From positions 62,001 to 126,000 of the IMG/VR virus record IMGVR_UViG_3300017746_000001: 64,000 nt of DNA; one strand, 5' to 3'. The DNA is from a virus. Each line of letters starts with the position of its first letter. Positions within the stretch are counted from its first letter, which is position 1. This document shows positions 1 to 64,000 of the stretch, piece by piece. A program made the position numbers and the translations under genes. Under the pieces are notes generated by a model. That model was not told where the DNA came from, did not search any database, and saw only the letters and a list, made by a program, of their open reading frames with translations.

Positions 1-465
1 GAATTGATGCGCTTTTCCGCCTCTAGCCCCGTTTGTATCGATTGGGAGGTTCCAATCTAGGCGGTGAATGTCGATTACAGGCATAACACCCCCTGGTAGT
101 GGTGTCCAGACTGCCTGCTCACGATGAACCCCCATATTAGACTGCAACTTAGTGATGTTATTCTCCATTTCAACGCTTCTAGCCCCTGGCTTGTATGCCT
201 TGAACCTCAAACTAACAGAGCCTTTTCTTACCTGTTCAAGCTCCTTTTGATGTTCTATGTAGTTGTTGGACTGAACGATGTACTGCTCGTCAATCAATTT
301 CTTTATCCATCTGCTAGTTGTTGACTTGTTAATCTCTAAGGTTCGAGTAATGTTAGCAGCGATCTGCCCCTCCCGAATTATTAGATAGTAAATTGCTGCC
401 TTTTTCGTCAGAGTTCTTCCAGTAGCCCACCAAGTTGCAATCATGGTTGCGGTATCTGATGTCAT
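1..465 (-). CDS. Partial winged-helix DNA-binding protein
   Basis: The frame stays open from an ATG through 155 codons to the left edge, so the C-terminus is missing. Residues about 20-70 read as a winged helix-turn-helix (KAAIYYLIIREGQIAANIT, then a recognition-helix-like STTSRWIKKLIDEQYIV). The rest (about 71-155) is basic and not recognised. It is read toward the window edge, away from an AT-rich gap with repeated ACCTT boxes, which could be its operator or a replication origin. The role could be repressor or replication initiator; only DNA binding is supported. Confidence 0.7.
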   Translation of the reverse strand, partial: MTSDTATMIATWWATGRTLTKKAAIYYLIIREGQIAANITRTLEINKSTTSRWIKKLIDEQYIVQSNNYIEHQKELEQVRKGSVSLRFKAYKPGARSVEMENNITKLQSNMGVHREQAVWTPLPGGVMPVIDIHRLDWNLPIDTNGARGGKAHQF

Positions 466-560
466 GTGCAACTTGGCCTCCTGGAAGTTTGGCGGGTGCA
501 AGTTGGTTCATAATACTACTGTGGCTGATAATGTATAGAACTTGCTTTCTAATTAAACTA

Positions 561-702
561 ACCTTGCATGGTATACCTTGTTTTTTACCTTTGTTTCTCT
601 TCGATATTATCGGCCTTTTCCTCTTGGTAAAAAAAAACAAGGTATTGCAACCTTATTTTGTAAATGGTTTTTACCTTGTGTATTCAATTTATGGTTAAGG
701 TA
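561..702. repeat. Cluster of ACCTT/AAGGT boxes in AT-rich gap
   Basis: The 348-base gap between the leftmost minus gene and the first plus gene holds no gene. Seven copies of ACCTT or its complement AAGGT lie near 561, 575, 587, 640, 650, 673 and 697, several as ACCTTG or as the near-palindrome CAAGGTATTGCAACCTTA. Poly-A/T runs lie between them. This could be an iteron-type origin or a multi-site operator for the adjacent winged-helix protein. Confidence 0.45.
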
Positions 703-790
703 GTTGTTGTTCAATTAATGCAGATGTTAGATTTCGCCCTATGAAAATGATTGCAACCATACAAGCATAACTGAATGAATGCCTTGATAC

Positions 791-806
791 GACAATGACG
801 CTTGAC
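791..806 (+). promoter_or_regulatory. Candidate promoter GACAATGACGSTTGAC
   Basis: GACAATGACGCTTGAC lies seven bases before the GTG start of the next gene. An almost identical sequence (one base changed) lies seven bases before the ATG of the small gene near 61 kb. Shared sequence and spacing suggest a promoter or start signal used by this gene class. Confidence 0.5.
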
Positions 807-813
807 ATGGTTC

Positions 814-1173
814 GTGCTGAAAGCGGAACAAGTCTTACTAACTGATGGAGTATCATTCGAAAATGTCTGGGTAGTGCCAGGAGATATTTCTATTCATGTC
901 GTAACTCCTGATGGAGCAACACTAGATATTACTAGAGAGCAGGTTAAGTGGGTCAAATATACTGACGAGGTAGCTCAATGGATGACTCGCACTCTTGCAA
1001 TGGGGCTTATGGTCGATACATTCGAAGATGTCCAAGAAATATTAGAAGATCTAGAAGTTAGGGCCAATGAAGTACAAGACTATATCAGAAATCTTCACGA
1101 AGGCATGAATGAAGAATCTAATGAGGTTCCACAAGAACCCGTTACAAAAAGTAACAAATCCCCCTATGAGTGA
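814..1173 (+). CDS. Hypothetical protein, first of a four-gene operon
   Basis: About 119 residues. The N-terminal half looks like a small beta-rich domain (VLLTDGVSFENVWVVPGDIS); the C-terminal half is helical and acidic with a low-complexity tail. The GTG start was chosen over an upstream TTG because the shared 16-base element lies at the same spacing as in the 61-kb gene. The next gene overlaps or abuts it, and together with two more it forms a tight co-directional cluster. No family recognised. Confidence 0.65.
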   Translation: MLKAEQVLLTDGVSFENVWVVPGDISIHVVTPDGATLDITREQVKWVKYTDEVAQWMTRTLAMGLMVDTFEDVQEILEDLEVRANEVQDYIRNLHEGMNEESNEVPQEPVTKSNKSPYE

Positions 1174-1178
1174 TTATC

Positions 1179-1481
1179 ATGTCTTTTTTCGAACAAAATA
1201 GCGATGATTTGAACCAAAGGTGTTTCAGAGGAGTCACCCTACTTACACATATAGCAGAAAATCCTGTGAAAAACGCACATCTAATAGACGATGTGATTGA
1301 ATTAGCAAGAGGCTTAAAGTTAGCATTAAATGAAAGGGGATTCGAAGGCGATGGAAAACCTATCCCTGAAAGTACGCAATTAGATGTGGTGGACCTAATA
1401 GCGTTGAAAGCAGTTTCCGGTCTGAAAGATTATTTCGCAAATAGACTGGTGGAAAACACCGATGAGGAGGATGAAATATGA
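1179..1481 (+). CDS. Hypothetical helical protein
   Basis: About 100 residues, mainly helical and acidic at the end (NTDEEDEI). An ATG six bases past the previous stop is preferred; a GTG overlapping that stop is possible. The 3' end overlaps the next ATG by four bases (ATGA), a sign of translational coupling. No family recognised. Confidence 0.7.
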   Translation: MSFFEQNSDDLNQRCFRGVTLLTHIAENPVKNAHLIDDVIELARGLKLALNERGFEGDGKPIPESTQLDVVDLIALKAVSGLKDYFANRLVENTDEEDEI

Positions 1482-2914
1482 GCAACGAACAAATGAAAGC
1501 AGAATTGAACAGATACTTTACGGCTGTTGTCGATGAACAATACTTGAAACAATTCCCAGATATAAGCAGCCCAATGGGAACACCATTATTTTATGATGAT
1601 GCAGGAGTTTTGCATGCAAAACATATCTCAGAGAAAACCGGAATGACTGAAAACGCAGTCTTACAATCTTTTGAGGCGTGGAAAAATGTAGGGAACACTC
1701 CACCTACAGAGAAGCCTATCTCTTCTAGCATAGGCACCAGAGAAGGAGTAAATGGCAGAAGAGGAGCAATTGCTATGCCTCAAGTCTCTCCATTAGAAGT
1801 ACAAAGAAAGGAAAGACGAGAGGGTAGTATATTATCTTCCGTCAGAGATGATATGGGCGAAGTATTAGAACTTAGAAGATTGGAAAACGAGTTGGCTAGA
1901 GAGAATTATTCACATCAACCACCACCTAATGCCGGACCTACAAGCGATCTTACGGCAGTCATAACGGCTTTGGCACCCTTATTGAAGCAAGATAGGCCAT
2001 CGATGGACCCTATGACTATGACATTAATGAAGCAACTTAATGATAGAACACAGGACTCTACGGCTCAAATGATTGCTTTATTCAACATGAATCAGCAAAG
2101 CTCACAGCAATACATGACTATGTTAATGGAAACTATGCGTCAAGGAGGAAGCAGAACGGGTTTAGAAGATAGGTTGCTCAACCATAGCCTAGATAAAATG
2201 CTAAATGGAGGTAATGAAGGCCCAGAAGAGTCTATTTGGGGAGAACTTGTTCGAACGGGACAATTATCAGAGATTGTTCAGGGTGCAGCAGCAGGCATCG
2301 CAGGCATCGCACAAAGAAGACCTCCTATGGGAGAAAACCCATATGCAGGGGCTCAAACTGTTCAACAACTAGAACCTCCTGTTCAAAATGCCCCTCCTAA
2401 CCTTGCTCCTGAATTCGAAGCACCTGCTCCATCACCTATGCAATTCACTTATCAGGAAAAATGCACACACATTATGGACCAAATGATGAATAGTCTACCT
2501 GATGAATGGAAAAGCGATGGAAATACAATGCAATTACTAATGAATGTCGTGGAAGTTGCTGTAAAGAGGGCCGAAGACATACAACCGACAGATCTTCAAG
2601 AACAATTGAACTTGGCAGCAAAGGAAACTCTCCTTGTAGCGAATTTACGATTGGTAGGCACTTCTCTAAGTCGTATCGAAAAGGGAGAAGTTCCAGTCGA
2701 ATTGGCTGCGAATGTTTTGAAGCAGCATCCGTTGTGGCCTGTTTTCGAAACTGAGACTGCAGATTCACTCATATTTATGGCAAATCAGTATGAATCAGCA
2801 GATTTAGCAGACAGTCCTTCCTTGATACATGACCTAGAGTATTTGAATCGGCCAACCACAAAGCCGATAATCGATTCCCTTTTGGAAACAGCTAAGGGAG
2901 GTATGACAAGATGA
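1478..2914 (+). CDS. Large Gln/Met/Pro-rich hypothetical protein
   Basis: 478 residues. An SD (GAGGAGG) precedes the ATG, which overlaps the previous stop. The N-terminal 70 residues could fold as a helical domain; the middle (about 100-330) is low-complexity with Gln, Met and Pro runs; the C-terminal 150 residues are predicted helical. No enzyme motif is visible. Size and composition would fit a structural or scaffold-like protein, but nothing proves it. Confidence 0.75.
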   Translation: MSNEQMKAELNRYFTAVVDEQYLKQFPDISSPMGTPLFYDDAGVLHAKHISEKTGMTENAVLQSFEAWKNVGNTPPTEKPISSSIGTREGVNGRRGAIAMPQVSPLEVQRKERREGSILSSVRDDMGEVLELRRLENELARENYSHQPPPNAGPTSDLTAVITALAPLLKQDRPSMDPMTMTLMKQLNDRTQDSTAQMIALFNMNQQSSQQYMTMLMETMRQGGSRTGLEDRLLNHSLDKMLNGGNEGPEESIWGELVRTGQLSEIVQGAAAGIAGIAQRRPPMGENPYAGAQTVQQLEPPVQNAPPNLAPEFEAPAPSPMQFTYQEKCTHIMDQMMNSLPDEWKSDGNTMQLLMNVVEVAVKRAEDIQPTDLQEQLNLAAKETLLVANLRLVGTSLSRIEKGEVPVELAANVLKQHPLWPVFETETADSLIFMANQYESADLADSPSLIHDLEYLNRPTTKPIIDSLLETAKGGMTR

Positions 2915-3594
2915 GTATTGAATATTACAATTATGATTTAAGAAGAAGCAGAATGGGGGCTATGTTTGGAGACAAAGTAGCCATTAGAGAGGAATGGGTG
3001 AAGAGAACTCGCAGATATGTCGTCATGCAAGGGTTGGACCTCAATGCTCTTGCAACTTTTATCAAAAAGGGTCTATACGATAGGCGATGCGAAGGATTTA
3101 ACCAAAAGGCACTAGATGTTCCACTATCTGGCGCTCAACAATGGGTCTTGACATACATTATTCTTTCAGACTTCGGTGTTCCAGATTGGCTCAGAGACAA
3201 AGAAAAAGATGAAAATGTCCCTGCTATGGTAGTAGCAGAGCCGGAAGAAGACGATGATACAGTCGCTCAGGCATTGATTAAGCCTGCTGCAAGTATGGCA
3301 GAGGCCACTACTCAAGCAACCATTGATGCGGGTAGTGCGACTCTCAATGCTAGTAAAGCAGTAGTAGGAGCAGCCGCTTCAATAGCATCTGTGCCTGTAA
3401 AATCTCTAGCAGGACTTGTTAGAGGAACTGAGGCCGCAGCCAATGAAACTATTGAGGCTGTGGATCAGGCAATTACAGAGGCAACAGAAACCGCACCATT
3501 GGATGCAGAACACCCAGAAGCAACACAGGCTGACGCACAAGAAAACTCGGAAGACCAGGTTGAAAGTGTCGAAAGTGGTGAAAGTGGTGAGTAG
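2911..3594 (+). CDS. Hypothetical protein with Ala-rich helical tail
   Basis: 227 residues, SD-led (GGGAGGT) and overlapping the previous stop by four bases. Residues 1-100 look globular and basic; 110-195 are Ala/Thr-rich amphipathic helix without strong hydrophobic stretches; the last 35 residues are acidic with repeated ESGE. The tail could be a coiled coil or an association helix. Function unknown. Confidence 0.75.
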   Translation: MSIEYYNYDLRRSRMGAMFGDKVAIREEWVKRTRRYVVMQGLDLNALATFIKKGLYDRRCEGFNQKALDVPLSGAQQWVLTYIILSDFGVPDWLRDKEKDENVPAMVVAEPEEDDDTVAQALIKPAASMAEATTQATIDAGSATLNASKAVVGAAASIASVPVKSLAGLVRGTEAAANETIEAVDQAITEATETAPLDAEHPEATQADAQENSEDQVESVESGESGE

Positions 3595-3596
3595 TC

Positions 3597-4241
3597 GTGG
3601 AGGAAGAGGGCGAAAGCCAAAACTTCGACGGTCTATTGTACGAAGAACTAAGCCTTAATTATAGTGAGTCTCAAGAAGAAAAGCGAAAAACCGAGCAATT
3701 GAGAATTGGGTTGCTAGTATTTACCGTAGCTTTGATGATTCTTGGCCCCGCTTTGCAGTATTACTATGCAGATATGTTCCTGTATATTTTAGCAGCCGGA
3801 ATAGCATTTACCATTGGTACGAATCTGACGATTGGAATTCTTTCTATAAGAATCGAAGATAAAGCAGATGTTATGGAGAATAGAATCTCCGATCTGCTAG
3901 AGGAATTGAAAACTTCGACAGATGCATTGGCTGATTTTAATGATGTTTTGGGTAAAGTTCCTATCCATACTATGGTTGAATCTATAGAATCTGCTAGAAA
4001 TGAGATAGGACCTGCTCTTTCGAATATGCAAGATGTAGGTTGGGGCGAGATAACTGATGCGATTCAGACAACACTACGATGGGTCGATAAGTTGGATATG
4101 GATAAAATCCAAGGAATGATTCAGCCCTTTGTAATTGAAGCCCCTGTTATACAAATTTTAGATGATCCATTCGGAGTTCAAGTTGAGGTTGAAGCCGTAC
4201 CAGATTTCTTCCCACCCCCACCGCCTTCTCATAGAGGATAG
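3597..4241 (+). CDS. Two-pass membrane protein with helical ectodomain
   Basis: 214 residues from a GTG. Two adjacent hydrophobic segments lie at about residues 37-57 and 62-83, followed by a long helical, partly coiled-coil region (EDKADVMENRISDLLEELKT) and a short Pro-rich end (FFPPPPPSHRG). It closes the four-gene cluster. The topology suggests a membrane-anchored protein with a soluble C-terminal domain. No family recognised. Confidence 0.75.
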   Translation: MEEEGESQNFDGLLYEELSLNYSESQEEKRKTEQLRIGLLVFTVALMILGPALQYYYADMFLYILAAGIAFTIGTNLTIGILSIRIEDKADVMENRISDLLEELKTSTDALADFNDVLGKVPIHTMVESIESARNEIGPALSNMQDVGWGEITDAIQTTLRWVDKLDMDKIQGMIQPFVIEAPVIQILDDPFGVQVEVEAVPDFFPPPPPSHRG

Positions 4242-4266
4242 AATTCCACAAGAAATCAGGGGGTAG

Positions 4267-4377
4267 GGGGGTATCAAAACTCGCTTAGTTAATATCGTAT
4301 GCGAATGTGGAGACACATATACTGCAATTGATTACCATAGATGCCTAAGTTGTGGAAAGAAACTACAAATCTTCTGA
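4267..4377 (+). other. Possible tiny zinc-ribbon peptide, start unclear
   Basis: The stretch between two convergent genes has an open frame ending in a zinc-ribbon-like sequence with CEC, then CLSC and a basic GKK end. I find no ATG, GTG or TTG in frame after the upstream stop, so it would need an unusual start or frameshift, or it may be a relic. A G-rich tract (GGGGGTAGGGGGG) lies just before it. Confidence 0.3.
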
Positions 4378-4385
4378 TTGTTATT

Positions 4386-4802
4386 TTACCAGTCAGTAAT
4401 TGCCCCTTTAGGCATATTTTGAGAACTAAGAATATATTCCCCTAGAGTACGGTGTCCTCCTCCTTCTTTCTCGACCCTTACTGTTCCAACTCTTCTAAAG
4501 TCAGGGTGTTTGAATACACCCCCTATGACTCTTCTATCAACACCAGGAGGAGGAGGTAGTGCTTTACATACAAGATAAATATTTACCTTTTGACCCATTA
4601 AACATCTATTCTTCGCCCATTTCCTTGCTTCTGCTATCCATAGGGCAGTCGGGTCTCTTCTTTTTTTGACATATGATTCTGGACCTGTTTTTAGATTGAG
4701 TTCTGATAGCCTCTTTCTAAGCATAAGCTCACGACTCTCTGAACCTATGCCTATAGTTCCTTTGATTACTGAAATGATTTGTTCCATATGATCATCCCTC
4801 AT
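4386..4802 (-). CDS. Hypothetical basic protein
   Basis: About 138 residues. The start MRDDHMEQ was chosen because GGAGG lies six bases before it and it shares its A with the stop of the RusA gene (TGATG). The middle is basic (KKRRDPTALWIAEARKWAKN) with a Pro-rich loop. It is last of the three-gene RusA cluster, so a part in recombination or DNA processing is possible, but no family is recognised. Confidence 0.7.
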   Translation of the reverse strand: MRDDHMEQIISVIKGTIGIGSESRELMLRKRLSELNLKTGPESYVKKRRDPTALWIAEARKWAKNRCLMGQKVNIYLVCKALPPPPGVDRRVIGGVFKHPDFRRVGTVRVEKEGGGHRTLGEYILSSQNMPKGAITDW

Positions 4803-5296
4803 CAAATCGCCTCCATTATTGAATCCACCATATTCTTCCAAGGGTTGTCATCTGATAAAATTTCATCTATTGTTACGAGAGTATAGGGCTTTTCACCTTG
4901 AGCAAGTTCAATTTTAGTCACTAGAAGAGAACAAACAAGATTATCGTCAGTAGCAACAATGCCAGATGCTAATAATGCATCCATGTAGTGTTTAGCGATG
5001 TTATCAACATCTGGGCCGTTTGCCTTCAAACAGGCTTTTGCTGGATTTTTTACTCTATGTTTGTATTTTGGACATTCAAACATTGCATGTATTCGTACTT
5101 CTAATGCACCTTCAAGTCTTTGCTTGCCTTTCATTTTTTTTTCGGCCATTTTTTTAATTTTTATGGAGGATTCGTGATTTTTTTTTGTTGGGTGTGTCAT
5201 TACGCCTTTAGGAGTTCGACGGAATCGTGGCCTTGCAGCCGCTACAGGTTGTCCATCGATCTTGATTTCAAACCTACTCAGTTGTCTCCCCCCCAC
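4802..5296 (-). CDS. rusA: RusA-family Holliday junction resolvase
   Basis: RusA endonucleases cut four-way DNA junctions as dimers using conserved aspartates. Here the N-terminus has the family-like pattern with ARPRFRRTPKG at about residues 20-30, and GPDVDNIAKHYMDALL near residue 95 matches the metal-binding DxDN helix, followed by the TDDNLV segment. Length (164) is close to the usual 120-150 plus a C-terminal extension. The start is GTG, overlapping the upstream gene. It probably resolves recombination or replication intermediates of the element. Confidence 0.88.
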   Translation of the reverse strand: MGGRQLSRFEIKIDGQPVAAARPRFRRTPKGVMTHPTKKNHESSIKIKKMAEKKMKGKQRLEGALEVRIHAMFECPKYKHRVKNPAKACLKANGPDVDNIAKHYMDALLASGIVATDDNLVCSLLVTKIELAQGEKPYTLVTIDEILSDDNPWKNMVDSIMEAI

Positions 5297-5475
5297 TCTT
5301 TGACAACATCATAAATCATTTCAGCCCAAGACTTCCATCCTCGCTGATATTTTATTATCATTAATTGTGCTTTAATCGTAACTGGAACATCTCTTGCGAC
5401 TATGTAACAAGTTTCTATTGGCTGTAAAGTAGGTTGTTCTTCATCGTCGTTCGGACTTGCCACTTCATCTCCCAT
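5278..5475 (-). CDS. Hypothetical small protein before RusA
   Basis: About 65 residues from ATG with AGAGGT just upstream; a TTG twelve bases earlier is also possible. The C-terminal half (VPVTIKAQLMIIKYQRGWKS) looks like one globular helix-strand unit and ends WGGDN. It overlaps the RusA start, so the two are likely coupled. It diverges from the LRAT-like gene across a 70-base gap. Confidence 0.65.
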   Translation of the reverse strand: MGDEVASPNDDEEQPTLQPIETCYIVARDVPVTIKAQLMIIKYQRGWKSWAEMIYDVVKEWGGDN

Positions 5476-5546
5476 ACCTCTATTCAAGAGTTATTGTCCT
5501 TTGACCGTTCCGAAAGCAATATCCGTCAAACCCCCTGTCGAGCATC

Positions 5547-6047
5547 ATGGAAGAGGATATGCCATTCCCAATAGGGTCGGCTCTGAAACGACCTATAGGG
5601 TACAATTTGTACCATTGGGGCATCGCTTCTGAGTTCTATGACCCTGAAACAAAAAAACAGATGATTTATCAGTTCGGAGGCCCATTTCAAGGATTATTGG
5701 AAAACCCTGATGTTAAGACAAAATTTGTAAATGCCGTTTGGCCTAGTACGAAAAGTGGCTCACATACAGGAATACACATTGGATTGACCCCCTATGATGT
5801 ATTTTCAGAAAATAAGAAAATTGAAGTTGTTGAAGTCCCAGAGAACCCCGTACCTGTATTAGATAGAGCGAAGGAGCTTCTCCATAGATCTGATTACAAC
5901 CCTGCGATAAGGAATTGCGAGCATTATGCTAACTATGCCCTTTCTGGTTCTTGGCAATCAGTACAAAGTAAAAAGGTCTTTTCTGAAGCTATGCAAATAG
6001 CAGGTTTGGCTTTGGTTGCTGCAGTATTCGGGGGAAGTAAGAATTAA
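5547..6047 (+). CDS. LRAT/NC-domain papain-like protein
   Basis: 166 residues. LRAT-type proteins are a circularly permuted papain fold with a His in an N-terminal strand and a Cys in NCEH. Here YHWGIAS (His at about 23) and NCEHYANYALSG (Cys at about 130) match both motifs. A hydrophobic segment (about residues 145-162) ends the protein and could anchor it in membrane. Family members act as acyltransferases or lipid or thiol hydrolases; in a virus this could serve lysis or lipid remodelling. Start choice: the first of two in-frame ATGs. Confidence 0.75.
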   Translation: MEEDMPFPIGSALKRPIGYNLYHWGIASEFYDPETKKQMIYQFGGPFQGLLENPDVKTKFVNAVWPSTKSGSHTGIHIGLTPYDVFSENKKIEVVEVPENPVPVLDRAKELLHRSDYNPAIRNCEHYANYALSGSWQSVQSKKVFSEAMQIAGLALVAAVFGGSKN

Positions 6048-6065
6048 TGGGCAATACCCAATCCC

Positions 6066-6833
6066 TTGCTTGTGCCTAGCCATCGGCCCCCAGTAACTTT
6101 CACCCCAATTAAGACTGTCCCAGAAGTTGGAGATAAAATAACAGCCCTCCCAAAAGTAAGTTTTTGTGAGATTATGAAAATTACAATTCACCCAAATATC
6201 AATCAATTATTCGGAGATTATCTTTTAATGGGCTCATGCCAATATGAACTGTGGCTATCTAAAGAAGGCGAGGAAGCAGAGTTTGGAAAAATATTGGCTC
6301 CTTCTAATCATTTGTCGTGGCTTGGAGATCATTGGGTGTTATTTCAGCACCCCTACAAGATTACTATTGACGAAGGAGTTGGTCAAGACTGGTGCGTAAC
6401 CAACCCTAATACGCAAAAAACAATTCGAATGGTTGCTAAAGATGCCAAAGATGCAATAGAAGCACATAAGGAATATTTAGAAAAAATTGACGAATCATGC
6501 CCAGATGATTTCTATGTAGGAGAAGCTTACATGGCATCAATTGAGTTGGATGCTAATAAGTTGCTTAGGCAAATAGCAAAAGACATTACAAAACAAAAGC
6601 ACCCTCTCAGCCCGTTGCATGGAATGGATGTCAATAGTTCTGCATTCTTGTCTTTGACTTCTCAGTTGGCTTTCTTGGATAATTCGAAAATAGATAAATT
6701 CGTTAGAATTGTTGAAAACGCCTTTTTGGATTTGACAAATGGCAATGGTTTCCAATGGTATACAGAGGGTCAAACGACACAATATTGCTCCACATGTGTC
6801 AACAAGATTTTGTCTTGTAAATGTATTGAGTGA
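6066..6833 (+). CDS. Hypothetical protein with C-terminal zinc-like cysteines
   Basis: About 255 residues; the start is uncertain (TTG, or GTG two codons later). A WLGDHWVLFQHPYK segment near residue 85 and a helical middle give no family match. The end carries CSTCVNKILSCKC, four cysteines that may bind zinc. It sits between the LRAT-like gene and the gene before RNAP A'', all on the plus strand. Confidence 0.65.
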   Translation: MLVPSHRPPVTFTPIKTVPEVGDKITALPKVSFCEIMKITIHPNINQLFGDYLLMGSCQYELWLSKEGEEAEFGKILAPSNHLSWLGDHWVLFQHPYKITIDEGVGQDWCVTNPNTQKTIRMVAKDAKDAIEAHKEYLEKIDESCPDDFYVGEAYMASIELDANKLLRQIAKDITKQKHPLSPLHGMDVNSSAFLSLTSQLAFLDNSKIDKFVRIVENAFLDLTNGNGFQWYTEGQTTQYCSTCVNKILSCKCIE

Positions 6834-6842
6834 AGAACAGAC

Positions 6843-6850
6843 TTCAAACG
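6843..6850 (+). promoter_or_regulatory. TTCAAACG promoter element
   Basis: TTCAAACG lies 21 bases before the GTG chosen for the next gene. The same octamer lies 21-22 bases before three other start codons in the window, at the place a TATA box takes in archaeal leaderless genes. Confidence 0.55.
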
Positions 6851-6871
6851 ACAAGACCGCTTGCTATATTT

Positions 6872-7507
6872 GTGTCTGAGGATTGGAGAAGTCAATACCT
6901 TCCGAGTAATACTACTGCCGCCGAGGAAATGGAGGATTTCCCTACCTCAAACACACCCGTAGTTGAAAAGGAAATCTTTGAGAGCGTTGAGGAACCATTA
7001 GATGAAAAGACTGTGGTGAATCTGTTAGAAGAAGGCCCTGAATCACAACTTTCTGTAGTCCTCGATAATCAACAGCGATTGATGATGGCAATAGATCAGA
7101 TGGCCTCTGGATTCTCTAGTCAATTACAAATACTCGCTAGAAGAATCGATAATTTTGAGAGAGTGCTTGAACAATCTCAAGGACAGCCTACGATGACCAA
7201 CTTATTGTTTGATGCGCCAGAAGTTTTTGAAAAGGTAGTGACTAGAGAGGATGATTCCTCAGAACTTATGCGAGCTGATGTGATGGGAAATCATGTTCCA
7301 GCAATTCAGCCTAAAACCCCCGACCTTCAATTTGAAATTCCCGACGAAGTTGAGTCTCTGATAGATTTTGACCCGCATTTCCCTGTTTCAATTGAGACTC
7401 AAGTTGCATTCCACATGTGGAAGATTAAGAAATCGACATGGAATGAATTTGTCAAAGTTGCAGGTGGACCGAAAAAGGCAAAAACAGCCAGAGAACTGAT
7501 TGAGTAG
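6872..7507 (+). CDS. Hypothetical coiled-coil protein with C-terminal W..F motif
   Basis: About 211 residues from GTG. This start follows a TTCAAACG element by 21 bases and is preferred to an earlier GTG that would put the element inside the gene. Acidic N-terminus, helical coiled-coil segment (about 60-100), acidic linker, and a C-terminal STWNEFVKVAGGPKKAKTAR that resembles a short W-x2-F motif seen in three other proteins here. It precedes RNAP A'' and may be an accessory protein. Confidence 0.65.
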   Translation: MSEDWRSQYLPSNTTAAEEMEDFPTSNTPVVEKEIFESVEEPLDEKTVVNLLEEGPESQLSVVLDNQQRLMMAIDQMASGFSSQLQILARRIDNFERVLEQSQGQPTMTNLLFDAPEVFEKVVTREDDSSELMRADVMGNHVPAIQPKTPDLQFEIPDEVESLIDFDPHFPVSIETQVAFHMWKIKKSTWNEFVKVAGGPKKAKTARELIE

Positions 7508-7543
7508 TGTCAATCTCTAAACGGCTGACCCCTATCCTTTGCC

Positions 7544-10063
7544 ATGGCCGAAGACCTTGTGATGCATTGGTTGGTTCGGCTTAGAGACATTTCAAACAAT
7601 AGAGTCCCAGACATTTCATTGCTCAATGTTGCTCGAAGATTGGGTGGTGTTTCTGGAGACAAACCCCTTGAGAGCAAGTATTATCGGGAAAAGGAACAGA
7701 TAGATGATTCGGTTTTAGAAAAAATAGTCGATGGCTTGAAAGAAGCCTACAACAAAGATAGAGTAGTACCTGGAGAAAATGTAGGTGTTATTGCGGCTCA
7801 TTCCATTTCTGAACCTGGTACTCAGATGACAATGAGGACATTTCATTATGCAGGGGTCGCGAATACGGTCAATCCGTTGGATGCGATGATTGCGGAACAA
7901 TCGATGGTTCGAAGAATATACACAATGGGTCTTGCATTGGGTGAAGATATTAAATTAGATAGAGAAAAGGCCGAAAAATTGCGTTTTGGCGTTATGAGAA
8001 CAAAATTGGGAGATGTTTGCGATATTGATTTCATAGATTATGAATCACAAGATGATATTGTGATTACAATGAAAAAGAAGTCTTCGGAAGATTCTGATGA
8101 AGAATGGGCGGCACTCAATAGTGACAATAGGTTTCCATCTTCTGATGAACTTGTTGAAGCGTTTCAGACTGTTTTCTTTTTCAATTACGCTGGAGACCGG
8201 CGGTCTGATCCAGCAACGAGAGGAATGGAGATGCCTGGTTTGAGGTCGAACATTTCTGTTGGTAAAAATGAAGATGATTCGGTATTTGTCAGGATGCCTC
8301 ACTTCCCTGCTCGGTATAGGACTTCCTTACTGCACCTATTACACAATCTAGAGATTTGCAACAACTGTTCTTACCCCATACAATACATGAAAACACAACA
8401 CCATTCTGAAAAAACCAAAGTAATTTCTAGAGATGATGAATCGGTGCCTTCCAACGAGGATTACTTGGCGATGGCAAAGAATTACATGGACTTTGTTGAA
8501 AGTGGAGACATAGGCCAGATTGGGTTTGTCGAGGACTTAGCCCCAAAGAATAGGGAATCTTTGGCCGATGATGCCGTAGCCGAAGACCTCTTTGAAAAAA
8601 TAGTTGAGGCTTCAAACGACTCAGAGGTTGAGAACTTTGAGGAATTATCTTACGGTTCTCCAGAATGGGCATTAGGGATTCGTAAGCTCTGGACTGCTAC
8701 GCCTGCACACTATACTTTGGAGTTAGCCACTCAGACAGATTTCAAGTGCTGCAGAAGATGTGGCTTGGGTTGGCAGTTAGCTTCGGCAACACTTCGGCAA
8801 GTTGGAGACATAGACATAGACTACCTTATGTCGGAAGATATTTCGATTACAGATAAAACAAAAGTAAAGGATGGTTTTACCAATTTGTATAGTCAGTTGA
8901 CTAAAATTGCAGATCACCCACTAGATGATGTCAATTACGAGATTGTAAGTAAAGGTGATTCTAAAGGTAAGCAGATTCCATCCGATGTTTATGAGGGCGT
9001 TTATCCTGGTTCTGGCCGCGAAGGTTCACTTACAGATTATCCTATACAAACAATGTCTTCTGGCAGAGGAATTGCAGGAGGCGTTGAGGGAGAGTATTTC
9101 CTATATGTTGTAGGCTCAGACACTCGAGGTTCGTCTGATTTCGTTTCTTCCTTACTTAGTGGCCCTGCAGCGAGAAGTTACTTCAATTCACCTATTGCTA
9201 ACGGAAAGGGCTTTTCTAAGGATGTTTGGAAGGATAAACAAAGAGCGTCTTTCGCAGGTTATTTTGCTTTGACCGATGGAGATGATAGGTTTGATTTCAT
9301 GCGTTCAACTTGTGATGATCCGCGACAAGTGTACCATGCTTTAGGGATAGAGCCCGCTAGGATGGTTTTGTTAGAGAATTTGTACCATATTGAAACAAAT
9401 AGCGATGCAGATATAGCAGAGTTCGGAATTTCAAGTGCGGGGCTAGGAGTCCACATTAGCCACATGAGTTTGTTGATTGATGCACTTTGTAGCGGAACTA
9501 CCATGACCACTATCAGGAGTCAATCTTCCATCCAGGGAGGGCAAGGCATCGTTTCTAGAAAAGGCTCTATATCCAAGCAGTTACCAGATGGTTCGCTCGT
9601 TAATTATGGAGAGATGTTAGCCATCGCATCTTATGAAACAGCAAATAGAGTCTTAATGGATGCCTCTTTAATGGGTGTCGTTGATAGAATTCGTTCACTT
9701 AAAGGAGTACAGATTGTAGGAAATTTCGAAAATATAGGTTTTGATGGCACACCTCACAGAAGTAAAGGAGAAAATCTGCATCTTGTTGATGAATTGATAG
9801 CCCTACAAGGAGTAAAAGGGACAAAAGGCATAGGTGGGTTGAAAAAGCAAATCATCGATGAAATGGATTCCTATGTAAGTGAATTATTCAGTGAAGGCTA
9901 TACAATTACTGGTATGATGGAACTTCGAGAGTATGGCCCTCAGTTTGCACAATCTGACAAGTTCGCAATCTTGGCTCGCGACCCTGAATTTTTAGAACTC
10001 AAGTCAAAGCTCAAACGGGTTTTGGCTCGAATAGAAGAGATAAGAAATATTCTTGCGATCTAA
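7544..10063 (+). CDS. rpoA2: Divergent, oversized RNA polymerase subunit A''
   Basis: A'' is the C-terminal half of the archaeal RNAP large subunit and carries the trigger loop. Residues 80-105 hold [19 protein letters not shown] then TFHYAGVA, a nearly canonical trigger-loop region including the conserved His. The usual following G-x-PR motif is replaced. The C-terminal third (from about 645) resembles the end of A'' ([12 protein letters not shown] ... [16 protein letters not shown]). At 839 residues it is about twice the usual 390. The extra middle carries CNNC (about 272) and CCRRC (about 402), perhaps one zinc site. A CTAAACG element lies 20 bases before the ATG. No A', B or other subunit is seen here. 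It could replace the host A'' in a hybrid polymerase or belong to an element-encoded one. Confidence 0.9.
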
Positions 10064-10449
10064 ATGCCGTAAATCGCATTATCTCTTAGCCTCTTACTAG
10101 CTTCTTCTTCGGAAGTGTTCTGGGGCGGTTGAGGCTCTGGAGTAGGTTCTGGCTCATCTTGAGGTTCTTCTTCGCTCTGCGGGGGCTCTACGGGCTCAAT
10201 TTCGAGAGTCTCTTCTACATCTTCAACTTCTTCGGCTTCATTTTCCTTTACCTCTTCTGGATTAAGTTCCTCTAATGCTTTTTGTTCCTCTTCATCTCTA
10301 GGGTATTCTTCTGTTTTGGACTTTACAGCATTACTTTCTCCAATGAAATATCTGCCTTCTTTGTATTTTTTCCAAAGAATAGAGATTTCTTCGTTTTCTA
10401 TACCTGAATGTTGGTGTTTGAATTGAGGCCATGTCATCTCGTCAGTCAT
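10060..10449 (-). CDS. Acidic protein with N-terminal W-x2-F..YKE motif
   Basis: 129 residues, SD-led (AAGGAGGG), sharing its A with the previous stop. Residues 6-36 hold [11 protein letters not shown] then [13 protein letters not shown]; a close copy ends another protein (SWPQFRTKHKG, EEISKLWAEYKE). The rest is Glu/Pro-rich and disordered, ending in a short basic helix. It converges on and overlaps the A'' gene by four bases. The motif may be a small helical interaction domain; function unknown. Confidence 0.7.
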
Positions 10450-10877
10450 TAGAACGCCCTCCTTACTTCTTTAATGATTTCTTGAACCATATCTTTCGCT
10501 TCTTGAGTTAGCATTTTTGCCATGTGATCGTGATAATCACGCTTGGATTTGATTTCTTTCAAAGAAGTTAGTAAATCTTCGCTTACTTTATCCGCCTTTT
10601 CAAACAATTCAATAGCATCTTGCTCTAACATAGCCTCTCCAGTAAACAAATCCACTAGTTGTTCTTTCGCTTCAAGTATTTCCTCAACTGGATTGTATTC
10701 TTCCTTTTCCTCTTCTTCTCCATCAAGATGAACTGCTTCTGTCAGCCAAAGAAGTTCCTCTAATGCTTCATTCTCTGCCATCTCATGCAGTTTCTTATAG
10801 TTCTGATATGTCTTGCTTGCTTGCGCCAAACTCAAATTATTTTTGGAGCAAAGTTTCCTCCATTCGTTCCAGTTCAT
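10449..10877 (-). CDS. Helical protein with N-terminal W-x2-W motif
   Basis: 142 residues, almost all helical and acidic, likely coiled coil. The N-terminus (NWNEWRKLCSKNNLSLAQAS, then YQNYKK) looks like the same mini-domain as in the gene it precedes. The ATG lies 22 bases after TTCAAACG and lacks an SD, so a leaderless transcript is likely, with the second gene read from its SD. Confidence 0.7.
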   Translation of the reverse strand: MNWNEWRKLCSKNNLSLAQASKTYQNYKKLHEMAENEALEELLWLTEAVHLDGEEEEKEEYNPVEEILEAKEQLVDLFTGEAMLEQDAIELFEKADKVSEDLLTSLKEIKSKRDYHDHMAKMLTQEAKDMVQEIIKEVRRAF

Positions 10878-10899
10878 ACAATATTGTAGGGATGCTTGT

Positions 10900-10907
10900 C
10901 GTTTGAA
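10900..10907 (-). promoter_or_regulatory. TTCAAACG promoter element
   Basis: TTCAAACG on the minus strand, 22 bases before the ATG of the helical protein. Same octamer and same spacing as at the acidic repeat gene near 62.9 kb. Confidence 0.6.
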
Positions 10908-11010
10908 TGCTTCTAGAGTTTAGGTGGACGGAGGAGCCATGGTTACAGCCTATTCTGCCGCGCGGTCAGAACCCCCGTCCGAACTGCCATGAAGGTGTTG
11001 TGGTTTAGGA

Positions 11011-11071
11011 GTTCGGGTCGGCAAAAGGGGGGAGCCTACCCAAGAGTTCGGGTCGGCAAAAGGGGGGAGCC
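11011..11071. repeat. Two 26-bp GC-rich direct repeats in gene-free gap
   Basis: The roughly 200-base gap upstream of the helical protein has no gene. It holds two copies, 35 bases apart, of a 26-base unit starting GTTCGGGTCGGC and ending GGGGGGAGCC. GC content is far above the flanking genes. Role unknown; a protein-binding or termination region is possible. Confidence 0.6.
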
Positions 11072-11087
11072 CCCCCGAAGGAGGGCT
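11068..11087 (-). terminator. GC stem-loop at gene end
   Basis: On the minus strand AGCCCTCC pairs with GGGGGGCT around a TTCG loop, right at the stop codon of the preceding minus gene. No clear T-run follows. A similar AGCCC..GGGCT stem lies just before the plus gene at 61.2 kb. Confidence 0.5.
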
Positions 11088-11370
11088 AGTATGATTCCAA
11101 GGCATTCTTCATTGCGAGATGGAAGTTGCTACTCTGCCATGAGCTACTGTGATACAGTACCTCGAAGGCCGGATGGTCTTCCGATATGCTCCTAGTGGCT
11201 TCCCCTTGTATGGTGATTTCAAAAACACCTTCTATAACTCTTAATTTAGCGGTCAAGTAGGCATCAAGTGTCCCATGACCGCTTTCTTCGAGTAATTTTT
11301 TCATTTTGTTTTCTGTTGCATTCCAAAGACCTAGGTTTTGGAAGTTTCCTCCACTAGCGGCATAACCCAT
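11086..11370 (-). CDS. Hypothetical small protein
   Basis: About 94 residues. The ATG chosen lies 21 bases after a TTCAAACG element; an ATG four codons earlier would lie only nine bases from it. A near copy of the block motif (ACTGACCATA, without ATG) lies 35 bases upstream, so this gene marks the change between promoter types. The middle (LTAKLRVIEGVFEITIQGEA) looks like beta strands. No family recognised. Confidence 0.65.
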   Translation of the reverse strand: MGYAASGGNFQNLGLWNATENKMKKLLEESGHGTLDAYLTAKLRVIEGVFEITIQGEATRSISEDHPAFEVLYHSSSWQSSNFHLAMKNALESY

Positions 11371-11391
11371 GCGCTCAGGCATAGGTGCTAC

Positions 11392-11399
11392 CGTTTGAA
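11392..11399 (-). promoter_or_regulatory. TTCAAACG promoter element
   Basis: TTCAAACG lies 21 bases before the chosen ATG and six bases after a decayed block motif (ACTGACCATA). Confidence 0.55.
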
Positions 11400-11412
11400 T
11401 CGTATGGTCAGT

Positions 11413-11688
11413 TCACTCCACATATACCATATTGTATTCTGGAGAGTTATCACTTGTTTTTGAATTGTGAAATACTAGAATCTTAGATCCTGCAGGAATT
11501 ACCAGTTTCTCTTGCGTCCTTCCTTCATATGCCACTTTTCCTCTTGCTTCCCACAATCCAGAGATTGTGATGTAATTTTCTTGTTTTGCTAATTGTGCTG
11601 TTGCATTAATTATTTCGTTTATGTCGGGATTAGCCCCGAATTCTCCCGCTTCAATGCGGGACTTCATCTTGTCTTGTATGCTTGCCAT
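11413..11688 (-). CDS. Hypothetical protein, paralogue of the 45.5-kb gene
   Basis: 91 residues, motif-led. Residues 37-88 (ISGLWEARGKVAYEGRTQEK ... YNMVYVE) closely match the N-terminal half of the protein starting at 45875 (ISGLWPGKGKVAYEGRTEEE). The domain resembles small beta-rich phage proteins with a SGLW start. A GACAGA..CTGTC stem-loop lies before its motif. Function unknown. Confidence 0.7.
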   Translation of the reverse strand: MASIQDKMKSRIEAGEFGANPDINEIINATAQLAKQENYITISGLWEARGKVAYEGRTQEKLVIPAGSKILVFHNSKTSDNSPEYNMVYVE

Positions 11689-11736
11689 GGTCAGTTGACA
11701 GAGTATCTGTCTTATCAATTATGTCTTATTCAGTCA

Positions 11737-12525
11737 TCATCTCGGTGCGAGTATATATTCTAATTTTGCACCATCAGGTAGTTTCGTTTTTATGCTAATT
11801 GGCATATTTTCTCCAAACCAAATATCACAAGTTTCTGCTTTAGCAGATTTGAGTTTCATAAATAGTGCGTTGAGATACTTTGTGCTGTATTCAGATTGAA
11901 CAATTATTCTTTGCTCGTCTTCATTATTAATCTCTACCTCATGCGTCATATAGTTCCAGTCCCGAACCCAAAGGTTGATTTGGCCTGTTTCCGAATCTGC
12001 AGATAGGTTCCCTGTGTTGGCTTTCTTACGCATTCCATTGAGTGCTTCTTTCAGCCATGCAATTGAAACGCCATTTAAATGACATCCCACTATGTTGCTA
12101 AAATCAGGCGTTCTCGGTATATTCATCGTTCTCCAATCAATAGTTTGTGGTTTTGCAGTCAAATATTTTGTCTTAATTTCTATTAACATGTCCTCAATTC
12201 TTATTTCGATTATATCAGACATACCTGCTGTTTTTACTGCAGTCAGTATATCATTCAAATTATCTAATGCTATTGAGCCCTCTTGTTCTACTTCGAATGA
12301 GGGGAATGAATTTGCAGACCATTCCCATATCATCATTGCTACATGGGAACCGTCAACTAATGTTGCACTTATTCCGTCTTTGGAAATTTGCATGCGTAAC
12401 TCTAATTCTAAGATTGCAGTTATCTTTGTAAAATTCTCCAATTGCCTTCTTGTTAAACTTATATTTGCTATTGCACCTTGTTCCGGTACTTTTTTTATGA
12501 TTTTTTTTTCTTTTATTATTGCCAT
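11737..12525 (-). CDS. pcn: PCNA-like DNA sliding clamp
   Basis: PCNA trimers ring DNA and tether polymerases and other replication enzymes. This 262-residue protein has the usual archaeal length. Evidence: LELRMQISKDGISATLVDGS (residues about 40-60) matches the first domain, and KTKLPDGAKLEYILAPR ends the protein as in PCNA (LxYYLAPR). Acidic and Trp-rich inserts make it divergent. Motif-led; first replication gene of the block. An element-specific clamp suggests that at least part of the replication machinery is encoded by the element. Confidence 0.85.
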   Translation of the reverse strand: MAIIKEKKIIKKVPEQGAIANISLTRRQLENFTKITAILELELRMQISKDGISATLVDGSHVAMMIWEWSANSFPSFEVEQEGSIALDNLNDILTAVKTAGMSDIIEIRIEDMLIEIKTKYLTAKPQTIDWRTMNIPRTPDFSNIVGCHLNGVSIAWLKEALNGMRKKANTGNLSADSETGQINLWVRDWNYMTHEVEINNEDEQRIIVQSEYSTKYLNALFMKLKSAKAETCDIWFGENMPISIKTKLPDGAKLEYILAPR

Positions 12526-12534
12526 GGTCAGTAT

Positions 12535-13668
12535 TTATCTTGTGTAATTCAAGACATCTTTATTCACGGTGGCATCTCCTCTGATTGAGTTGTATGCCTT
12601 GTGTAATACTTTCAAATTGTTTCTATCGACCCATGTGCTGTGAAATCTTTCATACAGCATATCTGCTAGTCCTGTCGGATCACCTTCAAAATCTGATAAT
12701 CTTTCAGCGTCCCTATCTAATTCATAGATATTGTGCAGTTTGCATACTTCTGTACCTGCCGCGCCTGGTAGGTTGAAGGCTGCTATGAGTTCATCGAATG
12801 TCATCCCTGCGAAGGGATAGTAGTCGTCTTGTAGTCTTTCTTTCAAGAATTCTGTAGCCCAATCTTCTTCATAGTTGGGTTTTCGACCTACATTGATGAA
12901 GCGCCCATGATCTGTGCAGAATATCTTCTTCATCATTGCATTTAGTCTCCAACTTGTCGCATCGACTGATTTCGCCCCTAGTAAAGCAGCGATTGGTGCG
13001 GCATTCATGCCTCCAGCTCCTAGTAGGAAAACTGGCCTCTCGTTGTTTCTAATTACGGACATCATATCGATTGCCTCATACCACAAAGAAGTAGTTGAGG
13101 GCCTGATTCCTTTTTGTTTGGGCTTTTGACCGCCCTTTTTCATTGAGTCATAGACTCTTGCTTTAGCTTGTGCCAGATTAGATCCAAAACAGACTTGTTC
13201 TTTTTCGTCTAGTTCGTACATATCGATGTGTCTCTCTATGTCCACATCATTTCTGCCGTGAACTACTGGGACAGTTACCGATATTTCAGATTTCATCAAC
13301 TCATACCATTCTTTCGAAGTTTTTTGTCTTTTCAAAGCTTCTTCATCTGATATTCCATCCATCCTTGGAATTGGAAAATCAGCCGAAATGATTGTGTCGT
13401 TTGGTCCGAATCCTACTTTTCTGTGCTTATCTATCAATCCTTCAACATCGAAGTCTTTCGCTAAGGAAGGATTTTCTAAAAACAGGAAGCCCCCTGAATC
13501 TTTTGCCACGAAGTTATCTTCCGTGAAATTCTCAAAGTGCCACCCTGGTTCTTTTATTTTTGATAAATCGACCAACACGCTGTCGGTCACATCTGCTATT
13601 TTCCAATTTTTACTTCCCATCGTCGCTGGATGCTCCGATGTATAATTTAGAAATTTTTTTCTTGCCAT
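12535..13668 (-). CDS. tRNA-guanine transglycosylase (TGT)-like, possibly DpdA-like
   Basis: TGT enzymes swap guanine for a 7-deazaguanine base in tRNA; DpdA relatives in phages do so in DNA. This 377-residue protein has DSGGF at residues 57-61 (TGT catalytic-loop motif), an HGR segment near 145, and SVDATSWRLNA near 235 where TGTs carry the nucleophilic Asp. It lacks the PUA domain expected of archaeal tRNA enzymes and an obvious zinc motif. Among many DNA methyltransferases, a DNA-modifying role is more likely than tRNA modification, but no other deazaguanine pathway gene is clear in the window. Confidence 0.75.
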   Translation of the reverse strand: MARKKFLNYTSEHPATMGSKNWKIADVTDSVLVDLSKIKEPGWHFENFTEDNFVAKDSGGFLFLENPSLAKDFDVEGLIDKHRKVGFGPNDTIISADFPIPRMDGISDEEALKRQKTSKEWYELMKSEISVTVPVVHGRNDVDIERHIDMYELDEKEQVCFGSNLAQAKARVYDSMKKGGQKPKQKGIRPSTTSLWYEAIDMMSVIRNNERPVFLLGAGGMNAAPIAALLGAKSVDATSWRLNAMMKKIFCTDHGRFINVGRKPNYEEDWATEFLKERLQDDYYPFAGMTFDELIAAFNLPGAAGTEVCKLHNIYELDRDAERLSDFEGDPTGLADMLYERFHSTWVDRNNLKVLHKAYNSIRGDATVNKDVLNYTR

Positions 13669-13680
13669 GGTCAGTCAGTT

Positions 13681-14385
13681 TCACTTAGGATCTCTGAATC
13701 TTTCTTCCATCATCCAGGGGATTGTATTCTCCCCTTCGTCTGAAAGGTGGTGTAATCCGTCGCTATTAATGGTGTTTTCCAGCAATCGTAGGCTGTCGCA
13801 CCATTTGTCGGAACTTTCTTCTAAGTGTATTTTTAATTCTTCTGCGCGTTCTTCGCTTAGTATGTATTCAGTATTGTGCTGATAGGTAATCAATACTCTT
13901 GGACCGCCTTTTAGTTCGACCCAATTGTGTATGAATACCGCTAGAGGCCCATTGTATATTGGTACCCAATGCTTAACCATTTCAGCACCGCACTTTTTAC
14001 ATTGGTATTCTGCTTTTTCTGCATTTAACCATAATCTCTCATAGGGGTATTTGCGGAAATCATACAGATTATCCTCATCATACCCACTCCATATATGTTC
14101 TTTTACATGCTCCTTCATCCAATACGGATTTCTGCTTACTTCATGTTTCCATACTCTGTATCTATATTGTGTGTCTCCATGTGCTGTATGTCTCGATTTC
14201 TCGGCTCTGTGGTTTGCAGCGATAAAAGAATCGGCATAGCTTCTTCTCATTTGTACGCTGTTTCGTGCTTTAACAAGCATTTCTTCACACATCCTCAAGA
14301 GATACGATGCAGCGCCTTCTTCATATCCGTCGTGATGGATATAGAAGACTTCATTTTCTATTTCATATGTTGCCCTTGTTGACAT
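13681..14385 (-). CDS. Phage-type MSTRA protein
   Basis: 234 residues, motif-led. The start (MSTRATYEI, then FYIHHDGYEEGAASYL) is like a family of phage and plasmid proteins of unknown function that begin MSTRA and contain a HxDGYPEG-like segment. A CKKC motif near residue 133 is not matched by a second clear pair. Role unknown. Confidence 0.7.
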   Translation of the reverse strand: MSTRATYEIENEVFYIHHDGYEEGAASYLLRMCEEMLVKARNSVQMRRSYADSFIAANHRAEKSRHTAHGDTQYRYRVWKHEVSRNPYWMKEHVKEHIWSGYDEDNLYDFRKYPYERLWLNAEKAEYQCKKCGAEMVKHWVPIYNGPLAVFIHNWVELKGGPRVLITYQHNTEYILSEERAEELKIHLEESSDKWCDSLRLLENTINSDGLHHLSDEGENTIPWMMEERFRDPK

Positions 14386-14387
14386 GG

Positions 14388-14501
14388 TCAGTCGAACTTC
14401 TCGTACTCTCTAATCTTTGAAAGAGGTACGGAAGTCACTATTTCTCCTGTTTTTTTGTGCCTAAATTTTTGTTTAGGTAATTCTCTTGGGTCTTTAGGCA
14501 T
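14388..14501 (-). CDS. 37-residue basic protein
   Basis: MPKDPRELPKQKFRHKKTG starts a Lys-rich product. It overlaps the end of the previous gene by eight bases and is SD-led (GGAAGGTG), third cistron of a motif-led unit. Its stop overlaps the next ACTGACC. Real gene status rests on tight coupling and SD only. Confidence 0.55.
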   Translation of the reverse strand: MPKDPRELPKQKFRHKKTGEIVTSVPLSKIREYEKFD

Positions 14502-14967
14502 CGTCAATCACCTTCCTCAAATCTTCAATGAAAAAGGGGAAGTCCCTACTATGGTATAACCCATCAGTCGCTTCCATCCTGTCAGCAATATCAGTAATCG
14601 CTTTACGCAATTGTTTGATTTCTTCATATCTATCAAACTCTTTTCTTACTACCGTTAGGTCGAGTCTAAAGTTTTCTGAGTCAAATTGCTCATGGCTAAG
14701 TGAGAATGATAGCCCAGACAAAAACTCGACTGGGTACATTTCTCTGCCCATTTCTATGATGAACTCTCGGTTCATCTTGTTTTTCAAATCTAACATTTCA
14801 TTGTTGATGAATTCGTCCACTATGTCTGCGAAAGAGTCGCCCCAGACTAGATCTTGAACTGGAGTTATTCCTGGTTCAATATTCACTAGCCCTTTTGTGG
14901 GTTGATTTTCACTTTCTTTGCCAAAGTGTATTCCTCCAGTTTCAATATCTAAAGGCCAAAATCCCAT
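14494..14967 (-). CDS. Hypothetical acidic helical protein
   Basis: 157 residues, SD-led (GGAGGTG), sharing its A with the stop before it. Mostly helical; a SFADIVDEFINNEM segment and a C-terminal helix ending VIDDA. Second cistron after a motif-led gene. No family recognised. Confidence 0.7.
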   Translation of the reverse strand: MGFWPLDIETGGIHFGKESENQPTKGLVNIEPGITPVQDLVWGDSFADIVDEFINNEMLDLKNKMNREFIIEMGREMYPVEFLSGLSFSLSHEQFDSENFRLDLTVVRKEFDRYEEIKQLRKAITDIADRMEATDGLYHSRDFPFFIEDLRKVIDDA

Positions 14968-15419
14968 TATTGCACCTCCTCAACATTAATCTTTGAAAAT
15001 CCTATTTTATCACAAATCCAATATTCTAATCCTTTTTGCACGATGTCTCCAACAGACATAGAATGCATGTTGATTGTTTCGTGTCCTGATTTGTATTTTA
15101 TTAGTGGTAAAAGTGGTTCTAACAACCCTTTTTCCACCATATCCATGTGTGAGCCACCATATGCATTAGATATTCTAAATGATTCTTCTAGCTCCTCTGT
15201 GTTTATTTTGGCTACTGCTCTGTAATATTCGAAATACTCTGGTTTCCAATTCTTACTTCCTTTACTTGTGGTCTCTAAATACGCTTCCCATGCAGGATAT
15301 TTCTTTGCTGCATTGTCCCAACCACCGTCAGGACCATTTACGAATTCAACCATTTCATCTGTCGTATGTAATTGAAACAGAGTAATTTTATCTTTATCTA
15401 ATATTTTTTGTATTGCCAT
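14967..15419 (-). CDS. Hypothetical protein
   Basis: 150 residues, motif-led from MAIQKILDKDKI. Contains a Gly/Trp patch (VNGPDGGWDNAAKKYPAWEA) and a helical C-terminus. Leads a three-gene unit with two SD-led genes behind it. No family recognised. Confidence 0.7.
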   Translation of the reverse strand: MAIQKILDKDKITLFQLHTTDEMVEFVNGPDGGWDNAAKKYPAWEAYLETTSKGSKNWKPEYFEYYRAVAKINTEELEESFRISNAYGGSHMDMVEKGLLEPLLPLIKYKSGHETINMHSMSVGDIVQKGLEYWICDKIGFSKINVEEVQ

Positions 15420-15421
15420 GG

Positions 15422-15622
15422 TCAGTATTTGAGTTTCCAAGTGTCATTCGCGTAGTTCTTACGAAATCTAGGGTTTCTTCCAAGGTTTCTCCCAATATCC
15501 TTGGGGGAAGTTCCGTGTTTGTATCTGTCATTAATCAGATCTGCTAATTGATTAGAGGTTAGCGCCCCTTTTTGTCTCAAAAGACTGACGACATATTGTT
15601 CTAATCTTTTACTCAGCGCCAT
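15422..15622 (-). CDS. Small winged-helix protein
   Basis: 66 residues. The pattern LEQYVVSLLRQKGALTSNQL, then KHGTSPKDIGRNLGRNPRF, matches the protein starting at 19026 and looks like a winged helix with a wing reading NPRFRK. It is the second cistron after the 40-residue zinc protein; a weak AGGAAACGG lies before the ATG. Probably DNA-binding. Confidence 0.7.
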   Translation of the reverse strand: MALSKRLEQYVVSLLRQKGALTSNQLADLINDRYKHGTSPKDIGRNLGRNPRFRKNYANDTWKLKY

Positions 15623-15735
15623 TTTTTCCGTTTCCTGGGTTTATGCCCAAGGCTTTGTAAACGGTTTTGACATTTGGACTTCTCTGCTTTTGTATGTTGG
15701 AGATATTCCTTTCCACATGCTAAACATTTAGCCAT
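15613..15735 (-). CDS. 40-residue zinc-finger-like protein
   Basis: Motif-led MAKCLACGKEYLQHTKAEKS, with CLAC, a His and a later Cys in a finger-like layout and a basic tail (KPRKRKKWR). It overlaps the next gene by ten bases. Motif placement strongly supports the start. Confidence 0.7.
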   Translation of the reverse strand: MAKCLACGKEYLQHTKAEKSKCQNRLQSLGHKPRKRKKWR

Positions 15736-15737
15736 GG

Positions 15738-16166
15738 TCAGTTAAGGGATTCTTTGTACTCTGCCCAAAGTTTTGAAATTTCTTCCTTTGGTGTTCCCTT
15801 GTGTTTAGTTCTGAATTGAGGCCAACTTAGCCTCTCGAGTGTTTTAGGCTCCGAGGAAGAAGCGTCTTTACCTTCCACCCCTTCACTCTTCGCCTCGTCC
15901 GAATCAAGATTTGAGGAACTTGATGTTTCAGCCTTGTTATCAGAGGCCAATTCGGTTTCGAGTGTTGTTTCGGCTATTGGTTCTGCATCATTTTGAACAG
16001 ACCCGCCCTTTTCAAGTGCGATAAGCCTTCTTTTTATTTGTTTAATTTCCACGGTCAGTTTGCGAATTTTGTCCTTATCCTTTTCTTCATCAGGAACACG
16101 GAGTAAAGTCGCTCTTTGTACTTTCAATTGCACCAAACGGGCATGATCACTATCTGTCCAACTCAT
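15738..16166 (-). CDS. Acidic protein with C-terminal W-x2-F..YKE motif
   Basis: 142 residues. N-terminal helix (MSWTDSDHARLVQ, coiled-coil-like), disordered Ser/Glu middle, then SWPQFRTKHKG and EEISKLWAEYKESLN, matching the N-terminus of the protein starting at 10449. It lies inside the block but carries TTCAAACG (29 bases before ATG) in place of the motif, so it may be expressed with the other gene class. Confidence 0.7.
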   Translation of the reverse strand: MSWTDSDHARLVQLKVQRATLLRVPDEEKDKDKIRKLTVEIKQIKRRLIALEKGGSVQNDAEPIAETTLETELASDNKAETSSSSNLDSDEAKSEGVEGKDASSSEPKTLERLSWPQFRTKHKGTPKEEISKLWAEYKESLN

Positions 16167-16195
16167 CTCGCTCGATTTGTTAGAGAGGGGATAGT

Positions 16196-16203
16196 CGTTT
16201 GAA
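16196..16203 (-). promoter_or_regulatory. TTCAAACG promoter element inside the block
   Basis: TTCAAACG 29 bases before the ATG, a longer spacing than at other genes, which would give a short leader of about seven bases. Confidence 0.45.
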
Positions 16204-16209
16204 TGTTGT

Positions 16210-16431
16210 CTAAGCAGTTTGTTTTTGCTTAATCGGCCAAAACCTCTTCATAGGAAGATTACAATGCTTGCAATAGCCGTTGCCATCTGCCATAACATCT
16301 GTCCTCCATAGTTTCTTTCTTTCAGAAAGAGGTCTGCCTTTTCTGTCTAATTCCCAACAACCGCACCTTTCATCTGCCTCAGTCATCTGTGCATTCTTAG
16401 TAGTTATGTCGTTTCTAACTTTCGTCTTCAT
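16210..16431 (-). CDS. Small zinc-ribbon-like protein
   Basis: 73 residues, motif-led. CGCW near residue 23 and CKHC near 57 give paired cysteines; the end is basic (RFWPIKQKQTA). A zinc-binding protein of unknown role. Confidence 0.65.
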   Translation of the reverse strand: MKTKVRNDITTKNAQMTEADERCGCWELDRKGRPLSERKKLWRTDVMADGNGYCKHCNLPMKRFWPIKQKQTA

Positions 16432-16441
16432 GGTCAGTTTT

Positions 16442-16948
16442 TCATAGTAAATCTAGAATTTCTTCCACATAAACGCCCATTGCCACATTAGCTTGCGCAT
16501 TCATAATGAAATTCACACCTTCATTGATAGGTGCTGCTTCATCTGCGGCTCTGATTCCTGAAAAATATCTTTTGTTGTTATGAGGCCCAATTATGCAGTA
16601 GAAGTGGGATGTGTATTGTGCTTCCGTATATTCGCACATCCTAAATCCCTCGACATTGTATGTAATTCCATCTCTTTCATATCTTTGTCCGGTCATCCAT
16701 ACCTCGGGAGGAAGAACTTCCAACATTTCTTGGTATTCGCTCTCTTCAATTTCCGTGAAGGGTTTGCTGTAGGTCTTTTCTAACACATTAGCAATTAATT
16801 CTAATGCCACTTCAAAGTTCATCAACTCCCCTCCTGATTCATCTATTACTTCTGCAATCGGCCTTTTGCCGTAATGCGTAACATCGCCATCAACGAGTGC
16901 TTCGATGTTACTCTTTCCTTTTTTGTAAATAACTTGTATTTCTTCCAT
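16442..16948 (-). CDS. Hypothetical protein
   Basis: 168 residues, motif-led. Mixed helix and strand; NYEVALELIANVL-like helix and a beta-rich middle (YERDGITYNVEGFRMCEY). The previous gene ends in an AACCCT..GGGTT stem-loop right before the motif. No family recognised. Confidence 0.7.
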   Translation of the reverse strand: MEEIQVIYKKGKSNIEALVDGDVTHYGKRPIAEVIDESGGELMNFEVALELIANVLEKTYSKPFTEIEESEYQEMLEVLPPEVWMTGQRYERDGITYNVEGFRMCEYTEAQYTSHFYCIIGPHNNKRYFSGIRAADEAAPINEGVNFIMNAQANVAMGVYVEEILDLL

Positions 16949-16955
16949 GGTCAGT

Positions 16956-17312
16956 TTAGAACCCTTTAGAGGGTTTTGCCTTTCTTAGTGCATTTCTAGC
17001 CAGTTCAAAGAAAGTTTCCCAATCTCCTCGGTCCATTTCAATGAAGGCATCGATTTCTTCGCTATGATCACCAATTACATATTCTAAGGCCGCATACATT
17101 TCTGGTGCTGCCGATATTAGTTCCGCTATTGCGAATCCTTCATCTTTATCATTTACTGTTCCGGCTTTAGCAAAACCAGTCTTAGCTTTGCTTTGTGATT
17201 TTACCAAGGCGATATGCTCGCCTAATTCTGTTTTTACTGCATAAGGATAGTGTCCTTGGATGATTCTTAAGGAAATATCTTGTGTTTTTGTGCTATCTAC
17301 AGACCAACGCAT
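16956..17312 (-). CDS. Hypothetical protein
   Basis: 118 residues, SD-led (GGAGG), second cistron. An N-terminal beta unit (ISLRIIQGHYPYAVKTE-like) is followed by EGFAIAELISAAPEMYAALE, which resembles the ea8.5/DUF-type 'AAPEMYEAL' segment common in phage proteins of unknown function. Confidence 0.7.
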   Translation of the reverse strand: MRWSVDSTKTQDISLRIIQGHYPYAVKTELGEHIALVKSQSKAKTGFAKAGTVNDKDEGFAIAELISAAPEMYAALEYVIGDHSEEIDAFIEMDRGDWETFFELARNALRKAKPSKGF

Positions 17313-17314
17313 AG

Positions 17315-17494
17315 TTAGGCCTCCAAATCATATTCTATGTATCTTCCGTCATTTGTCCTTATATCCCCTACCATTTCGCAAGTAGCGCCACAGTCCTTGC
17401 AGACAAGTGTGACTCTTGCTTCTGTTAAACCATCGGTGTGATCTTCCACAATCCAATCGTGGCTGCCTCTTTTTTTACATTTCTCGTAGTTCAT
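17315..17494 (-). CDS. 59-residue zinc-ribbon protein
   Basis: Motif-led MNYEKCKKRGSHDW. Cysteines C6, then CKDC at 32-35, and C39 suggest a one-zinc ribbon. The GGAGG inside its last codons is the SD of the next gene. Not a long frame, but start motif and coupling support it. Confidence 0.7.
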   Translation of the reverse strand: MNYEKCKKRGSHDWIVEDHTDGLTEARVTLVCKDCGATCEMVGDIRTNDGRYIEYDLEA

Positions 17495-17502
17495 GGTCAG
17501 TA

Positions 17503-17940
17503 TCAGTCTTCTCTTTCTTTGAAGATCCTAATTATATCCAATAGAAACTCATTGATTGTCCACTCCGAATACGGAGCGTCCGAGAAGTCCACTTTGGCGT
17601 GAATCTCATCATGCGGTACGCCGATTGCGTCTGCGAGGTCGTTGAGCCATGCGATTCGCAACTTCCTGAGTTGGACTGCATCATCAATTGTGTCTTTGGG
17701 ATTCCAGGCTGTAATTGCCATACTTGCTTCGAATAGCAAGTCATGTAGCGCCGTTAGCCCATACACTTCAATTATGTGCATTCCCCACTCAGAAAGTTCC
17801 TCTTTTGCTTCTAAGGAACCAGCGTTTATCTCCGCATATTCTGTCCTTAATTCCATTTCGTTTGTTGCCATTAGTCTGATTTGGCAATTCTTCAGTTCGT
17901 CATTTCGGATTAGTTCGTCTAAAATGTCTTCTTCTGTCAT
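17503..17940 (-). CDS. Hypothetical helical protein
   Basis: 145 residues, motif-led, acidic and helical throughout. Contains AWLNDLADAIGVPHDEIHAK. No family recognised. Confidence 0.7.
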   Translation of the reverse strand: MTEEDILDELIRNDELKNCQIRLMATNEMELRTEYAEINAGSLEAKEELSEWGMHIIEVYGLTALHDLLFEASMAITAWNPKDTIDDAVQLRKLRIAWLNDLADAIGVPHDEIHAKVDFSDAPYSEWTINEFLLDIIRIFKERED

Positions 17941-17949
17941 GGTCAGTAT

Positions 17950-18159
17950 TTATTCAAGTACACTCATACAAGTGGCGATAACATTGTTGTAATCTGCACT
18001 CATAGCTAGGTCCGTAACTTGTTTGATGTCTTCTCTGGGCCATTGAGCCCTTTTTAGTTGTCTTTCAGTATAACCGATTATTGCGAAGGCGTTTCCATCA
18101 ACTCCTAGTAGAGTCCCTTCTGCCTTTCCATTCTTTTCAATTAATTTTTCTATTGCCAT
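17950..18159 (-). CDS. Hypothetical small helical protein
   Basis: 69 residues. Its start motif is the variant TCTGACC before ATG, which moves the start far inside the longest frame. Helical; no family recognised. Confidence 0.65.
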   Translation of the reverse strand: MAIEKLIEKNGKAEGTLLGVDGNAFAIIGYTERQLKRAQWPREDIKQVTDLAMSADYNNVIATCMSVLE

Positions 18160-18161
18160 GG

Positions 18162-18518
18162 TCAGACTTGGGGCGGTTGCTCTAATTCCCAAGTGGAAAG
18201 TTCTTGATTCCACTTCCAAAGGAAACCATCCCATTGAACAAACCAACCACCGTTCATTTGAAACGGATCTGAATTAGTCATCATTTGATTTGAAAAGGGC
18301 GTGGGAGCATTGGGGAGCAAATTTACTTGCTGCGCCCCTGGTGTTCTAATTAACTGAGGTATCATACACCAAATGAAGACTGAGGCATATCCCATCCAAA
18401 AGATAGGTGCTTCAACTTGTTCTGGTAATTTTAACCCGCTAATGTCTAAATCGACTAATCTAGCATACCAATAACCCCCTGCTACGAGGGCCATCACTAC
18501 GCCAAACAATCTTCTCAT
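18162..18518 (-). CDS. Small membrane protein
   Basis: 118 residues, motif-led MRRLFGVVMALVAGGYWYAR. Two hydrophobic segments, residues about 3-20 and 38-58, then a Pro/Asn/Gln-rich region with a Trp-rich end (GGWFVQWDGFLWKW). It may be an envelope-associated or membrane protein. The palindrome CATGGCACTGCCATG precedes its motif. Confidence 0.7.
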   Translation of the reverse strand: MRRLFGVVMALVAGGYWYARLVDLDISGLKLPEQVEAPIFWMGYASVFIWCMIPQLIRTPGAQQVNLLPNAPTPFSNQMMTNSDPFQMNGGWFVQWDGFLWKWNQELSTWELEQPPQV

Positions 18519-18527
18519 GGTCAGTAA

Positions 18528-18542
18528 CATGGCAGTGCCATG
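18528..18542 (-). terminator. Perfect stem-loop before start motif
   Basis: CATGGC ACT GCCATG, six base pairs around a three-base loop, in the short gap between two genes and just before ACTGACC. No T-run follows, so terminator or processing signal are both possible. Confidence 0.4.
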
Positions 18543-18560
18543 CGTCTTTGTCCTTTGAAA

Positions 18561-18770
18561 TTACTCGGTATCGAGTATTTCATAATGTTCTTTCCAACTA
18601 CCTACCAGTTCCATGTGTTTTGGAGATAGTGTGTCGCTATTTCCAGGACAAGGCTTTACTGGCCCATCCTGCCATTTCTTAAGTTTAGACTTAGACATGC
18701 TGATTGTGTGGATACTTCCACAAAATCTGCATTTAGCTTTCCAATTCGGTACTGTCGGCATCTTCATCAA
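18561..18770 (-). CDS. Small zinc-type protein
   Basis: 69 residues, overlapping the gene before it by 38 bases. CRFCGSIH near residue 14-21 and PCPGNSD later could form a zinc site. No motif and no good SD before the first ATGs, so the start is uncertain. Confidence 0.55.
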   Translation of the reverse strand: MMKMPTVPNWKAKCRFCGSIHTISMSKSKLKKWQDGPVKPCPGNSDTLSPKHMELVGSWKEHYEILDTE

Positions 18771-19026
18771 CTGTAAAATTGGGTGTTAATTCCCATACTT
18801 TGTGTGTGTATGACGAACTACTCGCCCGAATGCGTGCAGTTCCGACATCTTTGAATCTTGGGTCTTTCGCTAGAATGTTTCCTAATACATTCATTGTAGT
18901 CCCATGCCTTGTAGTGTTGTTAATATGGTCATATATTGCTCCAGTAGGAGCGCTTCCATTTTCTTTTAGGTATTTTTCAACCTTATTTCTTAGTCTTGCT
19001 GTTCTTCTACCTATCTTTAGTCCCAT
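18733..19026 (-). CDS. Winged-helix protein
   Basis: 97 residues, motif-led. RNKVEKYLKENGSAPTGAIY, then TRHGTTMNVLGNILAKDPRF, is a winged-helix pattern shared with the protein starting at 15622. Probably DNA-binding; target unknown. Confidence 0.75.
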   Translation of the reverse strand: MGLKIGRRTARLRNKVEKYLKENGSAPTGAIYDHINNTTRHGTTMNVLGNILAKDPRFKDVGTARIRASSSSYTHKVWELTPNFTVDEDADSTELES

Positions 19027-19037
19027 GGTCAGTCACC

Positions 19038-20297
19038 CTAGTCGTTACGGCAGAAGTCTTTAGTGACTTCGCCTATGATTAGGGAATTCTTTCTTCTTTG
19101 TATATGTTCTTTCATAGATTTTCTCTTTCCATCGTATTTCTTTGAGATGATTCTTGCTGGACCATGATTCTTTACAGGAATCTTGGTGTATCTTTTCTTT
19201 TCCTCTTCGGAAAGAGAAGATTGTATTTCTCCAGCGTAGTATGTGTTAAAAATCCCCTTTTCCAATTGAGAAGGAGTTAGTTTCCAAGAACCAGGCGTAT
19301 ACGGAGCAGGATAGTTTTTCTTTTCCTTGCTTGTGAGTCCTTTGATGACATACACATGCGTACAATCTGGATGGTCGCACCAACCAGTCGCGTATGGCAT
19401 TCTGTGATGGCCTGCATTACACCTGCCACCACGATTGAGAGTCATTCCTGCCTCGTGCCATTTAGCGTGTTTGTCGGTTTCAACGAATTTCTCTTCGATA
19501 GCAAGGGCTTCCTTTAGCCCTATTCCGTCTGCGTCGATTAGACGATCCACTTCCCATTCTTTGCAGAATGGACACCACATACAGGAGCTTTTCTTGACAG
19601 GCGAACCATCGCCCCGATAATCCCAACCTAAATGCTTGAGCATTTCCAAACATTCCTTTCTGTTCATCTCCAAGCCTTGTAAGGGGTAATTGTATTCGTG
19701 ACCCTTTATTTTGTTCTCAGAGTGATTGGCTGTGAATCTGTCGGTTCTCCCGCCTTCATCCTTCTCAATCCCTAAGCTCCAATGCTTAGTACATACCGAA
19801 GCATCCCCAAATCTTGAGTCGCCCCATTCCTGTTGAACTTGGCCCTTGAACCTCATACTGCAGATGTGGCTCGCCCCAGGCATTAGCGGGAGCATTCCTC
19901 CATCCAACAACCATTCTGAGATTGTGTAGGGCTCGTTTCTCTGTTCATACTGTTCTTTTTCATCATCTGAAAGTGATTTCCATTGTTTTTGTTGTAACGC
20001 CTTGTTGGTTTCCTTGTGGAAATATCGCACTAGATGATGTCTTACGACTACCAGTTCGACTCCTGCGGATTCACAACGATTTTTTGCGTATTCTATATTT
20101 TCATATGTTTCAGGCCATTCGCTACCAGGATCCGAGAACACAGCCGCTTCGAAGGGTGGGAACAGTTCGTCGAGTTTTGCTCGACTCATTCCCAGGTACT
20201 TCGCTGCTTTGTCTCTTTCCAAGTGCATTGCGAGTAGTGCGGTTGAATCCACACCACCCCCAAAAGCCAACAAATTCACTTTTTTTTGAATTTTCAT
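19038..20297 (-). CDS. PP-loop ATPase of PAPS-reductase type
   Basis: 419 residues, motif-led. FGGGVDST at residues 12-19 is the PP-loop of adenylating sulfur-transfer enzymes, and SDPGSEWPETYENI near 60 matches the PAPS-reductase family (TGLEFPETYE). CMWCPFC near 240 and more Cys/His toward the end suggest a metal or iron-sulfur site. Phage members often sit among DNA-modification genes; DndC-like or thiolation roles are possible. A sulfate-assimilation role is unlikely, as no partner genes are here. Confidence 0.8.
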   Translation of the reverse strand: MKIQKKVNLLAFGGGVDSTALLAMHLERDKAAKYLGMSRAKLDELFPPFEAAVFSDPGSEWPETYENIEYAKNRCESAGVELVVVRHHLVRYFHKETNKALQQKQWKSLSDDEKEQYEQRNEPYTISEWLLDGGMLPLMPGASHICSMRFKGQVQQEWGDSRFGDASVCTKHWSLGIEKDEGGRTDRFTANHSENKIKGHEYNYPLQGLEMNRKECLEMLKHLGWDYRGDGSPVKKSSCMWCPFCKEWEVDRLIDADGIGLKEALAIEEKFVETDKHAKWHEAGMTLNRGGRCNAGHHRMPYATGWCDHPDCTHVYVIKGLTSKEKKNYPAPYTPGSWKLTPSQLEKGIFNTYYAGEIQSSLSEEEKKRYTKIPVKNHGPARIISKKYDGKRKSMKEHIQRRKNSLIIGEVTKDFCRND

Positions 20298-20308
20298 GGT
20301 CAGTCTTC

Positions 20309-20746
20309 CTAGATACAATTATTGCAAACATGTGCTTTCTTCGTTCTTAGGTAGTTCATTTGTTTTATTGGGAATAAAACCTTGCATTTGTAGCATTGTC
20401 TTGATTTAAGACAAATCTTACAGGCTGTCGGTCTTAGACCCCATTTTGCCTTAGCATCTCTCTGCCAGTATTCCGGCTTAATTGGTAGTTCTTCCTTGCA
20501 AGTCTTACAGAATCGTAATTCTCCTTCCGGAGCGTTTTTCCAACTGTCAGGGCCAAAGGTTGGATTGTTTTCAATCAATCTTTCGTTGGCTTTCATCCTG
20601 ATATGTATTGGAGTTTCCATGGCTTTTTTCGAAGCACATTTCTTACAGGTTGACCTATACACTCCACGATCCTTTCGAAATCCGAACTTGCTTAGAGGAA
20701 GATTTCGGTCACAAGACCTACAATACTTCTCTTCTTCATTTACCAT
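20309..20746 (-). CDS. Multi-zinc-ribbon protein
   Basis: 145 residues, motif-led. Three to four CxxC pairs (CRSC, CKKC, CKTC, CKIC, CYKC, CNNC) spaced as successive ribbons of the type CxxCxxxLPLSKFxF. Basic between ribbons. It resembles the next gene upstream. Likely nucleic-acid-binding. Confidence 0.75.
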   Translation of the reverse strand: MVNEEEKYCRSCDRNLPLSKFGFRKDRGVYRSTCKKCASKKAMETPIHIRMKANERLIENNPTFGPDSWKNAPEGELRFCKTCKEELPIKPEYWQRDAKAKWGLRPTACKICLKSRQCYKCKVLFPIKQMNYLRTKKAHVCNNCI

Positions 20747-20748
20747 GG

Positions 20749-21186
20749 TCAGTCACCTCTCGCCGCCTTTTTTTTAGCATGATAGCCCTTATTCTCTGCA
20801 GCATGGCAAATACGACATCTCGGGTTGAGTCCGTACTTGCATTTTGCCTTCTGGCTGAAATACTTGTCATTAGCGGGTAGCTCTGGGCCTTCTTCGTGCT
20901 TGCACTCGCCTTGGTAGCCTGTGCATTTCTTCGTAGTCCCTGCAGGAAGCGTCTTCCAAAGTCCTCGGTTTCTCTCCTGGTATCTTTGTGTAGAAGCAGC
21001 CTGCTTCTTCTTGTCTCTGGTCGCGTGTGCTACTTTCATGTGACACACCTTACATCTTGCTTGTTTGCCACTACTAGAGTTCTTCCTCATCTTCTTACCC
21101 CTCTTGGCATCATATACCGAGAGTCGCTTGTCGTCATAGAAGTCATCTAGTGGCTTTATTTGTTTACATAGTGTACATTGTTTCAT
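20749..21186 (-). CDS. Multi-zinc-ribbon protein
   Basis: 145 residues, motif-led. CTLCKQIKPLDDFYDDKR, CKVC, C..C and CRIC; ends basic (AKKKAARGD). Same length and layout as the adjacent protein, so the pair probably arose by duplication. A TCCGAAC..GTTCGGA stem-loop lies before its motif. Confidence 0.75.
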   Translation of the reverse strand: MKQCTLCKQIKPLDDFYDDKRLSVYDAKRGKKMRKNSSSGKQARCKVCHMKVAHATRDKKKQAASTQRYQERNRGLWKTLPAGTTKKCTGYQGECKHEEGPELPANDKYFSQKAKCKYGLNPRCRICHAAENKGYHAKKKAARGD

Positions 21187-21191
21187 GGTCA

Positions 21192-21211
21192 GTCTCCGAA
21201 CATCTAAGTTC
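21192..21211 (-). terminator. Stem-loop before start motif
   Basis: TCCGAAC pairs with GTTCGGA around a six-base loop in the 50-base gap after the cytosine methylase gene and directly before ACTGACC. A similar TCCGAT..ATCGGA stem lies in the gap near 25.9 kb. Confidence 0.45.
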
Positions 21212-21236
21212 GGAATTGATTGCTATTAATATTATC

Positions 21237-22112
21237 TCACGAGTCGTGCGAACCATACAGGTGCTTTATTTTTCGAAGTGTTTCGAATTTCATGCTACCT
21301 GCTTCAATCCTGCCTTCCTTGTGCTTGAGGAAGCATTTTCCTATGTGTTCCGTGTAAGACGGAGGAATTGCCTCTTTCAGATTCGACCATTGGGTAATAT
21401 GCTTAATTCCCATTGCTTTCTTAGCGGTTTTCATATCGGGTGGAGTCCATCCACCTTCAACGGCTCTGCCAGTCTTTTTGCATGTGCCTTTTACATGGTC
21501 TCGTAAGCTACCATAGATCCCCCATGGCTTGGGCTTACCTTTCGGCCCTATAGGCCAAGTTTTTGTTTCGTGATTACATAGAAGCGATTCTATGGGAAAC
21601 GATGACTCAAACATACGGTGCCTTTGGACACCTAAACCGAATGAACTACCGCAAAGAATGGTATTCACCATCTTGGGGTTCGAACCGATTCTGCCTGAGT
21701 TCTCCCATGGAATCATCCATGCTTCAACCACATTCTCAATCACATACGGCACACCTACATTCAGCAGGAAGTATCGTATTAAAGGCATTAAATCGACATC
21801 GCTCGGGTCATTTCCTTGTGCTATTGCTAAGTGTTTTGTCCTCGAATGAAATTGGCAGGGAGGTGATGCGTGGATTAAGTCGAATTGTTGAAACCACCCT
21901 ATAGGGGTTTCTTGAATAAAATCGATTATATCCGACTTTATGAACTTGTACGGATATTCTTTTTTACTTACGATGTCTATTCCTGTTATCTCGACATTTC
22001 CAAACGCTCTCTCATAGCCTACTGCTCCGCCACCGGAGCAGCAAAACAAATCGAGGATCTTCATTGGTTCGTCTATTTTCCAATTGTAAGACCTGTCTTT
22101 CATATAATGCAT
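21237..22112 (-). CDS. DNA (cytosine-5) methyltransferase
   Basis: 291 residues, motif-led. KILDLFCCSGGGAVGYERAF is motif I and IHASPPCQFHSRT holds the catalytic Pro-Cys of motif IV; VIENVVEAW matches motif VI (ENV). Length fits a solitary enzyme. First of three C5 methylases in the block. No restriction enzyme lies next to it, so it probably protects or marks the element's own DNA. Confidence 0.85.
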   Translation of the reverse strand: MHYMKDRSYNWKIDEPMKILDLFCCSGGGAVGYERAFGNVEITGIDIVSKKEYPYKFIKSDIIDFIQETPIGWFQQFDLIHASPPCQFHSRTKHLAIAQGNDPSDVDLMPLIRYFLLNVGVPYVIENVVEAWMIPWENSGRIGSNPKMVNTILCGSSFGLGVQRHRMFESSFPIESLLCNHETKTWPIGPKGKPKPWGIYGSLRDHVKGTCKKTGRAVEGGWTPPDMKTAKKAMGIKHITQWSNLKEAIPPSYTEHIGKCFLKHKEGRIEAGSMKFETLRKIKHLYGSHDS

Positions 22113-22120
22113 GGTCAGTA

Positions 22121-22612
22121 TTACTCATTCCAGTTAGATTTCTCTATGAATCCGTTTTCTTCCAGGTAATCGAGTCCAAATGAACCCAATATCTCTTCTC
22201 TTAATTCAATCACCGACATTTCGAGGAATTCCCCTGTTGTCTTGTAGCCTAAATCAATTAGGGGTTCTCCGTTCTTCAAAACACCACCTCGGTATATGTT
22301 CTGGTATTGCTCCTCGACTATAAAGAGGGGGTCTAGATCTTCTGCATACCCTCCGTCGTCTAAGGTGAGTACAATATCTCCGTCTGGTTCTTCCCCTACT
22401 CTAAATTCTGTGCCTAAGATGAAACTCTGCGTGTAGTGAATTCTTTTTTCGAATTCCTTTGTCCCTTCTGATGTGAGAATGATATATCCATCCCCCTCAT
22501 ATAGTCCTAATCTCCACTCTAAACCTCCTAAATTGGTATCTCTTCTGTCAATCATTATTTTAACTCCTTTTGGTAGTTTTGCTGTAATATCTTTAGTTTC
22601 TTTTCTTGCCAT
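22121..22612 (-). CDS. Hypothetical protein
   Basis: 163 residues, motif-led MARKETKDITAKLPKG. Beta-rich with a Trp/Leu-rich strand pattern (LGGLEWRLGLYEGDGYIILT) and a helical end. No family recognised. Confidence 0.7.
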   Translation of the reverse strand: MARKETKDITAKLPKGVKIMIDRRDTNLGGLEWRLGLYEGDGYIILTSEGTKEFEKRIHYTQSFILGTEFRVGEEPDGDIVLTLDDGGYAEDLDPLFIVEEQYQNIYRGGVLKNGEPLIDLGYKTTGEFLEMSVIELREEILGSFGLDYLEENGFIEKSNWNE

Positions 22613-22625
22613 GGTCAGTATTAAT

Positions 22626-22895
22626 TCAGTTCGTGAGAGTAATTTCGACCCAACTCTTACTGCCTTCGTTTGGGCGAAGACCGTCAGAATAGGATTCATC
22701 TATTATCATAATGTTCTCAATCACTTGCCCTTCAAGGTTATGATTTTTGAGATTGCACCAAACTATTTGTGTCTCATCGCTCAATCCCTTTTTCTTTAGT
22801 TGTTCCATGCTTTCAATTACCTCCCCTATGGTTTTCAATGTCCAGGGAGGGTTTCTAATTTCGTTGTTCAATGAACTGATTTTCATATTTGCCAT
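22626..22895 (-). CDS. Hypothetical small protein
   Basis: 89 residues, motif-led. Pattern PPWTLKTIGEVIESMEQLKK then a beta-rich end with WVEITL; a YSDGLRPNEGSKSW loop. No family recognised. Confidence 0.7.
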   Translation of the reverse strand: MANMKISSLNNEIRNPPWTLKTIGEVIESMEQLKKKGLSDETQIVWCNLKNHNLEGQVIENIMIIDESYSDGLRPNEGSKSWVEITLTN

Positions 22896-22913
22896 GGTCA
22901 GTATCATTCTACC

Positions 22914-22994
22914 TCATAGGTCGTATTCAAACCCGTAGTTCGCCCACAAAGGAAATCCAGAGTTGTTGTATTTTTCTTTTATCTCTTCATTCAT
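22914..22994 (-). CDS. 26-residue SGFPLW microprotein
   Basis: MNEEIKEKYNNSGFPLWANY and a short acidic end. SD-led (GGAAGGTG), overlapping the previous stop. The segment YNNSGFPLW recurs at the C-terminus of the 104-residue protein starting at 42067 (YNNSGFPLWSDYDF), so it may be a trimmed copy of that domain or a short binding peptide. Confidence 0.6.
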   Translation of the reverse strand: MNEEIKEKYNNSGFPLWANYGFEYDL

Positions 22995-23404
22995 TCATCA
23001 TCACCTTCCGTTGATTCATTTTCATATTCCCATTGTCCATGACATTCTTGACATATTCCATATTCATTAAGAGGGGTTGGTATGTTTTGGTCGCAAACGA
23101 GTCCATAATCACATATACCTATTTCCGTGTAGTCTTCATCGGTGTTTAGGTGAAACTCTCTCCACCAATTATTGTAACCTTGAATCATTTTCTCAATCGC
23201 GTCGAATCTTGCTCCACCAAGCCATCCCGTACAGGTTGGACATAACACCACATCTGGGCTTATGTCTCTGTTTAATTTGGTGCTTATTTTTCGAGGGATT
23301 ATGTAGTTGTCACTCTCTGGGAACATCAAGGCATAAATCTCCTCGAGGGTTTCCTCTGCTTTGTGCATTCTTTCCTTGAAATCTGTTTCTTCTTTTGTTG
23401 CCAT
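22991..23404 (-). CDS. Zinc-binding hypothetical protein
   Basis: 137 residues, motif-led MATKEETDFKERM. Helical N-terminus, CPTC near residue 57 and CQEC near 122 with further Cys at about 96 and 102. Possibly a split zinc ribbon. No family recognised. Confidence 0.7.
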   Translation of the reverse strand: MATKEETDFKERMHKAEETLEEIYALMFPESDNYIIPRKISTKLNRDISPDVVLCPTCTGWLGGARFDAIEKMIQGYNNWWREFHLNTDEDYTEIGICDYGLVCDQNIPTPLNEYGICQECHGQWEYENESTEGDDE

Positions 23405-23413
23405 GGTCAGTAT

Positions 23414-23899
23414 TCACAGTTGTTCAAAGACAACTTCCTTGTCCTTGAGATAAATTATCTGTGTTATGTTGTGTTTTTCCTTTTCACCTCTAATGTAATT
23501 TAGAGCGTATTCAAGATTGCCTTTGTGGGGCAATACCCCGTAGGAGCCTTCTGGCTCGCCTTCTTTTACGAATAACACATTATCCTTACATTTCTTTTTG
23601 AACCATTGAGTTGTATCAAACTCAGTCACTAATGTCGTGACTATATGATCTAACTTCTCAAATGTTACTTCAGCTTCTTCTCCTTCCCAATTCGTGTAAG
23701 TATATTTCTGCGCATTTGCCCATTCATGTACTTTCTTTCCTTGTTCGAAGTCCAGCCAATCGTAGTCATTACAACCTCCACGCCCTCTGTTTGTTGCCGT
23801 TCCAACTCTTTTCCCGTTGAAATAGACTGATGCAGAGAAGCAGAGTGTTTCCTCGCTTAATTCATCGTGTATCTTTACATTCTTTACTGTAATTGCCAT
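23414..23899 (-). CDS. Hypothetical protein
   Basis: 161 residues, motif-led MAITVKNVKIHDELSE. Contains NRGRGGCNDYDWLDFEQGK, reminiscent of phage proteins of unknown function that share a GxGGxxxY loop. Helical and basic in the middle; hydrophobic end (NITQIIYLKDKEVVFEQL). Confidence 0.7.
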   Translation of the reverse strand: MAITVKNVKIHDELSEETLCFSASVYFNGKRVGTATNRGRGGCNDYDWLDFEQGKKVHEWANAQKYTYTNWEGEEAEVTFEKLDHIVTTLVTEFDTTQWFKKKCKDNVLFVKEGEPEGSYGVLPHKGNLEYALNYIRGEKEKHNITQIIYLKDKEVVFEQL

Positions 23900-23907
23900 G
23901 GTCAGTA

Positions 23908-24366
23908 TCAATCGAGTTCGATTATTCTCAAGCGATTACAATAAACAACCCAATTTTCGCTGTATAGCTTGTATTCGCCTTGCATCCATTCTACGATTTC
24001 TGTTTTGGTTGGAGGCATCCAACCTCCGTTCTGTGCTTCCGTATGGTCTGCTACTTGTCTAGCAGTTTCTAGTTGCCATCTGGCTCCATTGAAAGTGATA
24101 ATCCAATGTGCAGGGTCGCTAGAAAGACCGTATTCCTTCGAGAAGTCGTTTATCACATCCTCAAAACTTCTGTATCTTCCTTTAGCTCCACCATTCATTC
24201 CTGCCCCAGTACGGCCTAGTTCTCCATTTTCATACGAATCCTCGTATATCTCGCATATCCATGCCCTCACTTCAACGAATGCGTGACCGCAATCGTTTTC
24301 GTTATATTTTCTATCTTTTAAGCCATCATTGGCTTCTTCTAAGGTATATTCTCCTTTTTCTGCCAT
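23908..24366 (-). CDS. Hypothetical protein
   Basis: 152 residues, motif-led MAEKGEYTLEEANDGLKD. A Gly-rich loop (GRTGAGMNGGAKGRYRSF) lies mid-protein. No family recognised. Confidence 0.7.
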   Translation of the reverse strand: MAEKGEYTLEEANDGLKDRKYNENDCGHAFVEVRAWICEIYEDSYENGELGRTGAGMNGGAKGRYRSFEDVINDFSKEYGLSSDPAHWIITFNGARWQLETARQVADHTEAQNGGWMPPTKTEIVEWMQGEYKLYSENWVVYCNRLRIIELD

Positions 24367-24374
24367 GGTCAGTT

Positions 24375-24929
24375 TTACCAATCTGAACCTTCCGTAATTC
24401 GGGCATAGCCGCCAGAATGGAAGTTTCGTAAATCTTGTACTCTTTCATAGTATGCCACAGCATCTTCTTTACTTTCATGCATAGACCAATGATCTTCTAG
24501 AGGTTCCATTGTATCTGAATCATATCCTACGCCTTTCAAAGCATGGAATACTACATGCCAGTCTGCAACTGGTTCAGTAAGTCCTGCCATATCTTGAGCG
24601 TGTTGCCCAGATGAATGCCATCTTTCTAGGCGTTCAAAGGCTTGTGTTGCTTCATCTGCAGCAGAATGAAATCTTTCTAATTCAATTTCTCGTTCTTTTT
24701 TGTTGATGATTTCTTCGGACTCTCCTATGTATTTTGAAATATTAATTCCTAGGTCGTTTTCTAATTCCCATAATGTACCCGCCATTGCGGTTTCCAATGT
24801 GGCTTCTCTGAACCACTGTATGCTTTGTTCGAGATTTTCTATGCTAAGACTATCTAGAATTTCTTTTTCTATTTTTTTAATATCTTCTTCCGCCATTTGA
24901 CTTATCAAAGTCGTTTTGTCGTATTTCAT
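24375..24929 (-). CDS. Hypothetical helical protein
   Basis: 184 residues, motif-led. Long acidic helices suggest coiled coil (residues about 15-95), followed by WHVVFHALKGVGYDSDTMEP. No family recognised. Confidence 0.7.
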   Translation of the reverse strand: MKYDKTTLISQMAEEDIKKIEKEILDSLSIENLEQSIQWFREATLETAMAGTLWELENDLGINISKYIGESEEIINKKEREIELERFHSAADEATQAFERLERWHSSGQHAQDMAGLTEPVADWHVVFHALKGVGYDSDTMEPLEDHWSMHESKEDAVAYYERVQDLRNFHSGGYARITEGSDW

Positions 24930-24937
24930 GGTCAGTA

Positions 24938-25894
24938 TTACCAGTATTGCTCTAGGAGTTTCTTTTCTGCTATGAATGGGAGCATTCTGAACCACTTGTC
25001 CATAGTTCCCACTATTCGTTCTCCTGTGCTTCCACTTGGCCTGTATTTTACATCTTTAAGTGCAAAGAGAAGTTCTTCTTCTGCGTTTATGCATAGTGTG
25101 AAGGACAGGTTGTAGGGGATCTTGGCTGCTTCGTCTGATGCCAACCCCTGTGTTCCTGTCTGCGCTCCTCTAGCCGCTAATTCCCATCTTCTGGGTTCAG
25201 GCCAAATCATATCCTTTGGGAATTGCCCCCACAAGTCAGTAGGCTTCTTCGGCCTTCGATATTCGTAATTCCCTCCAGACCACGCTGAAAAGTGCGTAGT
25301 CAATGCAGGGGGTTTCCATACCTTTCTTAACATGGCTCGTGGGTTTTCCATTGCCCAATATACCGGATTTATTTCTTGTATCAGTTCGTATGTGTGTTGA
25401 ACGAGTTGCAGCGCGTTGTCTGCGGCATCGCTCTTTGGCACTCTAGGTTCGTTTGCGCTCCAATGATGCATACAAGATGCAATGGAGAAGCATTGACAGG
25501 GTGGACTCGCTAGTACGATGTCCCAATCTGTCCCTACATCTTCAATTGTCAATTCTTTGATGTTCATGCAGATGTCTGGTTCCATTCCTGGGTCATTGTC
25601 TATTGTCAAAACATAATGCCCTCTGTCCTCAAACGCCTTTGTCCAACCCTTTCTTCCACTAAACAAATCTAGAATTTTCAATTTCTTGTCATGTTCTGCG
25701 AATTGTAGCTCATCAGGGCCTTTCTTTCTGCTTTCTAGGACTGCGGAGATGAATTTCTGCCTACATTTGTAGTTTAGCCATACTCCTTCGCCCTCATCAT
25801 TCAATCTTATTGCATATTTGCCCCTGATAGGGTCATCGCAACAAACACACTTTTGCCTTTTTCCTTTTTCCATAATTGCGTTCTGAATTATCAT
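24938..25894 (-). CDS. DNA cytosine-methyltransferase-like with N-terminal zinc segment
   Basis: 318 residues, motif-led. Residues about 15-45 hold CVCCDDPIRGKYAIRL and a later Cys, perhaps a zinc site. KILDLFSGRKGWTKAFEDRG is motif I; VLASPPCQCFSIASC carries the Pro-Cys. VYWAMENPRAML resembles motif VI. It is related to short phage C5-type enzymes that may modify cytosine. Second of three in the block. Confidence 0.8.
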   Translation of the reverse strand: MIIQNAIMEKGKRQKCVCCDDPIRGKYAIRLNDEGEGVWLNYKCRQKFISAVLESRKKGPDELQFAEHDKKLKILDLFSGRKGWTKAFEDRGHYVLTIDNDPGMEPDICMNIKELTIEDVGTDWDIVLASPPCQCFSIASCMHHWSANEPRVPKSDAADNALQLVQHTYELIQEINPVYWAMENPRAMLRKVWKPPALTTHFSAWSGGNYEYRRPKKPTDLWGQFPKDMIWPEPRRWELAARGAQTGTQGLASDEAAKIPYNLSFTLCINAEEELLFALKDVKYRPSGSTGERIVGTMDKWFRMLPFIAEKKLLEQYW

Positions 25895-25936
25895 GGTCAG
25901 TCTCCGATATTGTAGATCGGAATTTATAGTTCTTAT

Positions 25937-26833
25937 TCATATCGGAATTTTCCTGTTTACTGGTTCTTGTATTTCAAAGTCCAGCGCAGGATGTTTCCTG
26001 TATTTTTTACTATCTTTGTCGTTGTCCCAGATCAGATACCCACCAACATAGTTGCATGTCCATCCTCCGAAGTAATCGTTAATATCCGCCCAGAATATTG
26101 CTTCTGGGAAAACAACTGTCTTATCACAACATCTGTGAAAATATTCATACGGATGATTTCCGTTTGTAGTTTGGGGAGGCCAGAACAGATTCGAAGAATC
26201 ATCAACGAGTATACTGTCTGCTTCCCACCCATTTGTTCGAGCAAGGACTGGAATTAGAGGGACTTCGTCCTTTGGTTCCCAGTCAGATTCATCTATCAAA
26301 TCACCTTCATTGGTGGTTATCTTAATCTGGTCTATTCCTCCTTCATCACCGCCGCCTGAGAACTCAATTTCGATTCTCTTCCAGCCGAGTGCATCCATTA
26401 TAGCAAAGCCTCTATCGACCTTGTTTTCAATTGTCGGATAATAGTAATGCCCATCATCTAGATTTCTTTCTAGACTGCCCAAAGCGTCTTTAATGTCTTT
26501 CAATGTATCTTCTAAGATGTATTCATCAGTATACCTCTCAATTGTTCTATCCATTGAAATTTTCTTCGCTTGTTTGGATTGATAAGGATATTCTAATTCA
26601 CCATTGTATTTTCTCTCCTTTTCCATAGGTATTGCATTTTCATAATCTTCTTTAGAATTTTTTATCGCTTCTTTCGCCTTAACAGATTTTAATCCGTGTA
26701 AGTAAGAGAAATCTGTTGTTTTCATAATTTCTTCATCACTCAAAGACATCCATTGAGATATATTCATTCCTCTTAATATAAATTCTCTCCTTTCGTAAGG
26801 GAGTTTTTCAATTTCTTTTATATTCATTGCCAT
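25937..26833 (-). CDS. Hypothetical protein, FSGGxDxG family
   Basis: 298 residues, motif-led. Helical N-terminal half with MSLSDEEIMKTTDFSYLHG; C-terminal half has EIEFSGGGDEGGIDQIKITT. The protein starting at 47060 has the same two landmarks (MSDEELMETKSY and CTFSGGHDSG), so they are paralogues. The GGGDEGG strand-turn resembles small phage families of unknown role. Confidence 0.7.
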   Translation of the reverse strand: MAMNIKEIEKLPYERREFILRGMNISQWMSLSDEEIMKTTDFSYLHGLKSVKAKEAIKNSKEDYENAIPMEKERKYNGELEYPYQSKQAKKISMDRTIERYTDEYILEDTLKDIKDALGSLERNLDDGHYYYPTIENKVDRGFAIMDALGWKRIEIEFSGGGDEGGIDQIKITTNEGDLIDESDWEPKDEVPLIPVLARTNGWEADSILVDDSSNLFWPPQTTNGNHPYEYFHRCCDKTVVFPEAIFWADINDYFGGWTCNYVGGYLIWDNDKDSKKYRKHPALDFEIQEPVNRKIPI

Positions 26834-26843
26834 GGTCAGTATT

Positions 26844-27593
26844 TCAAAGCTTAATGAAAGCGAACCAATATGTTCCGGTTCCGTTGCTTCCTACGCTTTT
26901 CTTAGTTCTTGTTCCAACAAGTGGTTGCTCTGGTAATATCTTCAACATATCTGAGACACTTATCGAAAGATCATTGTATTTGAATAGAAGAACTCCTTTT
27001 GGCTTTAAACATCGCCAAATTTCATCGAATCCTCTTCTCACATCGTCTTTCCATCCGTACCCTAATTTTCCGTATTTCTTGAGCATTATTCCTCCCTTTG
27101 CTTCTAGAATATGAGGGATGTCCCACACAACTAGGTGGAATGTTTCATCCTCGAAGAACATATCTCGATAGTCTCCTATCACATCGGGCTTTACAGACCA
27201 TCCTGGTTGTAATTCAATTGCCCCTGGTTCTTCCTCTCGAATATCCATGTATATGCAACTTGGGTGTTTCTTGTCAAACCAAATTGAACGCGCACCGCAG
27301 CATAGATCAGCCAATATTTTACCATCAAGATGTACTTGAACTCGCCAATATCCTTTCTCTAAGCCCGTTTTATGCACTCTTCCTTTTCCTTTTAGTGTCT
27401 GTAGTGCGTTTCTTACTTTGTGTTTCCATTCCGGTGAATCTTCCCAACCTGTAGTGCATACTTCGTCGTCTATAAGTTCCTTGTGAGACTTTTTGACATA
27501 CTCGTATATCATTTCTATGTGGTGAAGACCATCTGGAACGCATTTCATATTTGTTTCAGTTAGTTTCTTTTGCAAAGTTATTTTATTTGCCAT
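26844..27593 (-). CDS. SAM-dependent methyltransferase with N-terminal winged helix
   Basis: 249 residues, motif-led. Residues 20-95 look like a winged helix (HHIEMIYEYVKKSHKELIDD ... GKGRVHKTGLEKGYWRV). KILADLCCGARSIWFDKK is motif I, YMDIREEE the following acidic strand, and VVWDIPHILEA stands where amino-methylases carry D/N-PP-Y/H. Probably a DNA amino-methyltransferase with altered catalytic motif. Confidence 0.75.
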   Translation of the reverse strand: MANKITLQKKLTETNMKCVPDGLHHIEMIYEYVKKSHKELIDDEVCTTGWEDSPEWKHKVRNALQTLKGKGRVHKTGLEKGYWRVQVHLDGKILADLCCGARSIWFDKKHPSCIYMDIREEEPGAIELQPGWSVKPDVIGDYRDMFFEDETFHLVVWDIPHILEAKGGIMLKKYGKLGYGWKDDVRRGFDEIWRCLKPKGVLLFKYNDLSISVSDMLKILPEQPLVGTRTKKSVGSNGTGTYWFAFIKL

Positions 27594-27601
27594 GGTCAGT
27601 A

Positions 27602-28069
27602 TTACACTTTGAATTGGGCTAGTATCTCTTCCTTTGAATAGGGTTCAATATCTGCCCAGTTTGCTGCGACTCGTAATATTAATTCCACTTCTCTTTTTGT
27701 CATATTGACATCATGGATTTCGTATTCATCTCTTTTTTCTTCGCTTGATGAATTAAAATTTCGAATCGGTAAGTGTTTCTTTGTTTCTTTGTGTTTTGCA
27801 TAGTGCAAAGTGATCCTCTTTGGAATTTTCTCCGTTGGGTTGAGTTGGAACTCACCCATAGGATTGTCTGCGAAAAACGCATAGTAGCGTTGTGGTAGCT
27901 CCCATGCTCCATCAGGGTCCAAAATGAGGACCCTGTGCATATATTTCTCAAGGTGTTCTTGGGCGAAGAAGCAGAACGGGTGTTGTCCTACATCCAATGA
28001 TTCATCATATTGATTGCCTAGAACTTCCATTACCTTTTCAGCAAGGCCTCTGTTGATTTCTTCCGACAA
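27602..28069 (-). CDS. Hypothetical protein
   Basis: About 155 residues from a TTG that follows AAGGGAC and the stop of the gene before; an ATG further upstream would overlap that gene by about 100 bases. Contains HPFCFFAQEHLEKYMHRVLI and a C-terminal helix pattern REVELILRVAANWADIE. No family recognised; start uncertain. Confidence 0.6.
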   Translation of the reverse strand: MSEEINRGLAEKVMEVLGNQYDESLDVGQHPFCFFAQEHLEKYMHRVLILDPDGAWELPQRYYAFFADNPMGEFQLNPTEKIPKRITLHYAKHKETKKHLPIRNFNSSSEEKRDEYEIHDVNMTKREVELILRVAANWADIEPYSKEEILAQFKV

Positions 28070-28074
28070 GTCAA

Positions 28075-28296
28075 TCAGTCCCTTAATGAAAGAAACTGAG
28101 TTGCTATTGGTATTTCTGCTTGTCCTGCTCTGTGGCCCACTAGAGGGGTCACTTCTGCTTCTGATGCGCTGCATCTAATCACTCTACATAGTGTCCCTGA
28201 TTCTAAGAACCCTAAGTCCTTTACCAGTTTCACAATTTGGTTTTTCATAAATGGGGCTTTCTTTACCCCTTTCTTTCGTATCTTTAGTCCTACCAT
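28075..28296 (-). CDS. Small basic beta-rich protein
   Basis: 73 residues, motif-led. FMKNQIVKLVKDLGFLESGT, then LCRVIRCSASEAEVTPL, looks like a small SH3-like barrel of the type that starts 'VKLVKDxGxLxxGTxCRV'. Leads a two-gene unit. Function unknown. Confidence 0.65.
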   Translation of the reverse strand: MVGLKIRKKGVKKAPFMKNQIVKLVKDLGFLESGTLCRVIRCSASEAEVTPLVGHRAGQAEIPIATQFLSLRD

Positions 28297-28298
28297 GG

Positions 28299-28550
28299 TC
28301 AGTAACCGCCTACTCTCTTGATTTTGAGTGGCCTCTGTCTTGTTTTTCCTGTTTTTGTCTTAGGCTTGCCCTCTAGGACATAATTAATCATTTTTCTAGA
28401 GTGTCCATCTAGACACTTCTTTACGATTGTTTCCATTTCTAGTATCTTCCATCTACATTTTGTTTTGGCATACTCATCCCAATGAGGAAATATTCCTTCT
28501 TTCCTCAATCGAGCAGCCGTGTAGTTTTTTCCTATATTCAAATCGCTCAT
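28299..28550 (-). CDS. Small basic protein
   Basis: 83 residues, motif-led. Helical first half (NYTAARLRKEGIFPHWDEYA) and strongly basic tail (KPKTKTGKTRQRPLKIKRVG), consistent with nucleic-acid binding. No family recognised. Confidence 0.65.
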   Translation of the reverse strand: MSDLNIGKNYTAARLRKEGIFPHWDEYAKTKCRWKILEMETIVKKCLDGHSRKMINYVLEGKPKTKTGKTRQRPLKIKRVGGY

Positions 28551-28578
28551 GGTCAGTATTTTTTATTTCTTCATTGCC

Positions 28579-29118
28579 TCACTCGGAGGCTGGGTATTTC
28601 TTGTTAATAATATGGCGTGCCAAACTATCTATATACCCATATATGGCGTCGGCACTTTCACGCTCAAAAGGTTCCCAAGCGTGGCCTACCAAGTGAGCAT
28701 CTTGAGATGCTTCGTCCATCTCAAAAAATTCATCAGGCAGTTCTTTGAAGAGATAGAAGCAAGATGCCCATTTAAGGCACCTCTCTTCGTAACTCAACTT
28801 TCCTTTTTCGTTTTCTTTTTCGTTTTCACTTTCGTGTGCGCTGTCGATCTTACCCTGTAGGTCGTCAATCTTTTCATAACATCTCTTCAACGCAGTAATC
28901 AGGTCGCTAATGTCAACTTCCGGATTTCCATGTTGTAAGTCGTCGTTTAACTTTTCTAAGTCAATTCTTTCTGATTCTTTTACCTTAGTACGGGCTTCAG
29001 AATTATCTTTCTCCCGTATCCATATAGATGCGTCTTTTACATTTTTACCTGCAAAATAGAGTTTGATTTTGTCGATTGTTATCCAACCTACTGTTGGTCT
29101 ACCATCGCTTCCTCTCAT
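28579..29118 (-). CDS. Hypothetical helical protein
   Basis: 179 residues, SD-led (GAGGTG), overlapping the previous stop. N-terminal basic beta-like segment (TVGWITIDKIKLYFAGKNVK), then acidic coiled-coil helices with a repeated ENEKENEKGK stretch. No family recognised. Confidence 0.7.
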   Translation of the reverse strand: MRGSDGRPTVGWITIDKIKLYFAGKNVKDASIWIREKDNSEARTKVKESERIDLEKLNDDLQHGNPEVDISDLITALKRCYEKIDDLQGKIDSAHESENEKENEKGKLSYEERCLKWASCFYLFKELPDEFFEMDEASQDAHLVGHAWEPFERESADAIYGYIDSLARHIINKKYPASE

Positions 29119-29333
29119 TCGTTCACCTCGATTGCATCATCTACAGTCAGTTTTCCGCCATCAATTACTTCATCGAGGCTTGCACCGTCTTTTGCTACTT
29201 CAATAGCAAATTCTCTGTCAGATAAACTTGAGTCTATCCATTCATATTCTTTTCTTAATTCTTCATTTACTGTTATTTCTTTCGCCCAATAAATTGATTG
29301 GGATAACATTACATTGAATTTTTTGTCTGCCAT
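29115..29333 (-). CDS. Hypothetical small acidic protein
   Basis: 72 residues, motif-led. FNVMLSQSIYWAKEITVNEE and a C-terminal acidic strand (GGKLTVDDAIEVNE). Resembles small phage proteins with an '-ITVxA-' strand pattern. Leads a two-gene unit. Confidence 0.65.
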   Translation of the reverse strand: MADKKFNVMLSQSIYWAKEITVNEELRKEYEWIDSSLSDREFAIEVAKDGASLDEVIDGGKLTVDDAIEVNE

Positions 29334-29342
29334 GGTCAGTTT

Positions 29343-29681
29343 TTAGTTTAATGAAAGCTGATAGAGACAGGCGACTGTTCCTTCGCCGTTAATCTCTTGT
29401 CTTCCAATAGGCCACTCATCTAATGCTTCACCGTTGTCATCAGTAGGCCAAATTTCACATTCTGCTAGCCACACTTTCAATTCTCGGTCATTATTATGCG
29501 TTAGTGTATTATTTCTCGCATAAAGTTCTAGTAGCCCTTCTAACATGTTTCGTCTGGCATCTTCTATCTTCTCGAAGAAGATGTATTCATCTATTGCCTC
29601 TTGCATACATACAGCGTGTGATTCTTGCGGATCATGTATGTATGTAGCATATATTGTTGTAAATTTTGTTTTGTTTGCCAT
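29343..29681 (-). CDS. Hypothetical small protein
   Basis: 112 residues, motif-led MANKTKFTTIYATYIHDPQE; the motif removes 32 residues from the longest frame. Helical middle, Trp-rich end. No family recognised. Confidence 0.7.
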   Translation of the reverse strand: MANKTKFTTIYATYIHDPQESHAVCMQEAIDEYIFFEKIEDARRNMLEGLLELYARNNTLTHNNDRELKVWLAECEIWPTDDNGEALDEWPIGRQEINGEGTVACLYQLSLN

Positions 29682-29688
29682 GGTCAGT

Positions 29689-30576
29689 TTATGCTGTTGC
29701 TTTCCAAAGGGCTTTGCCGTTTGATTGCACAGCGCGAACGAATGTCGCGGCCATGCTTGGGCTGTTGAATGTGACATCCCTAGTGAATACCAGTTCGTCG
29801 CCTCTTTCCCTCAGAGTTCCTTCTTCTATCAGTTTGTTTCTGCTTCTTACTTCCGACTCTCTCCATGAGGGTCTAGGCCGTAAATTGGCCGTGGAGCCTC
29901 GCTTGACTAGGAATTTTCCATTGTCGAGGTTTTCCCCTCGTGCAATTATTCCATTTTTCAGTCGTAGTTCTAATTCTTGCCTATTCCAAGTTTCCTCAGT
30001 AAGCCATTCTCCTTTGTTGCTCATTTGTAGCACTTGCATTCCAACACCTTTCCAGGCGTTTTGGAATACTACTGCAACTGAGGCTTGTCTCGAAGCCCCC
30101 CCTGCTCGTATATGCGGCCCTCCGAAGTCCAATCGGGCTCGGAAGAACACAAGATGCGATGCTTTGGGTAAGATCGTGTCGTGCCAATAGTAGTTGCTAG
30201 TGTATGCCGGAATCAAGAGAGTTACAAGTTCTGCAAGACCGTTTGCTACTGAATCATATGCTTTCTGCACCCAATTTTTTAGCGTAGTCTTGTCGTCTTG
30301 TTTCACATAAGGAGGATTACACCATACTCTGCCAGTCCACTCTTGATGGAGCGAGTTGGCTTCTTTGTCATAGTAATCCTCGACTAATGCGTTCTCTTCG
30401 CTTGCGGCTGCATCTAAAGTGTAAGGCCCAAATCGCTCGTCTAATGCTTCGAAAACATCTCTTGGTGTCCAGAAGTCATTTTTCTTGCTCTTAGGCATTA
30501 TTCCATTTTTTGCATAATTTTGGAAGTCGCTTCGTAGCTTCTTCTCTAATTCTTCTTCTTCTTTTTTTGTTGCCAT
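29689..30576 (-). CDS. Phage-type DNA N6-adenine methyltransferase (Dam-like)
   Basis: 295 residues, motif-led. FWTPRDVFEALDERFGPYTL, then DAAASEENALVEDYYD, and VWCNPPYVK are the hallmark run of the phage Dam family (NPPY catalytic motif). A C-terminal extension of about 110 basic residues is unusual and may bind DNA. It would methylate adenine in a short site; specificity unknown. Confidence 0.85.
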   Translation of the reverse strand: MATKKEEEELEKKLRSDFQNYAKNGIMPKSKKNDFWTPRDVFEALDERFGPYTLDAAASEENALVEDYYDKEANSLHQEWTGRVWCNPPYVKQDDKTTLKNWVQKAYDSVANGLAELVTLLIPAYTSNYYWHDTILPKASHLVFFRARLDFGGPHIRAGGASRQASVAVVFQNAWKGVGMQVLQMSNKGEWLTEETWNRQELELRLKNGIIARGENLDNGKFLVKRGSTANLRPRPSWRESEVRSRNKLIEEGTLRERGDELVFTRDVTFNSPSMAATFVRAVQSNGKALWKATA

Positions 30577-30585
30577 GGTCAGTAA

Positions 30586-31098
30586 TCAATTGGATGGTTC
30601 CCAATCTATTCTTTGTTGGTTGTCTTCTGCTACATCTTCTGGAATTACCCAAATATGCTGTACCATTTCGTTTCTGAAATCCATTGAAACATCGCCTAAT
30701 GCCGAAAATGCTTCTGCGTTAGCCTCTGCGTCTGAGAGTGTCGTAGCATTGTATAATCGACTTAATGCCCTAAAGAGTTGAATTGTCTTTTCTTTCTCTT
30801 GAACCTGTTCTTCTTTTCTTTCTAGGGATGTCATAATCCAATCTTTTATGTGTGACTTCCAATAGCCTTCTAATTCTTTGATTATTTCTCTCATTTCGTC
30901 TTCACTTTTTACTATTGGGTCAGCCCAAACACTTGATTCGTGCCTTTCTATTGGATATTCCTTCCAAAGTAATTTGCACATTATTTCAAAATATTCGTTA
31001 TGACTCCAAGTATCGTGTAGTATTTTGTCCCAGAATTGTACTGGGTCTAATTCACGGAGGGTTGGCCCTCCTAATTTTATTTCAATATCTTTAACCAT
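30586..31098 (-). CDS. Hypothetical helical protein
   Basis: 170 residues, motif-led. Helical throughout with a coiled-coil centre (MTSLERKEEQVQEKEKTIQL). The gene before it ends in an AAACCGAG..CTCGGTTT stem-loop just before the motif. No family recognised. Confidence 0.7.
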   Translation of the reverse strand: MVKDIEIKLGGPTLRELDPVQFWDKILHDTWSHNEYFEIMCKLLWKEYPIERHESSVWADPIVKSEDEMREIIKELEGYWKSHIKDWIMTSLERKEEQVQEKEKTIQLFRALSRLYNATTLSDAEANAEAFSALGDVSMDFRNEMVQHIWVIPEDVAEDNQQRIDWEPSN

Positions 31099-31106
31099 GG
31101 TCAGTA

Positions 31107-31994
31107 TCATTCAAACCGAGTCAATCCTCGGTTTATGTTGTTATTGTCTAATTCTATACAAACAGCATTTCTGCCTGTTTTCAAGCAAGCCTCTGCTATT
31201 CCAAGCCCTCCAGCGAATGGGTCAAGCACTAGATCTCCTTCCTCTGTCGAGAACTGCAGCATATCTGCTAGAATCTCAATTGGTTTTTCGGTCTGATGCT
31301 TTTTCTTCGTGTTGCTCGGTCTTGATGCTGTTAGTATGTCGTGAATATAGTGCTGTGGATTGGGTTTTCTCTTGAATCCGCCCATGTTGTAGGGCTTTCC
31401 CTTCGAATAGAAGAAAATCAACTCGTGTCGAGCCCTTCCATAGTAACCCATTCCAATTTGCACCTTATCCCATATCCAAGTTCTGTTGTATGTGAAACCT
31501 GCTCCCATAGTGAGTTGCCTTTGATTCTCGTTGTAATCTGCGATGTCTCCATACATGGAACGACCCGCAGCAGGCATGAACACGAACATGTGTCCTCCTG
31601 GTTTCAAAACTCTGTGTAACTCTCTAAGGATTTCATCATCTAGGTCTTTGGTTTCAAAATCCCAACCTCCCTTACGATTCCTAGCTCTAGCAGTTCCGGT
31701 CTGCATCTGCTTGTTCAAAGCAGAATACGGTGGATCTGTTATTACAGCGTCAAAATGGTTATCTGGGAAAGTGGGTAATGTTGCCCAAGCATCTCCTTCG
31801 ATGATTAGTGCCTGATTGTCACCCGTATGGGCGATATAGACACCTCGCTCCACTCTTTGGAAGCATTTTCCTATATTTTCATTAAGTCTACCTCGAATAG
31901 TCGAGGGTATTTCATCTTCAAATTCTTGATATATCACCTGGAGAGTTTTTTCATCTTCCAGGAATTGTATTAATCTTTTTCTTAGACTTACCAT
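31107..31994 (-). CDS. DNA amino-methyltransferase (DPPY class) with winged helix
   Basis: 295 residues, motif-led. A winged-helix-like N-terminus (residues 1-60) is followed by VITDPPYSALNK (motif IV, near residue 85), LKPGGHMFVF, TEKPIEILADML and VLDPFAGGLGIAEACL (motif I), i.e. the IV-then-I order of beta-class N4-cytosine or N6-adenine methylases. Length fits a solitary phage enzyme. Confidence 0.87.
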   Translation of the reverse strand: MVSLRKRLIQFLEDEKTLQVIYQEFEDEIPSTIRGRLNENIGKCFQRVERGVYIAHTGDNQALIIEGDAWATLPTFPDNHFDAVITDPPYSALNKQMQTGTARARNRKGGWDFETKDLDDEILRELHRVLKPGGHMFVFMPAAGRSMYGDIADYNENQRQLTMGAGFTYNRTWIWDKVQIGMGYYGRARHELIFFYSKGKPYNMGGFKRKPNPQHYIHDILTASRPSNTKKKHQTEKPIEILADMLQFSTEEGDLVLDPFAGGLGIAEACLKTGRNAVCIELDNNNINRGLTRFE

Positions 31995-32001
31995 GGTCAG
32001 T

Positions 32002-32535
32002 TTATTCTTTTTCCGATTTTATATCTGCTATTGTTGCCGTAAAGGCCGCTTTAGCATCTGTTTCGTTTAGTATTTCTTTTACAAATTCATATCCCGATGG
32101 AACACCATCGTGGAGGGGGAGGCACTCTTCATAGCACTCGTAGGCTCCTTCTGCCCATTCTTCTGCGTCACCGTCGCTAGAAATTGTAATTTCATCTCCT
32201 AAGTGGTGTTTGGCGAGCAACAAAGTTGCTGTAACCAATCCGTCGTATTCCTTTCTCGCAGTCTTGCAGAAATTCAATACCATATCTTCGTCTTTTCTCC
32301 AACTACTTTGAATCGGTTTCCTTTTTAAGACGAATGTTTCGTGTCCACCGTCGAAACGGATTTCATTATCCGTAATTGTAGGGTCGTTCCAGTGTTCGTA
32401 TTGATTGTTTTGTTTAGCTCTTTCAAGTATTGGGCTTCCTTCAAGCAGTTGCTTGGCATCCCTTGTCATATTATTCCATTTTTTATCGGACACTTTCTTG
32501 TCCTTTTTCATATACCAATAGTGTGTATATCCCAT
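32002..32535 (-). CDS. MGYTHYW-family phage protein
   Basis: 177 residues, motif-led. The start MGYTHYWYMKKDKKVSDKKW is typical of a widespread phage/plasmid family of unknown function, with IRFDGGHETFVL also as expected. No catalytic motif known. It supports the virus-like origin of the block. Confidence 0.75.
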   Translation of the reverse strand: MGYTHYWYMKKDKKVSDKKWNNMTRDAKQLLEGSPILERAKQNNQYEHWNDPTITDNEIRFDGGHETFVLKRKPIQSSWRKDEDMVLNFCKTARKEYDGLVTATLLLAKHHLGDEITISSDGDAEEWAEGAYECYEECLPLHDGVPSGYEFVKEILNETDAKAAFTATIADIKSEKE

Positions 32536-32572
32536 GGTCAGTAGTTTGCATGTGAGTTAGTGAATCGGATAC

Positions 32573-32653
32573 TCATTCCAATTCCCATTCCTCATATGTC
32601 CATGTTTGTTCTTCATCTTCAATCCTGAAAACGATTCTATCGCCACTTCGCAT
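32573..32653 (-). CDS. 26-residue microprotein
   Basis: MRSGDRIVFRIEDEEQTWTY plus a short acidic end. SD-led (GGAGG) and almost abutting the previous stop. The strand pattern is plausible for a beta hairpin. Supported by coupling only. Confidence 0.5.
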   Translation of the reverse strand: MRSGDRIVFRIEDEEQTWTYEEWELE

Positions 32654-32654
32654 A

Positions 32655-33281
32655 TCACACATCCTCCGTGATTCCGAGATTTCTCTTTTGATAAACTTCG
32701 GCCACTTTACTCGGCTCGACTGGATCTAATCCTTTCTTCGCCCTTTCTGCGTTTTTTGCGTTGGCTTTAGCTATTGAATTGATTGTTGGTCTTTTTTTGT
32801 CTGTCTTGTATATTACTCGAGACATCATAAAGTCCTTCTTCATCATCCTGTGGGAGTTTTCCCAGTTTCTTTGCATGGATTTCCTCAATTCTGCTTTTCT
32901 CAACTCTAATGGTATCTTATTCCATTGCCTCTTGAAGCAGACATCACATACTTCCTCTAGTGTGAGGCCATGTTCTCCTGCATCTTCGAATGCTGAAAGC
33001 ATAATTCCATATTTCTCGTTGAGTTTCGCTTTTTCTATGAGTGTTGCATATCCATTTGCTAGTCTGTCTGCTCTATCAGATGCAGCCTTTTCTATCGCCA
33101 TCATGTTGTCAGGTTCGTTGCTGTATCTTTCTAAGACTTCTTGCCATCTTGTCCAAAGGGCTCTCTCTTGCCTTAGACTTACAACACTTAGAATATCGAA
33201 TTCTTTAGCATCTATGTCTATTTGGAGCGAGAAGCCCCCTTCTTCATTTTCGACTAATTTCATTGTGTTTGGTACTACCAT
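32655..33281 (-). CDS. Hypothetical helical protein
   Basis: 208 residues, motif-led. Helical and basic; CDVCFKRQWNKIPLELRKAE mid-protein and a C-terminal region ending RNLGITEDV. The motif and start lie inside the 3' part of the small zinc gene before it. No family recognised. Confidence 0.7.
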   Translation of the reverse strand: MVVPNTMKLVENEEGGFSLQIDIDAKEFDILSVVSLRQERALWTRWQEVLERYSNEPDNMMAIEKAASDRADRLANGYATLIEKAKLNEKYGIMLSAFEDAGEHGLTLEEVCDVCFKRQWNKIPLELRKAELRKSMQRNWENSHRMMKKDFMMSRVIYKTDKKRPTINSIAKANAKNAERAKKGLDPVEPSKVAEVYQKRNLGITEDV

Positions 33282-33378
33282 GGTCAGTTTTGTCTTCGAG
33301 GCACTTGCCTCTTAGGTGTTCCCGTAGGAAAGTAATCGGTCCTATCCTTTTCATACAGTAAGGACAATAGTCACGCAT
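33244..33378 (-). CDS. 44-residue C2HC zinc-finger protein
   Basis: MRDYCPYCMKRIGPITFLRE then HLRGKC: CPYC, His and Cys spaced as one classical finger, then a basic tail. SD-like GAGAGGA and TAATG overlap with the gene before. Its last 38 bases contain the next gene's motif and start, plus a GAGGC..GCCTC stem. Confidence 0.65.
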   Translation of the reverse strand: MRDYCPYCMKRIGPITFLREHLRGKCLEDKTDHGSTKHNEISRK

Positions 33379-33620
33379 TATTTTTCCTCTCCCACTATAT
33401 CGAATCTGCCGTCTTTCAATCTTTTGAATTTGGCGTTTGCATTGAGCCATGAAAATGCTTGTTGCGGGTTGCAACATGCCATCCCATGATTTTTTAGCAA
33501 TTTACCAGAATCTAACATTCCATTGTATGCTATATTAGTAGGAGTTGATGGTCCGTGTTCTCTTATGTGATTCAATGCTGCTTGTTCTAGCATTCTTTTC
33601 TTCAACACGAATCTTGCCAT
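33378..33620 (-). CDS. Winged-helix protein
   Basis: 80 residues, SD-like GAGGATGA upstream, overlapping the gene before by 19 bases. LEQAALNHIREHGPSTPTNI and a wing AKFKRLKDGRFDIVG support a winged helix of the same broad type as the proteins starting at 15622 and 19026. Second of three coupled genes. Confidence 0.7.
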   Translation of the reverse strand: MARFVLKKRMLEQAALNHIREHGPSTPTNIAYNGMLDSGKLLKNHGMACCNPQQAFSWLNANAKFKRLKDGRFDIVGEEK

Positions 33621-33802
33621 CCAAATATCATCCTCATCTTACTCAATAGTCTGCTACCCTGCTTGTCAGGGCTACCATGTAAGGCTTCTGCAAGGGTGCG
33701 GTTCACCCAAACATTGCCATGATCGCAGACTGGTCCAAATCCTTTCTTCTTAGATACGGCACTATGTAGTGCCTTTCCACATTTTCTGCATTTATCTTCC
33801 AT
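33602..33802 (-). CDS. Small zinc protein, CxxCGK...GPVC type
   Basis: 66 residues, motif-led. CRKCGKALHSAVSKKKGFGP then VC matches the zinc motif that opens the protein starting at 35095 (CIKCGKSLKTLEGQQSGIGP, EC). Basic C-terminus. Leads a coupled trio of zinc, winged-helix and finger proteins. Confidence 0.7.
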   Translation of the reverse strand: MEDKCRKCGKALHSAVSKKKGFGPVCDHGNVWVNRTLAEALHGSPDKQGSRLLSKMRMIFGWQDSC

Positions 33803-33819
33803 GGTCAGTATTGCTATAC

Positions 33820-33877
33820 GGCAAGACCCTCTCCGAGAGTCGTGCCAACCGAGGATAGTGGCGGGATTTATACCCGC
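33820..33877 (-). ncRNA. Two stem-loops in a 105-base gap
   Basis: No gene fits here. On the minus strand GGCACGACTCTC GGA GAGGGTCTTGCC forms a long hairpin with one or two mismatches, preceded by GCGGG TATAAAT CCCGC. They lie between the 395-residue zinc protein gene and the next start motif. Could be a terminator pair or a small RNA. Confidence 0.45.
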
Positions 33878-33907
33878 TTCAAACTCTCTAGCGTTAATCT
33901 TTCTTCA

Positions 33908-35095
33908 TCAATGCCAAGTATCAACGATTCTGGGCAATGATATATCGTGTTTTTCTAATTTACTAAATAATACTCTGGTAAATGATTCGATGGCTTGTAA
34001 CCCATTTTGGTCGTACCTTACGAAGTTGTTCCAGAACATATTTTCTAAGTATATTTCATCCATTATCCGATTTACTCTATGCATCCCCCAACGAATTTCT
34101 TCGCCAGCAAGACCATTAAACTCGGCAATGGTGCAAAGTTCTTCTACTTTCAATGCCGCATCTTCGGCTAATTGTTCTCTTTCAATTCCTGACATGATAT
34201 AATAATCCACGGAATCGACTTCTTGCCTAGGGATGCTAGCTAATTTTTTATTCAACCATTCCATAAAAGGCTTGAGAGGATTTATTATTTGTATATCCCC
34301 TAAATTAAATAGCCATTCACGGTCACTTTTCATATTCGTGTGAAGCGTTATATGACTGGAAAGCGTTTTGCTTTCAAATATATAGCTCTCAGTCACTTCA
34401 AAATATTCATATCCGAAACTTTGGTTCAATAATTTTTGCCACTTCATTCCAAATCCTTGCCTGAATAACAATATTGTCATGGCATGATATACTGGAAGGC
34501 TATTAACATCATTCATTGAATCGCGGAATCCCGAGTTGCTATCTTGCATTAGGGCCTCAGAAAAATAATCATCAATCCAATCCTCATCGGGAGGATCTCC
34601 TAATGCCACTAAACAGGGCAGTTCATCATTCAGACCTGTCCCTATTGTATTATGAAGTATTTGCACTTCTACTTTGTGATTTACCCAAACCTCTTCCATC
34701 AATACTCTCTTGTTGTTGGGTTGTGTGCTATACCCTAAGTCGTGTAGCAGATTAGAAATTGCTACAGGAGGAATTGCTTTTATGTCGGTTGTCCAATCAT
34801 TGTATCCATCCATCACTAAACTGTGTATGAATGGAGGGGTGTTGGTAGTCCAATGTATTTCCTTGAACCTCCCCTTGTAGTAGTCGTCAGTTACATATAA
34901 TGTAACCATATCATACTCACAGTCATTTAGCAACCACTCAATTTCCCCATCTACAAAACTGTAATCGGAATTGTTGGTTTCTTTTACAAAAATATTTTTT
35001 GCTATGTTTTTTTTGCATTCAGGACCGATGCCTGATTGCTGCCCTTCTAAAGTTTTCAGGGACTTTCCACATTTTATACAATTTTTGTGTTTCAT
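33908..35095 (-). CDS. Zinc-motif hypothetical protein
   Basis: 395 residues, motif-led. N-terminal CIKCGKSLKTLEGQQSGIGP plus EC zinc motif shared with the small protein starting at 33802. The remaining 360 residues are acidic with mixed folds and a C-terminal helical part. Largest unknown of the block centre. No family recognised. Confidence 0.7.
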   Translation of the reverse strand: MKHKNCIKCGKSLKTLEGQQSGIGPECKKNIAKNIFVKETNNSDYSFVDGEIEWLLNDCEYDMVTLYVTDDYYKGRFKEIHWTTNTPPFIHSLVMDGYNDWTTDIKAIPPVAISNLLHDLGYSTQPNNKRVLMEEVWVNHKVEVQILHNTIGTGLNDELPCLVALGDPPDEDWIDDYFSEALMQDSNSGFRDSMNDVNSLPVYHAMTILLFRQGFGMKWQKLLNQSFGYEYFEVTESYIFESKTLSSHITLHTNMKSDREWLFNLGDIQIINPLKPFMEWLNKKLASIPRQEVDSVDYYIMSGIEREQLAEDAALKVEELCTIAEFNGLAGEEIRWGMHRVNRIMDEIYLENMFWNNFVRYDQNGLQAIESFTRVLFSKLEKHDISLPRIVDTWH

Positions 35096-35105
35096 GGTCA
35101 GTTGT

Positions 35106-36215
35106 TCAGCGAAGTTCGCTGAACATTGAGGCTAGCTTCTGCGTAGTCTCTTTGTCAATTTTTTGTGTCGCATAGAATAGAAACAGCATTGAGTCCAGGA
35201 AATCTTGTTTGGTTTTTATGACTCCTTTGTTTTTCAATGCTAGGATCTTATCTCCAATGCTTTCTATAGTTCTATCTTCGCTTGCTTCAACTGCTGCAAA
35301 CATCCAATTCCAGTCAATAACCCCTTCTGTTCGATTTGGTAAAGCCGTATCGATGCAGGGTGGGCTCTTGTGTATGACTGATTCTTCTAGATTGTTTTCT
35401 AAATTGTTGATTTCAATTGCTTCCTCTTCGGATTTTTCATTGTGCGTGTGCATACAATTTTCGTCATGCACATGCTTCTCCACTACGATTTCTTCCTCTT
35501 CGGGTTCTTCCTCTTCGGGTTCTTCCTCTTCGGGTTCTTCCTCTTCGGGTTCTTCCTCTTCGGGTTCTTCCTCTTCGGGTTCTTCCTCTTCGGGAAAAGG
35601 TGAGTTCTGATGTATGAAATCATGTTCCCCGATTATTTGATGTGTAATGTATTCTTGCAAGTGACTAACCACTTCTGTCGAATCTTCTGCATCATCATCA
35701 TTTAGGAAATCTCCCATGACATCGTGTGGATTCAATCCTTCATCCATCCTATCATGGAAAGCATGAAGGAGGTCAATTTGTTTCAAAAGACCTTCGCCAT
35801 CGAAATTTTTCCAAAAAGTATCGGGTACGCCGTAGTCTTCTAGACTGGCTCCATCATGTGCAAGTACCCATTGGTATTTACTTAGAGTGTTCTCGATTAC
35901 GGTAATAAAGCACCGTAGAGCATGTAAATACTCTGTTTGTATTAATTCTTTACTTGTTTCAACCGTTTCTCTTGTCAATCCACCATTATGTTCCATTATT
36001 CTTCCTATACCGGAACCTACATCCATTACGAATTGGTTTGCCACCGCTTCGCCTTGACAATTAGTTGCTTTACCTTCGTCGTCAAAAACATATAACAGGT
36101 CTATTTGATATAGTTTCGCTAAAGCGATTAGTGTTAAATTGTGAGGTTTGATAAAAATTCTTAATTCTTGTATCAACCTATCTTCTTCTTTTTCAATTGT
36201 TGCGTTTATAGCCAT
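35106..36215 (-). CDS. Acidic protein with PEEEE repeats
   Basis: 369 residues, motif-led. Helical N-terminal 200 residues, then six to seven in-frame PEEEE repeats, a His-rich HVHDENCMHTHNEK segment that may bind metal, and a helical C-terminus. It lies just downstream of the AAA+ ATPase gene and could be its partner. The gene ends in GTTCAGCGA..TCGCTGAAC, a near-perfect stem-loop directly before the next motif. Confidence 0.7.
   Translation of the reverse strand: MAINATIEKEEDRLIQELRIFIKPHNLTLIALAKLYQIDLLYVFDDEGKATNCQGEAVANQFVMDVGSGIGRIMEHNGGLTRETVETSKELIQTEYLHALRCFITVIENTLSKYQWVLAHDGASLEDYGVPDTFWKNFDGEGLLKQIDLLHAFHDRMDEGLNPHDVMGDFLNDDDAEDSTEVVSHLQEYITHQIIGEHDFIHQNSPFPEEEEPEEEEPEEEEPEEEEPEEEEPEEEEPEEEEIVVEKHVHDENCMHTHNEKSEEEAIEINNLENNLEESVIHKSPPCIDTALPNRTEGVIDWNWMFAAVEASEDRTIESIGDKILALKNKGVIKTKQDFLDSMLFLFYATQKIDKETTQKLASMFSELR
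35496..35593 (-). repeat. 15-bp in-frame tandem repeats (PEEEE)
   Basis: Six to seven nearly identical copies of a 15-base unit (plus strand TTCTTCCTCTTCGGG). Unit length is a multiple of three, so copy changes keep the frame and alter only the length of the acidic linker. Confidence 0.85.
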
Positions 36216-36223
36216 GGTCAGTT

Positions 36224-37297
36224 TTAGAGAATATACATCCTCTCTCTCCATCTGTCATCTTTATCTGCGATATTTAGCGCCTGGACAAGTGTTCTGAGAT
36301 CTAATTGTGTTCGAGCAAGGTTTTCAACCCCTGCTTCTTTGTTGATTCTCTCATTTTCTTGATGAAACGAGATTAGGTAATTCAATACCTCCTCTTTTAG
36401 TCCCAAGTCCATTTCCGGCCTTATCTCTCTTAGTTTCAATTTCATATGTTCTAGCTTTTCGTCTTCTGTTAGGAACAGAGGCACATTCATTGCCCTGCTC
36501 AATAAAGCGTCGTCAAAGTCCGATTCATGGAGGTTGGTGATAATTATTACCTTGCCCCTGAATGAGAATTGCGAAGGCATTGCCTTGCTCTCACCCTTTT
36601 CGAACTCCTTTGCTAGTTTCTCTGCTTCTTTTGGGTCGGACACTTGAATATTGGCTTTGGTATTCCAAACCACATTTCTGATTTCATAAGTGTCAGTCAT
36701 TGATTTCAAAATTTCCATCATTTGACCCTTTTGTTCTTTTAGATTGACATCATCCATTACGATTATTCCACCATGCCTGTATCTCAAGGCGGTTTCATAT
36801 AGTGCGGTTGGGGTGCATTTACTTGTTAGCCAAGTGTAATCCTTGCCTTGTTCCAAGCCCCTTGCTTTGAGGATTTTCTCCACCGTCCAAGATTTACCAA
36901 CACCTGCTGTGCCATAAATCAAAACGCAGTAAATTATCCCCATCACTAGGTCGTCCACAGTTCTCTTGAATGTCTCGAATCGCGCCTCGACGCTTTTCTC
37001 AAGTGACATCACCGTTCTAATACCGAACGGCTTGTTACCGTGGATTAGCTTTGCCTTCTTTGTAGCAATAATTCGACTTTGAGCATCTATCCCCTTAATA
37101 ACAGGCTTTTTCCCTGGTTTCTTTGGGGGTTTTTCAACTTCTATCTCTTGCTTTACAGACTTAATCTGTTTCTTTCTATCTGTTTTCTTAGTGGTTTGAG
37201 CATTGGTTTTTACACCATTTCTTGACTCTCCCCTTTCCCACATTTCCTCGTAAGGAATGTCTTTTCTTGTATTTCTGAATATTTCAAAAAAACCCAT
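36224..37297 (-). CDS. AAA+-type P-loop ATPase
   Basis: 357 residues, motif-led. A basic N-terminal 80 residues is followed by YGTAGVGKSWT (Walker A, 129-136) and GGIIVMDDVN (Walker B, about 178-186), GKVIIITNLHES (sensor 1) and an arginine shortly after (SRAMN). The fold order is that of phage-type AAA+ ATPases that load or remodel DNA-bound proteins. The VLIYGTAG strand and NLHE are clear; specific role unknown, perhaps with the acidic protein downstream. Confidence 0.8.
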   Translation of the reverse strand: MGFFEIFRNTRKDIPYEEMWERGESRNGVKTNAQTTKKTDRKKQIKSVKQEIEVEKPPKKPGKKPVIKGIDAQSRIIATKKAKLIHGNKPFGIRTVMSLEKSVEARFETFKRTVDDLVMGIIYCVLIYGTAGVGKSWTVEKILKARGLEQGKDYTWLTSKCTPTALYETALRYRHGGIIVMDDVNLKEQKGQMMEILKSMTDTYEIRNVVWNTKANIQVSDPKEAEKLAKEFEKGESKAMPSQFSFRGKVIIITNLHESDFDDALLSRAMNVPLFLTEDEKLEHMKLKLREIRPEMDLGLKEEVLNYLISFHQENERINKEAGVENLARTQLDLRTLVQALNIADKDDRWRERMYIL

Positions 37298-37305
37298 GGT
37301 CAGTT

Positions 37306-37704
37306 TCAGAGAAACACATCTCTGTTTGTTGTTCCGTCTTTATCTTGTGTTACAAATACAGTAACAGGCTCACTAAATAGTGCTTTTCCAGTTGCGACAA
37401 TTCCAATATCTTCTGGGAGATCACAGTCTCCTCCTTCTTCATCACACCCCATTAACACATGGTCTCCGTGTAACGACAATACTCGCTCGATTCTGCAACC
37501 CGCCACTTCTGCGACGAATTCTCTTGCTACTTGATTCATCGGTAATCCTTCATATCGGCCCATACTGTTTCCCCAGAGGGTCCAATTTTCGTCTGATGTG
37601 CAAACCTCAATATCGCCACCTACTCCTTCTTGTAAATCTTCTAATCCATTTGATTCGAAAGGTTCAACCTTTCCATTTGTTCTTAAAATAAGTCCTTTTG
37701 CCAT
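37306..37704 (-). CDS. DUF3846-like protein
   Basis: 132 residues, motif-led. The pattern GGDIEVCTSDENWTLWGNSM, GLPMNQVA and LHGDHVLMGCDEEGG fits the phage/plasmid DUF3846 family (GG-IE-, N-x2-A, G-G-x-x-L). Function of the family unknown. Confidence 0.65.
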   Translation of the reverse strand: MAKGLILRTNGKVEPFESNGLEDLQEGVGGDIEVCTSDENWTLWGNSMGRYEGLPMNQVAREFVAEVAGCRIERVLSLHGDHVLMGCDEEGGDCDLPEDIGIVATGKALFSEPVTVFVTQDKDGTTNRDVFL

Positions 37705-37726
37705 GGTCAGTTAATTCTAGAATATG

Positions 37727-38314
<588 letters not shown>

Positions 38315-38321
38315 GGTCAGT

Positions 38322-38726
38322 TCACAGTTTCTTCATATTTGCATTTATTATTTCTTCAATTGCCAATCTGTTTCCGTAAGCGCGAACTCTAAAGTAATCT
38401 TCGCGCCCCTCTGATTTTTCAGGAACATCAGGGAAAAAATAGTGCATATTATGATGAGGGAATATCAGGTGCATTCCTGCATTATCATCGACATCGTAAA
38501 CTTCCCTTTCTGGATATTTTGTGCATGGCCTACCGTTTGCAGCCTTCATATCTTCGAACATTTGTTGCACCTTTCCCTGTAATGTTATAGGGTCTCTCAC
38601 CATTATTACAGTCATATTTTGGGGGTCTCCCATGTGTGTTGCGTAGGCATCGAGTACCTGTTTCCATGCTTTCATTATTGCTTTATCATAGTCATTCAAT
38701 TCTTCATCTTTTGAACTATCTGTCAT
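38322..38726 (-). CDS. Hypothetical protein
   Basis: 134 residues, motif-led. Helical first half (DYDKAIMKAWKQVLDAYATH), then HLIFPHHNMHYFFPD, rich in His and aromatic residues. No family recognised. Confidence 0.7.
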   Translation of the reverse strand: MTDSSKDEELNDYDKAIMKAWKQVLDAYATHMGDPQNMTVIMVRDPITLQGKVQQMFEDMKAANGRPCTKYPEREVYDVDDNAGMHLIFPHHNMHYFFPDVPEKSEGREDYFRVRAYGNRLAIEEIINANMKKL

Positions 38727-38734
38727 GGTCAGTA

Positions 38735-39787
38735 TCACCCTACTATCAGAGGCCGTATTGCTTCGGCTACTGCTTTAGCTACTGGAACGCTAACTGCGTT
38801 ACCAATTCCCCTGTAAGAGTGTTTTGCGTTTTCGAACTTGAAATCATCGGGGAATCCTTGCATATTAGCATATTCCCTAACTGAATAGGGTGTAAGTGTT
38901 CCGTCCTCTCGCATCACCATAGTAGTGCTTTGGTCGGATGCGTAGTGTGCTAAGCAGGTATTTCCGATTACTTCTCTTCCGATTTCTTTAACAGATGGCT
39001 TGTCCCTATACACCCCATCGATTCTGTTCTGGATGTAATTAGGTAGTTCTTCGCCATTGAGAGGAGCAACATCTGGATTTTCTTCCAAGATTTTGCCTAC
39101 AGTATGAGTCATAGTAAGTGGCCTTTTCCTCAAGGTAGGCTTCGCTGCCTCCTTGTTTATGCCAACTAAGAACATTCTTTCTCTCCTCTGCGCTATTCCA
39201 AAATCGGTTGTGTTCAATTTTCCGTAAGTAAAGGTGTAGTATCGTCCTAATCTTCCACCCCTTACGGGGCATGGCGTATTCTTTAGAGTCTCCATAATTA
39301 TAGAGCATCCAAGTAAGTCAGTTACATTCTCGACGACAAATGCCTTCGGTTGCGTATCTGCTACGAATCGCCTGTAATGTAGGAATAAATCCCCACCTTT
39401 CTGCGCGTATTGATTGTAGTTTCTTTTAGGTTTACTGTCTGAGTGTCTAGTTCCATGCAAAGCAGCTAATTTGCTGTAAGTTATGCAGGGGAAACCTCCG
39501 ACTATCACATCAGGAAGTCCAAGTTTAGCCACTAATTCATCTGTTGAAAGCATGTGAATTGAATCCGTGGACAATTTTGTTCCAGGGAAGTTCATTGCGT
39601 GTGTCTTGGCTTGGTTTGGATCTACTTCGTTTGCAAACTTGATGTCATAACCTGCTTGCTCGAATCCTTTGTCCATTCCTCCAATTCCAGCGAATAGAGA
39701 CCATGTGTTCAGTCCTTCTGTTTTTTCGTACTCATTTAGCGGAGTATCGTTTTCAACTCCATATTCTTCTAGTCCTAATTGTACCAT
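38735..39787 (-). CDS. dcm: DNA (cytosine-5) methyltransferase
   Basis: 350 residues, motif-led. NTWSLFAGIGGMDKGFEQAG is motif I, VGGFPCITYSKLAAL holds the catalytic Pro-Cys, VVENVTDLLG is motif VI, RRERMFLVG motif VIII, and YRGIGNAVSVPVAKAVAEAI motif X. It is the most complete C5 methylase of the three. No partner endonuclease is adjacent. Confidence 0.92.
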   Translation of the reverse strand: MVQLGLEEYGVENDTPLNEYEKTEGLNTWSLFAGIGGMDKGFEQAGYDIKFANEVDPNQAKTHAMNFPGTKLSTDSIHMLSTDELVAKLGLPDVIVGGFPCITYSKLAALHGTRHSDSKPKRNYNQYAQKGGDLFLHYRRFVADTQPKAFVVENVTDLLGCSIIMETLKNTPCPVRGGRLGRYYTFTYGKLNTTDFGIAQRRERMFLVGINKEAAKPTLRKRPLTMTHTVGKILEENPDVAPLNGEELPNYIQNRIDGVYRDKPSVKEIGREVIGNTCLAHYASDQSTTMVMREDGTLTPYSVREYANMQGFPDDFKFENAKHSYRGIGNAVSVPVAKAVAEAIRPLIVG

Positions 39788-39799
39788 GGTCAGTAGGAG

Positions 39800-40636
39800 C
39801 TAGCCGCCCCTGATATTCCCTAAATCGCAACGAATCCATGTTTCTTCATCGATTCCTATAGATAGGGCTTTTTCTTTGCTCTTTTCTTTGTCTATGCATT
39901 CCCAATCCCAATCCTTGTTCAGATCTTCGATGGATGGTATGAAGCTCCTAATAAGTTGGATCGCTTTTGTTCTTGATATTTCACCATCCATCTCATCAAG
40001 GACTTTTTGCATCTCTTCCCATAAATGAAGAGTTGAACTTCCATCATCATCGGGTGGTCTGTAATGCGCCCTAGTTTTATTTGTTGCTTCAACGAATACT
40101 TGTGCCTGTTTGTGTTCAAAATATATTTCTTTAAATTTATTCAGGTATTTCCATTCCGTGTAGGTATGGCCTTGGTCATCGACCAAGTAATCGTTCATTC
40201 CGCCTCCAATCTCGTCATTGCCATCAATGTAGTTACCCCAGTAATCCATCCCACATTCCATGTAGGCTGCATCAACTGAATATCCTTGTTGATTGAGTGC
40301 TTCGAATATTTGGTAAGGAGGAGCCCATGCTGTGTCGAAATCGAACTCTATCTCATTCTTTTCTTTACTGGTATATCCACAATAGTCGATTTTTGGTTCC
40401 CATTTGGTTCCCCAATTAGCGACATTCCAGTTGTACCAGAATTCAGGGTCTTCGCGGTAATCATCTTGATTGCCTTCATCCTTGTATGCTGCCGAATTTG
40501 GCGGCGGTACTAGGTGAGCAAATAGCCCGTATCCATCATTGTCTTCTTCGTTTTTCTTTATTATTTGCACGATTTCTTCCAGTTTTTCTGGATTATCATG
40601 CCTTAATCTTATATTATTATTGCACCAGTTTGGCAT
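39800..40636 (-). CDS. MPNWC-family (YubB/Api92-like) protein
   Basis: 278 residues, motif-led. MPNWCNNNIRLRHDNPEKLE, FAHLVPPPN and YCGYTSKEKNEIEFDFDTAW match the widespread phage/plasmid family with a ferredoxin-like YubB domain (DUF1281 type). Longer than most members through a C-terminal helical extension. Function unknown. Confidence 0.78.
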   Translation of the reverse strand: MPNWCNNNIRLRHDNPEKLEEIVQIIKKNEEDNDGYGLFAHLVPPPNSAAYKDEGNQDDYREDPEFWYNWNVANWGTKWEPKIDYCGYTSKEKNEIEFDFDTAWAPPYQIFEALNQQGYSVDAAYMECGMDYWGNYIDGNDEIGGGMNDYLVDDQGHTYTEWKYLNKFKEIYFEHKQAQVFVEATNKTRAHYRPPDDDGSSTLHLWEEMQKVLDEMDGEISRTKAIQLIRSFIPSIEDLNKDWDWECIDKEKSKEKALSIGIDEETWIRCDLGNIRGG

Positions 40637-40644
40637 GGTCAGTA

Positions 40645-41190
40645 TTATAGTCCATCTATCTCGATTTTTGCTAGGTCAAAGCCTAGATCGATAGCCTCTT
40701 GGACTGTTACGGTTCTTTCTTCTCCAGTAATTGAACTTGGTTCAACTGGATTTCCTGGGTGGAATGTGAAAACTACTTTTTCTCCTTGATGTTCTCCGAT
40801 GATAATTACGGTGAAATTAGTTGCTTCGGCATCTGCTACTATGTGTGCGTTCATTCCAATAACTGCACTTAGAAAACCTGTGTTTTTTGCATCTATAAGT
40901 TTCACTTCGTAATCTTCTGGATCACTTAGAAGGCCTAGTTCTATCATTCCTGTTTGTCCTGCTAATTCCTTATTATTGGATATATAGGCTTCGCACCCGT
41001 TCATTATTTCTGGATGCTTAAATAGCGTCCATTCACTTTCTAGTAGGGCTGCTTCAAGAGTCTCTACTTCGTCGTATTGACGGTAATAACTCCCTGGACC
41101 ATTTAATCTCATTGAGACTGTTGTATTCCAATGTTGCGGTATTTTTTCCTTTGTTTTATTAATAGCTTTAATTACTTCATTATTGCTCAT
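40645..41190 (-). CDS. Hypothetical protein, phage type
   Basis: 181 residues, motif-led. Beta-rich, with VVFTFHPGNPVEPSSITGEE, a loop resembling small actinophage proteins of unknown role. The previous gene ends in TTCTCCC..GGGAGAA just before the motif. Confidence 0.68.
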   Translation of the reverse strand: MSNNEVIKAINKTKEKIPQHWNTTVSMRLNGPGSYYRQYDEVETLEAALLESEWTLFKHPEIMNGCEAYISNNKELAGQTGMIELGLLSDPEDYEVKLIDAKNTGFLSAVIGMNAHIVADAEATNFTVIIIGEHQGEKVVFTFHPGNPVEPSSITGEERTVTVQEAIDLGFDLAKIEIDGL

Positions 41191-41200
41191 GGTCAGTTAC

Positions 41201-41542
41201 TCATTCTCCCTTTGGGGAGAACCAGTATTCTGTAGCAGAGCCTTCAAAGTCGATTATCACTCTGAAACTCTTCCATCTCTTAGAAATCTCATTTTCAATT
41301 TCTTCTTCTTCTTCGAGTATTAGATTTTTGATCCAATCCTTGTAGTAACCCTTGTCTAAATCTGCTGTTCCAACTTTCCATATACTGTTGGATATGTGAT
41401 TTTCTAACCACTTGATGTAATCAAGGAGTTCTTCTTTTGAAGGTTCCAAAATGATTACCTCCTTTTCTCTACCTTGGTTACTGGGGTATTTTAGAGAAAA
41501 CTTAGCAACACCTGGGAAATTCCTTGAGTAAATGTTTGTCAT
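41201..41542 (-). CDS. Hypothetical protein
   Basis: 113 residues, SD-led (GAGGAGG), second cistron. Mixed alpha/beta with an acidic helix (LILEEEEEIENEISKRWKSF) and an aromatic end (EYWFSPKGE). No family recognised. Confidence 0.7.
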   Translation of the reverse strand: MTNIYSRNFPGVAKFSLKYPSNQGREKEVIILEPSKEELLDYIKWLENHISNSIWKVGTADLDKGYYKDWIKNLILEEEEEIENEISKRWKSFRVIIDFEGSATEYWFSPKGE

Positions 41543-41544
41543 TT

Positions 41545-41745
41545 TTATTCCTCCTCGTAGCGTTGTGAATAATCGTTGATTCTCCAAGAACCAATCGTGT
41601 TTCCGTTGATGTCTTGGATTATTCCGCCATCGCTTCCGTTGGCGATGCGTTCCACTATTTCTGCAAAGATTCTTTTTGTCTCTGGTAGCGGTGTTTCGTT
41701 GAACGCCGCATTATCTATGTTATATTCGATTTTTATGTTTGCCAT
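41545..41745 (-). CDS. Small phage-type protein
   Basis: 66 residues, motif-led. YNIDNAAFNETPLPETKRIF, then DINGNTIGSWRI, matches a common small phage protein (NAAF...E..RIL...DxNGNxVG). Function unknown. Confidence 0.75.
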   Translation of the reverse strand: MANIKIEYNIDNAAFNETPLPETKRIFAEIVERIANGSDGGIIQDINGNTIGSWRINDYSQRYEEE

Positions 41746-41752
41746 GGTCAGT

Positions 41753-42067
41753 TTATTCTTGTTTGTGCCAATCATCGAAGTCGTAGTCGGACCATAAGGG
41801 GAAACCTGAGTTGTTATATCCTTCTTTTTCAATGAGTCCATGCTCGACGACAGATTCCTTATTTACACACAAGTAAATATACACTTTTCCGACATTGGTA
41901 AGGCCCCAACCTGGAGCATCATCCCCGTCATTGAGCCACCTTCGCACGAAAAGTGCTGCTAGTGTCCATGTTTGTGTTTTTTCTCCTGCTTCTACCGTTA
42001 GAGCAGGTTCTTCTTTGCCAGCGTAATTCGCTTGCAGAAATTCTAGGATTTCTTCTTTTGTTGCCAT
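41753..42067 (-). CDS. Hypothetical protein ending in SGFPLW
   Basis: 104 residues. The ATG is preceded by GGAGG at about ten bases and by GAGACC, a decayed motif, and it follows the previous stop by four bases. Helical N-terminus (MATKEEILEFLQANYAGKEE), C-terminal YNNSGFPLWSDYDFDDW shared with the 26-residue product near 22.9 kb. Confidence 0.7.
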   Translation of the reverse strand: MATKEEILEFLQANYAGKEEPALTVEAGEKTQTWTLAALFVRRWLNDGDDAPGWGLTNVGKVYIYLCVNKESVVEHGLIEKEGYNNSGFPLWSDYDFDDWHKQE

Positions 42068-42071
42068 GGTC

Positions 42072-42398
42072 TCAAGCCTCCATTCTGGGATGTAAGTTTG
42101 CATAACCTTCTGCAATCCAATTATTTATGGTTTTTATTGCAAAGGCGTTTTTCTCTCTGTTTGTCTTAAATCTTGAGATCTTCTCAATAGCCTCATTAAC
42201 TTTCATATCGAGTTCTATTGATACTTTCTTCTGATTCTTCCCTAGTGCTTGTCTAGTCTCTTCCCAAAGATGGTATGCCGCCATAATAGCGGCTTCTGAA
42301 TTATCTCGGTTAGAAGAGTGTAGTTTTTCGAGCAGATTTGCGAATCTGTCTCTTAGTATTTGCAGTTTTACTGCGTTTCTCTTAGTATTTCTTGCCAT
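42072..42398 (-). CDS. Hypothetical helical protein
   Basis: 108 residues, motif-led MARNTKRNAVKLQILRDRFA; the motif removes 50 residues from the longest frame. Basic, helical. No family recognised. Confidence 0.7.
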   Translation of the reverse strand: MARNTKRNAVKLQILRDRFANLLEKLHSSNRDNSEAAIMAAYHLWEETRQALGKNQKKVSIELDMKVNEAIEKISRFKTNREKNAFAIKTINNWIAEGYANLHPRMEA

Positions 42399-42405
42399 GG
42401 TCAGT

Positions 42406-42681
42406 TCAATTCCATTCTTCCCAAAGTTCGTCAGATTGCTTGGGTTCTGGTATTTCTTTTGTATCGTTTTCTTCATCGACTGAATATGAGTCATATTCGG
42501 GCGAATCTGCATCTTCGTCGTGGGCGTGTTCACAAAAGAACTCTCCACTTTGCAGTTCGTCTTGATGAAATGCTAACAAATGTAATATTCCACCTATGTT
42601 GTCCAAAATTGTGATCATTTTGTTGATTCCTAATATAATCGCTAATAAAAGCGCTATTATCAAATATATCTCTATTCCCAT
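42406..42681 (-). CDS. Small membrane-anchored acidic protein
   Basis: 91 residues, motif-led. One N-terminal membrane segment (IYLIIALLLAIILGINKMIT), then an acidic soluble part with FFCEHAHDEDADSPEYDSYS, possibly metal-binding. No family recognised. Confidence 0.7.
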   Translation of the reverse strand: MGIEIYLIIALLLAIILGINKMITILDNIGGILHLLAFHQDELQSGEFFCEHAHDEDADSPEYDSYSVDEENDTKEIPEPKQSDELWEEWN

Positions 42682-42696
42682 GGTCAGTCAACTAGG

Positions 42697-43203
42697 CTAC
42701 ACAAGCCCTGCTCTTTCAGCATATCCGTCTAATCCTAGTTCGAAGTTTTCCATTACCCATGTGAAATCTTTTTCGTATGTGAATGGGCCTGTTGTCCCTC
42801 TACCAATGTAGAGATTTACTCTTTCACAACCCAATACCACTTCTTCTGGTTCGAAAATCATCAACTGATTTTGTTGTTCTTTTCTCCAAGGAACTACTAG
42901 ATTTGCTCCATCTCGATACGCTATCTCGCCCGATAGCATGAATCTTCTAAGTGGAGTACCATATAGCTCGTCAACTCCAACATGCGCTCTACAAGCACTT
43001 GCGATGCTATCCATTTCAAGAACAGACAATCTGTGGAAGTTTTTCACAAATACATCTATTTCCTTCACTTCTTTCACCATGCGCACATATGCGACCTTTC
43101 CCTTTCTTACGCTTACATCTGCGCGTGTGGAAATTGCCTGTATCGCTTTTTTCAATAGTTTTGAAACCTCTGCGGTTTGTAAGTATCTAATCTCTTGGTT
43201 CAT
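42697..43203 (-). CDS. Hypothetical protein
   Basis: 168 residues, motif-led. Alpha/beta with basic N-terminus (KGKVAYVRMVKEVKEIDVFV) and a hydrophobic centre. A GGCT..AGCC stem ends it. No family recognised. Confidence 0.7.
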   Translation of the reverse strand: MNQEIRYLQTAEVSKLLKKAIQAISTRADVSVRKGKVAYVRMVKEVKEIDVFVKNFHRLSVLEMDSIASACRAHVGVDELYGTPLRRFMLSGEIAYRDGANLVVPWRKEQQNQLMIFEPEEVVLGCERVNLYIGRGTTGPFTYEKDFTWVMENFELGLDGYAERAGLV

Positions 43204-43213
43204 GGTCAGTCGC

Positions 43214-44284
43214 TCATCCAATCAATGTAGAGTGGAATATTGCGTTGTCTCTAGCGTCGGATGCTGTTCCGCATTGGTTCGGACATGAACCGCAGTCGGT
43301 GACGCACCCAATAACATGAGCTTCTCTTTCAATCGTTGCTCTTGAGTCATCAAAGTAAATCGGACCACCCCATAACTTCGTTTTTGTCAGAATTGCTGTG
43401 CCATCCTCATTCTTCCTACCAATTTTTCTAGCGATGTAGGACTTTGGATGACCTAATTTCTCCTGCTTCATGTAGGGGAATCTAGGGTCTGTTCTTCTGA
43501 ATCTCCACGGAGTTTCGATGATTCGAATATTTTCTTTTATAGATAACTCATAGAATCTTTCTTGTGCCTCGTACAATACTTGCCCAAACCCTTCTTCTAG
43601 AGTCTGTTCATCATTCCATGCAAAGGTGCATAGGCGCATGTAAAAGCATTCTTGCTCGTTCATTTTTTGAAATTTCTTGATTACGGTTCTGATTTCTTTC
43701 ACCCTTGAATTAGGGTCGAAGTCTTCTGTCCAATCATAACCCGCGATTACGCTCCAATGGAAGATAGCGCCAGAAAGCGCTAGCCTCTCAAGGATTTCAT
43801 CTGAGGGGATTTTCCAGAATTTTGTAATTAAAACCATTCTTGAGCCCACCATAGCGGCTGTCTCAGCCGCCCTGGTTGCAAGTTCCCAATCATATGAGGG
43901 ATCTCCCATAACTCCATTCCTTACCCATCTTTTTGCAATCTCTCCACCTGTGCATCTTTTGAGATGCGCAATCGTGTCTTTCTGCAATAGCGTTGGTATC
44001 AGAACTTGTGGCGTAGGCTTGTCGAACTTGATTGCGTTTGTCAAGGTGTATTGGCTTCCGTCAGCATAGCATCCGTAGCATCCTCCTTTGCAACCATAAA
44101 TTGTGTCCATTACATTCTTATCCGTTTTTCCGTTTTCTTTAAGCCGGATTATTTTAGCCTCGAAAGGCTTCAATGGTCTCCCTGCTTTTGTTGTATTTCT
44201 TGATGTCTGCTTAGGCAGAGCAGGTAATTCATACTCTTCCTGTATTGCAAACATATTCGTCCAATGTTTATTTGTCATTGTCAT
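43214..44284 (-). CDS. Radical SAM-like protein
   Basis: 356 residues, motif-led. GCKGGCYGCYA gives C65-x3-C69-x2-C72, the radical SAM cluster motif, at an unusually N-terminal-insert position, and VIGCVTDCGSCPNQCGTASD near the end could bind a second cluster. TIM-barrel strands such as RMVLITKFWK and IFHWSVIAGY follow. Substrate unknown; relatives in phages often modify nucleic-acid bases. Confidence 0.78.
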   Translation of the reverse strand: MTMTNKHWTNMFAIQEEYELPALPKQTSRNTTKAGRPLKPFEAKIIRLKENGKTDKNVMDTIYGCKGGCYGCYADGSQYTLTNAIKFDKPTPQVLIPTLLQKDTIAHLKRCTGGEIAKRWVRNGVMGDPSYDWELATRAAETAAMVGSRMVLITKFWKIPSDEILERLALSGAIFHWSVIAGYDWTEDFDPNSRVKEIRTVIKKFQKMNEQECFYMRLCTFAWNDEQTLEEGFGQVLYEAQERFYELSIKENIRIIETPWRFRRTDPRFPYMKQEKLGHPKSYIARKIGRKNEDGTAILTKTKLWGGPIYFDDSRATIEREAHVIGCVTDCGSCPNQCGTASDARDNAIFHSTLIG

Positions 44285-44564
44285 GGTCAGTATTGTCTTT
44301 CATTTTGATATACATTATCGCCATGTTGTCGTTTTGAAATGACTCGAAAAGCCATTTATCCTCTATGAGATAGTCCATCAATTGAATTACATTCTTTTCC
44401 GGCTCCATGTCCCATTCCTTACCTATCTTGTTCCAATCCTTATCTTCCAACAATCCTGTTTCCTTGTATTCTTCTATAAGACTCTCCTTAGTATGGATTT
44501 GGGTTATATCTGTCCCGTTCCAAGAGCATAGGAAGTAGTCGTCATTTTCTAAATCTATATCCAT
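44268..44564 (-). CDS. Hypothetical small acidic protein
   Basis: 98 residues, motif-led. Pattern DYFLCSWNGTDITQIHTKES and LMDYLIEDKWLFESFQNDN. Its last codons contain the next gene's motif and start (16-base overlap). No family recognised. Confidence 0.68.
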   Translation of the reverse strand: MDIDLENDDYFLCSWNGTDITQIHTKESLIEEYKETGLLEDKDWNKIGKEWDMEPEKNVIQLMDYLIEDKWLFESFQNDNMAIMYIKMKDNTDHDNDK

Positions 44565-44576
44565 GGTCAGTTAGCC

Positions 44577-45101
44577 TCACTCAGCAACGCCAAGTTGGAC
44601 TGCGCTGGATGCTCGCATGAGCATCCATTCTTCGCATCCCTCTTTTTTCTTAAGGCTCCTAGTCCAGTCGGCGGGCGTAGGAACGAAACCGAAGTCCTCG
44701 TTCATGTGTTGCTCGCCAATCCAACGGACAGGTATGTTTTTTGTGTGGAAGTTTTCTTGCAATTTGATTTCTAGTAGCTTGTTCTCAAGGTCTGATAGAA
44801 TAGATTGGTTCGTGTTGTTCGGTTCAAGATTCTCAAGTGCGGCCATCGTGACTGCAATCTCCTCTCTCTCGACGCTAAGATCCTTCTTTTCTTTTCTTGC
44901 ATTAGTCTTGACTCGGATAAAAGGTCCGAATACCTGTTCTGCAATTTCTATTCCGCCAGTATGATGTAAAACTACTCTATGTGCAAAATGCCAGTCTTGT
45001 TTCTTGAATTGGTCAAAGAATTCGTGGATTCTCAAGTAATCCTCCGGTTCTCCACCCCACTTCTTTGCTGAACTCATTGCATGGTGTATTGCTGTACTCA
45101 T
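44577..45101 (-). CDS. DUF6915-like phage protein
   Basis: 174 residues, SD-led (GAGGAAG), overlapping the gene before. KKWGGEPEDYLRIHEFFDQF, HRVVLHHTGGIEIAEQVFGP and VPVRWIGEQHMNEDFGFVPT match a family of phage and bacterial proteins with conserved HHT and EQH motifs, here with an extra helical insertion of about 60 residues between them. Possibly enzymatic; role unknown. Confidence 0.7.
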   Translation of the reverse strand: MSTAIHHAMSSAKKWGGEPEDYLRIHEFFDQFKKQDWHFAHRVVLHHTGGIEIAEQVFGPFIRVKTNARKEKKDLSVEREEIAVTMAALENLEPNNTNQSILSDLENKLLEIKLQENFHTKNIPVRWIGEQHMNEDFGFVPTPADWTRSLKKKEGCEEWMLMRASSAVQLGVAE

Positions 45102-45211
45102 TCTTCCTCAATCCTTGTTGTTTTGACTTCTGGGAATCGGAAGACCTTGACGGCCAACCAATACAGAAATCTTTCATACATATCTTGTATTGTTAATTTT
45201 AACATGGTCAT
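45098..45211 (-). CDS. 37-residue amphipathic protein
   Basis: Motif-led MTMLKLTIQDMYERFLYWLA, then a basic segment. It leads a two-gene unit and overlaps the next ATG. May form one membrane-peripheral helix. Confidence 0.62.
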   Translation of the reverse strand: MTMLKLTIQDMYERFLYWLAVKVFRFPEVKTTRIEEE

Positions 45212-45219
45212 GGTCAGTT

Positions 45220-45465
45220 CTAGTCCTCAGTTTCATCAAATTGTCTCAACTCTCTCACCTTCTTGTGATATAGTGCAAGTGCTTTTTGCTCACCAACAAC
45301 AACCCATCCTTCGACTAACTCCTTTGTGTCATCAGATGTATGTCGGACTATGTCAATAGCCCAGTGTTTAGCAAGTCTGTGCATCTCTACTTCTTTATCT
45401 TTAATTATTCCACTATATTTTTCTGTGTCAAATTTTTTTGTTTCTAAAAATTTCTTGTTTGTCAT
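45220..45465 (-). CDS. Hypothetical small helical protein
   Basis: 81 residues, motif-led MTNKKFLETKKFDTEKYS. Helical, with EMHRLAKHWAIDIVRHTSDD. No family recognised. Confidence 0.7.
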   Translation of the reverse strand: MTNKKFLETKKFDTEKYSGIIKDKEVEMHRLAKHWAIDIVRHTSDDTKELVEGWVVVGEQKALALYHKKVRELRQFDETED

Positions 45466-45473
45466 GGTCAGTA

Positions 45474-45875
45474 TCACTCAGGAGGCGCGATTTCTACACC
45501 ACCAATGTGCATGGTTCCATCATCCATATAATTTTTGGCATATTCAAAGACTGCTGTTGCATGTCTTCCGAAATCTCTACTCTGTTCATCGTCGCAGGTA
45601 AGAAGGTAGTCTCTTATGATGAAGTCTACCAACCTATCCAGTAGGTCTGCCTTTTTTTCCTTCAAAGACCAATGGAAACCATATGGGACATAAACCAAAT
45701 TGTAATCTGGTTGTCCATCATGTTCTTTGTTATTTATGAACTGGAGTATCTTGCTTCCTTTTGGAATAATTAGTTCCTCTTCTGTTCGTCCTTCATAGGC
45801 TACTTTTCCTTTTCCAGGCCATAGGCCTGAAATAGCGATTGGTTCACTTTCGTTTTCATTGTTATTTGTTGTCAT
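45474..45875 (-). CDS. Hypothetical protein, SGLW domain
   Basis: 133 residues, motif-led. N-terminal domain (ISGLWPGKGKVAYEGRTEEE ... YNLVYVPYG) is a paralogue of the protein starting at 11688, then an extra helical C-terminal 70 residues. An ATCACTC..GAGTGAT stem ends the gene before. Confidence 0.72.
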   Translation of the reverse strand: MTTNNNENESEPIAISGLWPGKGKVAYEGRTEEELIIPKGSKILQFINNKEHDGQPDYNLVYVPYGFHWSLKEKKADLLDRLVDFIIRDYLLTCDDEQSRDFGRHATAVFEYAKNYMDDGTMHIGGVEIAPPE

Positions 45876-45883
45876 GGTCAGTA

Positions 45884-46234
45884 TCACTCAGGTTGAGTGA
45901 TCTGTTGAAATTCCAACTCGGCATCTGTAAATGTCTTCCATCTTACTAGGTCGTTTGTTTGAATCCCGATTTTAGGGTTGCTATTCAGCCCACCATAGCC
46001 TGAGTCATCAATAGAGATGCATTGGAAGTCTTGTGCGTTTTTGATTCCCCAATCTTCATCGCAAAAACCCATAAAGTAAGGCGAACATGGCGAACATGTT
46101 AATTTTAACCAAATCCCTTCTTCGTTGTTTTTTACTTCTCTCCAGTTATATATGAGTTCTTCTTTGTATTCTTTGGGTAATGAAGCTCGAGCGTTTTTTG
46201 ACACCCAAGCATATGCCCAATAAGTTACTCCCAT
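45884..46234 (-). CDS. Hypothetical protein
   Basis: 116 residues, SD-led (AGAGGAA) after a ten-codon leader frame. MGVTYWAYAWVSKNARASLP opens it, then a Trp-rich and aromatic region (WLKLTCSPCSPYFMGFCDED) that may bind metal. No family recognised. Confidence 0.7.
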   Translation of the reverse strand: MGVTYWAYAWVSKNARASLPKEYKEELIYNWREVKNNEEGIWLKLTCSPCSPYFMGFCDEDWGIKNAQDFQCISIDDSGYGGLNSNPKIGIQTNDLVRWKTFTDAELEFQQITQPE

Positions 46235-46236
46235 TT

Positions 46237-46269
46237 TTATTCCTCTTTAATTTCTTCTTTTGTTGCCAT
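46237..46269 (-). CDS. Ten-codon motif-led leader frame (MATKEEIKEE)
   Basis: The motif ACTGACC is followed by ATG and only ten codons before TAA, then by the SD-led 116-residue gene. MATKEE opens other block proteins (starts 23404, 42067), so this may be a remnant of such a gene kept as the first cistron so that the second can be translated, or a true leader peptide. Confidence 0.55.
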   Translation of the reverse strand: MATKEEIKEE

Positions 46270-46280
46270 GGTCAGTTGGC

Positions 46281-47060
46281 TCAGTAATTTGAGCCGCGTA
46301 CTTCATATTGTATTTCATAAGGTTCGTAATACTCTTCATCTTCATCATAAGGATAGAAGGTAATCGTTCCGTTCGTACTTGGGTGGTTTGCCCAAGAACC
46401 GAAATTAGCCCTTAGAGGCAGATATGTCGGACTCATTGTACGAGCAATTCCCATTTTCCTCAATGACTTCATATTGAGCCATTCTTCCTGGAACATCTTT
46501 TCCTCATCGGCTTTGATTTCTTCTTCTGTTCCACCTTTCCTAGACCATATGTGGGCCGTGTAAAGGGTGAATCGTTCATCACTCAAGAGTATTTCTTCAA
46601 TTTCTCCCTTGTCGTTTACAATCGTAGCATAGACATTTTCTACGCATCCTGAATCGTGGCCTCCGCTAAATGTGCAGACCAGTTTACTCCATTGCATATC
46701 CTTGATGTATTGCCTCAAAATGTCATTCCATTCTTCTTCACCTACTCTTTCTCTAGCCACCACCCATCTTTCTTGATTGGTGATAGATGCGCTCCAAGCA
46801 TCTGTTTCAGTTTCCATGAAACGGATTTTTTTCTTGATGGATTCAAGAGATCGTTCTTCGGGCGATGTATTCTTTCCAAGCCCCCAGTATGTATTCTCAT
46901 TGCTTTTTCTTTCACTAAACCATTCTAGGTAGTCTTTGTATGATTTGGTCTCCATCAGTTCCTCATCGGACATGGTTCTCCATTCTTCCTCGGATTTTCC
47001 TTCTACGGTAAATGGGTGCAATTTTGCACCTAATCTTTCTATAAACATTTTATTTGCCAT
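46281..47060 (-). CDS. Hypothetical protein, FSGGxDxG family
   Basis: 259 residues, motif-led. MSDEELMETKSYKDYLEWFS and LVCTFSGGHDSGCVENVYAT are shared with the protein starting at 26833. C-terminus acidic, ends EIQYEVRGSNY. A GGCTC..GAGCC stem lies before the next motif. Function unknown. Confidence 0.7.
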   Translation of the reverse strand: MANKMFIERLGAKLHPFTVEGKSEEEWRTMSDEELMETKSYKDYLEWFSERKSNENTYWGLGKNTSPEERSLESIKKKIRFMETETDAWSASITNQERWVVARERVGEEEWNDILRQYIKDMQWSKLVCTFSGGHDSGCVENVYATIVNDKGEIEEILLSDERFTLYTAHIWSRKGGTEEEIKADEEKMFQEEWLNMKSLRKMGIARTMSPTYLPLRANFGSWANHPSTNGTITFYPYDEDEEYYEPYEIQYEVRGSNY

Positions 47061-47068
47061 GGTCAGTA

Positions 47069-47959
47069 TTACAAGTGTTCCCTACGGAACTCTTCTGCAG
47101 CATCTTTACCGAATACTTCTTCCATCATCTCTTCCATTCGGACTTGAGACACTAAAAGGTCGTCTAGCATGTGCTGTTTCTTCTCTAATATCCGGTATTC
47201 ATCCTTGTTTTTCAGATTCTTGACTAGGTCTGTGTCCTTCTGGAAGATGCTCACCACCCTGATTCTCATATTGGGACCAGTTGTGACTGAAGCTGTATGA
47301 ACTCTGGAGCAACCAGGCAGGGTCTTGTAAACCAAATGATGGAGAATTGCTATGAATCCCCCTGGTTTGGTCACTCTAACTGCCTCATTCACCCATGCAT
47401 AAGGACGAATGGGTTCTGTTTCCCATAGAGGACTACTGTATGTGATTTCGACTCTCTTGTGCTTCGTGTTCTCCACCATGTCGTATGGGGGATCCACTAG
47501 CAGGTAGTCGTAAGTTTCGTCTTCCATAGGGAATGTCTCCGTCGCGTCTGCAACGAATGTAGGGTCGTTAGTCTCCTGTATGTCCATTGTGTCTTCGTTC
47601 TCTCTTCCTTGAATACTGCCAGAGAACAGATGCAAAACCTTGCTTCCCTCTCTTATCTGCAGTAAATCATCAATCTTGTTCAAGAATCCGCCTGGATAGC
47701 CTCCCTTGTAGGGTGCTGTGTTCCTGCCGCATACCATCGAACTTCTCCTTGAGGCCGAGCCGTGAATCGACTTGTCCTTTGTCTTGAGTTTGTTGTAGTG
47801 TACTGCCAGTCTCCAAACTGAACCTTTTGATACCTTTACGCCGATTTTCTCGGACCACTTCTCGGCTACATCATCATATTCCATTTCTTGTAAATCTCTC
47901 AGGACTTCTTCCTTGTGGTCGTTGAGAAGTCCAACTTTTTTGCCTCTTAATTTTAGCAT
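47069..47959 (-). CDS. SAM-dependent DNA methyltransferase (DPPY class)
   Basis: 296 residues, motif-led. N-terminal winged-helix-like 60 residues, then LLQIREGSKVLHLFSGSIQG (motif I position), FPMEDETYDYLLVDPPYDMV (catalytic DPPY near residue 160) and VTKPGGFIAILHHLVY. Probably an N6-adenine or N4-cytosine methylase. A helical C-terminal tail is basic. Confidence 0.82.
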   Translation of the reverse strand: MLKLRGKKVGLLNDHKEEVLRDLQEMEYDDVAEKWSEKIGVKVSKGSVWRLAVHYNKLKTKDKSIHGSASRRSSMVCGRNTAPYKGGYPGGFLNKIDDLLQIREGSKVLHLFSGSIQGRENEDTMDIQETNDPTFVADATETFPMEDETYDYLLVDPPYDMVENTKHKRVEITYSSPLWETEPIRPYAWVNEAVRVTKPGGFIAILHHLVYKTLPGCSRVHTASVTTGPNMRIRVVSIFQKDTDLVKNLKNKDEYRILEKKQHMLDDLLVSQVRMEEMMEEVFGKDAAEEFRREHL

Positions 47960-47966
47960 GGTCAGT

Positions 47967-48215
47967 CTAGGCTAGAATTAGCCGCATAATCTCTTCAGTC
48001 TTGTCAGGCTTTAGAGGATTGACTACTGCTTGGTGTATAATTGAAGCAGGAAATCCATCAGACATCGAAGTAGCTTCAATGATTACGCATTTCCAGTTCG
48101 GCCTCAATACATTAGTTGTAGATACCACATCCTCTGCCCAACGGTATTCGCTTTTCTTATCCACCACAATGTATTGTGCTGGCTTCCTAGGCTTCTTGAG
48201 CATTATAATTTTCAT
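47967..48215 (-). CDS. Hypothetical small protein
   Basis: 82 residues, motif-led MKIIMLKKPRKPAQYIVVDK. Alpha/beta with WAEDVVSTTNVLRPNWKCVI and a C-terminal helix. Its start motif lies inside the small cysteine-rich gene before it. No family recognised. Confidence 0.65.
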   Translation of the reverse strand: MKIIMLKKPRKPAQYIVVDKKSEYRWAEDVVSTTNVLRPNWKCVIIEATSMSDGFPASIIHQAVVNPLKPDKTEEIMRLILA

Positions 48216-48273
48216 GGTCAGTACAGATGCAATCTCCGCATCTCTTACATATTGGACAACAAATGTCGTTCAT
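48187..48273 (-). CDS. 28-residue cysteine-rich peptide
   Basis: Motif-led MNDICCPICKRCGDCICTDH, with seven cysteines in 17 residues, suggesting one or two zinc sites. The codons for TDH read through the next gene's ACTGACC. Overlaps that gene by 29 bases. Confidence 0.6.
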   Translation of the reverse strand: MNDICCPICKRCGDCICTDHENYNAQEA

Positions 48274-48281
48274 GGTCAGTT

Positions 48282-48629
48282 TTAAGGGAACATCTTGTTC
48301 CATTCTTCTATTGTATAGGTAGTGTAAGGTGTTTTTTCTTCACCATACTGGTTTGCGAGAAAGGGCATAATTATTGTTTTTTGATTATCCCCTATAATGC
48401 AATCGCGTAGTAAAACTCCTGCCCAAGAATCTTGATCATAATCGCCTGGGAAATGTCCATTTAACCTCTCGATTAATTTTTCTGCTCTTTCTTGAGCATC
48501 TTCTTTTCTCTCGTATGTGAAAAGAGCCCCGTTTGAGGCATCACAAGCACAATATCCTACCATTTGGTTCTCCGCAACAACCCAAAGGTTGTCAGGAGTA
48601 TATTTTGTTCTATTAGATGTATTATCCAT
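48282..48629 (-). CDS. Hypothetical protein
   Basis: 115 residues from an ATG preceded by the variant ACTCACC. Contains FTYERKEDAQERAEKLIERL and GDYDQDSWAGVLLRDCI. It ends in GGAAC..GTTCC just before the next motif. No family recognised. Confidence 0.68.
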   Translation of the reverse strand: MDNTSNRTKYTPDNLWVVAENQMVGYCACDASNGALFTYERKEDAQERAEKLIERLNGHFPGDYDQDSWAGVLLRDCIIGDNQKTIIMPFLANQYGEEKTPYTTYTIEEWNKMFP

Positions 48630-48656
48630 GGTGAGTTCGGGTTGACGAAAAAATGT

Positions 48657-48691
48657 GGGGAGTTTGTTGCAGTAATCGCAACAAACTCCCC
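48657..48691 (-). terminator. 14-bp perfect stem-loop, T-run after it
   Basis: GGGGAGTTTGTTGC pairs perfectly with GCAACAAACTCCCC around a seven-base loop. On the minus strand ACATTTTTT follows, the form of an intrinsic terminator. It lies in the gap before the motif-variant start at 48629 and may end the transcripts from the non-coding region. Confidence 0.75.
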
Positions 48692-48701
48692 TTAATTTCT
48701 A

Positions 48702-48956
48702 TTAGTCATTTATACTCGCCCACATCTCTTGGGCTGTTTTTCCTTGATAATTTTTATTCCAGTATCTATTACTGGTGTTTTCTTTATCTTGCGCATAACT
48801 CTTGTCTTTTGACCAGAGGTATGCTTGATTTTTCGCGATTTTCCTAAATTTGTTTGCTATATATTTGTTTTGAGACTGTGATAGCCTCTTTACTTTCTTG
48901 AAGAATCTAGTAGGTTCCCAGATTCTTGCACCAACTATAGGTGAAATGCGTTTCAT
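48702..48956 (-). CDS. Small basic protein
   Basis: 84 residues from ATG after the variant ACTAACC. Strongly basic, with KKVKRLSQSQNKYIANKFRK and WSKDKSYAQDKENTSNRYWN. Could bind RNA, as it adjoins the structured region. No family recognised. Confidence 0.62.
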   Translation of the reverse strand: MKRISPIVGARIWEPTRFFKKVKRLSQSQNKYIANKFRKIAKNQAYLWSKDKSYAQDKENTSNRYWNKNYQGKTAQEMWASIND

Positions 48957-49006
48957 GGTTAGTTGGTCACTTTACCGTCAGACCACGACAAGCACGCATA
49001 CAGGGG

Positions 49007-49108
49007 TTAGTTTCCCATATCGTACTTCGTTGAGGCAGGCGTGAACATTATTGTGATAAACAAAAACAACATTTGGTAGCAATACCCTCTCTCTGCCTCG
49101 TATTGCAT
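49007..49108 (-). CDS. 33-residue hydrophobic peptide or RNA unit
   Basis: Variant ACTAACC precedes ATG; the frame reads MQYEAERGYCYQMLFLFITI and ends after 33 residues with one possible membrane segment. Another ACTAACC without ATG follows its end, before a 50-base unit, so the stretch could equally be a non-coding RNA. Confidence 0.4.
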   Translation of the reverse strand: MQYEAERGYCYQMLFLFITIMFTPASTKYDMGN

Positions 49109-49263
49109 GGTTAGTATGTGTCTCTCAAAACCGAGCATTTCGCTTCCCCGTAGGGGTGCGGTAAGGCTGAAACACAGTTTGCCTTTTTCTATTAAGAGCA
49201 AAGGTCGTGCTGCTCTGTCACGGCCCCATAGGGGTCTTATCTCTAGTTACTCGGAATTGTTCT
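49109..49263 (-). ncRNA. Structured gap, candidate small RNA
   Basis: No plausible gene. Minus-strand stems GACCCC TA TGGGGCC, CGTG..CACG and CACCCC TA CGGGG lie in succession between the 218-residue gene and the ACTAACC before the small hydrophobic frame. A TAACTAG near 49247 could be a decayed start motif. Confidence 0.4.
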
Positions 49264-49920
49264 TTAGTTCCTAGGCCTACCGGAGAGTCGGCGGAATGTA
49301 TTTTTAGCATTCACCTTCTTAGGTATTGTAACCTCTTCGGGTGGGTTTTCCTCTTCCAGTTGCTTTTGTTTGAGGAGTTTTCTTCTGCGGTAAACGCGAT
49401 CCCTCCTGTTTGCATCTGTCCCAGGTATGTATGCCATTGCCTCATCCGGCCAATTCTCTCGAAGTGCTAATTCTAGAACACCTCTTATCGTAGTTATTTC
49501 CTCGATAGGTCTCTTTGGTCTTGGTGTTTTCCTGTAACCTTCCGTCATGGAATGACGACTTAGTGTAGCGTCGAATTTTTTACCTCCGAACACCTCTTGG
49601 GCGCTTTTTTCACGGCTGTTCTTCACTATATCGCTGCATTGTTTGAATGTTTCCTGCAGGACCTTTATCACGCCAACTTCTAATTTTTGTTGTTTCGCCA
49701 TTTCTATAGCGCGTGTAATGTGAATTGATTCTTCTACTGCATCTTTTCTAATTTGAAGCAATAGATTGTCTGCATGCCCGTGTGCTAGTGCATTATCGCA
49801 CCAGAAGCACGAGGCTGTGCCGTGAGTATCGAAGTTGTATTTTCGCTTCTCACATCGACCATTGTTCCTGATTACTTTCTCAAGATGGTTGGTCAAGTCG
49901 CTTTTCCTTTCGTTTGTCAA
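49264..49920 (-). CDS. Basic protein with N-terminal zinc-like motif
   Basis: 218 residues from TTG, SD-like GGTAGGTGGTG upstream, overlapping the small gene before. CEKRKYNFDTHGTASCFWCD (C..C..C) could be a zinc site; the middle is helical and the C-terminal 60 residues are very basic (RRDRVYRRRKLLKQKQ). Likely binds nucleic acid. Lies next to the non-coding region. Confidence 0.65.
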   Translation of the reverse strand: MTNERKSDLTNHLEKVIRNNGRCEKRKYNFDTHGTASCFWCDNALAHGHADNLLLQIRKDAVEESIHITRAIEMAKQQKLEVGVIKVLQETFKQCSDIVKNSREKSAQEVFGGKKFDATLSRHSMTEGYRKTPRPKRPIEEITTIRGVLELALRENWPDEAMAYIPGTDANRRDRVYRRRKLLKQKQLEEENPPEEVTIPKKVNAKNTFRRLSGRPRN

Positions 49921-50003
49921 AATGCACCACCTACCTCAAGTTTTTGGAGGTTTGACTCCATAGCATTTGGCAGCAGCGCATTGTAATACATATCGTAAAA
50001 CAT
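49917..50003 (-). CDS. 28-residue leader-like peptide
   Basis: Motif-led MFYDMYYNALLPNAMESNLQ. Its first bases, ATGTTTTACGA, match those after the motif upstream of the tRNA gene, so part of its sequence may be a conserved RNA leader. It carries the SD of the next gene. Confidence 0.5.
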   Translation of the reverse strand: MFYDMYYNALLPNAMESNLQKLEVGGAF

Positions 50004-50027
50004 GGTCAGTTGCCTACTAGACGGTGC

Positions 50028-50106
50028 GGTTTGACTTTCTCGCTCCCAAAGCGATACAGTCCCTAGGCACCCCCTAGCAGGGTTGTGATATTCAAATGGT
50101 CAAACC
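50028..50106 (-). ncRNA. 79-nt closed structured element
   Basis: GGTTTGAC at one end pairs perfectly with GTCAAACC at the other, and the inside holds CCCT..AGGG and TCGCT ttggg AGCGA stems, a multi-branch, tRNA-sized shape. No T-arm sequence is present, so it is not a normal tRNA. It lies between the 586-residue gene stop and the next start motif. Confidence 0.6.
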
Positions 50107-50108
50107 AA

Positions 50109-51869
50109 TTACTTAGAACGATTTTTTTGAGACACTTTTTTGGGATTCCTGGCTTTGTGAGCCTTATTTCTTTCATCCCTACTCTTGTTTCTCATAGCAA
50201 TCGTTTCCTCGCTGTATGGTACTGCCAGAAGACAAATCGTTGGTTCTCCTGCAAAGTCCTCAACCCTCACTTGAAGGTGGGACGCATTCTTGCCAATATT
50301 CCCGCTTGTTGCGGTCTTGACTACTTGGGGTCTGGCTCTACTAGCATCTCGCGATACCAGTTGGTAGCCATCATTAGCCCCATATGGAAGGAACAAGTGG
50401 GTCTCGCTCAAAGCATCTATCGCTCGAACGAGTCCAGTCAGTTCGTGTAAAGGATCGGCTTCGACTAATTCCTTCGCCCTATTCAGTAAGAAACTGAAAT
50501 TTGTTAGAGCAAGGTCGTCTGAGCCTGTCCTGTTGTTCTGTCCAATTATGTCACATGTAGTCACGCTGCGGTTGAATCCCATAACCTCCAAGAACGGAAG
50601 TATTAGGCTTCTCACCGTCAAATCGCTGATATTATCCTTAGTCAACCAGATTTGAGACTGCGTCTTACCGTATTTGTTTGGCTTGTTCGCGTTCTCTACA
50701 GTTCTGGATGATTTCTTGAAGGCGCTGATGTGGAGTTTAATTCCATATGGGTGATCAAAATTCCAGTTAACCTCTTTGGCTTCCTGAAGCTGATTGCCCT
50801 CTAGTTGCCCTCCATGGGCAGCCACCAGTAGACTTCGTATCATATCTATGCTCAGAGGGGTTTTCCCACTAATCATAAAGTTCAACATAGGATGTATAGC
50901 GGTTCGGCTTGTCGCAAAGGACATTAAGCCTAGACGCGCTAGAACATTATGCTTGAATGCAAATGCATCGGCAAACCATGACGATTCATTGCGCTGGAAG
51001 TTCATTTGAGACTGTGTCAACAATCCCATTGCAATAGAGTTAGTCCTTTTTGGGTCAGGGAACGACATTTTTGTGTCTTTACCCTTACCGGACCTTCTCG
51101 GGGCTGATTCTATCTTGAAACAGCCTTGAACTTGCGCATTTTCATCTCCTGGACAAGTAACGATGTCATAGAGAGTCCATGTCGAGCATTCTGAAACTGC
51201 TTCTGTCATAATAAAGCCGAATTGAACGCCATCAGGCTTGTCTTTGCGGTTGTTAAGCGCTTCAACAAAGTCCTCGACATTCTCTCGACTGTATAGACCA
51301 GACGCAGCTATTCCACTAGACTGCAAATCGGAATGCATCTTTACATCTTCTGCGATGTCGATGCTCATTCCTAGCATGCTAGCAAATAAACTCGTGTCTC
51401 CTCCACCGTCTTCCAACGAAGAAATAATTGCGTATGAAGCTCCAAATCCGCGTGAGATTCTCTTCTCCCCAGGCTTTCGTGGATTATCCTCGAATATCTC
51501 TGGGTGGCGGTTTTCTAGTTCTGCTAGCCATTGCTTTCTATTGTGCGCATGATCTTTGCCTGTCACTATAACTTTGGAACGGATTCCGCAAATATTCGCT
51601 TCTCCGTATTTCCCTGTCTGTTGTCGTGCTAGGTCCATCGATTCAATTGCGTTCGCATTGACTTGTGCCTTTTCGCTTTCTTTCTGTTGGTTTGTGTGTA
51701 CACTAATGATTTCATCAATTAACAGATGTTTCTTAGGGTAATGTGAGAGTGTTATTCCCATTCCCTTTGCCTGTTCTCTTAGTTCTACCATTGTGTTCTT
51801 ATCCATTTTTTCATGTAGTGTAGCCTCTTGTGTGCTACCATTGCCTGTATAATTATTGTAAATTACCAT
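50109..51869 (-). CDS. 586-residue protein of unknown function
   Basis: Motif-led. Residues 22-55 (NTMVELREQAKGMGITLSHY, LIDEI) look like a SAP-like helix-turn-helix. The rest is a large alpha/beta region with no enzyme motif I know, and the C-terminus is very basic (KAHKARNPKKVSQKNRSK). It lies next to the large structured RNA and could be its protein partner or a virion protein; both are inference. Confidence 0.7.
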   Translation of the reverse strand: MVIYNNYTGNGSTQEATLHEKMDKNTMVELREQAKGMGITLSHYPKKHLLIDEIISVHTNQQKESEKAQVNANAIESMDLARQQTGKYGEANICGIRSKVIVTGKDHAHNRKQWLAELENRHPEIFEDNPRKPGEKRISRGFGASYAIISSLEDGGGDTSLFASMLGMSIDIAEDVKMHSDLQSSGIAASGLYSRENVEDFVEALNNRKDKPDGVQFGFIMTEAVSECSTWTLYDIVTCPGDENAQVQGCFKIESAPRRSGKGKDTKMSFPDPKRTNSIAMGLLTQSQMNFQRNESSWFADAFAFKHNVLARLGLMSFATSRTAIHPMLNFMISGKTPLSIDMIRSLLVAAHGGQLEGNQLQEAKEVNWNFDHPYGIKLHISAFKKSSRTVENANKPNKYGKTQSQIWLTKDNISDLTVRSLILPFLEVMGFNRSVTTCDIIGQNNRTGSDDLALTNFSFLLNRAKELVEADPLHELTGLVRAIDALSETHLFLPYGANDGYQLVSRDASRARPQVVKTATSGNIGKNASHLQVRVEDFAGEPTICLLAVPYSEETIAMRNKSRDERNKAHKARNPKKVSQKNRSK

Positions 51870-51879
51870 GGTCAGTCAA

Positions 51880-52340
51880 ATAGTTGAGTATTCTAATTCT
51901 AGAGCAGCCTCTCTACTGCAGGCTTGCTAATATTGCAATACTAGCGGGTGCCTTCACTCACGAGTTCTAATTCGTGTATTGAGTTATTCGAGTTTTACCT
52001 CAAATACTACTCTAGAAGGGCTAGACCAAGCGTTCTGCTTTCACAGATTACCATTCTCGCCCCTGGTTGTTTGGCCTTTCGGCCTGATGGCATCATTTTA
52101 TCCCCTCTGCAACATCTCTGCTGGAAAGGACTGGACTCAATTATCGGATTTCCACTTCATCCGACCATCATTTTGTGGCCTCTCGGCCCTAGGTTTGCGA
52201 GGTTTCGCTCGCTCCGTTTACCCTCTCGGGCCTCGGTGTAGTTTGTATGAAGCCTCTCGGCTTCGTATGCAACTTCCTTCACCCTCAATTCCGGAACCCT
52301 GCATGGGCCTGCGCACTTTTGGTTGCGCATAGTAATACAT
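51880..52340 (-). ncRNA. Large structured RNA of about 450 nt
   Basis: No gene of fitting start lies here. Minus-strand hairpins with GNRA loops follow one another: GAAGCC GAGA GGCTTC (52249-52264), CCC GAGA GGG (52221-52230), GGCC GAGA GGCC (52177-52188), TCGGAT..ATCCGA (52144-52164), GGCC GAAA GGCC (52073-52084) and GCGCA..TGCGC near 52311-52329. GNRA loops identify the minus strand as the RNA. It starts at ACTAATCATG. It resembles in style, not in sequence I know, the big ornate RNAs of phages (GOLLD, ROOL). Confidence 0.75.
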
Positions 52341-52347
52341 GATTAGT

Positions 52348-52444
52348 TTACGAACCTACTAAATTCTTCTTAACTCATAAAGAATCTCGTAGTGAGTTAT
52401 GCAATAGAAAGCCAAAGGCTTTCTAGTGCTATTTCGTAATACAT
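52348..52444 (-). ncRNA. Small structured RNA, about 97 nt
   Basis: Starts at the same 16-base sequence as the large RNA (ACTAATCATGTATTAC). Two strong stems: AGAAAGCC TTT GGCTTTCT and TAACTCA..TGAGTTA. No open frame. It ends where the large RNA's start motif begins, so the two are adjacent transcription or processing units. Confidence 0.6.
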
Positions 52445-52521
52445 GATTAGTCCGAGATTGTTACTCACCACCTTATCTCGAATCGGGTGGGTCATAGTAT
52501 CTGCCATGAAATTTTTTGAAT

Positions 52522-52785
52522 TTACTGCGGGTGCTTTGATTGATGTCTAGCGACTGCAATCACATAATTTGCGTTTTGTTGGGCTTCTTTCAGTTGTTCT
52601 CGACTATTCCTTAAATCTTCTAAGGATTTGTCCCTGACTGCCTTTGTGATGAGCCTTTTCATCCACAAATGTGTGATTTGGTCGTCTAACTGGCGACCCG
52701 TCAACATTCTTGTTTTCATGTTTCCGTTACTTTTCTTTCGGAGAAGTGCATCCGACCCATTGGGATTTTTTTGCGTATTAGGCAT
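52522..52785 (-). CDS. Small basic helical protein amid RNA genes
   Basis: 87 residues from ATG after the variant ACTAACC. MPNTQKNPNGSDALLRKKSN, basic, then helical (LRNSREQLKEAQQNANYVIA). Only protein gene between the large RNA and the tRNA. About 75 bases after it form CGAGAT..ATCTCG and CCACC..GGTGG pairs. Possibly RNA-binding. Confidence 0.62.
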   Translation of the reverse strand: MPNTQKNPNGSDALLRKKSNGNMKTRMLTGRQLDDQITHLWMKRLITKAVRDKSLEDLRNSREQLKEAQQNANYVIAVARHQSKHPQ

Positions 52786-52798
52786 GGTTAGTTTTGGC

Positions 52799-52871
52799 GG
52801 GTCTAGCAGGGTTCGAACCTGCGGCCTTCCGGTTAAGAGCCGGACGCTCTACCTGACTAAGCTATAGACCC
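52799..52871 (-). tRNA. tRNA-Lys (CUU)
   Basis: A full 73-nt cloverleaf: acceptor GGGTCTA/TAGACCC (7 perfect pairs), D-arm GCTTAGTCAGGTAGAGC, anticodon stem TCCGG/CCGGA with loop CTCTTAA giving anticodon CUU, five-base variable loop, T-arm GCAGG TTCGAAC CCTGC. CCA is not encoded. A variant start motif lies about 36 bases upstream. Confidence 0.95.
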
Positions 52872-52879
52872 TTTTGACC

Positions 52880-52914
52880 CTCTGACGAGGGTTTTGTCGT
52901 AAAACATTGTTAGT
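52880..52914 (-). promoter_or_regulatory. Motif-variant leader of the tRNA gene
   Basis: ACTAACAATG followed by TTTTACGA and a CCCTC gtca GAGGG hairpin just before the tRNA. There is no protein frame, so the motif here must act on transcription or RNA processing and not on translation. Confidence 0.65.
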
Positions 52915-53570
52915 AGTAACATGTCGGTCTTTCCCGACTGTCTTTGTTTGATGAGATCAAGTCCCATCATGCGTATTTTATCAGCAATACATTATCAAAC
53001 TTCCTCGGGCATAGCCCGCACAACATCTTTTCCCTCGACCTAATCGTTAGGGAAATTCGTAGCCTGATTTGTGTTCACCGTTAGGTGTGTTGCATATCTT
53101 CCAGAGGTTAGCTTCTACCAGATTTCTCATTCTCAGAGTCAAGTTACCTGTTGGTAATCCTGTTCTGTGAGGCTGGTTTCGCAACGCCGCTTTCGCTTTT
53201 TCTCTCTCTCAATACTGCTGTAACGCATTTAGCGTATGTGTATGACACCCAATTCATCCCTAAATGGGGGCCGCCCGCCTTTTTGTTTCCAAAAATTGGA
53301 CTTTGGTTTCTGTTCATTCCTCTCAAGGAGGAGGCAACTACGCCCCAAAGTGATTCCAACTAGGTTAATCTGCTAAGAAAAACCCATTTGGCGGGTTACT
53401 CATCATGCATTCGAGCGAGAATAAATCTCGGGATTACTTCGTGAAATGCATGAGTTATTAATCCGGTGTTCCATGTTACTCTCACACATTCCTCAATGTT
53501 AGCACATTGCTTGTGTAAGTAGATCGTGTAGCCCCTCGGGGCAACCAGATGGAGAACTCTCGTTCTCACT
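52915..53570 (-). ncRNA. Structured gene-free stretch, candidate second large RNA
   Basis: About 650 bases without a supported gene. Minus-strand stems include CGGGC TAT GCCCG, TTACC aaca GGTAA, CACACC taac GGTG, CCTAAcgaTTAGG, GTCGGgaaagaCCGAC, GC GAAA GC and GCCCC GA GGGGC. Longer frames inside cross these stems and have neither motif nor SD. May be one large RNA or several. Confidence 0.55.
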
Positions 53571-53576
53571 ATATAG

Positions 53577-53690
53577 GCCATCGGCCCTCTAGAAGAGAGC
53601 CAAATACAGCCTTTCAGGCGCTTTGACACGCCTTTACACTATATAGGCCAACGGCTCTCTAGAAGAGAGCCATAGTTAGTACCATATAGA
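53577..53690 (-). repeat. Duplicated hairpin plus GCCGATGGC-TATA element
   Basis: Two copies, 70 bases apart, of a unit with a GGCTCTC ttcta GAGAGCC hairpin, GCCGATGGC (one copy GCCGTTGGC) and CTATATAGTG. A motif variant ACTAACTATG lies at the upstream end. The TATATA suggests promoter function. Confidence 0.65.
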
Positions 53691-53708
53691 GTAATTACTG
53701 TAGTATAC

Positions 53709-54152
53709 GCCATCGGCATTCTTGAACTAGGGACATAAATGCCTCTATTTCGTGTCAAATTAGCCTGTTACCAGGCGTTTTTCGAACCGTATGGCGATCT
53801 GAAGCTATTCACTACAATAAGTTAGTAGTAAATAGCCGCTATACTGTAGCATACGCCATCGGCCTTCTTGAAGAACGGACATTTCGTACCGTTCTAACTG
53901 CAAATCTGCCTGTTTCCAGGTGTCTTCTGAACCGAATAGCGATCTAAAGCTACTTACCACTATAAGTTAGTAGTAAATAGCCGCTATACTGTAGCATACG
54001 CCATCGGCATTTATCAAACAAGCCCTAATAGACTGTTTTTTCGGACCCCTAGGTGATTTTCCTAAGTGATCTGATATTCTTAGCTCACATATTTGTAAAT
54101 GTGTGCAAAGTTAATACCGAGTAGCACAATTGCTACTAATTACGCCATCGGC
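53709..54152 (-). repeat. Three tandem ~145-bp ncRNA-like units
   Basis: GCCGATGGCGTA recurs at 54144, 54000, 53855 and 53709 (spacing 144, 145 and 146). The units at 54000 and 53855 share the first 45 bases exactly (to CTACTAACTTAT), then diverge while keeping AGATCGC, CGGTTC and a CCTG..CAGG hairpin. The unit at 54144 is more distant but has the same order. No open frames. Each looks like promoter, ACTAAC start and a roughly 100-nt RNA. Confidence 0.72.
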
Positions 54153-54183
54153 ATTAATTAAGCAATCCCATTCTGACAGAAAT

Positions 54184-55080
54184 ATGGCTGATGCTCTGAG
54201 TATGGGACTTCGCTCTTTTGAAGGATTGAATTGCCCTGTAGGAAAACCTCCAGAGTGTATTTTTTCTGGAGGGGGCATCGAACTCAATACTGATGATAAC
54301 AAAGTTTTGGACAATCCTTCCTGCCCAGTCTGTGGATTAACCCCCGAACTAATGATTATGGAAAGTAGTTTAACATTCGATTCTGAGGGGCGAGCAATAG
54401 CTCCAGTTACTTTATCACTTACAGGTTCGCAAAGAAATAGAAGAGAGTTTAGAAACAAACTAACTGAAATGCTACTTAATCCGAAATTCGAACTATCTGC
54501 AAATGCACAGGGTCAAGGTGTGATTTACTTCGAAAAATTGTTAGATGCAGGGTATCACAAAGGAGGAACTGGTTTAGATGCTGTCACTCATACATCGATT
54601 TATTTAGCAACTAGATTTGATTACAACTTTGTGCCGTTAGATCAGATAGTTAATTCCGATTCTATTTTGAAGAAGAAAGTTAACAGGTTAGTGAAGAGAG
54701 CGATTAACGAGAAAGTAATAGAAAGACCTGTTGCTGAACCTTTATCTGTACTTAATTCCGTATTAGCGAGAAAACCTCAAACATCAGAAGTAGAGAAGCG
54801 AGCAAGGGAATTATCTAGAATACATGTACCAGGACTTCGCCCCCAATATCATGCTGCGGCTTCATTGTACATGGCACTTAGAGAAAATAACTCTAGATGG
54901 GAAGAGTGGATGAGCCAGGAATCCGTAGGAGAGATTTTTCACATTGGCAGAAAATCAGTAGGTTTAGGCTACAAGGCTATATCTGAAAGAGTGAATCCAA
55001 AGGATAACCCCCCTCCTAAGTGGGAAACTGGTCCAGGACTAACTGCTTCTCAAATACGCCAATTAAGAAAGTTGAGGTAA
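54184..55080 (+). CDS. Probable TFB-like transcription factor
   Basis: TFB bridges promoter and RNAP in archaea and has a zinc ribbon and two cyclin folds. Here 298 residues: an odd N-terminal Cys pattern (C..C and CPVC near residue 50), then LDAVTHTSIYLATRFDYNFV ... KKKVNRLVKRAI, like cyclin repeat one, and HAAASLYMALREN ... VGEIFHIGRKSVGLGYKAIS, like repeat two with its helix-turn-helix. Length matches TFB. Start: ATG chosen; a TTG lies 18 codons earlier. It diverges from the RNA array. Confidence 0.62.
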   Translation: MADALSMGLRSFEGLNCPVGKPPECIFSGGGIELNTDDNKVLDNPSCPVCGLTPELMIMESSLTFDSEGRAIAPVTLSLTGSQRNRREFRNKLTEMLLNPKFELSANAQGQGVIYFEKLLDAGYHKGGTGLDAVTHTSIYLATRFDYNFVPLDQIVNSDSILKKKVNRLVKRAINEKVIERPVAEPLSVLNSVLARKPQTSEVEKRARELSRIHVPGLRPQYHAAASLYMALRENNSRWEEWMSQESVGEIFHIGRKSVGLGYKAISERVNPKDNPPPKWETGPGLTASQIRQLRKLR

Positions 55081-55503
55081 TTTATCCTTAGCTTGGTCTT
55101 TTTTCATGTGATGAAGCATGTAGTGAATATCTCTTCTTGAAAATTTACCATTTGGCAGTTTTTTGGCTGAAATCCACTTATACCTGATAATTTGCCCGTC
55201 ATTTGCGTCAAAATCATCTAAACTAAGACCGTATAAATCCATAATTCTTTCTTGATCAACTTCTTCTTCGGGTATTAGCCCCCAGATAGTCTGCTTGTTT
55301 GAGTTGCTTGTTTCGTGATTCATTACTCTTGTATGCCCTGCTTTTGAGAATAAAGCAGGATAACTTGACAATACGCCTGCTATTGCTGACGAAGGCTCTC
55401 CTAGATGATCACTTATTGTTTCGAACTTGAGATCTTGATTTTCAAACTTAGCGAATACTTTTACTATTTTTTTAACGAGTGGGTTTTTTGCTTTCCTTCC
55501 CAT
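55063..55503 (-). CDS. Winged-helix protein
   Basis: 146 residues. LVKKIVKVFAKFENQDLKFE, TISDHLGEPSSAIAGVL is a winged-helix pattern; the C-terminal half is acidic then basic. It abuts the RHH gene, sharing one base, and converges on the TFB-like gene with an 18-base overlap. Possibly part of a two-gene regulator unit. Confidence 0.72.
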   Translation of the reverse strand: MGRKAKNPLVKKIVKVFAKFENQDLKFETISDHLGEPSSAIAGVLSSYPALFSKAGHTRVMNHETSNSNKQTIWGLIPEEEVDQERIMDLYGLSLDDFDANDGQIIRYKWISAKKLPNGKFSRRDIHYMLHHMKKDQAKDKLPQLS

Positions 55504-55709
55504 TAAAGTTCCCCCACTTCTACAGCCACACTTTCGCTGTGGATTTGTTCAATTTCTCTTTCTAGCTTACTGATATGCGCTTTCATTTCCTCTTCCTCCC
55601 TAATTAGTCCATTGATGACATCATCAAAAGACAGATACGGCCATTTTTTCCTCTCGCACAATTTTTGATGTGTTTCTAATTGAATAGAAACGACCTTCTT
55701 CGATGTCAT
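55503..55709 (-). CDS. RHH-like/coiled-coil regulator
   Basis: 68 residues, SD-like GGTGGT upstream. KKVVSIQLETHQKLCERKKW, PYLSFDDVINGLI fits a ribbon-helix-helix DNA-binding core, followed by a coiled coil. A 7-bp inverted repeat lies in its promoter, a likely autoregulatory operator. Confidence 0.72.
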   Translation of the reverse strand: MTSKKVVSIQLETHQKLCERKKWPYLSFDDVINGLIREEEEMKAHISKLEREIEQIHSESVAVEVGEL

Positions 55710-55723
55710 AATACCACCATTGA

Positions 55724-55750
55724 TTATACGCTAATGGAATTGTCGTATAA
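55724..55750. promoter_or_regulatory. Inverted repeat operator, TTATACG-N13-CGTATAA
   Basis: Perfect 7-base arms lie between the divergent RHH gene and the 90-residue plus gene; the right arm runs into the latter's ATG. Position suits binding by the RHH protein and control of both genes. Confidence 0.65.
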
Positions 55751-56022
55751 TGAGTTCGATTACAATGCAAGACATAGTAATGATTTTAGGGCACCTATAC
55801 TTCCATTGGAATATGTCAAGTGAGGCGGAGGAGTGGAATCCAGTTATCATGCGATGCTTGTCTAGAACACGAGATTCAGAATTCTCAGTAGAGGAAGCAT
55901 TCAATATTCGACAACAAATGAGGCGAAAGGGGTTGAACCCTGCGGCTATCGCATTACTTGTTCTTCAATTAGAAGATGTAGACCCTGTGAGGAAAAATGA
56001 TGCCCTTGACGGCTATTGCTAA
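55750..56022 (+). CDS. Hypothetical small helical protein
   Basis: 90 residues, start within the inverted repeat arm, so likely leaderless. Helical; pattern FSVEEAFNIRQQMRRKGLNP, AAIALLVLQLE. No family recognised. Confidence 0.68.
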   Translation: MSSITMQDIVMILGHLYFHWNMSSEAEEWNPVIMRCLSRTRDSEFSVEEAFNIRQQMRRKGLNPAAIALLVLQLEDVDPVRKNDALDGYC

Positions 56023-56140
56023 TCCCTTTTGTGGGCATAGCAAGGCAGAAGTAAGAGTTTTTCCCATTTTAGGAGTATCTTGTTCAGAGTGTAAAACCTG
56101 TGGACATATGTCGTTATCCATATACGACAAACACGCTTAG
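56000..56140 (+). CDS. 46-residue zinc-type protein
   Basis: ATG frame overlapping the gene before it by 23 bases: MPLTAIANPFCGHSKAEVRV, then CSECKTCGH. Cys and His spacing suggests a zinc site. It ends seven bases before the glycosyltransferase start. No SD seen. Confidence 0.5.
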   Translation: MPLTAIANPFCGHSKAEVRVFPILGVSCSECKTCGHMSLSIYDKHA

Positions 56141-56147
56141 AGGTTTT

Positions 56148-58808
56148 GTGAACATAGGATTCGCCATCATAGGAAACCCGCCTTTTATGCCTACGGGCTA
56201 CGGAACTCAATGCCGAATGCTAGGAGAATCTTTAGTTTCTGACGGTTTTCCCGTGTGCCATATTTCAGACTGGAGTTATTCAGGGTCAATAATGGATTAC
56301 AACGGAGTAAAAGTATATCCTGTATCAGAATATCCAGGGACGCTGAAAAGTGATGATTTGGTCAAGAAGATTTCACATTTTGCAGCACAAGAGGATTTAG
56401 ACGACATAATTACAATATTCCTAGGAGATCTGTGGAAATGGAATGGCTTAGGCCGATTCCCACCTAACTCAATCGTAATTTGTCCAGTAGACGGTTCGGG
56501 CTTAATTCCAAAAGAAGTGATGGAAATCGGTTCTTTTGACCATGTGGCTTCAATGTCAAAATGGGGTTCAGAGGTAATCGAAGAATATACAGGAGCGCCC
56601 CCTCTTTACTTACCTCATGGATTCGACCCTGAGTTACAATCTGCTGTAGAGGATTTGTCCGTCAGAGTAATTCGTTCTAGATGGACAGAATTGCTCACAA
56701 AGATGCGCGTTCCTCTCTCAAAAGGAGATGATGCTTTCATCGTGGGCTTCTTTGGAGATTTTTCCGTAAGGAAGGAACCAGAAATTAATCTCCTAGGGTT
56801 TCGTATGTTTGTTGAATCACTCCCTATTGAAGAAAGAGAGTTTGTGAAGCTTTACTTGAAAGGAAAACCAGAACACCCTCAATCTCAAAGTTCTTCTATG
56901 TATCAATCAATAGGCATTCCTTCTTCCATGGTACTTACTGTAGCAGACTCCGACTCTCAGTTAGGTTTGACAACCGAGCAAATGGCTAGATTACTCAAAG
57001 GAGTCGATGTTTTGTTGCATTGCAGCAGTCAAGAAGGCTTTGGGATATTTCAAATCGAGGCTCAGGCCGTTGGAACACCCGTAATCAACACTTCTTTTGG
57101 CCCTATGACTAATTTGAATGCTTTTTCTGATTTATGCCTTGAGGCCGTCAAATACAGAGAAGTAAATGGAGTGAAGTATGGGCAAGCAGATCCGAAGCAT
57201 ATTGCAGATAGGCTTGCTATGCTTTACCAAGAATGGAAAGATGAAACATTGTGGATAAGTCGCAGAACTGCAGTTAAGAACTGGGCGCAAGATTGGTCTT
57301 ATCCTTCCGTGTATCGTAATACGATACAACCTGCACTTCAAAAAATTGTAGACGAATTGAAAGCACCTCGGATTAAGATTAGGCCGCCCATCGAAACCCA
57401 CCATGTAGCCTTTGTTTCCACATTCGATACTGAATGCGGAATTGCCACATACACACGAATGCTTGCTAATTCTTTGATACAGAACGGAGTAAAAGTGAGC
57501 GTACTAGCAGAAGTTACACCCGACCACCCAGTTAGCGATGAGCCTACTGATTATGACGGTATATCTGTCTATAGGTGTTGGAGTAGGAATGCTCCAAATT
57601 GGGTTTTAGCAGACGAAATACTAAACAAAATCCACCCAGATGTTCTTCATGCTCAACATGAATGGACTATGATTGGTCAGGCGACTCAAGCTCTTGCTAA
57701 TCTGATAAGTAATTTTGATGGCGCTAGAGCCATCACATGGCACACTCCCGACTTCCCCTCGAACGAAAGGGCTCGGAATACATTCATGTTGTTTGATTCA
57801 GTTTGTGATCTTCACATTTTGCATAATCGTTCGAAAGTGCCAATGATGGCATCTCAATGCATGAATGGAGTCACACATATTGATCATGGGATTCTTTCCA
57901 TTGAGCCGAATCCCAATGCTAAATCCATTGTTCAGGTAGGAGAGCGTGTTCCGATGTTATTCACCTACGGTTTCTTATCAGGCGGCAAAGGAGTTCATAC
58001 ATTCTTGAAGGCGGCACTAAAGGCTGTTGAAAAATCGCCTTACTTTGAAGTAGTTGCTTATGGAGGGGCTCACCCTAATTATCCCACGCATCCTGATTTA
58101 CTCAAGGAATGTCACGATTTGGCCGACCAATCTGAACAGATTTACTTCATACCAAAATTGTTGTCAGAAGAAGAGATTGATTTACATTGTAATGCTGCTG
58201 ATTTCCTTGTTTTCCCGTATGAAGGAGAGTTGTTATCAGGTGGGTCAATTTCAAGTTCTTCTGGTGCTGTTTTCAGAGTTTTGGATTCGGGCAAGCCAAT
58301 TATCTGCAGCGACGAGGGTCGCTTGAGAGACATTATAGGAGGCATACATGGATGGAAAGTTGCACAGGGAGATTCTGAAAGCCTTTCTGAAGCTATCGCT
58401 GATGCAGTATCTTGTTATTTGTCAGAACCTTCTCGCTATAACAAGATGAGAGCGTCCGTAAAGCAATTGTCTCACAGGTTGTCATGGGATAATGTGAGTA
58501 AGAGACATATCAATGCCTATAGAAAGGCCTCAAAGTTATGGGGTGTGTATTCTAGTAACCCTACCGCAGCATTTAGCGGCATTCAAGGCGAGCATATTGA
58601 TTTCATGGATATTGAAACAGTTTCTTCAACCACGGGTTCGGAAGACGAAGAAATTACACAATTGGATAAAGGCGGTAATTTTGATTTGAACAATTTACCT
58701 ACACCGCCCCACCCTGATTCTCCTCTTTGGAATTCAGAAGATAGAAAAAAAATGATTGAACATATAGATAGCATAGGGGGTGATTCCAATACCGGACAAG
58801 AATCTTGA
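56148..58808 (+). CDS. Tandem GT4 glycosyltransferase
   Basis: About 886 residues from GTG (AGAGGT just upstream). First GT-B unit: IGFAIIGNPPFMPTGYGTQC start and EGFGIFQIEAQAVGTPVIN, the E-x7-E motif of GT4. Second unit: FVSTFDTECGIATYTRMLAN start and FPYEGELLSGGSISSSSGAV with a later SD-rich end. The last 60 residues are acidic and disordered. It probably transfers sugars onto a surface or virion glycoprotein or onto modified DNA bases; acceptor unknown. Heads a cluster with a GT2 enzyme. Confidence 0.88.
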   Translation: MNIGFAIIGNPPFMPTGYGTQCRMLGESLVSDGFPVCHISDWSYSGSIMDYNGVKVYPVSEYPGTLKSDDLVKKISHFAAQEDLDDIITIFLGDLWKWNGLGRFPPNSIVICPVDGSGLIPKEVMEIGSFDHVASMSKWGSEVIEEYTGAPPLYLPHGFDPELQSAVEDLSVRVIRSRWTELLTKMRVPLSKGDDAFIVGFFGDFSVRKEPEINLLGFRMFVESLPIEEREFVKLYLKGKPEHPQSQSSSMYQSIGIPSSMVLTVADSDSQLGLTTEQMARLLKGVDVLLHCSSQEGFGIFQIEAQAVGTPVINTSFGPMTNLNAFSDLCLEAVKYREVNGVKYGQADPKHIADRLAMLYQEWKDETLWISRRTAVKNWAQDWSYPSVYRNTIQPALQKIVDELKAPRIKIRPPIETHHVAFVSTFDTECGIATYTRMLANSLIQNGVKVSVLAEVTPDHPVSDEPTDYDGISVYRCWSRNAPNWVLADEILNKIHPDVLHAQHEWTMIGQATQALANLISNFDGARAITWHTPDFPSNERARNTFMLFDSVCDLHILHNRSKVPMMASQCMNGVTHIDHGILSIEPNPNAKSIVQVGERVPMLFTYGFLSGGKGVHTFLKAALKAVEKSPYFEVVAYGGAHPNYPTHPDLLKECHDLADQSEQIYFIPKLLSEEEIDLHCNAADFLVFPYEGELLSGGSISSSSGAVFRVLDSGKPIICSDEGRLRDIIGGIHGWKVAQGDSESLSEAIADAVSCYLSEPSRYNKMRASVKQLSHRLSWDNVSKRHINAYRKASKLWGVYSSNPTAAFSGIQGEHIDFMDIETVSSTTGSEDEEITQLDKGGNFDLNNLPTPPHPDSPLWNSEDRKKMIEHIDSIGGDSNTGQES

Positions 58809-59121
58809 TGATGATTTAGCAGCAGAACAGCAGATGATTGCGGAGGTTCGAGATTTCCTTAATCGAGATAGAACCAACAGTTCGATATTCGACTTGAATA
58901 ATGATGGATTAGTTGATTTCGACGACCTTAGAGATGCTTTACTGCGGTTTGAATGGATTATTTTTAGTGGCGTATTATTGACCCTGTTGCCGATCCTCAA
59001 TTGGCTTGAAATTACATCTATCGATGGCGATTTGTTTTGGTCTTTGGCAGGTTTTTGCTTGCTTATCGAGGGGTTGATTTCAGTTTATCAAATTAGAAAT
59101 ATGACAAGGAGGAAGAAATAA
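58780..59121 (+). CDS. EF-hand membrane protein
   Basis: 113 residues from GTG, overlapping the previous gene by 29 bases. DLNNDGLVDFDDL near residue 44 is a canonical EF-hand calcium loop. Two hydrophobic segments (about 60-78 and 83-103) follow, with a basic tail (TRRKK). Probably membrane-bound with the calcium domain at the N-terminal side. Confidence 0.78.
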   Translation: MIPIPDKNLDDDLAAEQQMIAEVRDFLNRDRTNSSIFDLNNDGLVDFDDLRDALLRFEWIIFSGVLLTLLPILNWLEITSIDGDLFWSLAGFCLLIEGLISVYQIRNMTRRKK

Positions 59122-59441
59122 TGAGTTACAAGAGATTGTTTCGATACCTGGTAATGATTATGCTTGGAGGATTAGGTTTATTCAATTCATATAAATTGGA
59201 GTTGAGATATGAAACTAATAGTAACTTAGAATTGTTATGCCAAAACGGCATAATTGTTTCTAGTATCGTAATTATTTACTTTGCACTAGCATTTATGGTC
59301 GAAATTTTGTTGAGGAGGAATTTGCATTCGAGAAAACCGAGAGTTCGGCAGCGTAAGTTCAAGAAAAACACCCCTTTGGAAACAGAAGAGGTTATCGGGG
59401 CTCAAGAATTCTATGAAAAAGAGACTAAGGAGGAAGAATAA
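59121..59441 (+). CDS. Two-pass membrane protein
   Basis: 106 residues, SD-led (AAGGAGG), overlapping the neighbours by one base each side. Hydrophobic segments at about 7-23 and 44-64, then a basic and an acidic tail. Co-transcribed with the GT2 gene. No family recognised. Confidence 0.75.
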   Translation: MSYKRLFRYLVMIMLGGLGLFNSYKLELRYETNSNLELLCQNGIIVSSIVIIYFALAFMVEILLRRNLHSRKPRVRQRKFKKNTPLETEEVIGAQEFYEKETKEEE

Positions 59442-60232
59442 TGAAAGTAAGTGTGATTTGTATTACTGCTAGAGAAACACCAGGATTGGGCAGACTTCTT
59501 GATTCCTTAGTTTCTCAAACATTTCCAAAAGAAGACTTCGAACTCGTTTATGGTGATAGATTGTGGGAGTCAAGAGAATCCGAGGTCAAGGCTTTAGCTT
59601 CAGAGTATCAACTTAACTTCACTTATGTTAGAGACATACCGACCAAAGAAGGCCCTTGCCCTGCAGGTGCGAGAAATGCTTGTGTTGATGTCGCGAAAGG
59701 AGATTGGATATTGTCCATAGATGATTTAACATTCCTAAAACCAGATACCATACAACAGCATTGGGATTTATATTTATCTGGGTTCGATTCCGTGGCAGGA
59801 TCGTATCTTTCTTCTACTGGTGGCGAAGAGTTTGTGATAGATGATGCACGAATTACAAACGAAGGGGGAGTGGTTAGTCCTACTGATCTAACGGTTTGGT
59901 TATCATGGTGGGGACTGCATACTGCATTCTCGAAAACAGCCTACGACAAGATAAACGGCTATGATGAGACATTTGATGGCGTTTATGGCATGGAAGACAT
60001 AGACTTCGGCCATCGTTTGAAGATGGCAGGATGCACTATGGCATGGGAACCAAGTATTCTTGTCCTTTGCGATAAAGGCCCAAGTCACAAGGACACGCAC
60101 TCAACACTTCTCAAAGAAGGCGCACCTACCTCTTGGGCTCGAGGTAGCCTTAAGTGGAGGAACGATAAGTTGATTGATTACAGTCGGGCGATGAATGTCG
60201 TAAGAGGCAAAAAGGAGGTGAAGAATAGATGA
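59441..60232 (+). CDS. GT2-family glycosyltransferase
   Basis: 263 residues, SD-led (AAGGAGG). KVSVICITARETPGLGRLLD start, GPCPAGARNACVDVAKGDWI and LSIDDLTFLKPD (DxD-like) fit the GT-A fold of family 2; ITNYDETFDGVYGMEDIDFG-like ED motif later (MEDIDFGHRLKMAG) is the usual base. No membrane segment of its own; the small membrane proteins before it may anchor it. Confidence 0.86.
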   Translation: MKVSVICITARETPGLGRLLDSLVSQTFPKEDFELVYGDRLWESRESEVKALASEYQLNFTYVRDIPTKEGPCPAGARNACVDVAKGDWILSIDDLTFLKPDTIQQHWDLYLSGFDSVAGSYLSSTGGEEFVIDDARITNEGGVVSPTDLTVWLSWWGLHTAFSKTAYDKINGYDETFDGVYGMEDIDFGHRLKMAGCTMAWEPSILVLCDKGPSHKDTHSTLLKEGAPTSWARGSLKWRNDKLIDYSRAMNVVRGKKEVKNR

Positions 60233-60399
60233 AATTTAGAACTACATCTGGAATGACTGAGTTCAATAAAAAATATATTTCCGCATGGACCGAGCATAAA
60301 GATGGTACAGATGTTTTCATGTTGTGCGGTAGTGTATTCACTATCGTTAGAATGGAAAGAGAAATGTTCTCCGAATGGTGCCGAGGTGAGACAGTATGA
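60229..60399 (+). CDS. 56-residue protein
   Basis: SD-led (AAGGAGGTG) ATG overlapping the GT2 stop: MKFRTTSGMTEFNKKYISAW, then FMLCGSVFTIVRMER. Mixed strand and helix. Overlaps the next ATG by four bases. Confidence 0.68.
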   Translation: MKFRTTSGMTEFNKKYISAWTEHKDGTDVFMLCGSVFTIVRMEREMFSEWCRGETV

Positions 60400-61013
60400 G
60401 CGATACTAGGTTGAATGTTGACCAATGGGATGCTCATTGCCCCATTTGCAAAGAGATTGTAGCCGAAGAAAGTTGGCCTAGACTACTAAAAGATAAAATG
60501 AAGGATGCTCAAATGGAAGCACCTCCTTGCCCTTTCTGCGGTGCTGATATTGAATATAATTACTTGACTGTTCCTAATAAGGCCATGAGGGGAATGACAC
60601 ATAACATGATTATTTCCTGTCCTTCTTGTGGTTCAGGCCATTTCTATGAAGGCATAGATGTTTTGACTAATAGAGCTAAGATTGTTTTGAAGATGCCTCC
60701 TGAGTACGACTTTAAGCAAGCGCAAAAGCAAATAGATCTTGCAGGTGATGAAGAATCTAGAGAAAGAGCAAAGAAACATGCTCAGGACTGTTTGATGCTT
60801 TCTGCGTTTTTCAGAATTCAAAATTTCCCTTGCCTTGACGATGGTTGGGATGCAATGGGGTATGGTGTCAGACCCCTAGAAAGAACCGAAATTATGAATA
60901 AATTCTATGTTTGGACTAATAAAGAGGCAGTTGGCGAAGCCAATCAAGACGATAATCCACTCAAGAAAACCCCTAGAACAAGGAAATCCAAGAAGAAAAA
61001 GAAGTGGTGGTAG
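60396..61013 (+). CDS. Multi-zinc-ribbon protein
   Basis: 205 residues, SD-led (GAGGTG). CPIC near 15, CPFC near 46 and CPSC near 76 form three half-ribbons, then a helical part, then a very basic end (KKTPRTRKSKKKKKWW). Likely binds nucleic acid or a partner; last of the six-gene glycosyltransferase cluster. Confidence 0.75.
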   Translation: MSDTRLNVDQWDAHCPICKEIVAEESWPRLLKDKMKDAQMEAPPCPFCGADIEYNYLTVPNKAMRGMTHNMIISCPSCGSGHFYEGIDVLTNRAKIVLKMPPEYDFKQAQKQIDLAGDEESRERAKKHAQDCLMLSAFFRIQNFPCLDDGWDAMGYGVRPLERTEIMNKFYVWTNKEAVGEANQDDNPLKKTPRTRKSKKKKKWW

Positions 61014-61032
61014 GGTTGTGTCAGGTTTATAC

Positions 61033-61048
61033 GACAATGACGGTTGAC
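61033..61048 (+). promoter_or_regulatory. Candidate promoter GACAATGACGSTTGAC
   Basis: GACAATGACGGTTGAC, one base different from the element near 0.8 kb and at the same seven-base distance from the start codon. Confidence 0.5.
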
Positions 61049-61055
61049 TTGATAC

Positions 61056-61205
61056 ATGCGTGAACCATACATCAAGCTAGCCCTAAACTTTAGTGATGCA
61101 GACGGAAACCCAGGAGTCATTCAGACTGAATGCGCTCCCAATGTGGTTGGAGAAGCCTGGGAATCATTGAAGCAACAGGTAGCAGATCTCCAAAAGAAAG
61201 AATGA
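61056..61205 (+). CDS. 49-residue protein
   Basis: ATG frame: MREPYIKLALNFSDADGNPG, then VIQTECAPNVVGEAW and a basic helical end. Preceded by the GACAATGACG element, which supports the start. Beta-hairpin then helix. No family recognised. Confidence 0.65.
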   Translation: MREPYIKLALNFSDADGNPGVIQTECAPNVVGEAWESLKQQVADLQKKE

Positions 61206-61222
61206 GAAATCCCTAAACCCTA

Positions 61223-61240
61223 AGCCCCCCTCGGAGGGCT
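61223..61240. terminator. AGCCC..GGGCT stem-loop
   Basis: AGCCCCCC tc GGAGGGCT, much like the stem at 11.07 kb, lies directly before an ATG. May end the small gene's transcript; no T-run follows. Confidence 0.4.
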
Positions 61241-61537
61241 ATGGTTGGACGACTCGGGGCTCATGCAATGATGCCCACCTTTACTTTAATGGAGCCTTCC
61301 GACATACAGGAAGATTTCCATTTGTCAAGTTTATCCAGTATGGATGAACTTCCTAAAATTTCAGTTGACGACCCTGCGATAATTAGCCTCAAAGTTGAAT
61401 TAGATATGAATAATGAGGAATTATCAGGTAGAGTAGTAAAATTCCTACGCAGATCACTCAAGGCAGGCATAGCACCGTTCTATCGTCAAATTGTTGCGAC
61501 ACCAATTGCGAAAGAAGATAGAATATGGAGTGTGTAA
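61241..61537 (+). CDS. Hypothetical protein
   Basis: 98 residues; CTAAACC lies 21 bases before the first ATG, as at other leaderless genes, though ATGATG nine codons later is also possible. Acidic beta-like middle and a basic helix (SGRVVKFLRRSLKAGIAPFY). No family recognised. Confidence 0.6.
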   Translation: MVGRLGAHAMMPTFTLMEPSDIQEDFHLSSLSSMDELPKISVDDPAIISLKVELDMNNEELSGRVVKFLRRSLKAGIAPFYRQIVATPIAKEDRIWSV

Positions 61538-61538
61538 G

Positions 61539-62186
61539 ATGCAACCCCACTCAGCAGTAAATGATTCTAACTACGATTCTATAGCTTCCCCTGTAAGCCC
61601 ATGGGTAAAGGGTGAAAGTCACGCTACCAGGATGAGGCGTGTCGATAACATGAGAAGAATTTCATATTCTCCTTCACTTCAACCAGAAGGTACAATGTCT
61701 GGAGTAAAAAACCTGTTTGAAGGATATGGAATGGGTGCTTTACTATTTACAGGACTGTGTGGCGCAGCATTTGGAATTAAATCTGGTAAACCTACTGGGA
61801 GCAAGAAGAGTAGAGAAGCAGGCAAAACTGGTATTCAACAGTCTGCCCTTGCGGGGTTATTAATTGGGGGCATCCATGCAGGAACAACCCGTGACCCACT
61901 TCTAAGTGTTAATACTGAGAGTTTAGTCAGGACATTAGTCCCATTACCTTCACCTAACATGAAAGGATTGGGGCATCCAGTAAACAACTATGGAGAACCC
62001 TCTAGCAGTTATTCTTTCCCGAAATATAGTACAGAGAGAGGAGAGGATATGGCTACAATGCTTGTTTTGTTCCCATTAATAGGAGCATTGGGGCATGGAA
62101 TTGGCAGGTATTTTCTTCTCAATGCAATCTATTCTAAAGATACAATACCTGCATTTAAGACAATTTCTAAGAAATTAAAAGTTTAG
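61539..62186 (+). CDS. Glycine-rich membrane protein
   Basis: 215 residues; ATG two bases past the previous stop, with GGAGTGTAAG upstream. Hydrophobic segments at about 67-83 (MGALLFTGLCGAAFGI), 104-117 and 181-201. Basic N-terminal 50 residues. May be a virion or membrane protein; no family recognised. Confidence 0.7.
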   Translation: MQPHSAVNDSNYDSIASPVSPWVKGESHATRMRRVDNMRRISYSPSLQPEGTMSGVKNLFEGYGMGALLFTGLCGAAFGIKSGKPTGSKKSREAGKTGIQQSALAGLLIGGIHAGTTRDPLLSVNTESLVRTLVPLPSPNMKGLGHPVNNYGEPSSSYSFPKYSTERGEDMATMLVLFPLIGALGHGIGRYFLLNAIYSKDTIPAFKTISKKLKV

Positions 62187-62192
62187 GTTATA

Positions 62193-62200
62193 TTCAAACG
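62193..62200 (+). promoter_or_regulatory. TTCAAACG promoter element
   Basis: TTCAAACG 27 bases before the ATG of the next gene, slightly further than at other genes. Confidence 0.5.
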
Positions 62201-62227
62201 GCTTTAACGCTTCGTAAGGCCGATAAC

Positions 62228-62686
62228 ATGGGACGAATGCTAGAAGAAGGCGATCAACTTACATTAAGAATTTTTACTCTGCTACTGGTCAATTCATTTT
62301 TGATTGGTTCGGCTGTGGCTATGCATGCACAAGGATTGTTCTTCCCAAACGAGGGGAGTTGGACTGCAGTTGGTGTTCAATGGATGATGGCGGCAGTTAC
62401 AGTACAAATGATTGGCTTTATGCTCTACAAGGTATTCTTCCAAGAGCGTCTTGAAGATCAATCTTACATTCAGAATTTGATGTACCAGACTAGAAGGAAC
62501 ACTAAGATGATGAATGCGGAGCTTCAGAAGTTCACAATAGGACTAGAAATGGAGCAGAAACAGAGAGAGATGGAAAGAATCATGTCACAAATGCAAGGAC
62601 AGACCCCTACTACCGTTGACGACCCCCATGTTCCCGAAAATCCCCAAATAAGCCTTGCACCCGATGTAAGGAATAACTTGAGGTGA
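62228..62686 (+). CDS. Two-pass membrane protein with coiled coil
   Basis: 152 residues. Hydrophobic segments at about 15-35 and 50-70, then a coiled coil (YQTRRNTKMMNAELQKFTIG, MEQKQREMERIMSQMQ) and a Pro-rich tail. TTCAAACG lies upstream. No family recognised. Confidence 0.74.
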   Translation: MGRMLEEGDQLTLRIFTLLLVNSFLIGSAVAMHAQGLFFPNEGSWTAVGVQWMMAAVTVQMIGFMLYKVFFQERLEDQSYIQNLMYQTRRNTKMMNAELQKFTIGLEMEQKQREMERIMSQMQGQTPTTVDDPHVPENPQISLAPDVRNNLR

Positions 62687-62690
62687 GATA

Positions 62691-62912
62691 TTGGGCGTGT
62701 TGGATAGCAGGTTATTCCCTGATGACAACGATTTACGAATGTCTCATATGGCTGATGCTTATGCATTTCGCTCTCTTTGGGATTTGAGAATATATACAAT
62801 CAAAATATGGGTCTATACTGGAACAGCATCAGTAGTTTCTATCCTAGGCACTTCCATAGCAGAAGAATTCTTCGACTTTTCTCTTTTCAGTTGGTTGCTT
62901 GGACTCTCGTGA
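62691..62912 (+). CDS. Small membrane protein
   Basis: About 73 residues from TTG (or GTG two codons on), SD-like GAGGTGAG upstream. One or two hydrophobic segments (IKIWVYTGTASVVSILGTSI and a Phe/Leu-rich end). Second cistron after the coiled-coil protein. Confidence 0.65.
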   Translation: MGVLDSRLFPDDNDLRMSHMADAYAFRSLWDLRIYTIKIWVYTGTASVVSILGTSIAEEFFDFSLFSWLLGLS

Positions 62913-62915
62913 AAC

Positions 62916-62923
62916 TTCAAACG
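62916..62923 (+). promoter_or_regulatory. TTCAAACG promoter element
   Basis: TTCAAACG exactly 22 bases before the ATG, the same spacing as at the gene starting at 10877. Confidence 0.6.
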
Positions 62924-62945
62924 GCAATAACCCTAGCACATACCA

Positions 62946-63851
62946 ATGACAATGACAGCGTTCCTTCCGTTTGACCGTAAACCAGGCAAAAATGTTGCCT
63001 CAATGATTTGCAAATATAGCAACATGGTAAGTAAAGCAACTACTGGTGTTGACTGGATGTTTCAAGGCCCCGTTACCCGAGGCAGAGGCTCAATGCTAGT
63101 ACAGTTGGTTGATTTCAGAGATTTCCTTAAGAGTTCAGAACCCGAAGTAAGAGACTGGGCTGATGATGCAGGTTGGACTGCTCCCTGGTCTATTGCGATA
63201 AGTGTCACTCACAAGAGAAGGACTGATGAAGAGTATGCTTTTTGGCATGCGTTTACCGCAGTTTTGTGGAATGCCTATAGAGACAGTTTAGCTTCTGAGG
63301 AAATATGGCTTACTGCAGACGATGATGGATTTCCAACTACTCCTTTTTCGATTGGTGAGTTCCTACCAGACTTCAATTCTTCCGAAGCAGAAGATGTTGC
63401 ACCTTCTGACGATTACGAGGAAGAAGCACCAGATCTTCTTCCGCCACCTCCTATGATGATGCAAGCACCGAAGCAAGCACCCCCTCAGCCTCGCGCACCC
63501 GAGCCTGAGCCTGAGCCCGAGCCCGAGCCCGAGCCCGAGCCTGAGCCCGAGCCCGAGAGATTACCCCCTCCACCATCAAGAACCGAGCCGGAACCAGAAA
63601 TCGTTGAAGATTATGAGGATGAATTTGAAGAAGAGGATGACGATAGCAAAGGATTGGTTTTAGTCCCCGTCAATTTTGGAGATGATGATGATGATGATTT
63701 CGATGAAGAAGATGAGGATGAAGATAACTTTGAAGAGGATGACTTCGAAGAGGATGACTTCGAAGAGGATGACTTCGAAGAGGATGACTTCGAAGAGGAT
63801 GACTTCGAGGACGAGGAAGAGGAAGACTCAGGAGCCATCACAGACTGGTGA
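62946..63851 (+). CDS. Protein with EP and DDFEE repeats
   Basis: 301 residues. N-terminal 130 residues look globular (RGRGSMLVQLVDFRDFLKSS, WHAFTAVLWNAYRDSL); then a Pro-rich and (EP)n stretch, and a C-terminal run of (E)DDFE repeats encoded by 15-base units. The tail is extremely acidic and would bind cations or basic proteins. Leaderless by its promoter spacing. No family recognised. Confidence 0.74.
   Translation: MTMTAFLPFDRKPGKNVASMICKYSNMVSKATTGVDWMFQGPVTRGRGSMLVQLVDFRDFLKSSEPEVRDWADDAGWTAPWSIAISVTHKRRTDEEYAFWHAFTAVLWNAYRDSLASEEIWLTADDDGFPTTPFSIGEFLPDFNSSEAEDVAPSDDYEEEAPDLLPPPPMMMQAPKQAPPQPRAPEPEPEPEPEPEPEPEPEPERLPPPPSRTEPEPEIVEDYEDEFEEEDDDSKGLVLVPVNFGDDDDDDFDEEDEDEDNFEEDDFEEDDFEEDDFEEDDFEEDDFEDEEEEDSGAITDW
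63728..63812 (+). repeat. 15-bp in-frame tandem repeats (EEDDF)
   Basis: About five copies of GATGACTTCGAAGAG in the C-terminal coding region; unit length keeps the frame. Confidence 0.85.
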
Positions 63852-63857
63852 GGCTTA

Positions 63858-64000
63858 ATGCCTGACATGCTCCCTGGACAGGTTGCCTACGGAGGAGTGC
63901 TTTGGTTACGGCACATATGGGCTTCGTGGAAAAAACATAGAGTTGGAATTTACGGAGTATGGGGTACAGGTAAAACTACCTTGAATCGTCAGATTTCAAC
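63858..64000 (+). CDS. Partial P-loop NTPase
   Basis: Cut by the window end after 47 codons. MPDMLPGQVAYGGVLWLRHI, then GIYGVWGTGKTTLNRQ: GVWGTGKT is a Walker A motif. Looks like the start of a membrane-proximal or GTPase-like ATPase; packaging, partition or trafficking roles cannot be told apart from this piece. Confidence 0.75.
   Translation, partial: MPDMLPGQVAYGGVLWLRHIWASWKKHRVGIYGVWGTGKTTLNRQIS

Follow-up and report, generated by a model that had tools for sequence, protein, structure and literature searches.

Large ornate RNAs have been described from bacteria and their phages. The locus studied here raises the question whether an archaeal virus also encodes such an RNA, as the initial annotation suggested for a gene-free stretch of ~450 nt. 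The analysed DNA (the window) comprises 64,000 nt, positions 62,001-126,000 of the virus record IMGVR_UViG_3300017746_000001 (128,784 bp). Since the ends of this record share a 123-bp repeat, the genome is complete or nearly so, with ~128.7 kb. We propose, with a probability of roughly 0.6, that the stretch encodes a conserved, independently folding RNA of an archaeal tailed-virus family, here called RNA A, which is a unit of a minus-strand RNA locus, is released at a sequence motif and acts in trans. Its structure, strand bias, conservation with compensatory changes and place between motif copies are observed, while release and action in trans are inferred in the absence of expression data.

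Table 1. Features of the RNA locus and its flanks (window coordinates)
Feature	Position	Strand	Basis or remark
586-aa protein, function unknown, downstream of RNA A	50109..51869	-	homologue L227:1-1205(-), 24% identity
Motif ACTGACC, directly before next gene; 3' border of RNA A	51870..51876	-	motif scan
RNA A, ~455-nt structured noncoding RNA unit	51889..52344	-	between two gene-start motif copies; fold, GNRA count, homologue L227:1757-2358(-)
H6 hairpin GGCC-GAAA-GGCC	52073..52084	-	same sequence in L227
P5 helix, closes middle domain, UGAUGGU/GCCAUCA	52085..52170	-	L227: UGAAGGU/GCCUUCA
RNA A conserved core: H1 GAGA hairpin, 47-nt identical block, H2 GAGA hairpin	52175..52274	-	covariance model R1
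H4 hairpin GGCC-GAGA-GGCC	52177..52188	-	L227: GCCC-GAGACA-GGGC
H2 hairpin GCCC-GAGA-GGGU	52220..52231	-	same sequence in L227
H1 hairpin, GAGA loop	52246..52267	-	stem AAGCC/GGCUU here, GGGUC/GACCC in L227 (three double changes)
5' element ACTAATC-ATGTATTAC of RNA A	52332..52347	-	exact copy at 52436-52451, close copy in tRNA leader 52899-52914
Small hairpin unit, 5' element as in RNA A	52348..52451	-	repeat/motif comparison
tRNA-Lys (CTT)	52795..52871	-	ARAGORN span; ACTAACA-ATG motif ~40 nt upstream
RNA C core: CR-IV-like (near 53099), CR-V (near 53076), P2/P3-like hairpins, then CR-I (53008); putatively permuted	52990..53106	-	Rfam match, P4 covariation
B array: tandem ~145-nt repeats with CCGAUGGC motif and GNRA hairpins	53535..54160	-	adjoins TFB-like gene; also in L227, motif in L214
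TFB-like gene flanking RNA locus	54130..55080	+	listed ORF start; true start may be later

The structured RNA that had been annotated is real. On the minus strand the sequence 51880-52340 folds with an MFE of -158.8 kcal/mol (z -6.67), a stability reached by none of 100 shuffled sequences, while z is only -2.4 on the plus strand; with 60 shuffles, 51889-52344 gave z values of -5.6 (minus) and -3.4 (plus). Among 96 background windows of 461 nt the mean z was -1.25, but one genic window reached -5.0. Therefore, the stability of RNA A is high but not unique and by itself not decisive. The GNRA-capped hairpins settle the matter where stability would not: five are present on the minus strand, including the four closed by C-G that had already been pointed out, and none on the plus strand, while shuffled sequences contained 0.12 on average and at most 2 (300 shuffles). 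No other 461-nt window scanned has a higher count. The predicted helices are well defined, and one that closes the ends (52338-52330 with 51895-51888) confirms the annotated boundaries almost exactly. In agreement with the gene-free assignment no coding signal was found, as ORFs overlapping RNA A have coding scores under the antisense-frame mean of real genes. The plus strand has two ORFs (97 and 117 aa), which we dismissed as chance antisense frames.

Homologues had been recommended in the annotation as a source of base-pair support. Searches of viral contigs with single proteins (the 586-aa protein, the TFB-like protein, the chaperonin and an RNAP fragment) gave no matches, and relatives were reached stepwise: a chaperonin alignment led to a first relative, its capsid-region protein to the genome G634, and a locus-near protein to the loci L227 and L228. 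In the related virus L227 (IMGVR_UViG_3300020470_000017), RNA A occupies the corresponding place, downstream of a tRNA-Lys, and its unit folds at z -6.05. Over the core 62 nt align at 90% identity and a block of 47 nt is identical, whereas the protein encoded downstream shares only 24%. The six core helices comprise 27 pairs, of which 21 are unchanged and six double-changed in L227, with no one-sided change and no broken pair; in H1 the GAGA loop is kept although 3/5 stem pairs are replaced. The helices were picked by hand, so that the six double changes do not amount to a blind test, and because of the poor alignment of the 3' half, claims of conservation are limited to the 5' two thirds. Nevertheless, a homologue in which all 27 pairs remain paired, six of them through compensatory double changes, identifies RNA A as a structured RNA that is conserved.

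This evidence rests on one homologue and its compensatory changes, as inferred from sequence, and the function is unknown. A covariance model of the core (R1) scores 114 bits in the window and 113 bits in L227, both of which were used in building it, and retrieved further candidates only at chance level (E 0.5 or worse). L227 remains the only clear homologue, since no RNA A could be detected in L214, in L228 or in those more distant records that were searched. The search for RNA A in a Thermoplasmatota phylum (390 genomes) and in one of its orders (319 genomes) gave tRNA or chance-level matches only, and a DNA similarity search of phage and plasmid collections with the RNA locus gave tRNA-type matches only.

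The conserved loops also bear on whether the structure is merely a by-product of DNA-level elements, such as inverted repeats for replication or packaging. In favour of this, the B array nearby consists of tandem repeats next to a divergent gene, as expected of an origin or a promoter array. However, the GNRA loops of RNA A are strand specific (5 vs 0) and preserved over replaced stems, which points to RNA and leaves this explanation hardly credible.

The annotation had considered the RNA undescribed, and a covariance-model search of Rfam supports this, as neither the window RNA nor its L227 homologue gives a match at E<=10. RNase P and other Rfam families were rejected for RNA A because of this absence of a match. 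Its comparison with GOLLD and ROOL holds as an analogy only, since neither model matches. Both of these are RNAs of phages, are often encoded close to tRNA islands and assemble into cages made of RNA alone (PMC12286853). GOLLD, like RNA A, is a large structured RNA in tailed-virus genomes, near or containing tRNAs, but it lacks any sequence or covariance-model similarity to RNA A, belongs to bacterial phages and prophages and is longer (>800 nt, PMC12286853). ROOL is likewise an ornate phage-encoded RNA by tRNA islands; RNA A lies near a tRNA in a phage-type genome, though of an archaeal and not a bacterial virus, and a pseudoknot or cage architecture has not been shown for it. That RNA A is a multimeric cage or scaffold of this kind would fit its size, its richness in GNRA loops and its place near a tRNA in a phage-type genome, but it matches neither Rfam family at E<=10, is shorter than GOLLD, and there is no kissing-loop or multimer evidence, so we consider this unlikely. 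By analogy RNA A perhaps works like a GOLLD/ROOL-type RNA, which is not shown. As far as sequence and predicted fold can tell, RNA A is a conserved structured minus-strand RNA that belongs to neither GOLLD nor ROOL and in our view represents a new family.

The 5' motif that had been assigned to the RNA is real, but it is not specific to RNA A: ACTAATC-ATG is a variant of the gene-start sequence ACTGACC-ATG. The latter or a close variant occurs at 68 minus-strand sites of the window, 57 of which lead ORFs of at least 60 codons. ACTGACC (variant ACTAAYM) stands directly before ~55 start codons, i.e. most minus-strand genes of the window, and the exact 10-mer is found on this strand 60 times, compared to a single copy in the remainder of the genome. 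The motif-bearing stretch of the window extends over ~11.7-52.9 kb of the minus strand. Motif variants followed by ATGTWTTAC stand at the start of RNA A, of the small unit (52,444) and of the tRNA leader; elsewhere in the window this combination is confined to a short ORF near 50,003 and the sequence beside it. The annotated region is one unit of a larger RNA locus of ~2.3 kb, and its 5' motif belongs to the whole operon. An 8-nt partial complement between RNA A and the ACTGACC motif, noticed by eye, was dismissed as about chance level by a rough hand estimate.

In four viruses one 7-mer each precedes ATG (ACTGACC 54 times, ACTGAAC 40 and 63 times, ACCGCTC 76 times). The version is ACTGACC in the window, ACTGAAC in G634 and G636 and ACCGCTC in G637, on one strand only per virus; the virus of L228 has ACCGCTC. 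In G634 (locus L214) ACTTAAC/ACTGAAC copies that lack an ATG immediately flank each of several closed-stem RNAs and a tRNA-Arg, which shows that the motif is more than a translation signal. It varies between viruses, is single within each, and marks coding and noncoding units alike. No other upstream or promoter signal was seen at the minus-strand sites of the window or in G634/L214, and therefore the mechanism of 5'-end formation, promoter/initiator or RNA cleavage, remains undecided. A pattern search with the motif ATACTGACCATGGCAA gave isolated, apparently chance sites only. The tandem small RNAs around the tRNA-Arg (L214:9900-10454(+)) have closing stems of 9-11 bp (GGAGAAUGCC../..GGCAUUCUCC; GGAAGAGGG../..CCCUCUUCC) and no Rfam match.

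RNA A could also be a cis-acting 5' leader of the gene for the 586-aa protein, riboswitch-like or ribosomal-entry-like. In the window it ends ~13 nt before the motif and ATG of this gene, both on one strand. In L227, however, RNA A lies ~550 nt and several noncoding units upstream of the homologous gene, a separation that makes action as a leader less likely, and in the window RNA A, like the tRNA, has a motif copy of its own at which it begins. We regard a leader function as improbable. Two near-identical noncoding repeats of ~170 nt (L227:1409-1758(-)) are found between RNA A and the protein gene of L227.

The tRNA gene near which the RNA had been placed is a tRNA-Lys(CTT), ~450 nt away, with a short ORF and the small hairpin unit in between. 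Beside it lies RNA C, which also occurs at L227:2839-2985(-), L228:2912-3068(-) and, weakly, L214:5498-5618(+). The region from the tRNA to the TFB-like gene can be aligned between the window and L227 at 61% across 914 columns (E 5e-42); part of it is also common to L227 and L228. The sole Rfam match of the L227 RNA C at E<=10 is archaeal RNase P RNA (RF00373) at CR-V, with 9.7 bits (E 1.8). This is below the cut-off of 84, as would be expected if RNA C were permuted. RNA C and RF00373 have in common a CR-V near-match, a CR-I-like GAGGAAGU and a covarying P4 helix. The archaeal CR-V consensus gugaACAGAAGGgGGcUUA is met by L227 (GUGAACAGAAGGUGGGCUAU), while the window copy departs from it (ACACAA for ACAGAA). 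The P4-like helix of CR-I and CR-V has 24/24 cells paired with four double-change pairs; of 2,078 8-bp helices tested, no other is paired throughout. In contrast to RF00373, where CR-I is located 5' of CR-V, the CR-I-like CCGAGGAAGU of three viruses is always found 3' of CR-V, so that the order is circularly permuted. The rest of RNA C is unmatched, and for CR-II/CR-III of the specificity domain only a look-alike, GAAACCGGCC, was recognised by eye. In G634, a model of the RNA C core has a weak match (20.8 bits, E 0.057) that falls into the syntenic noncoding region and lies on the strand expected.

The RNase P RNAs of the presumed hosts have the usual order and carry GAGGAAAGUCC. In these hosts (G263:C23:27672-28916, G257:C16:21342-22602) the tRNA-Lys that best matches the viral tRNA has the RNase P RNA gene at a distance of ~0.9 kb. 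We give even odds to a permuted RNase P origin of RNA C; caution is called for because the permuted order departs from a defining feature of RNase P RNA, the window copy reads ACACAA at CR-V and the specificity domain is not established. A functional tie of RNA A to RNA C, e.g. in a viral tRNA-processing RNP, would agree with the shared locus, strand and motif and with the RNase P signatures of RNA C. But RNA A has neither an RNase P motif nor an Rfam match, and it was not found in L228, which has RNA C; such a partnership appears very unlikely.

The CCGATGGC motif of the B array is common to the window, L227 and L214, and it is undecided whether the array has a role as RNA or as DNA. Tandem repeats beside the TFB-like gene are also present at L214:4545-4995(+) and L228:3690-4240, those of L228 being its own. 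On the minus strand the order of the locus is B repeats, RNase P-like RNA C, tRNA-Lys, small units and RNA A, with the TFB-like gene adjacent, and by sequence comparison the arrangement of the RNA locus is conserved. For RNA A as a motif-released, trans-acting unit of this locus, we propose that the 7-nt motif would set the 5' end of each unit, either by cleavage of a polycistronic transcript or as a transcription start. In this way RNA A would be set free as a separate molecule that its end helix closes, and its GNRA loops and the invariant 47-nt block may pack it into a compact fold. It could act in trans during infection as a structural or ribonucleoprotein RNA.

The source of the window is a large archaeal tailed virus, whose presumed hosts are marine-type archaea. 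The archaeal context, already assumed in the initial annotation, follows from genes for a group II chaperonin and for RNAP A''-like, TFB-like and PCNA-like proteins, together with the viral tRNA-Lys, whose best matches (94% identical) are found in one archaeal order, a group of small Thermoplasmatota genomes. From the phylum, the size of the genomes and the number of species we infer this presumed-host order to be Poseidoniales. The RNAP A''-like protein (839 aa; window 7544-10063 (+)) has 35-40% identity to cellular A'' across the conserved part. Magroviruses (Magrovirales) and other Poseidoniales viruses are likewise archaeal tailed viruses with TFB and PCNA genes, and Magroviruses share the chaperonin gene. 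However, their ICTV profiles give 87-100 kb, compared to ~128.7 kb here, and mention no comparable RNA locus (PMC10768690, PMC13108676).

The titles and abstracts of the literature searched revealed no natural permuted or virus-carried RNase P RNA, and we know of no earlier one. To our knowledge, RNA C would be without precedent on both counts, provided that it is indeed a permuted RNase P RNA. It is possible, though we hold this only tentatively and at less than even odds, that archaeal viruses encode an RNA-maturation locus in which a permuted RNase P RNA, a tRNA and a new class of ornate RNA are combined with a virus-specific, co-evolving 7-nt element that sets the 5' ends of mRNAs and noncoding RNAs. 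The motif common to genes, tRNAs and RNAs offers a direct test of mRNA 5'-end formation in these viruses. A conserved ornate RNA in a tRNA locus of archaeal tailed viruses would extend such RNAs to another domain.
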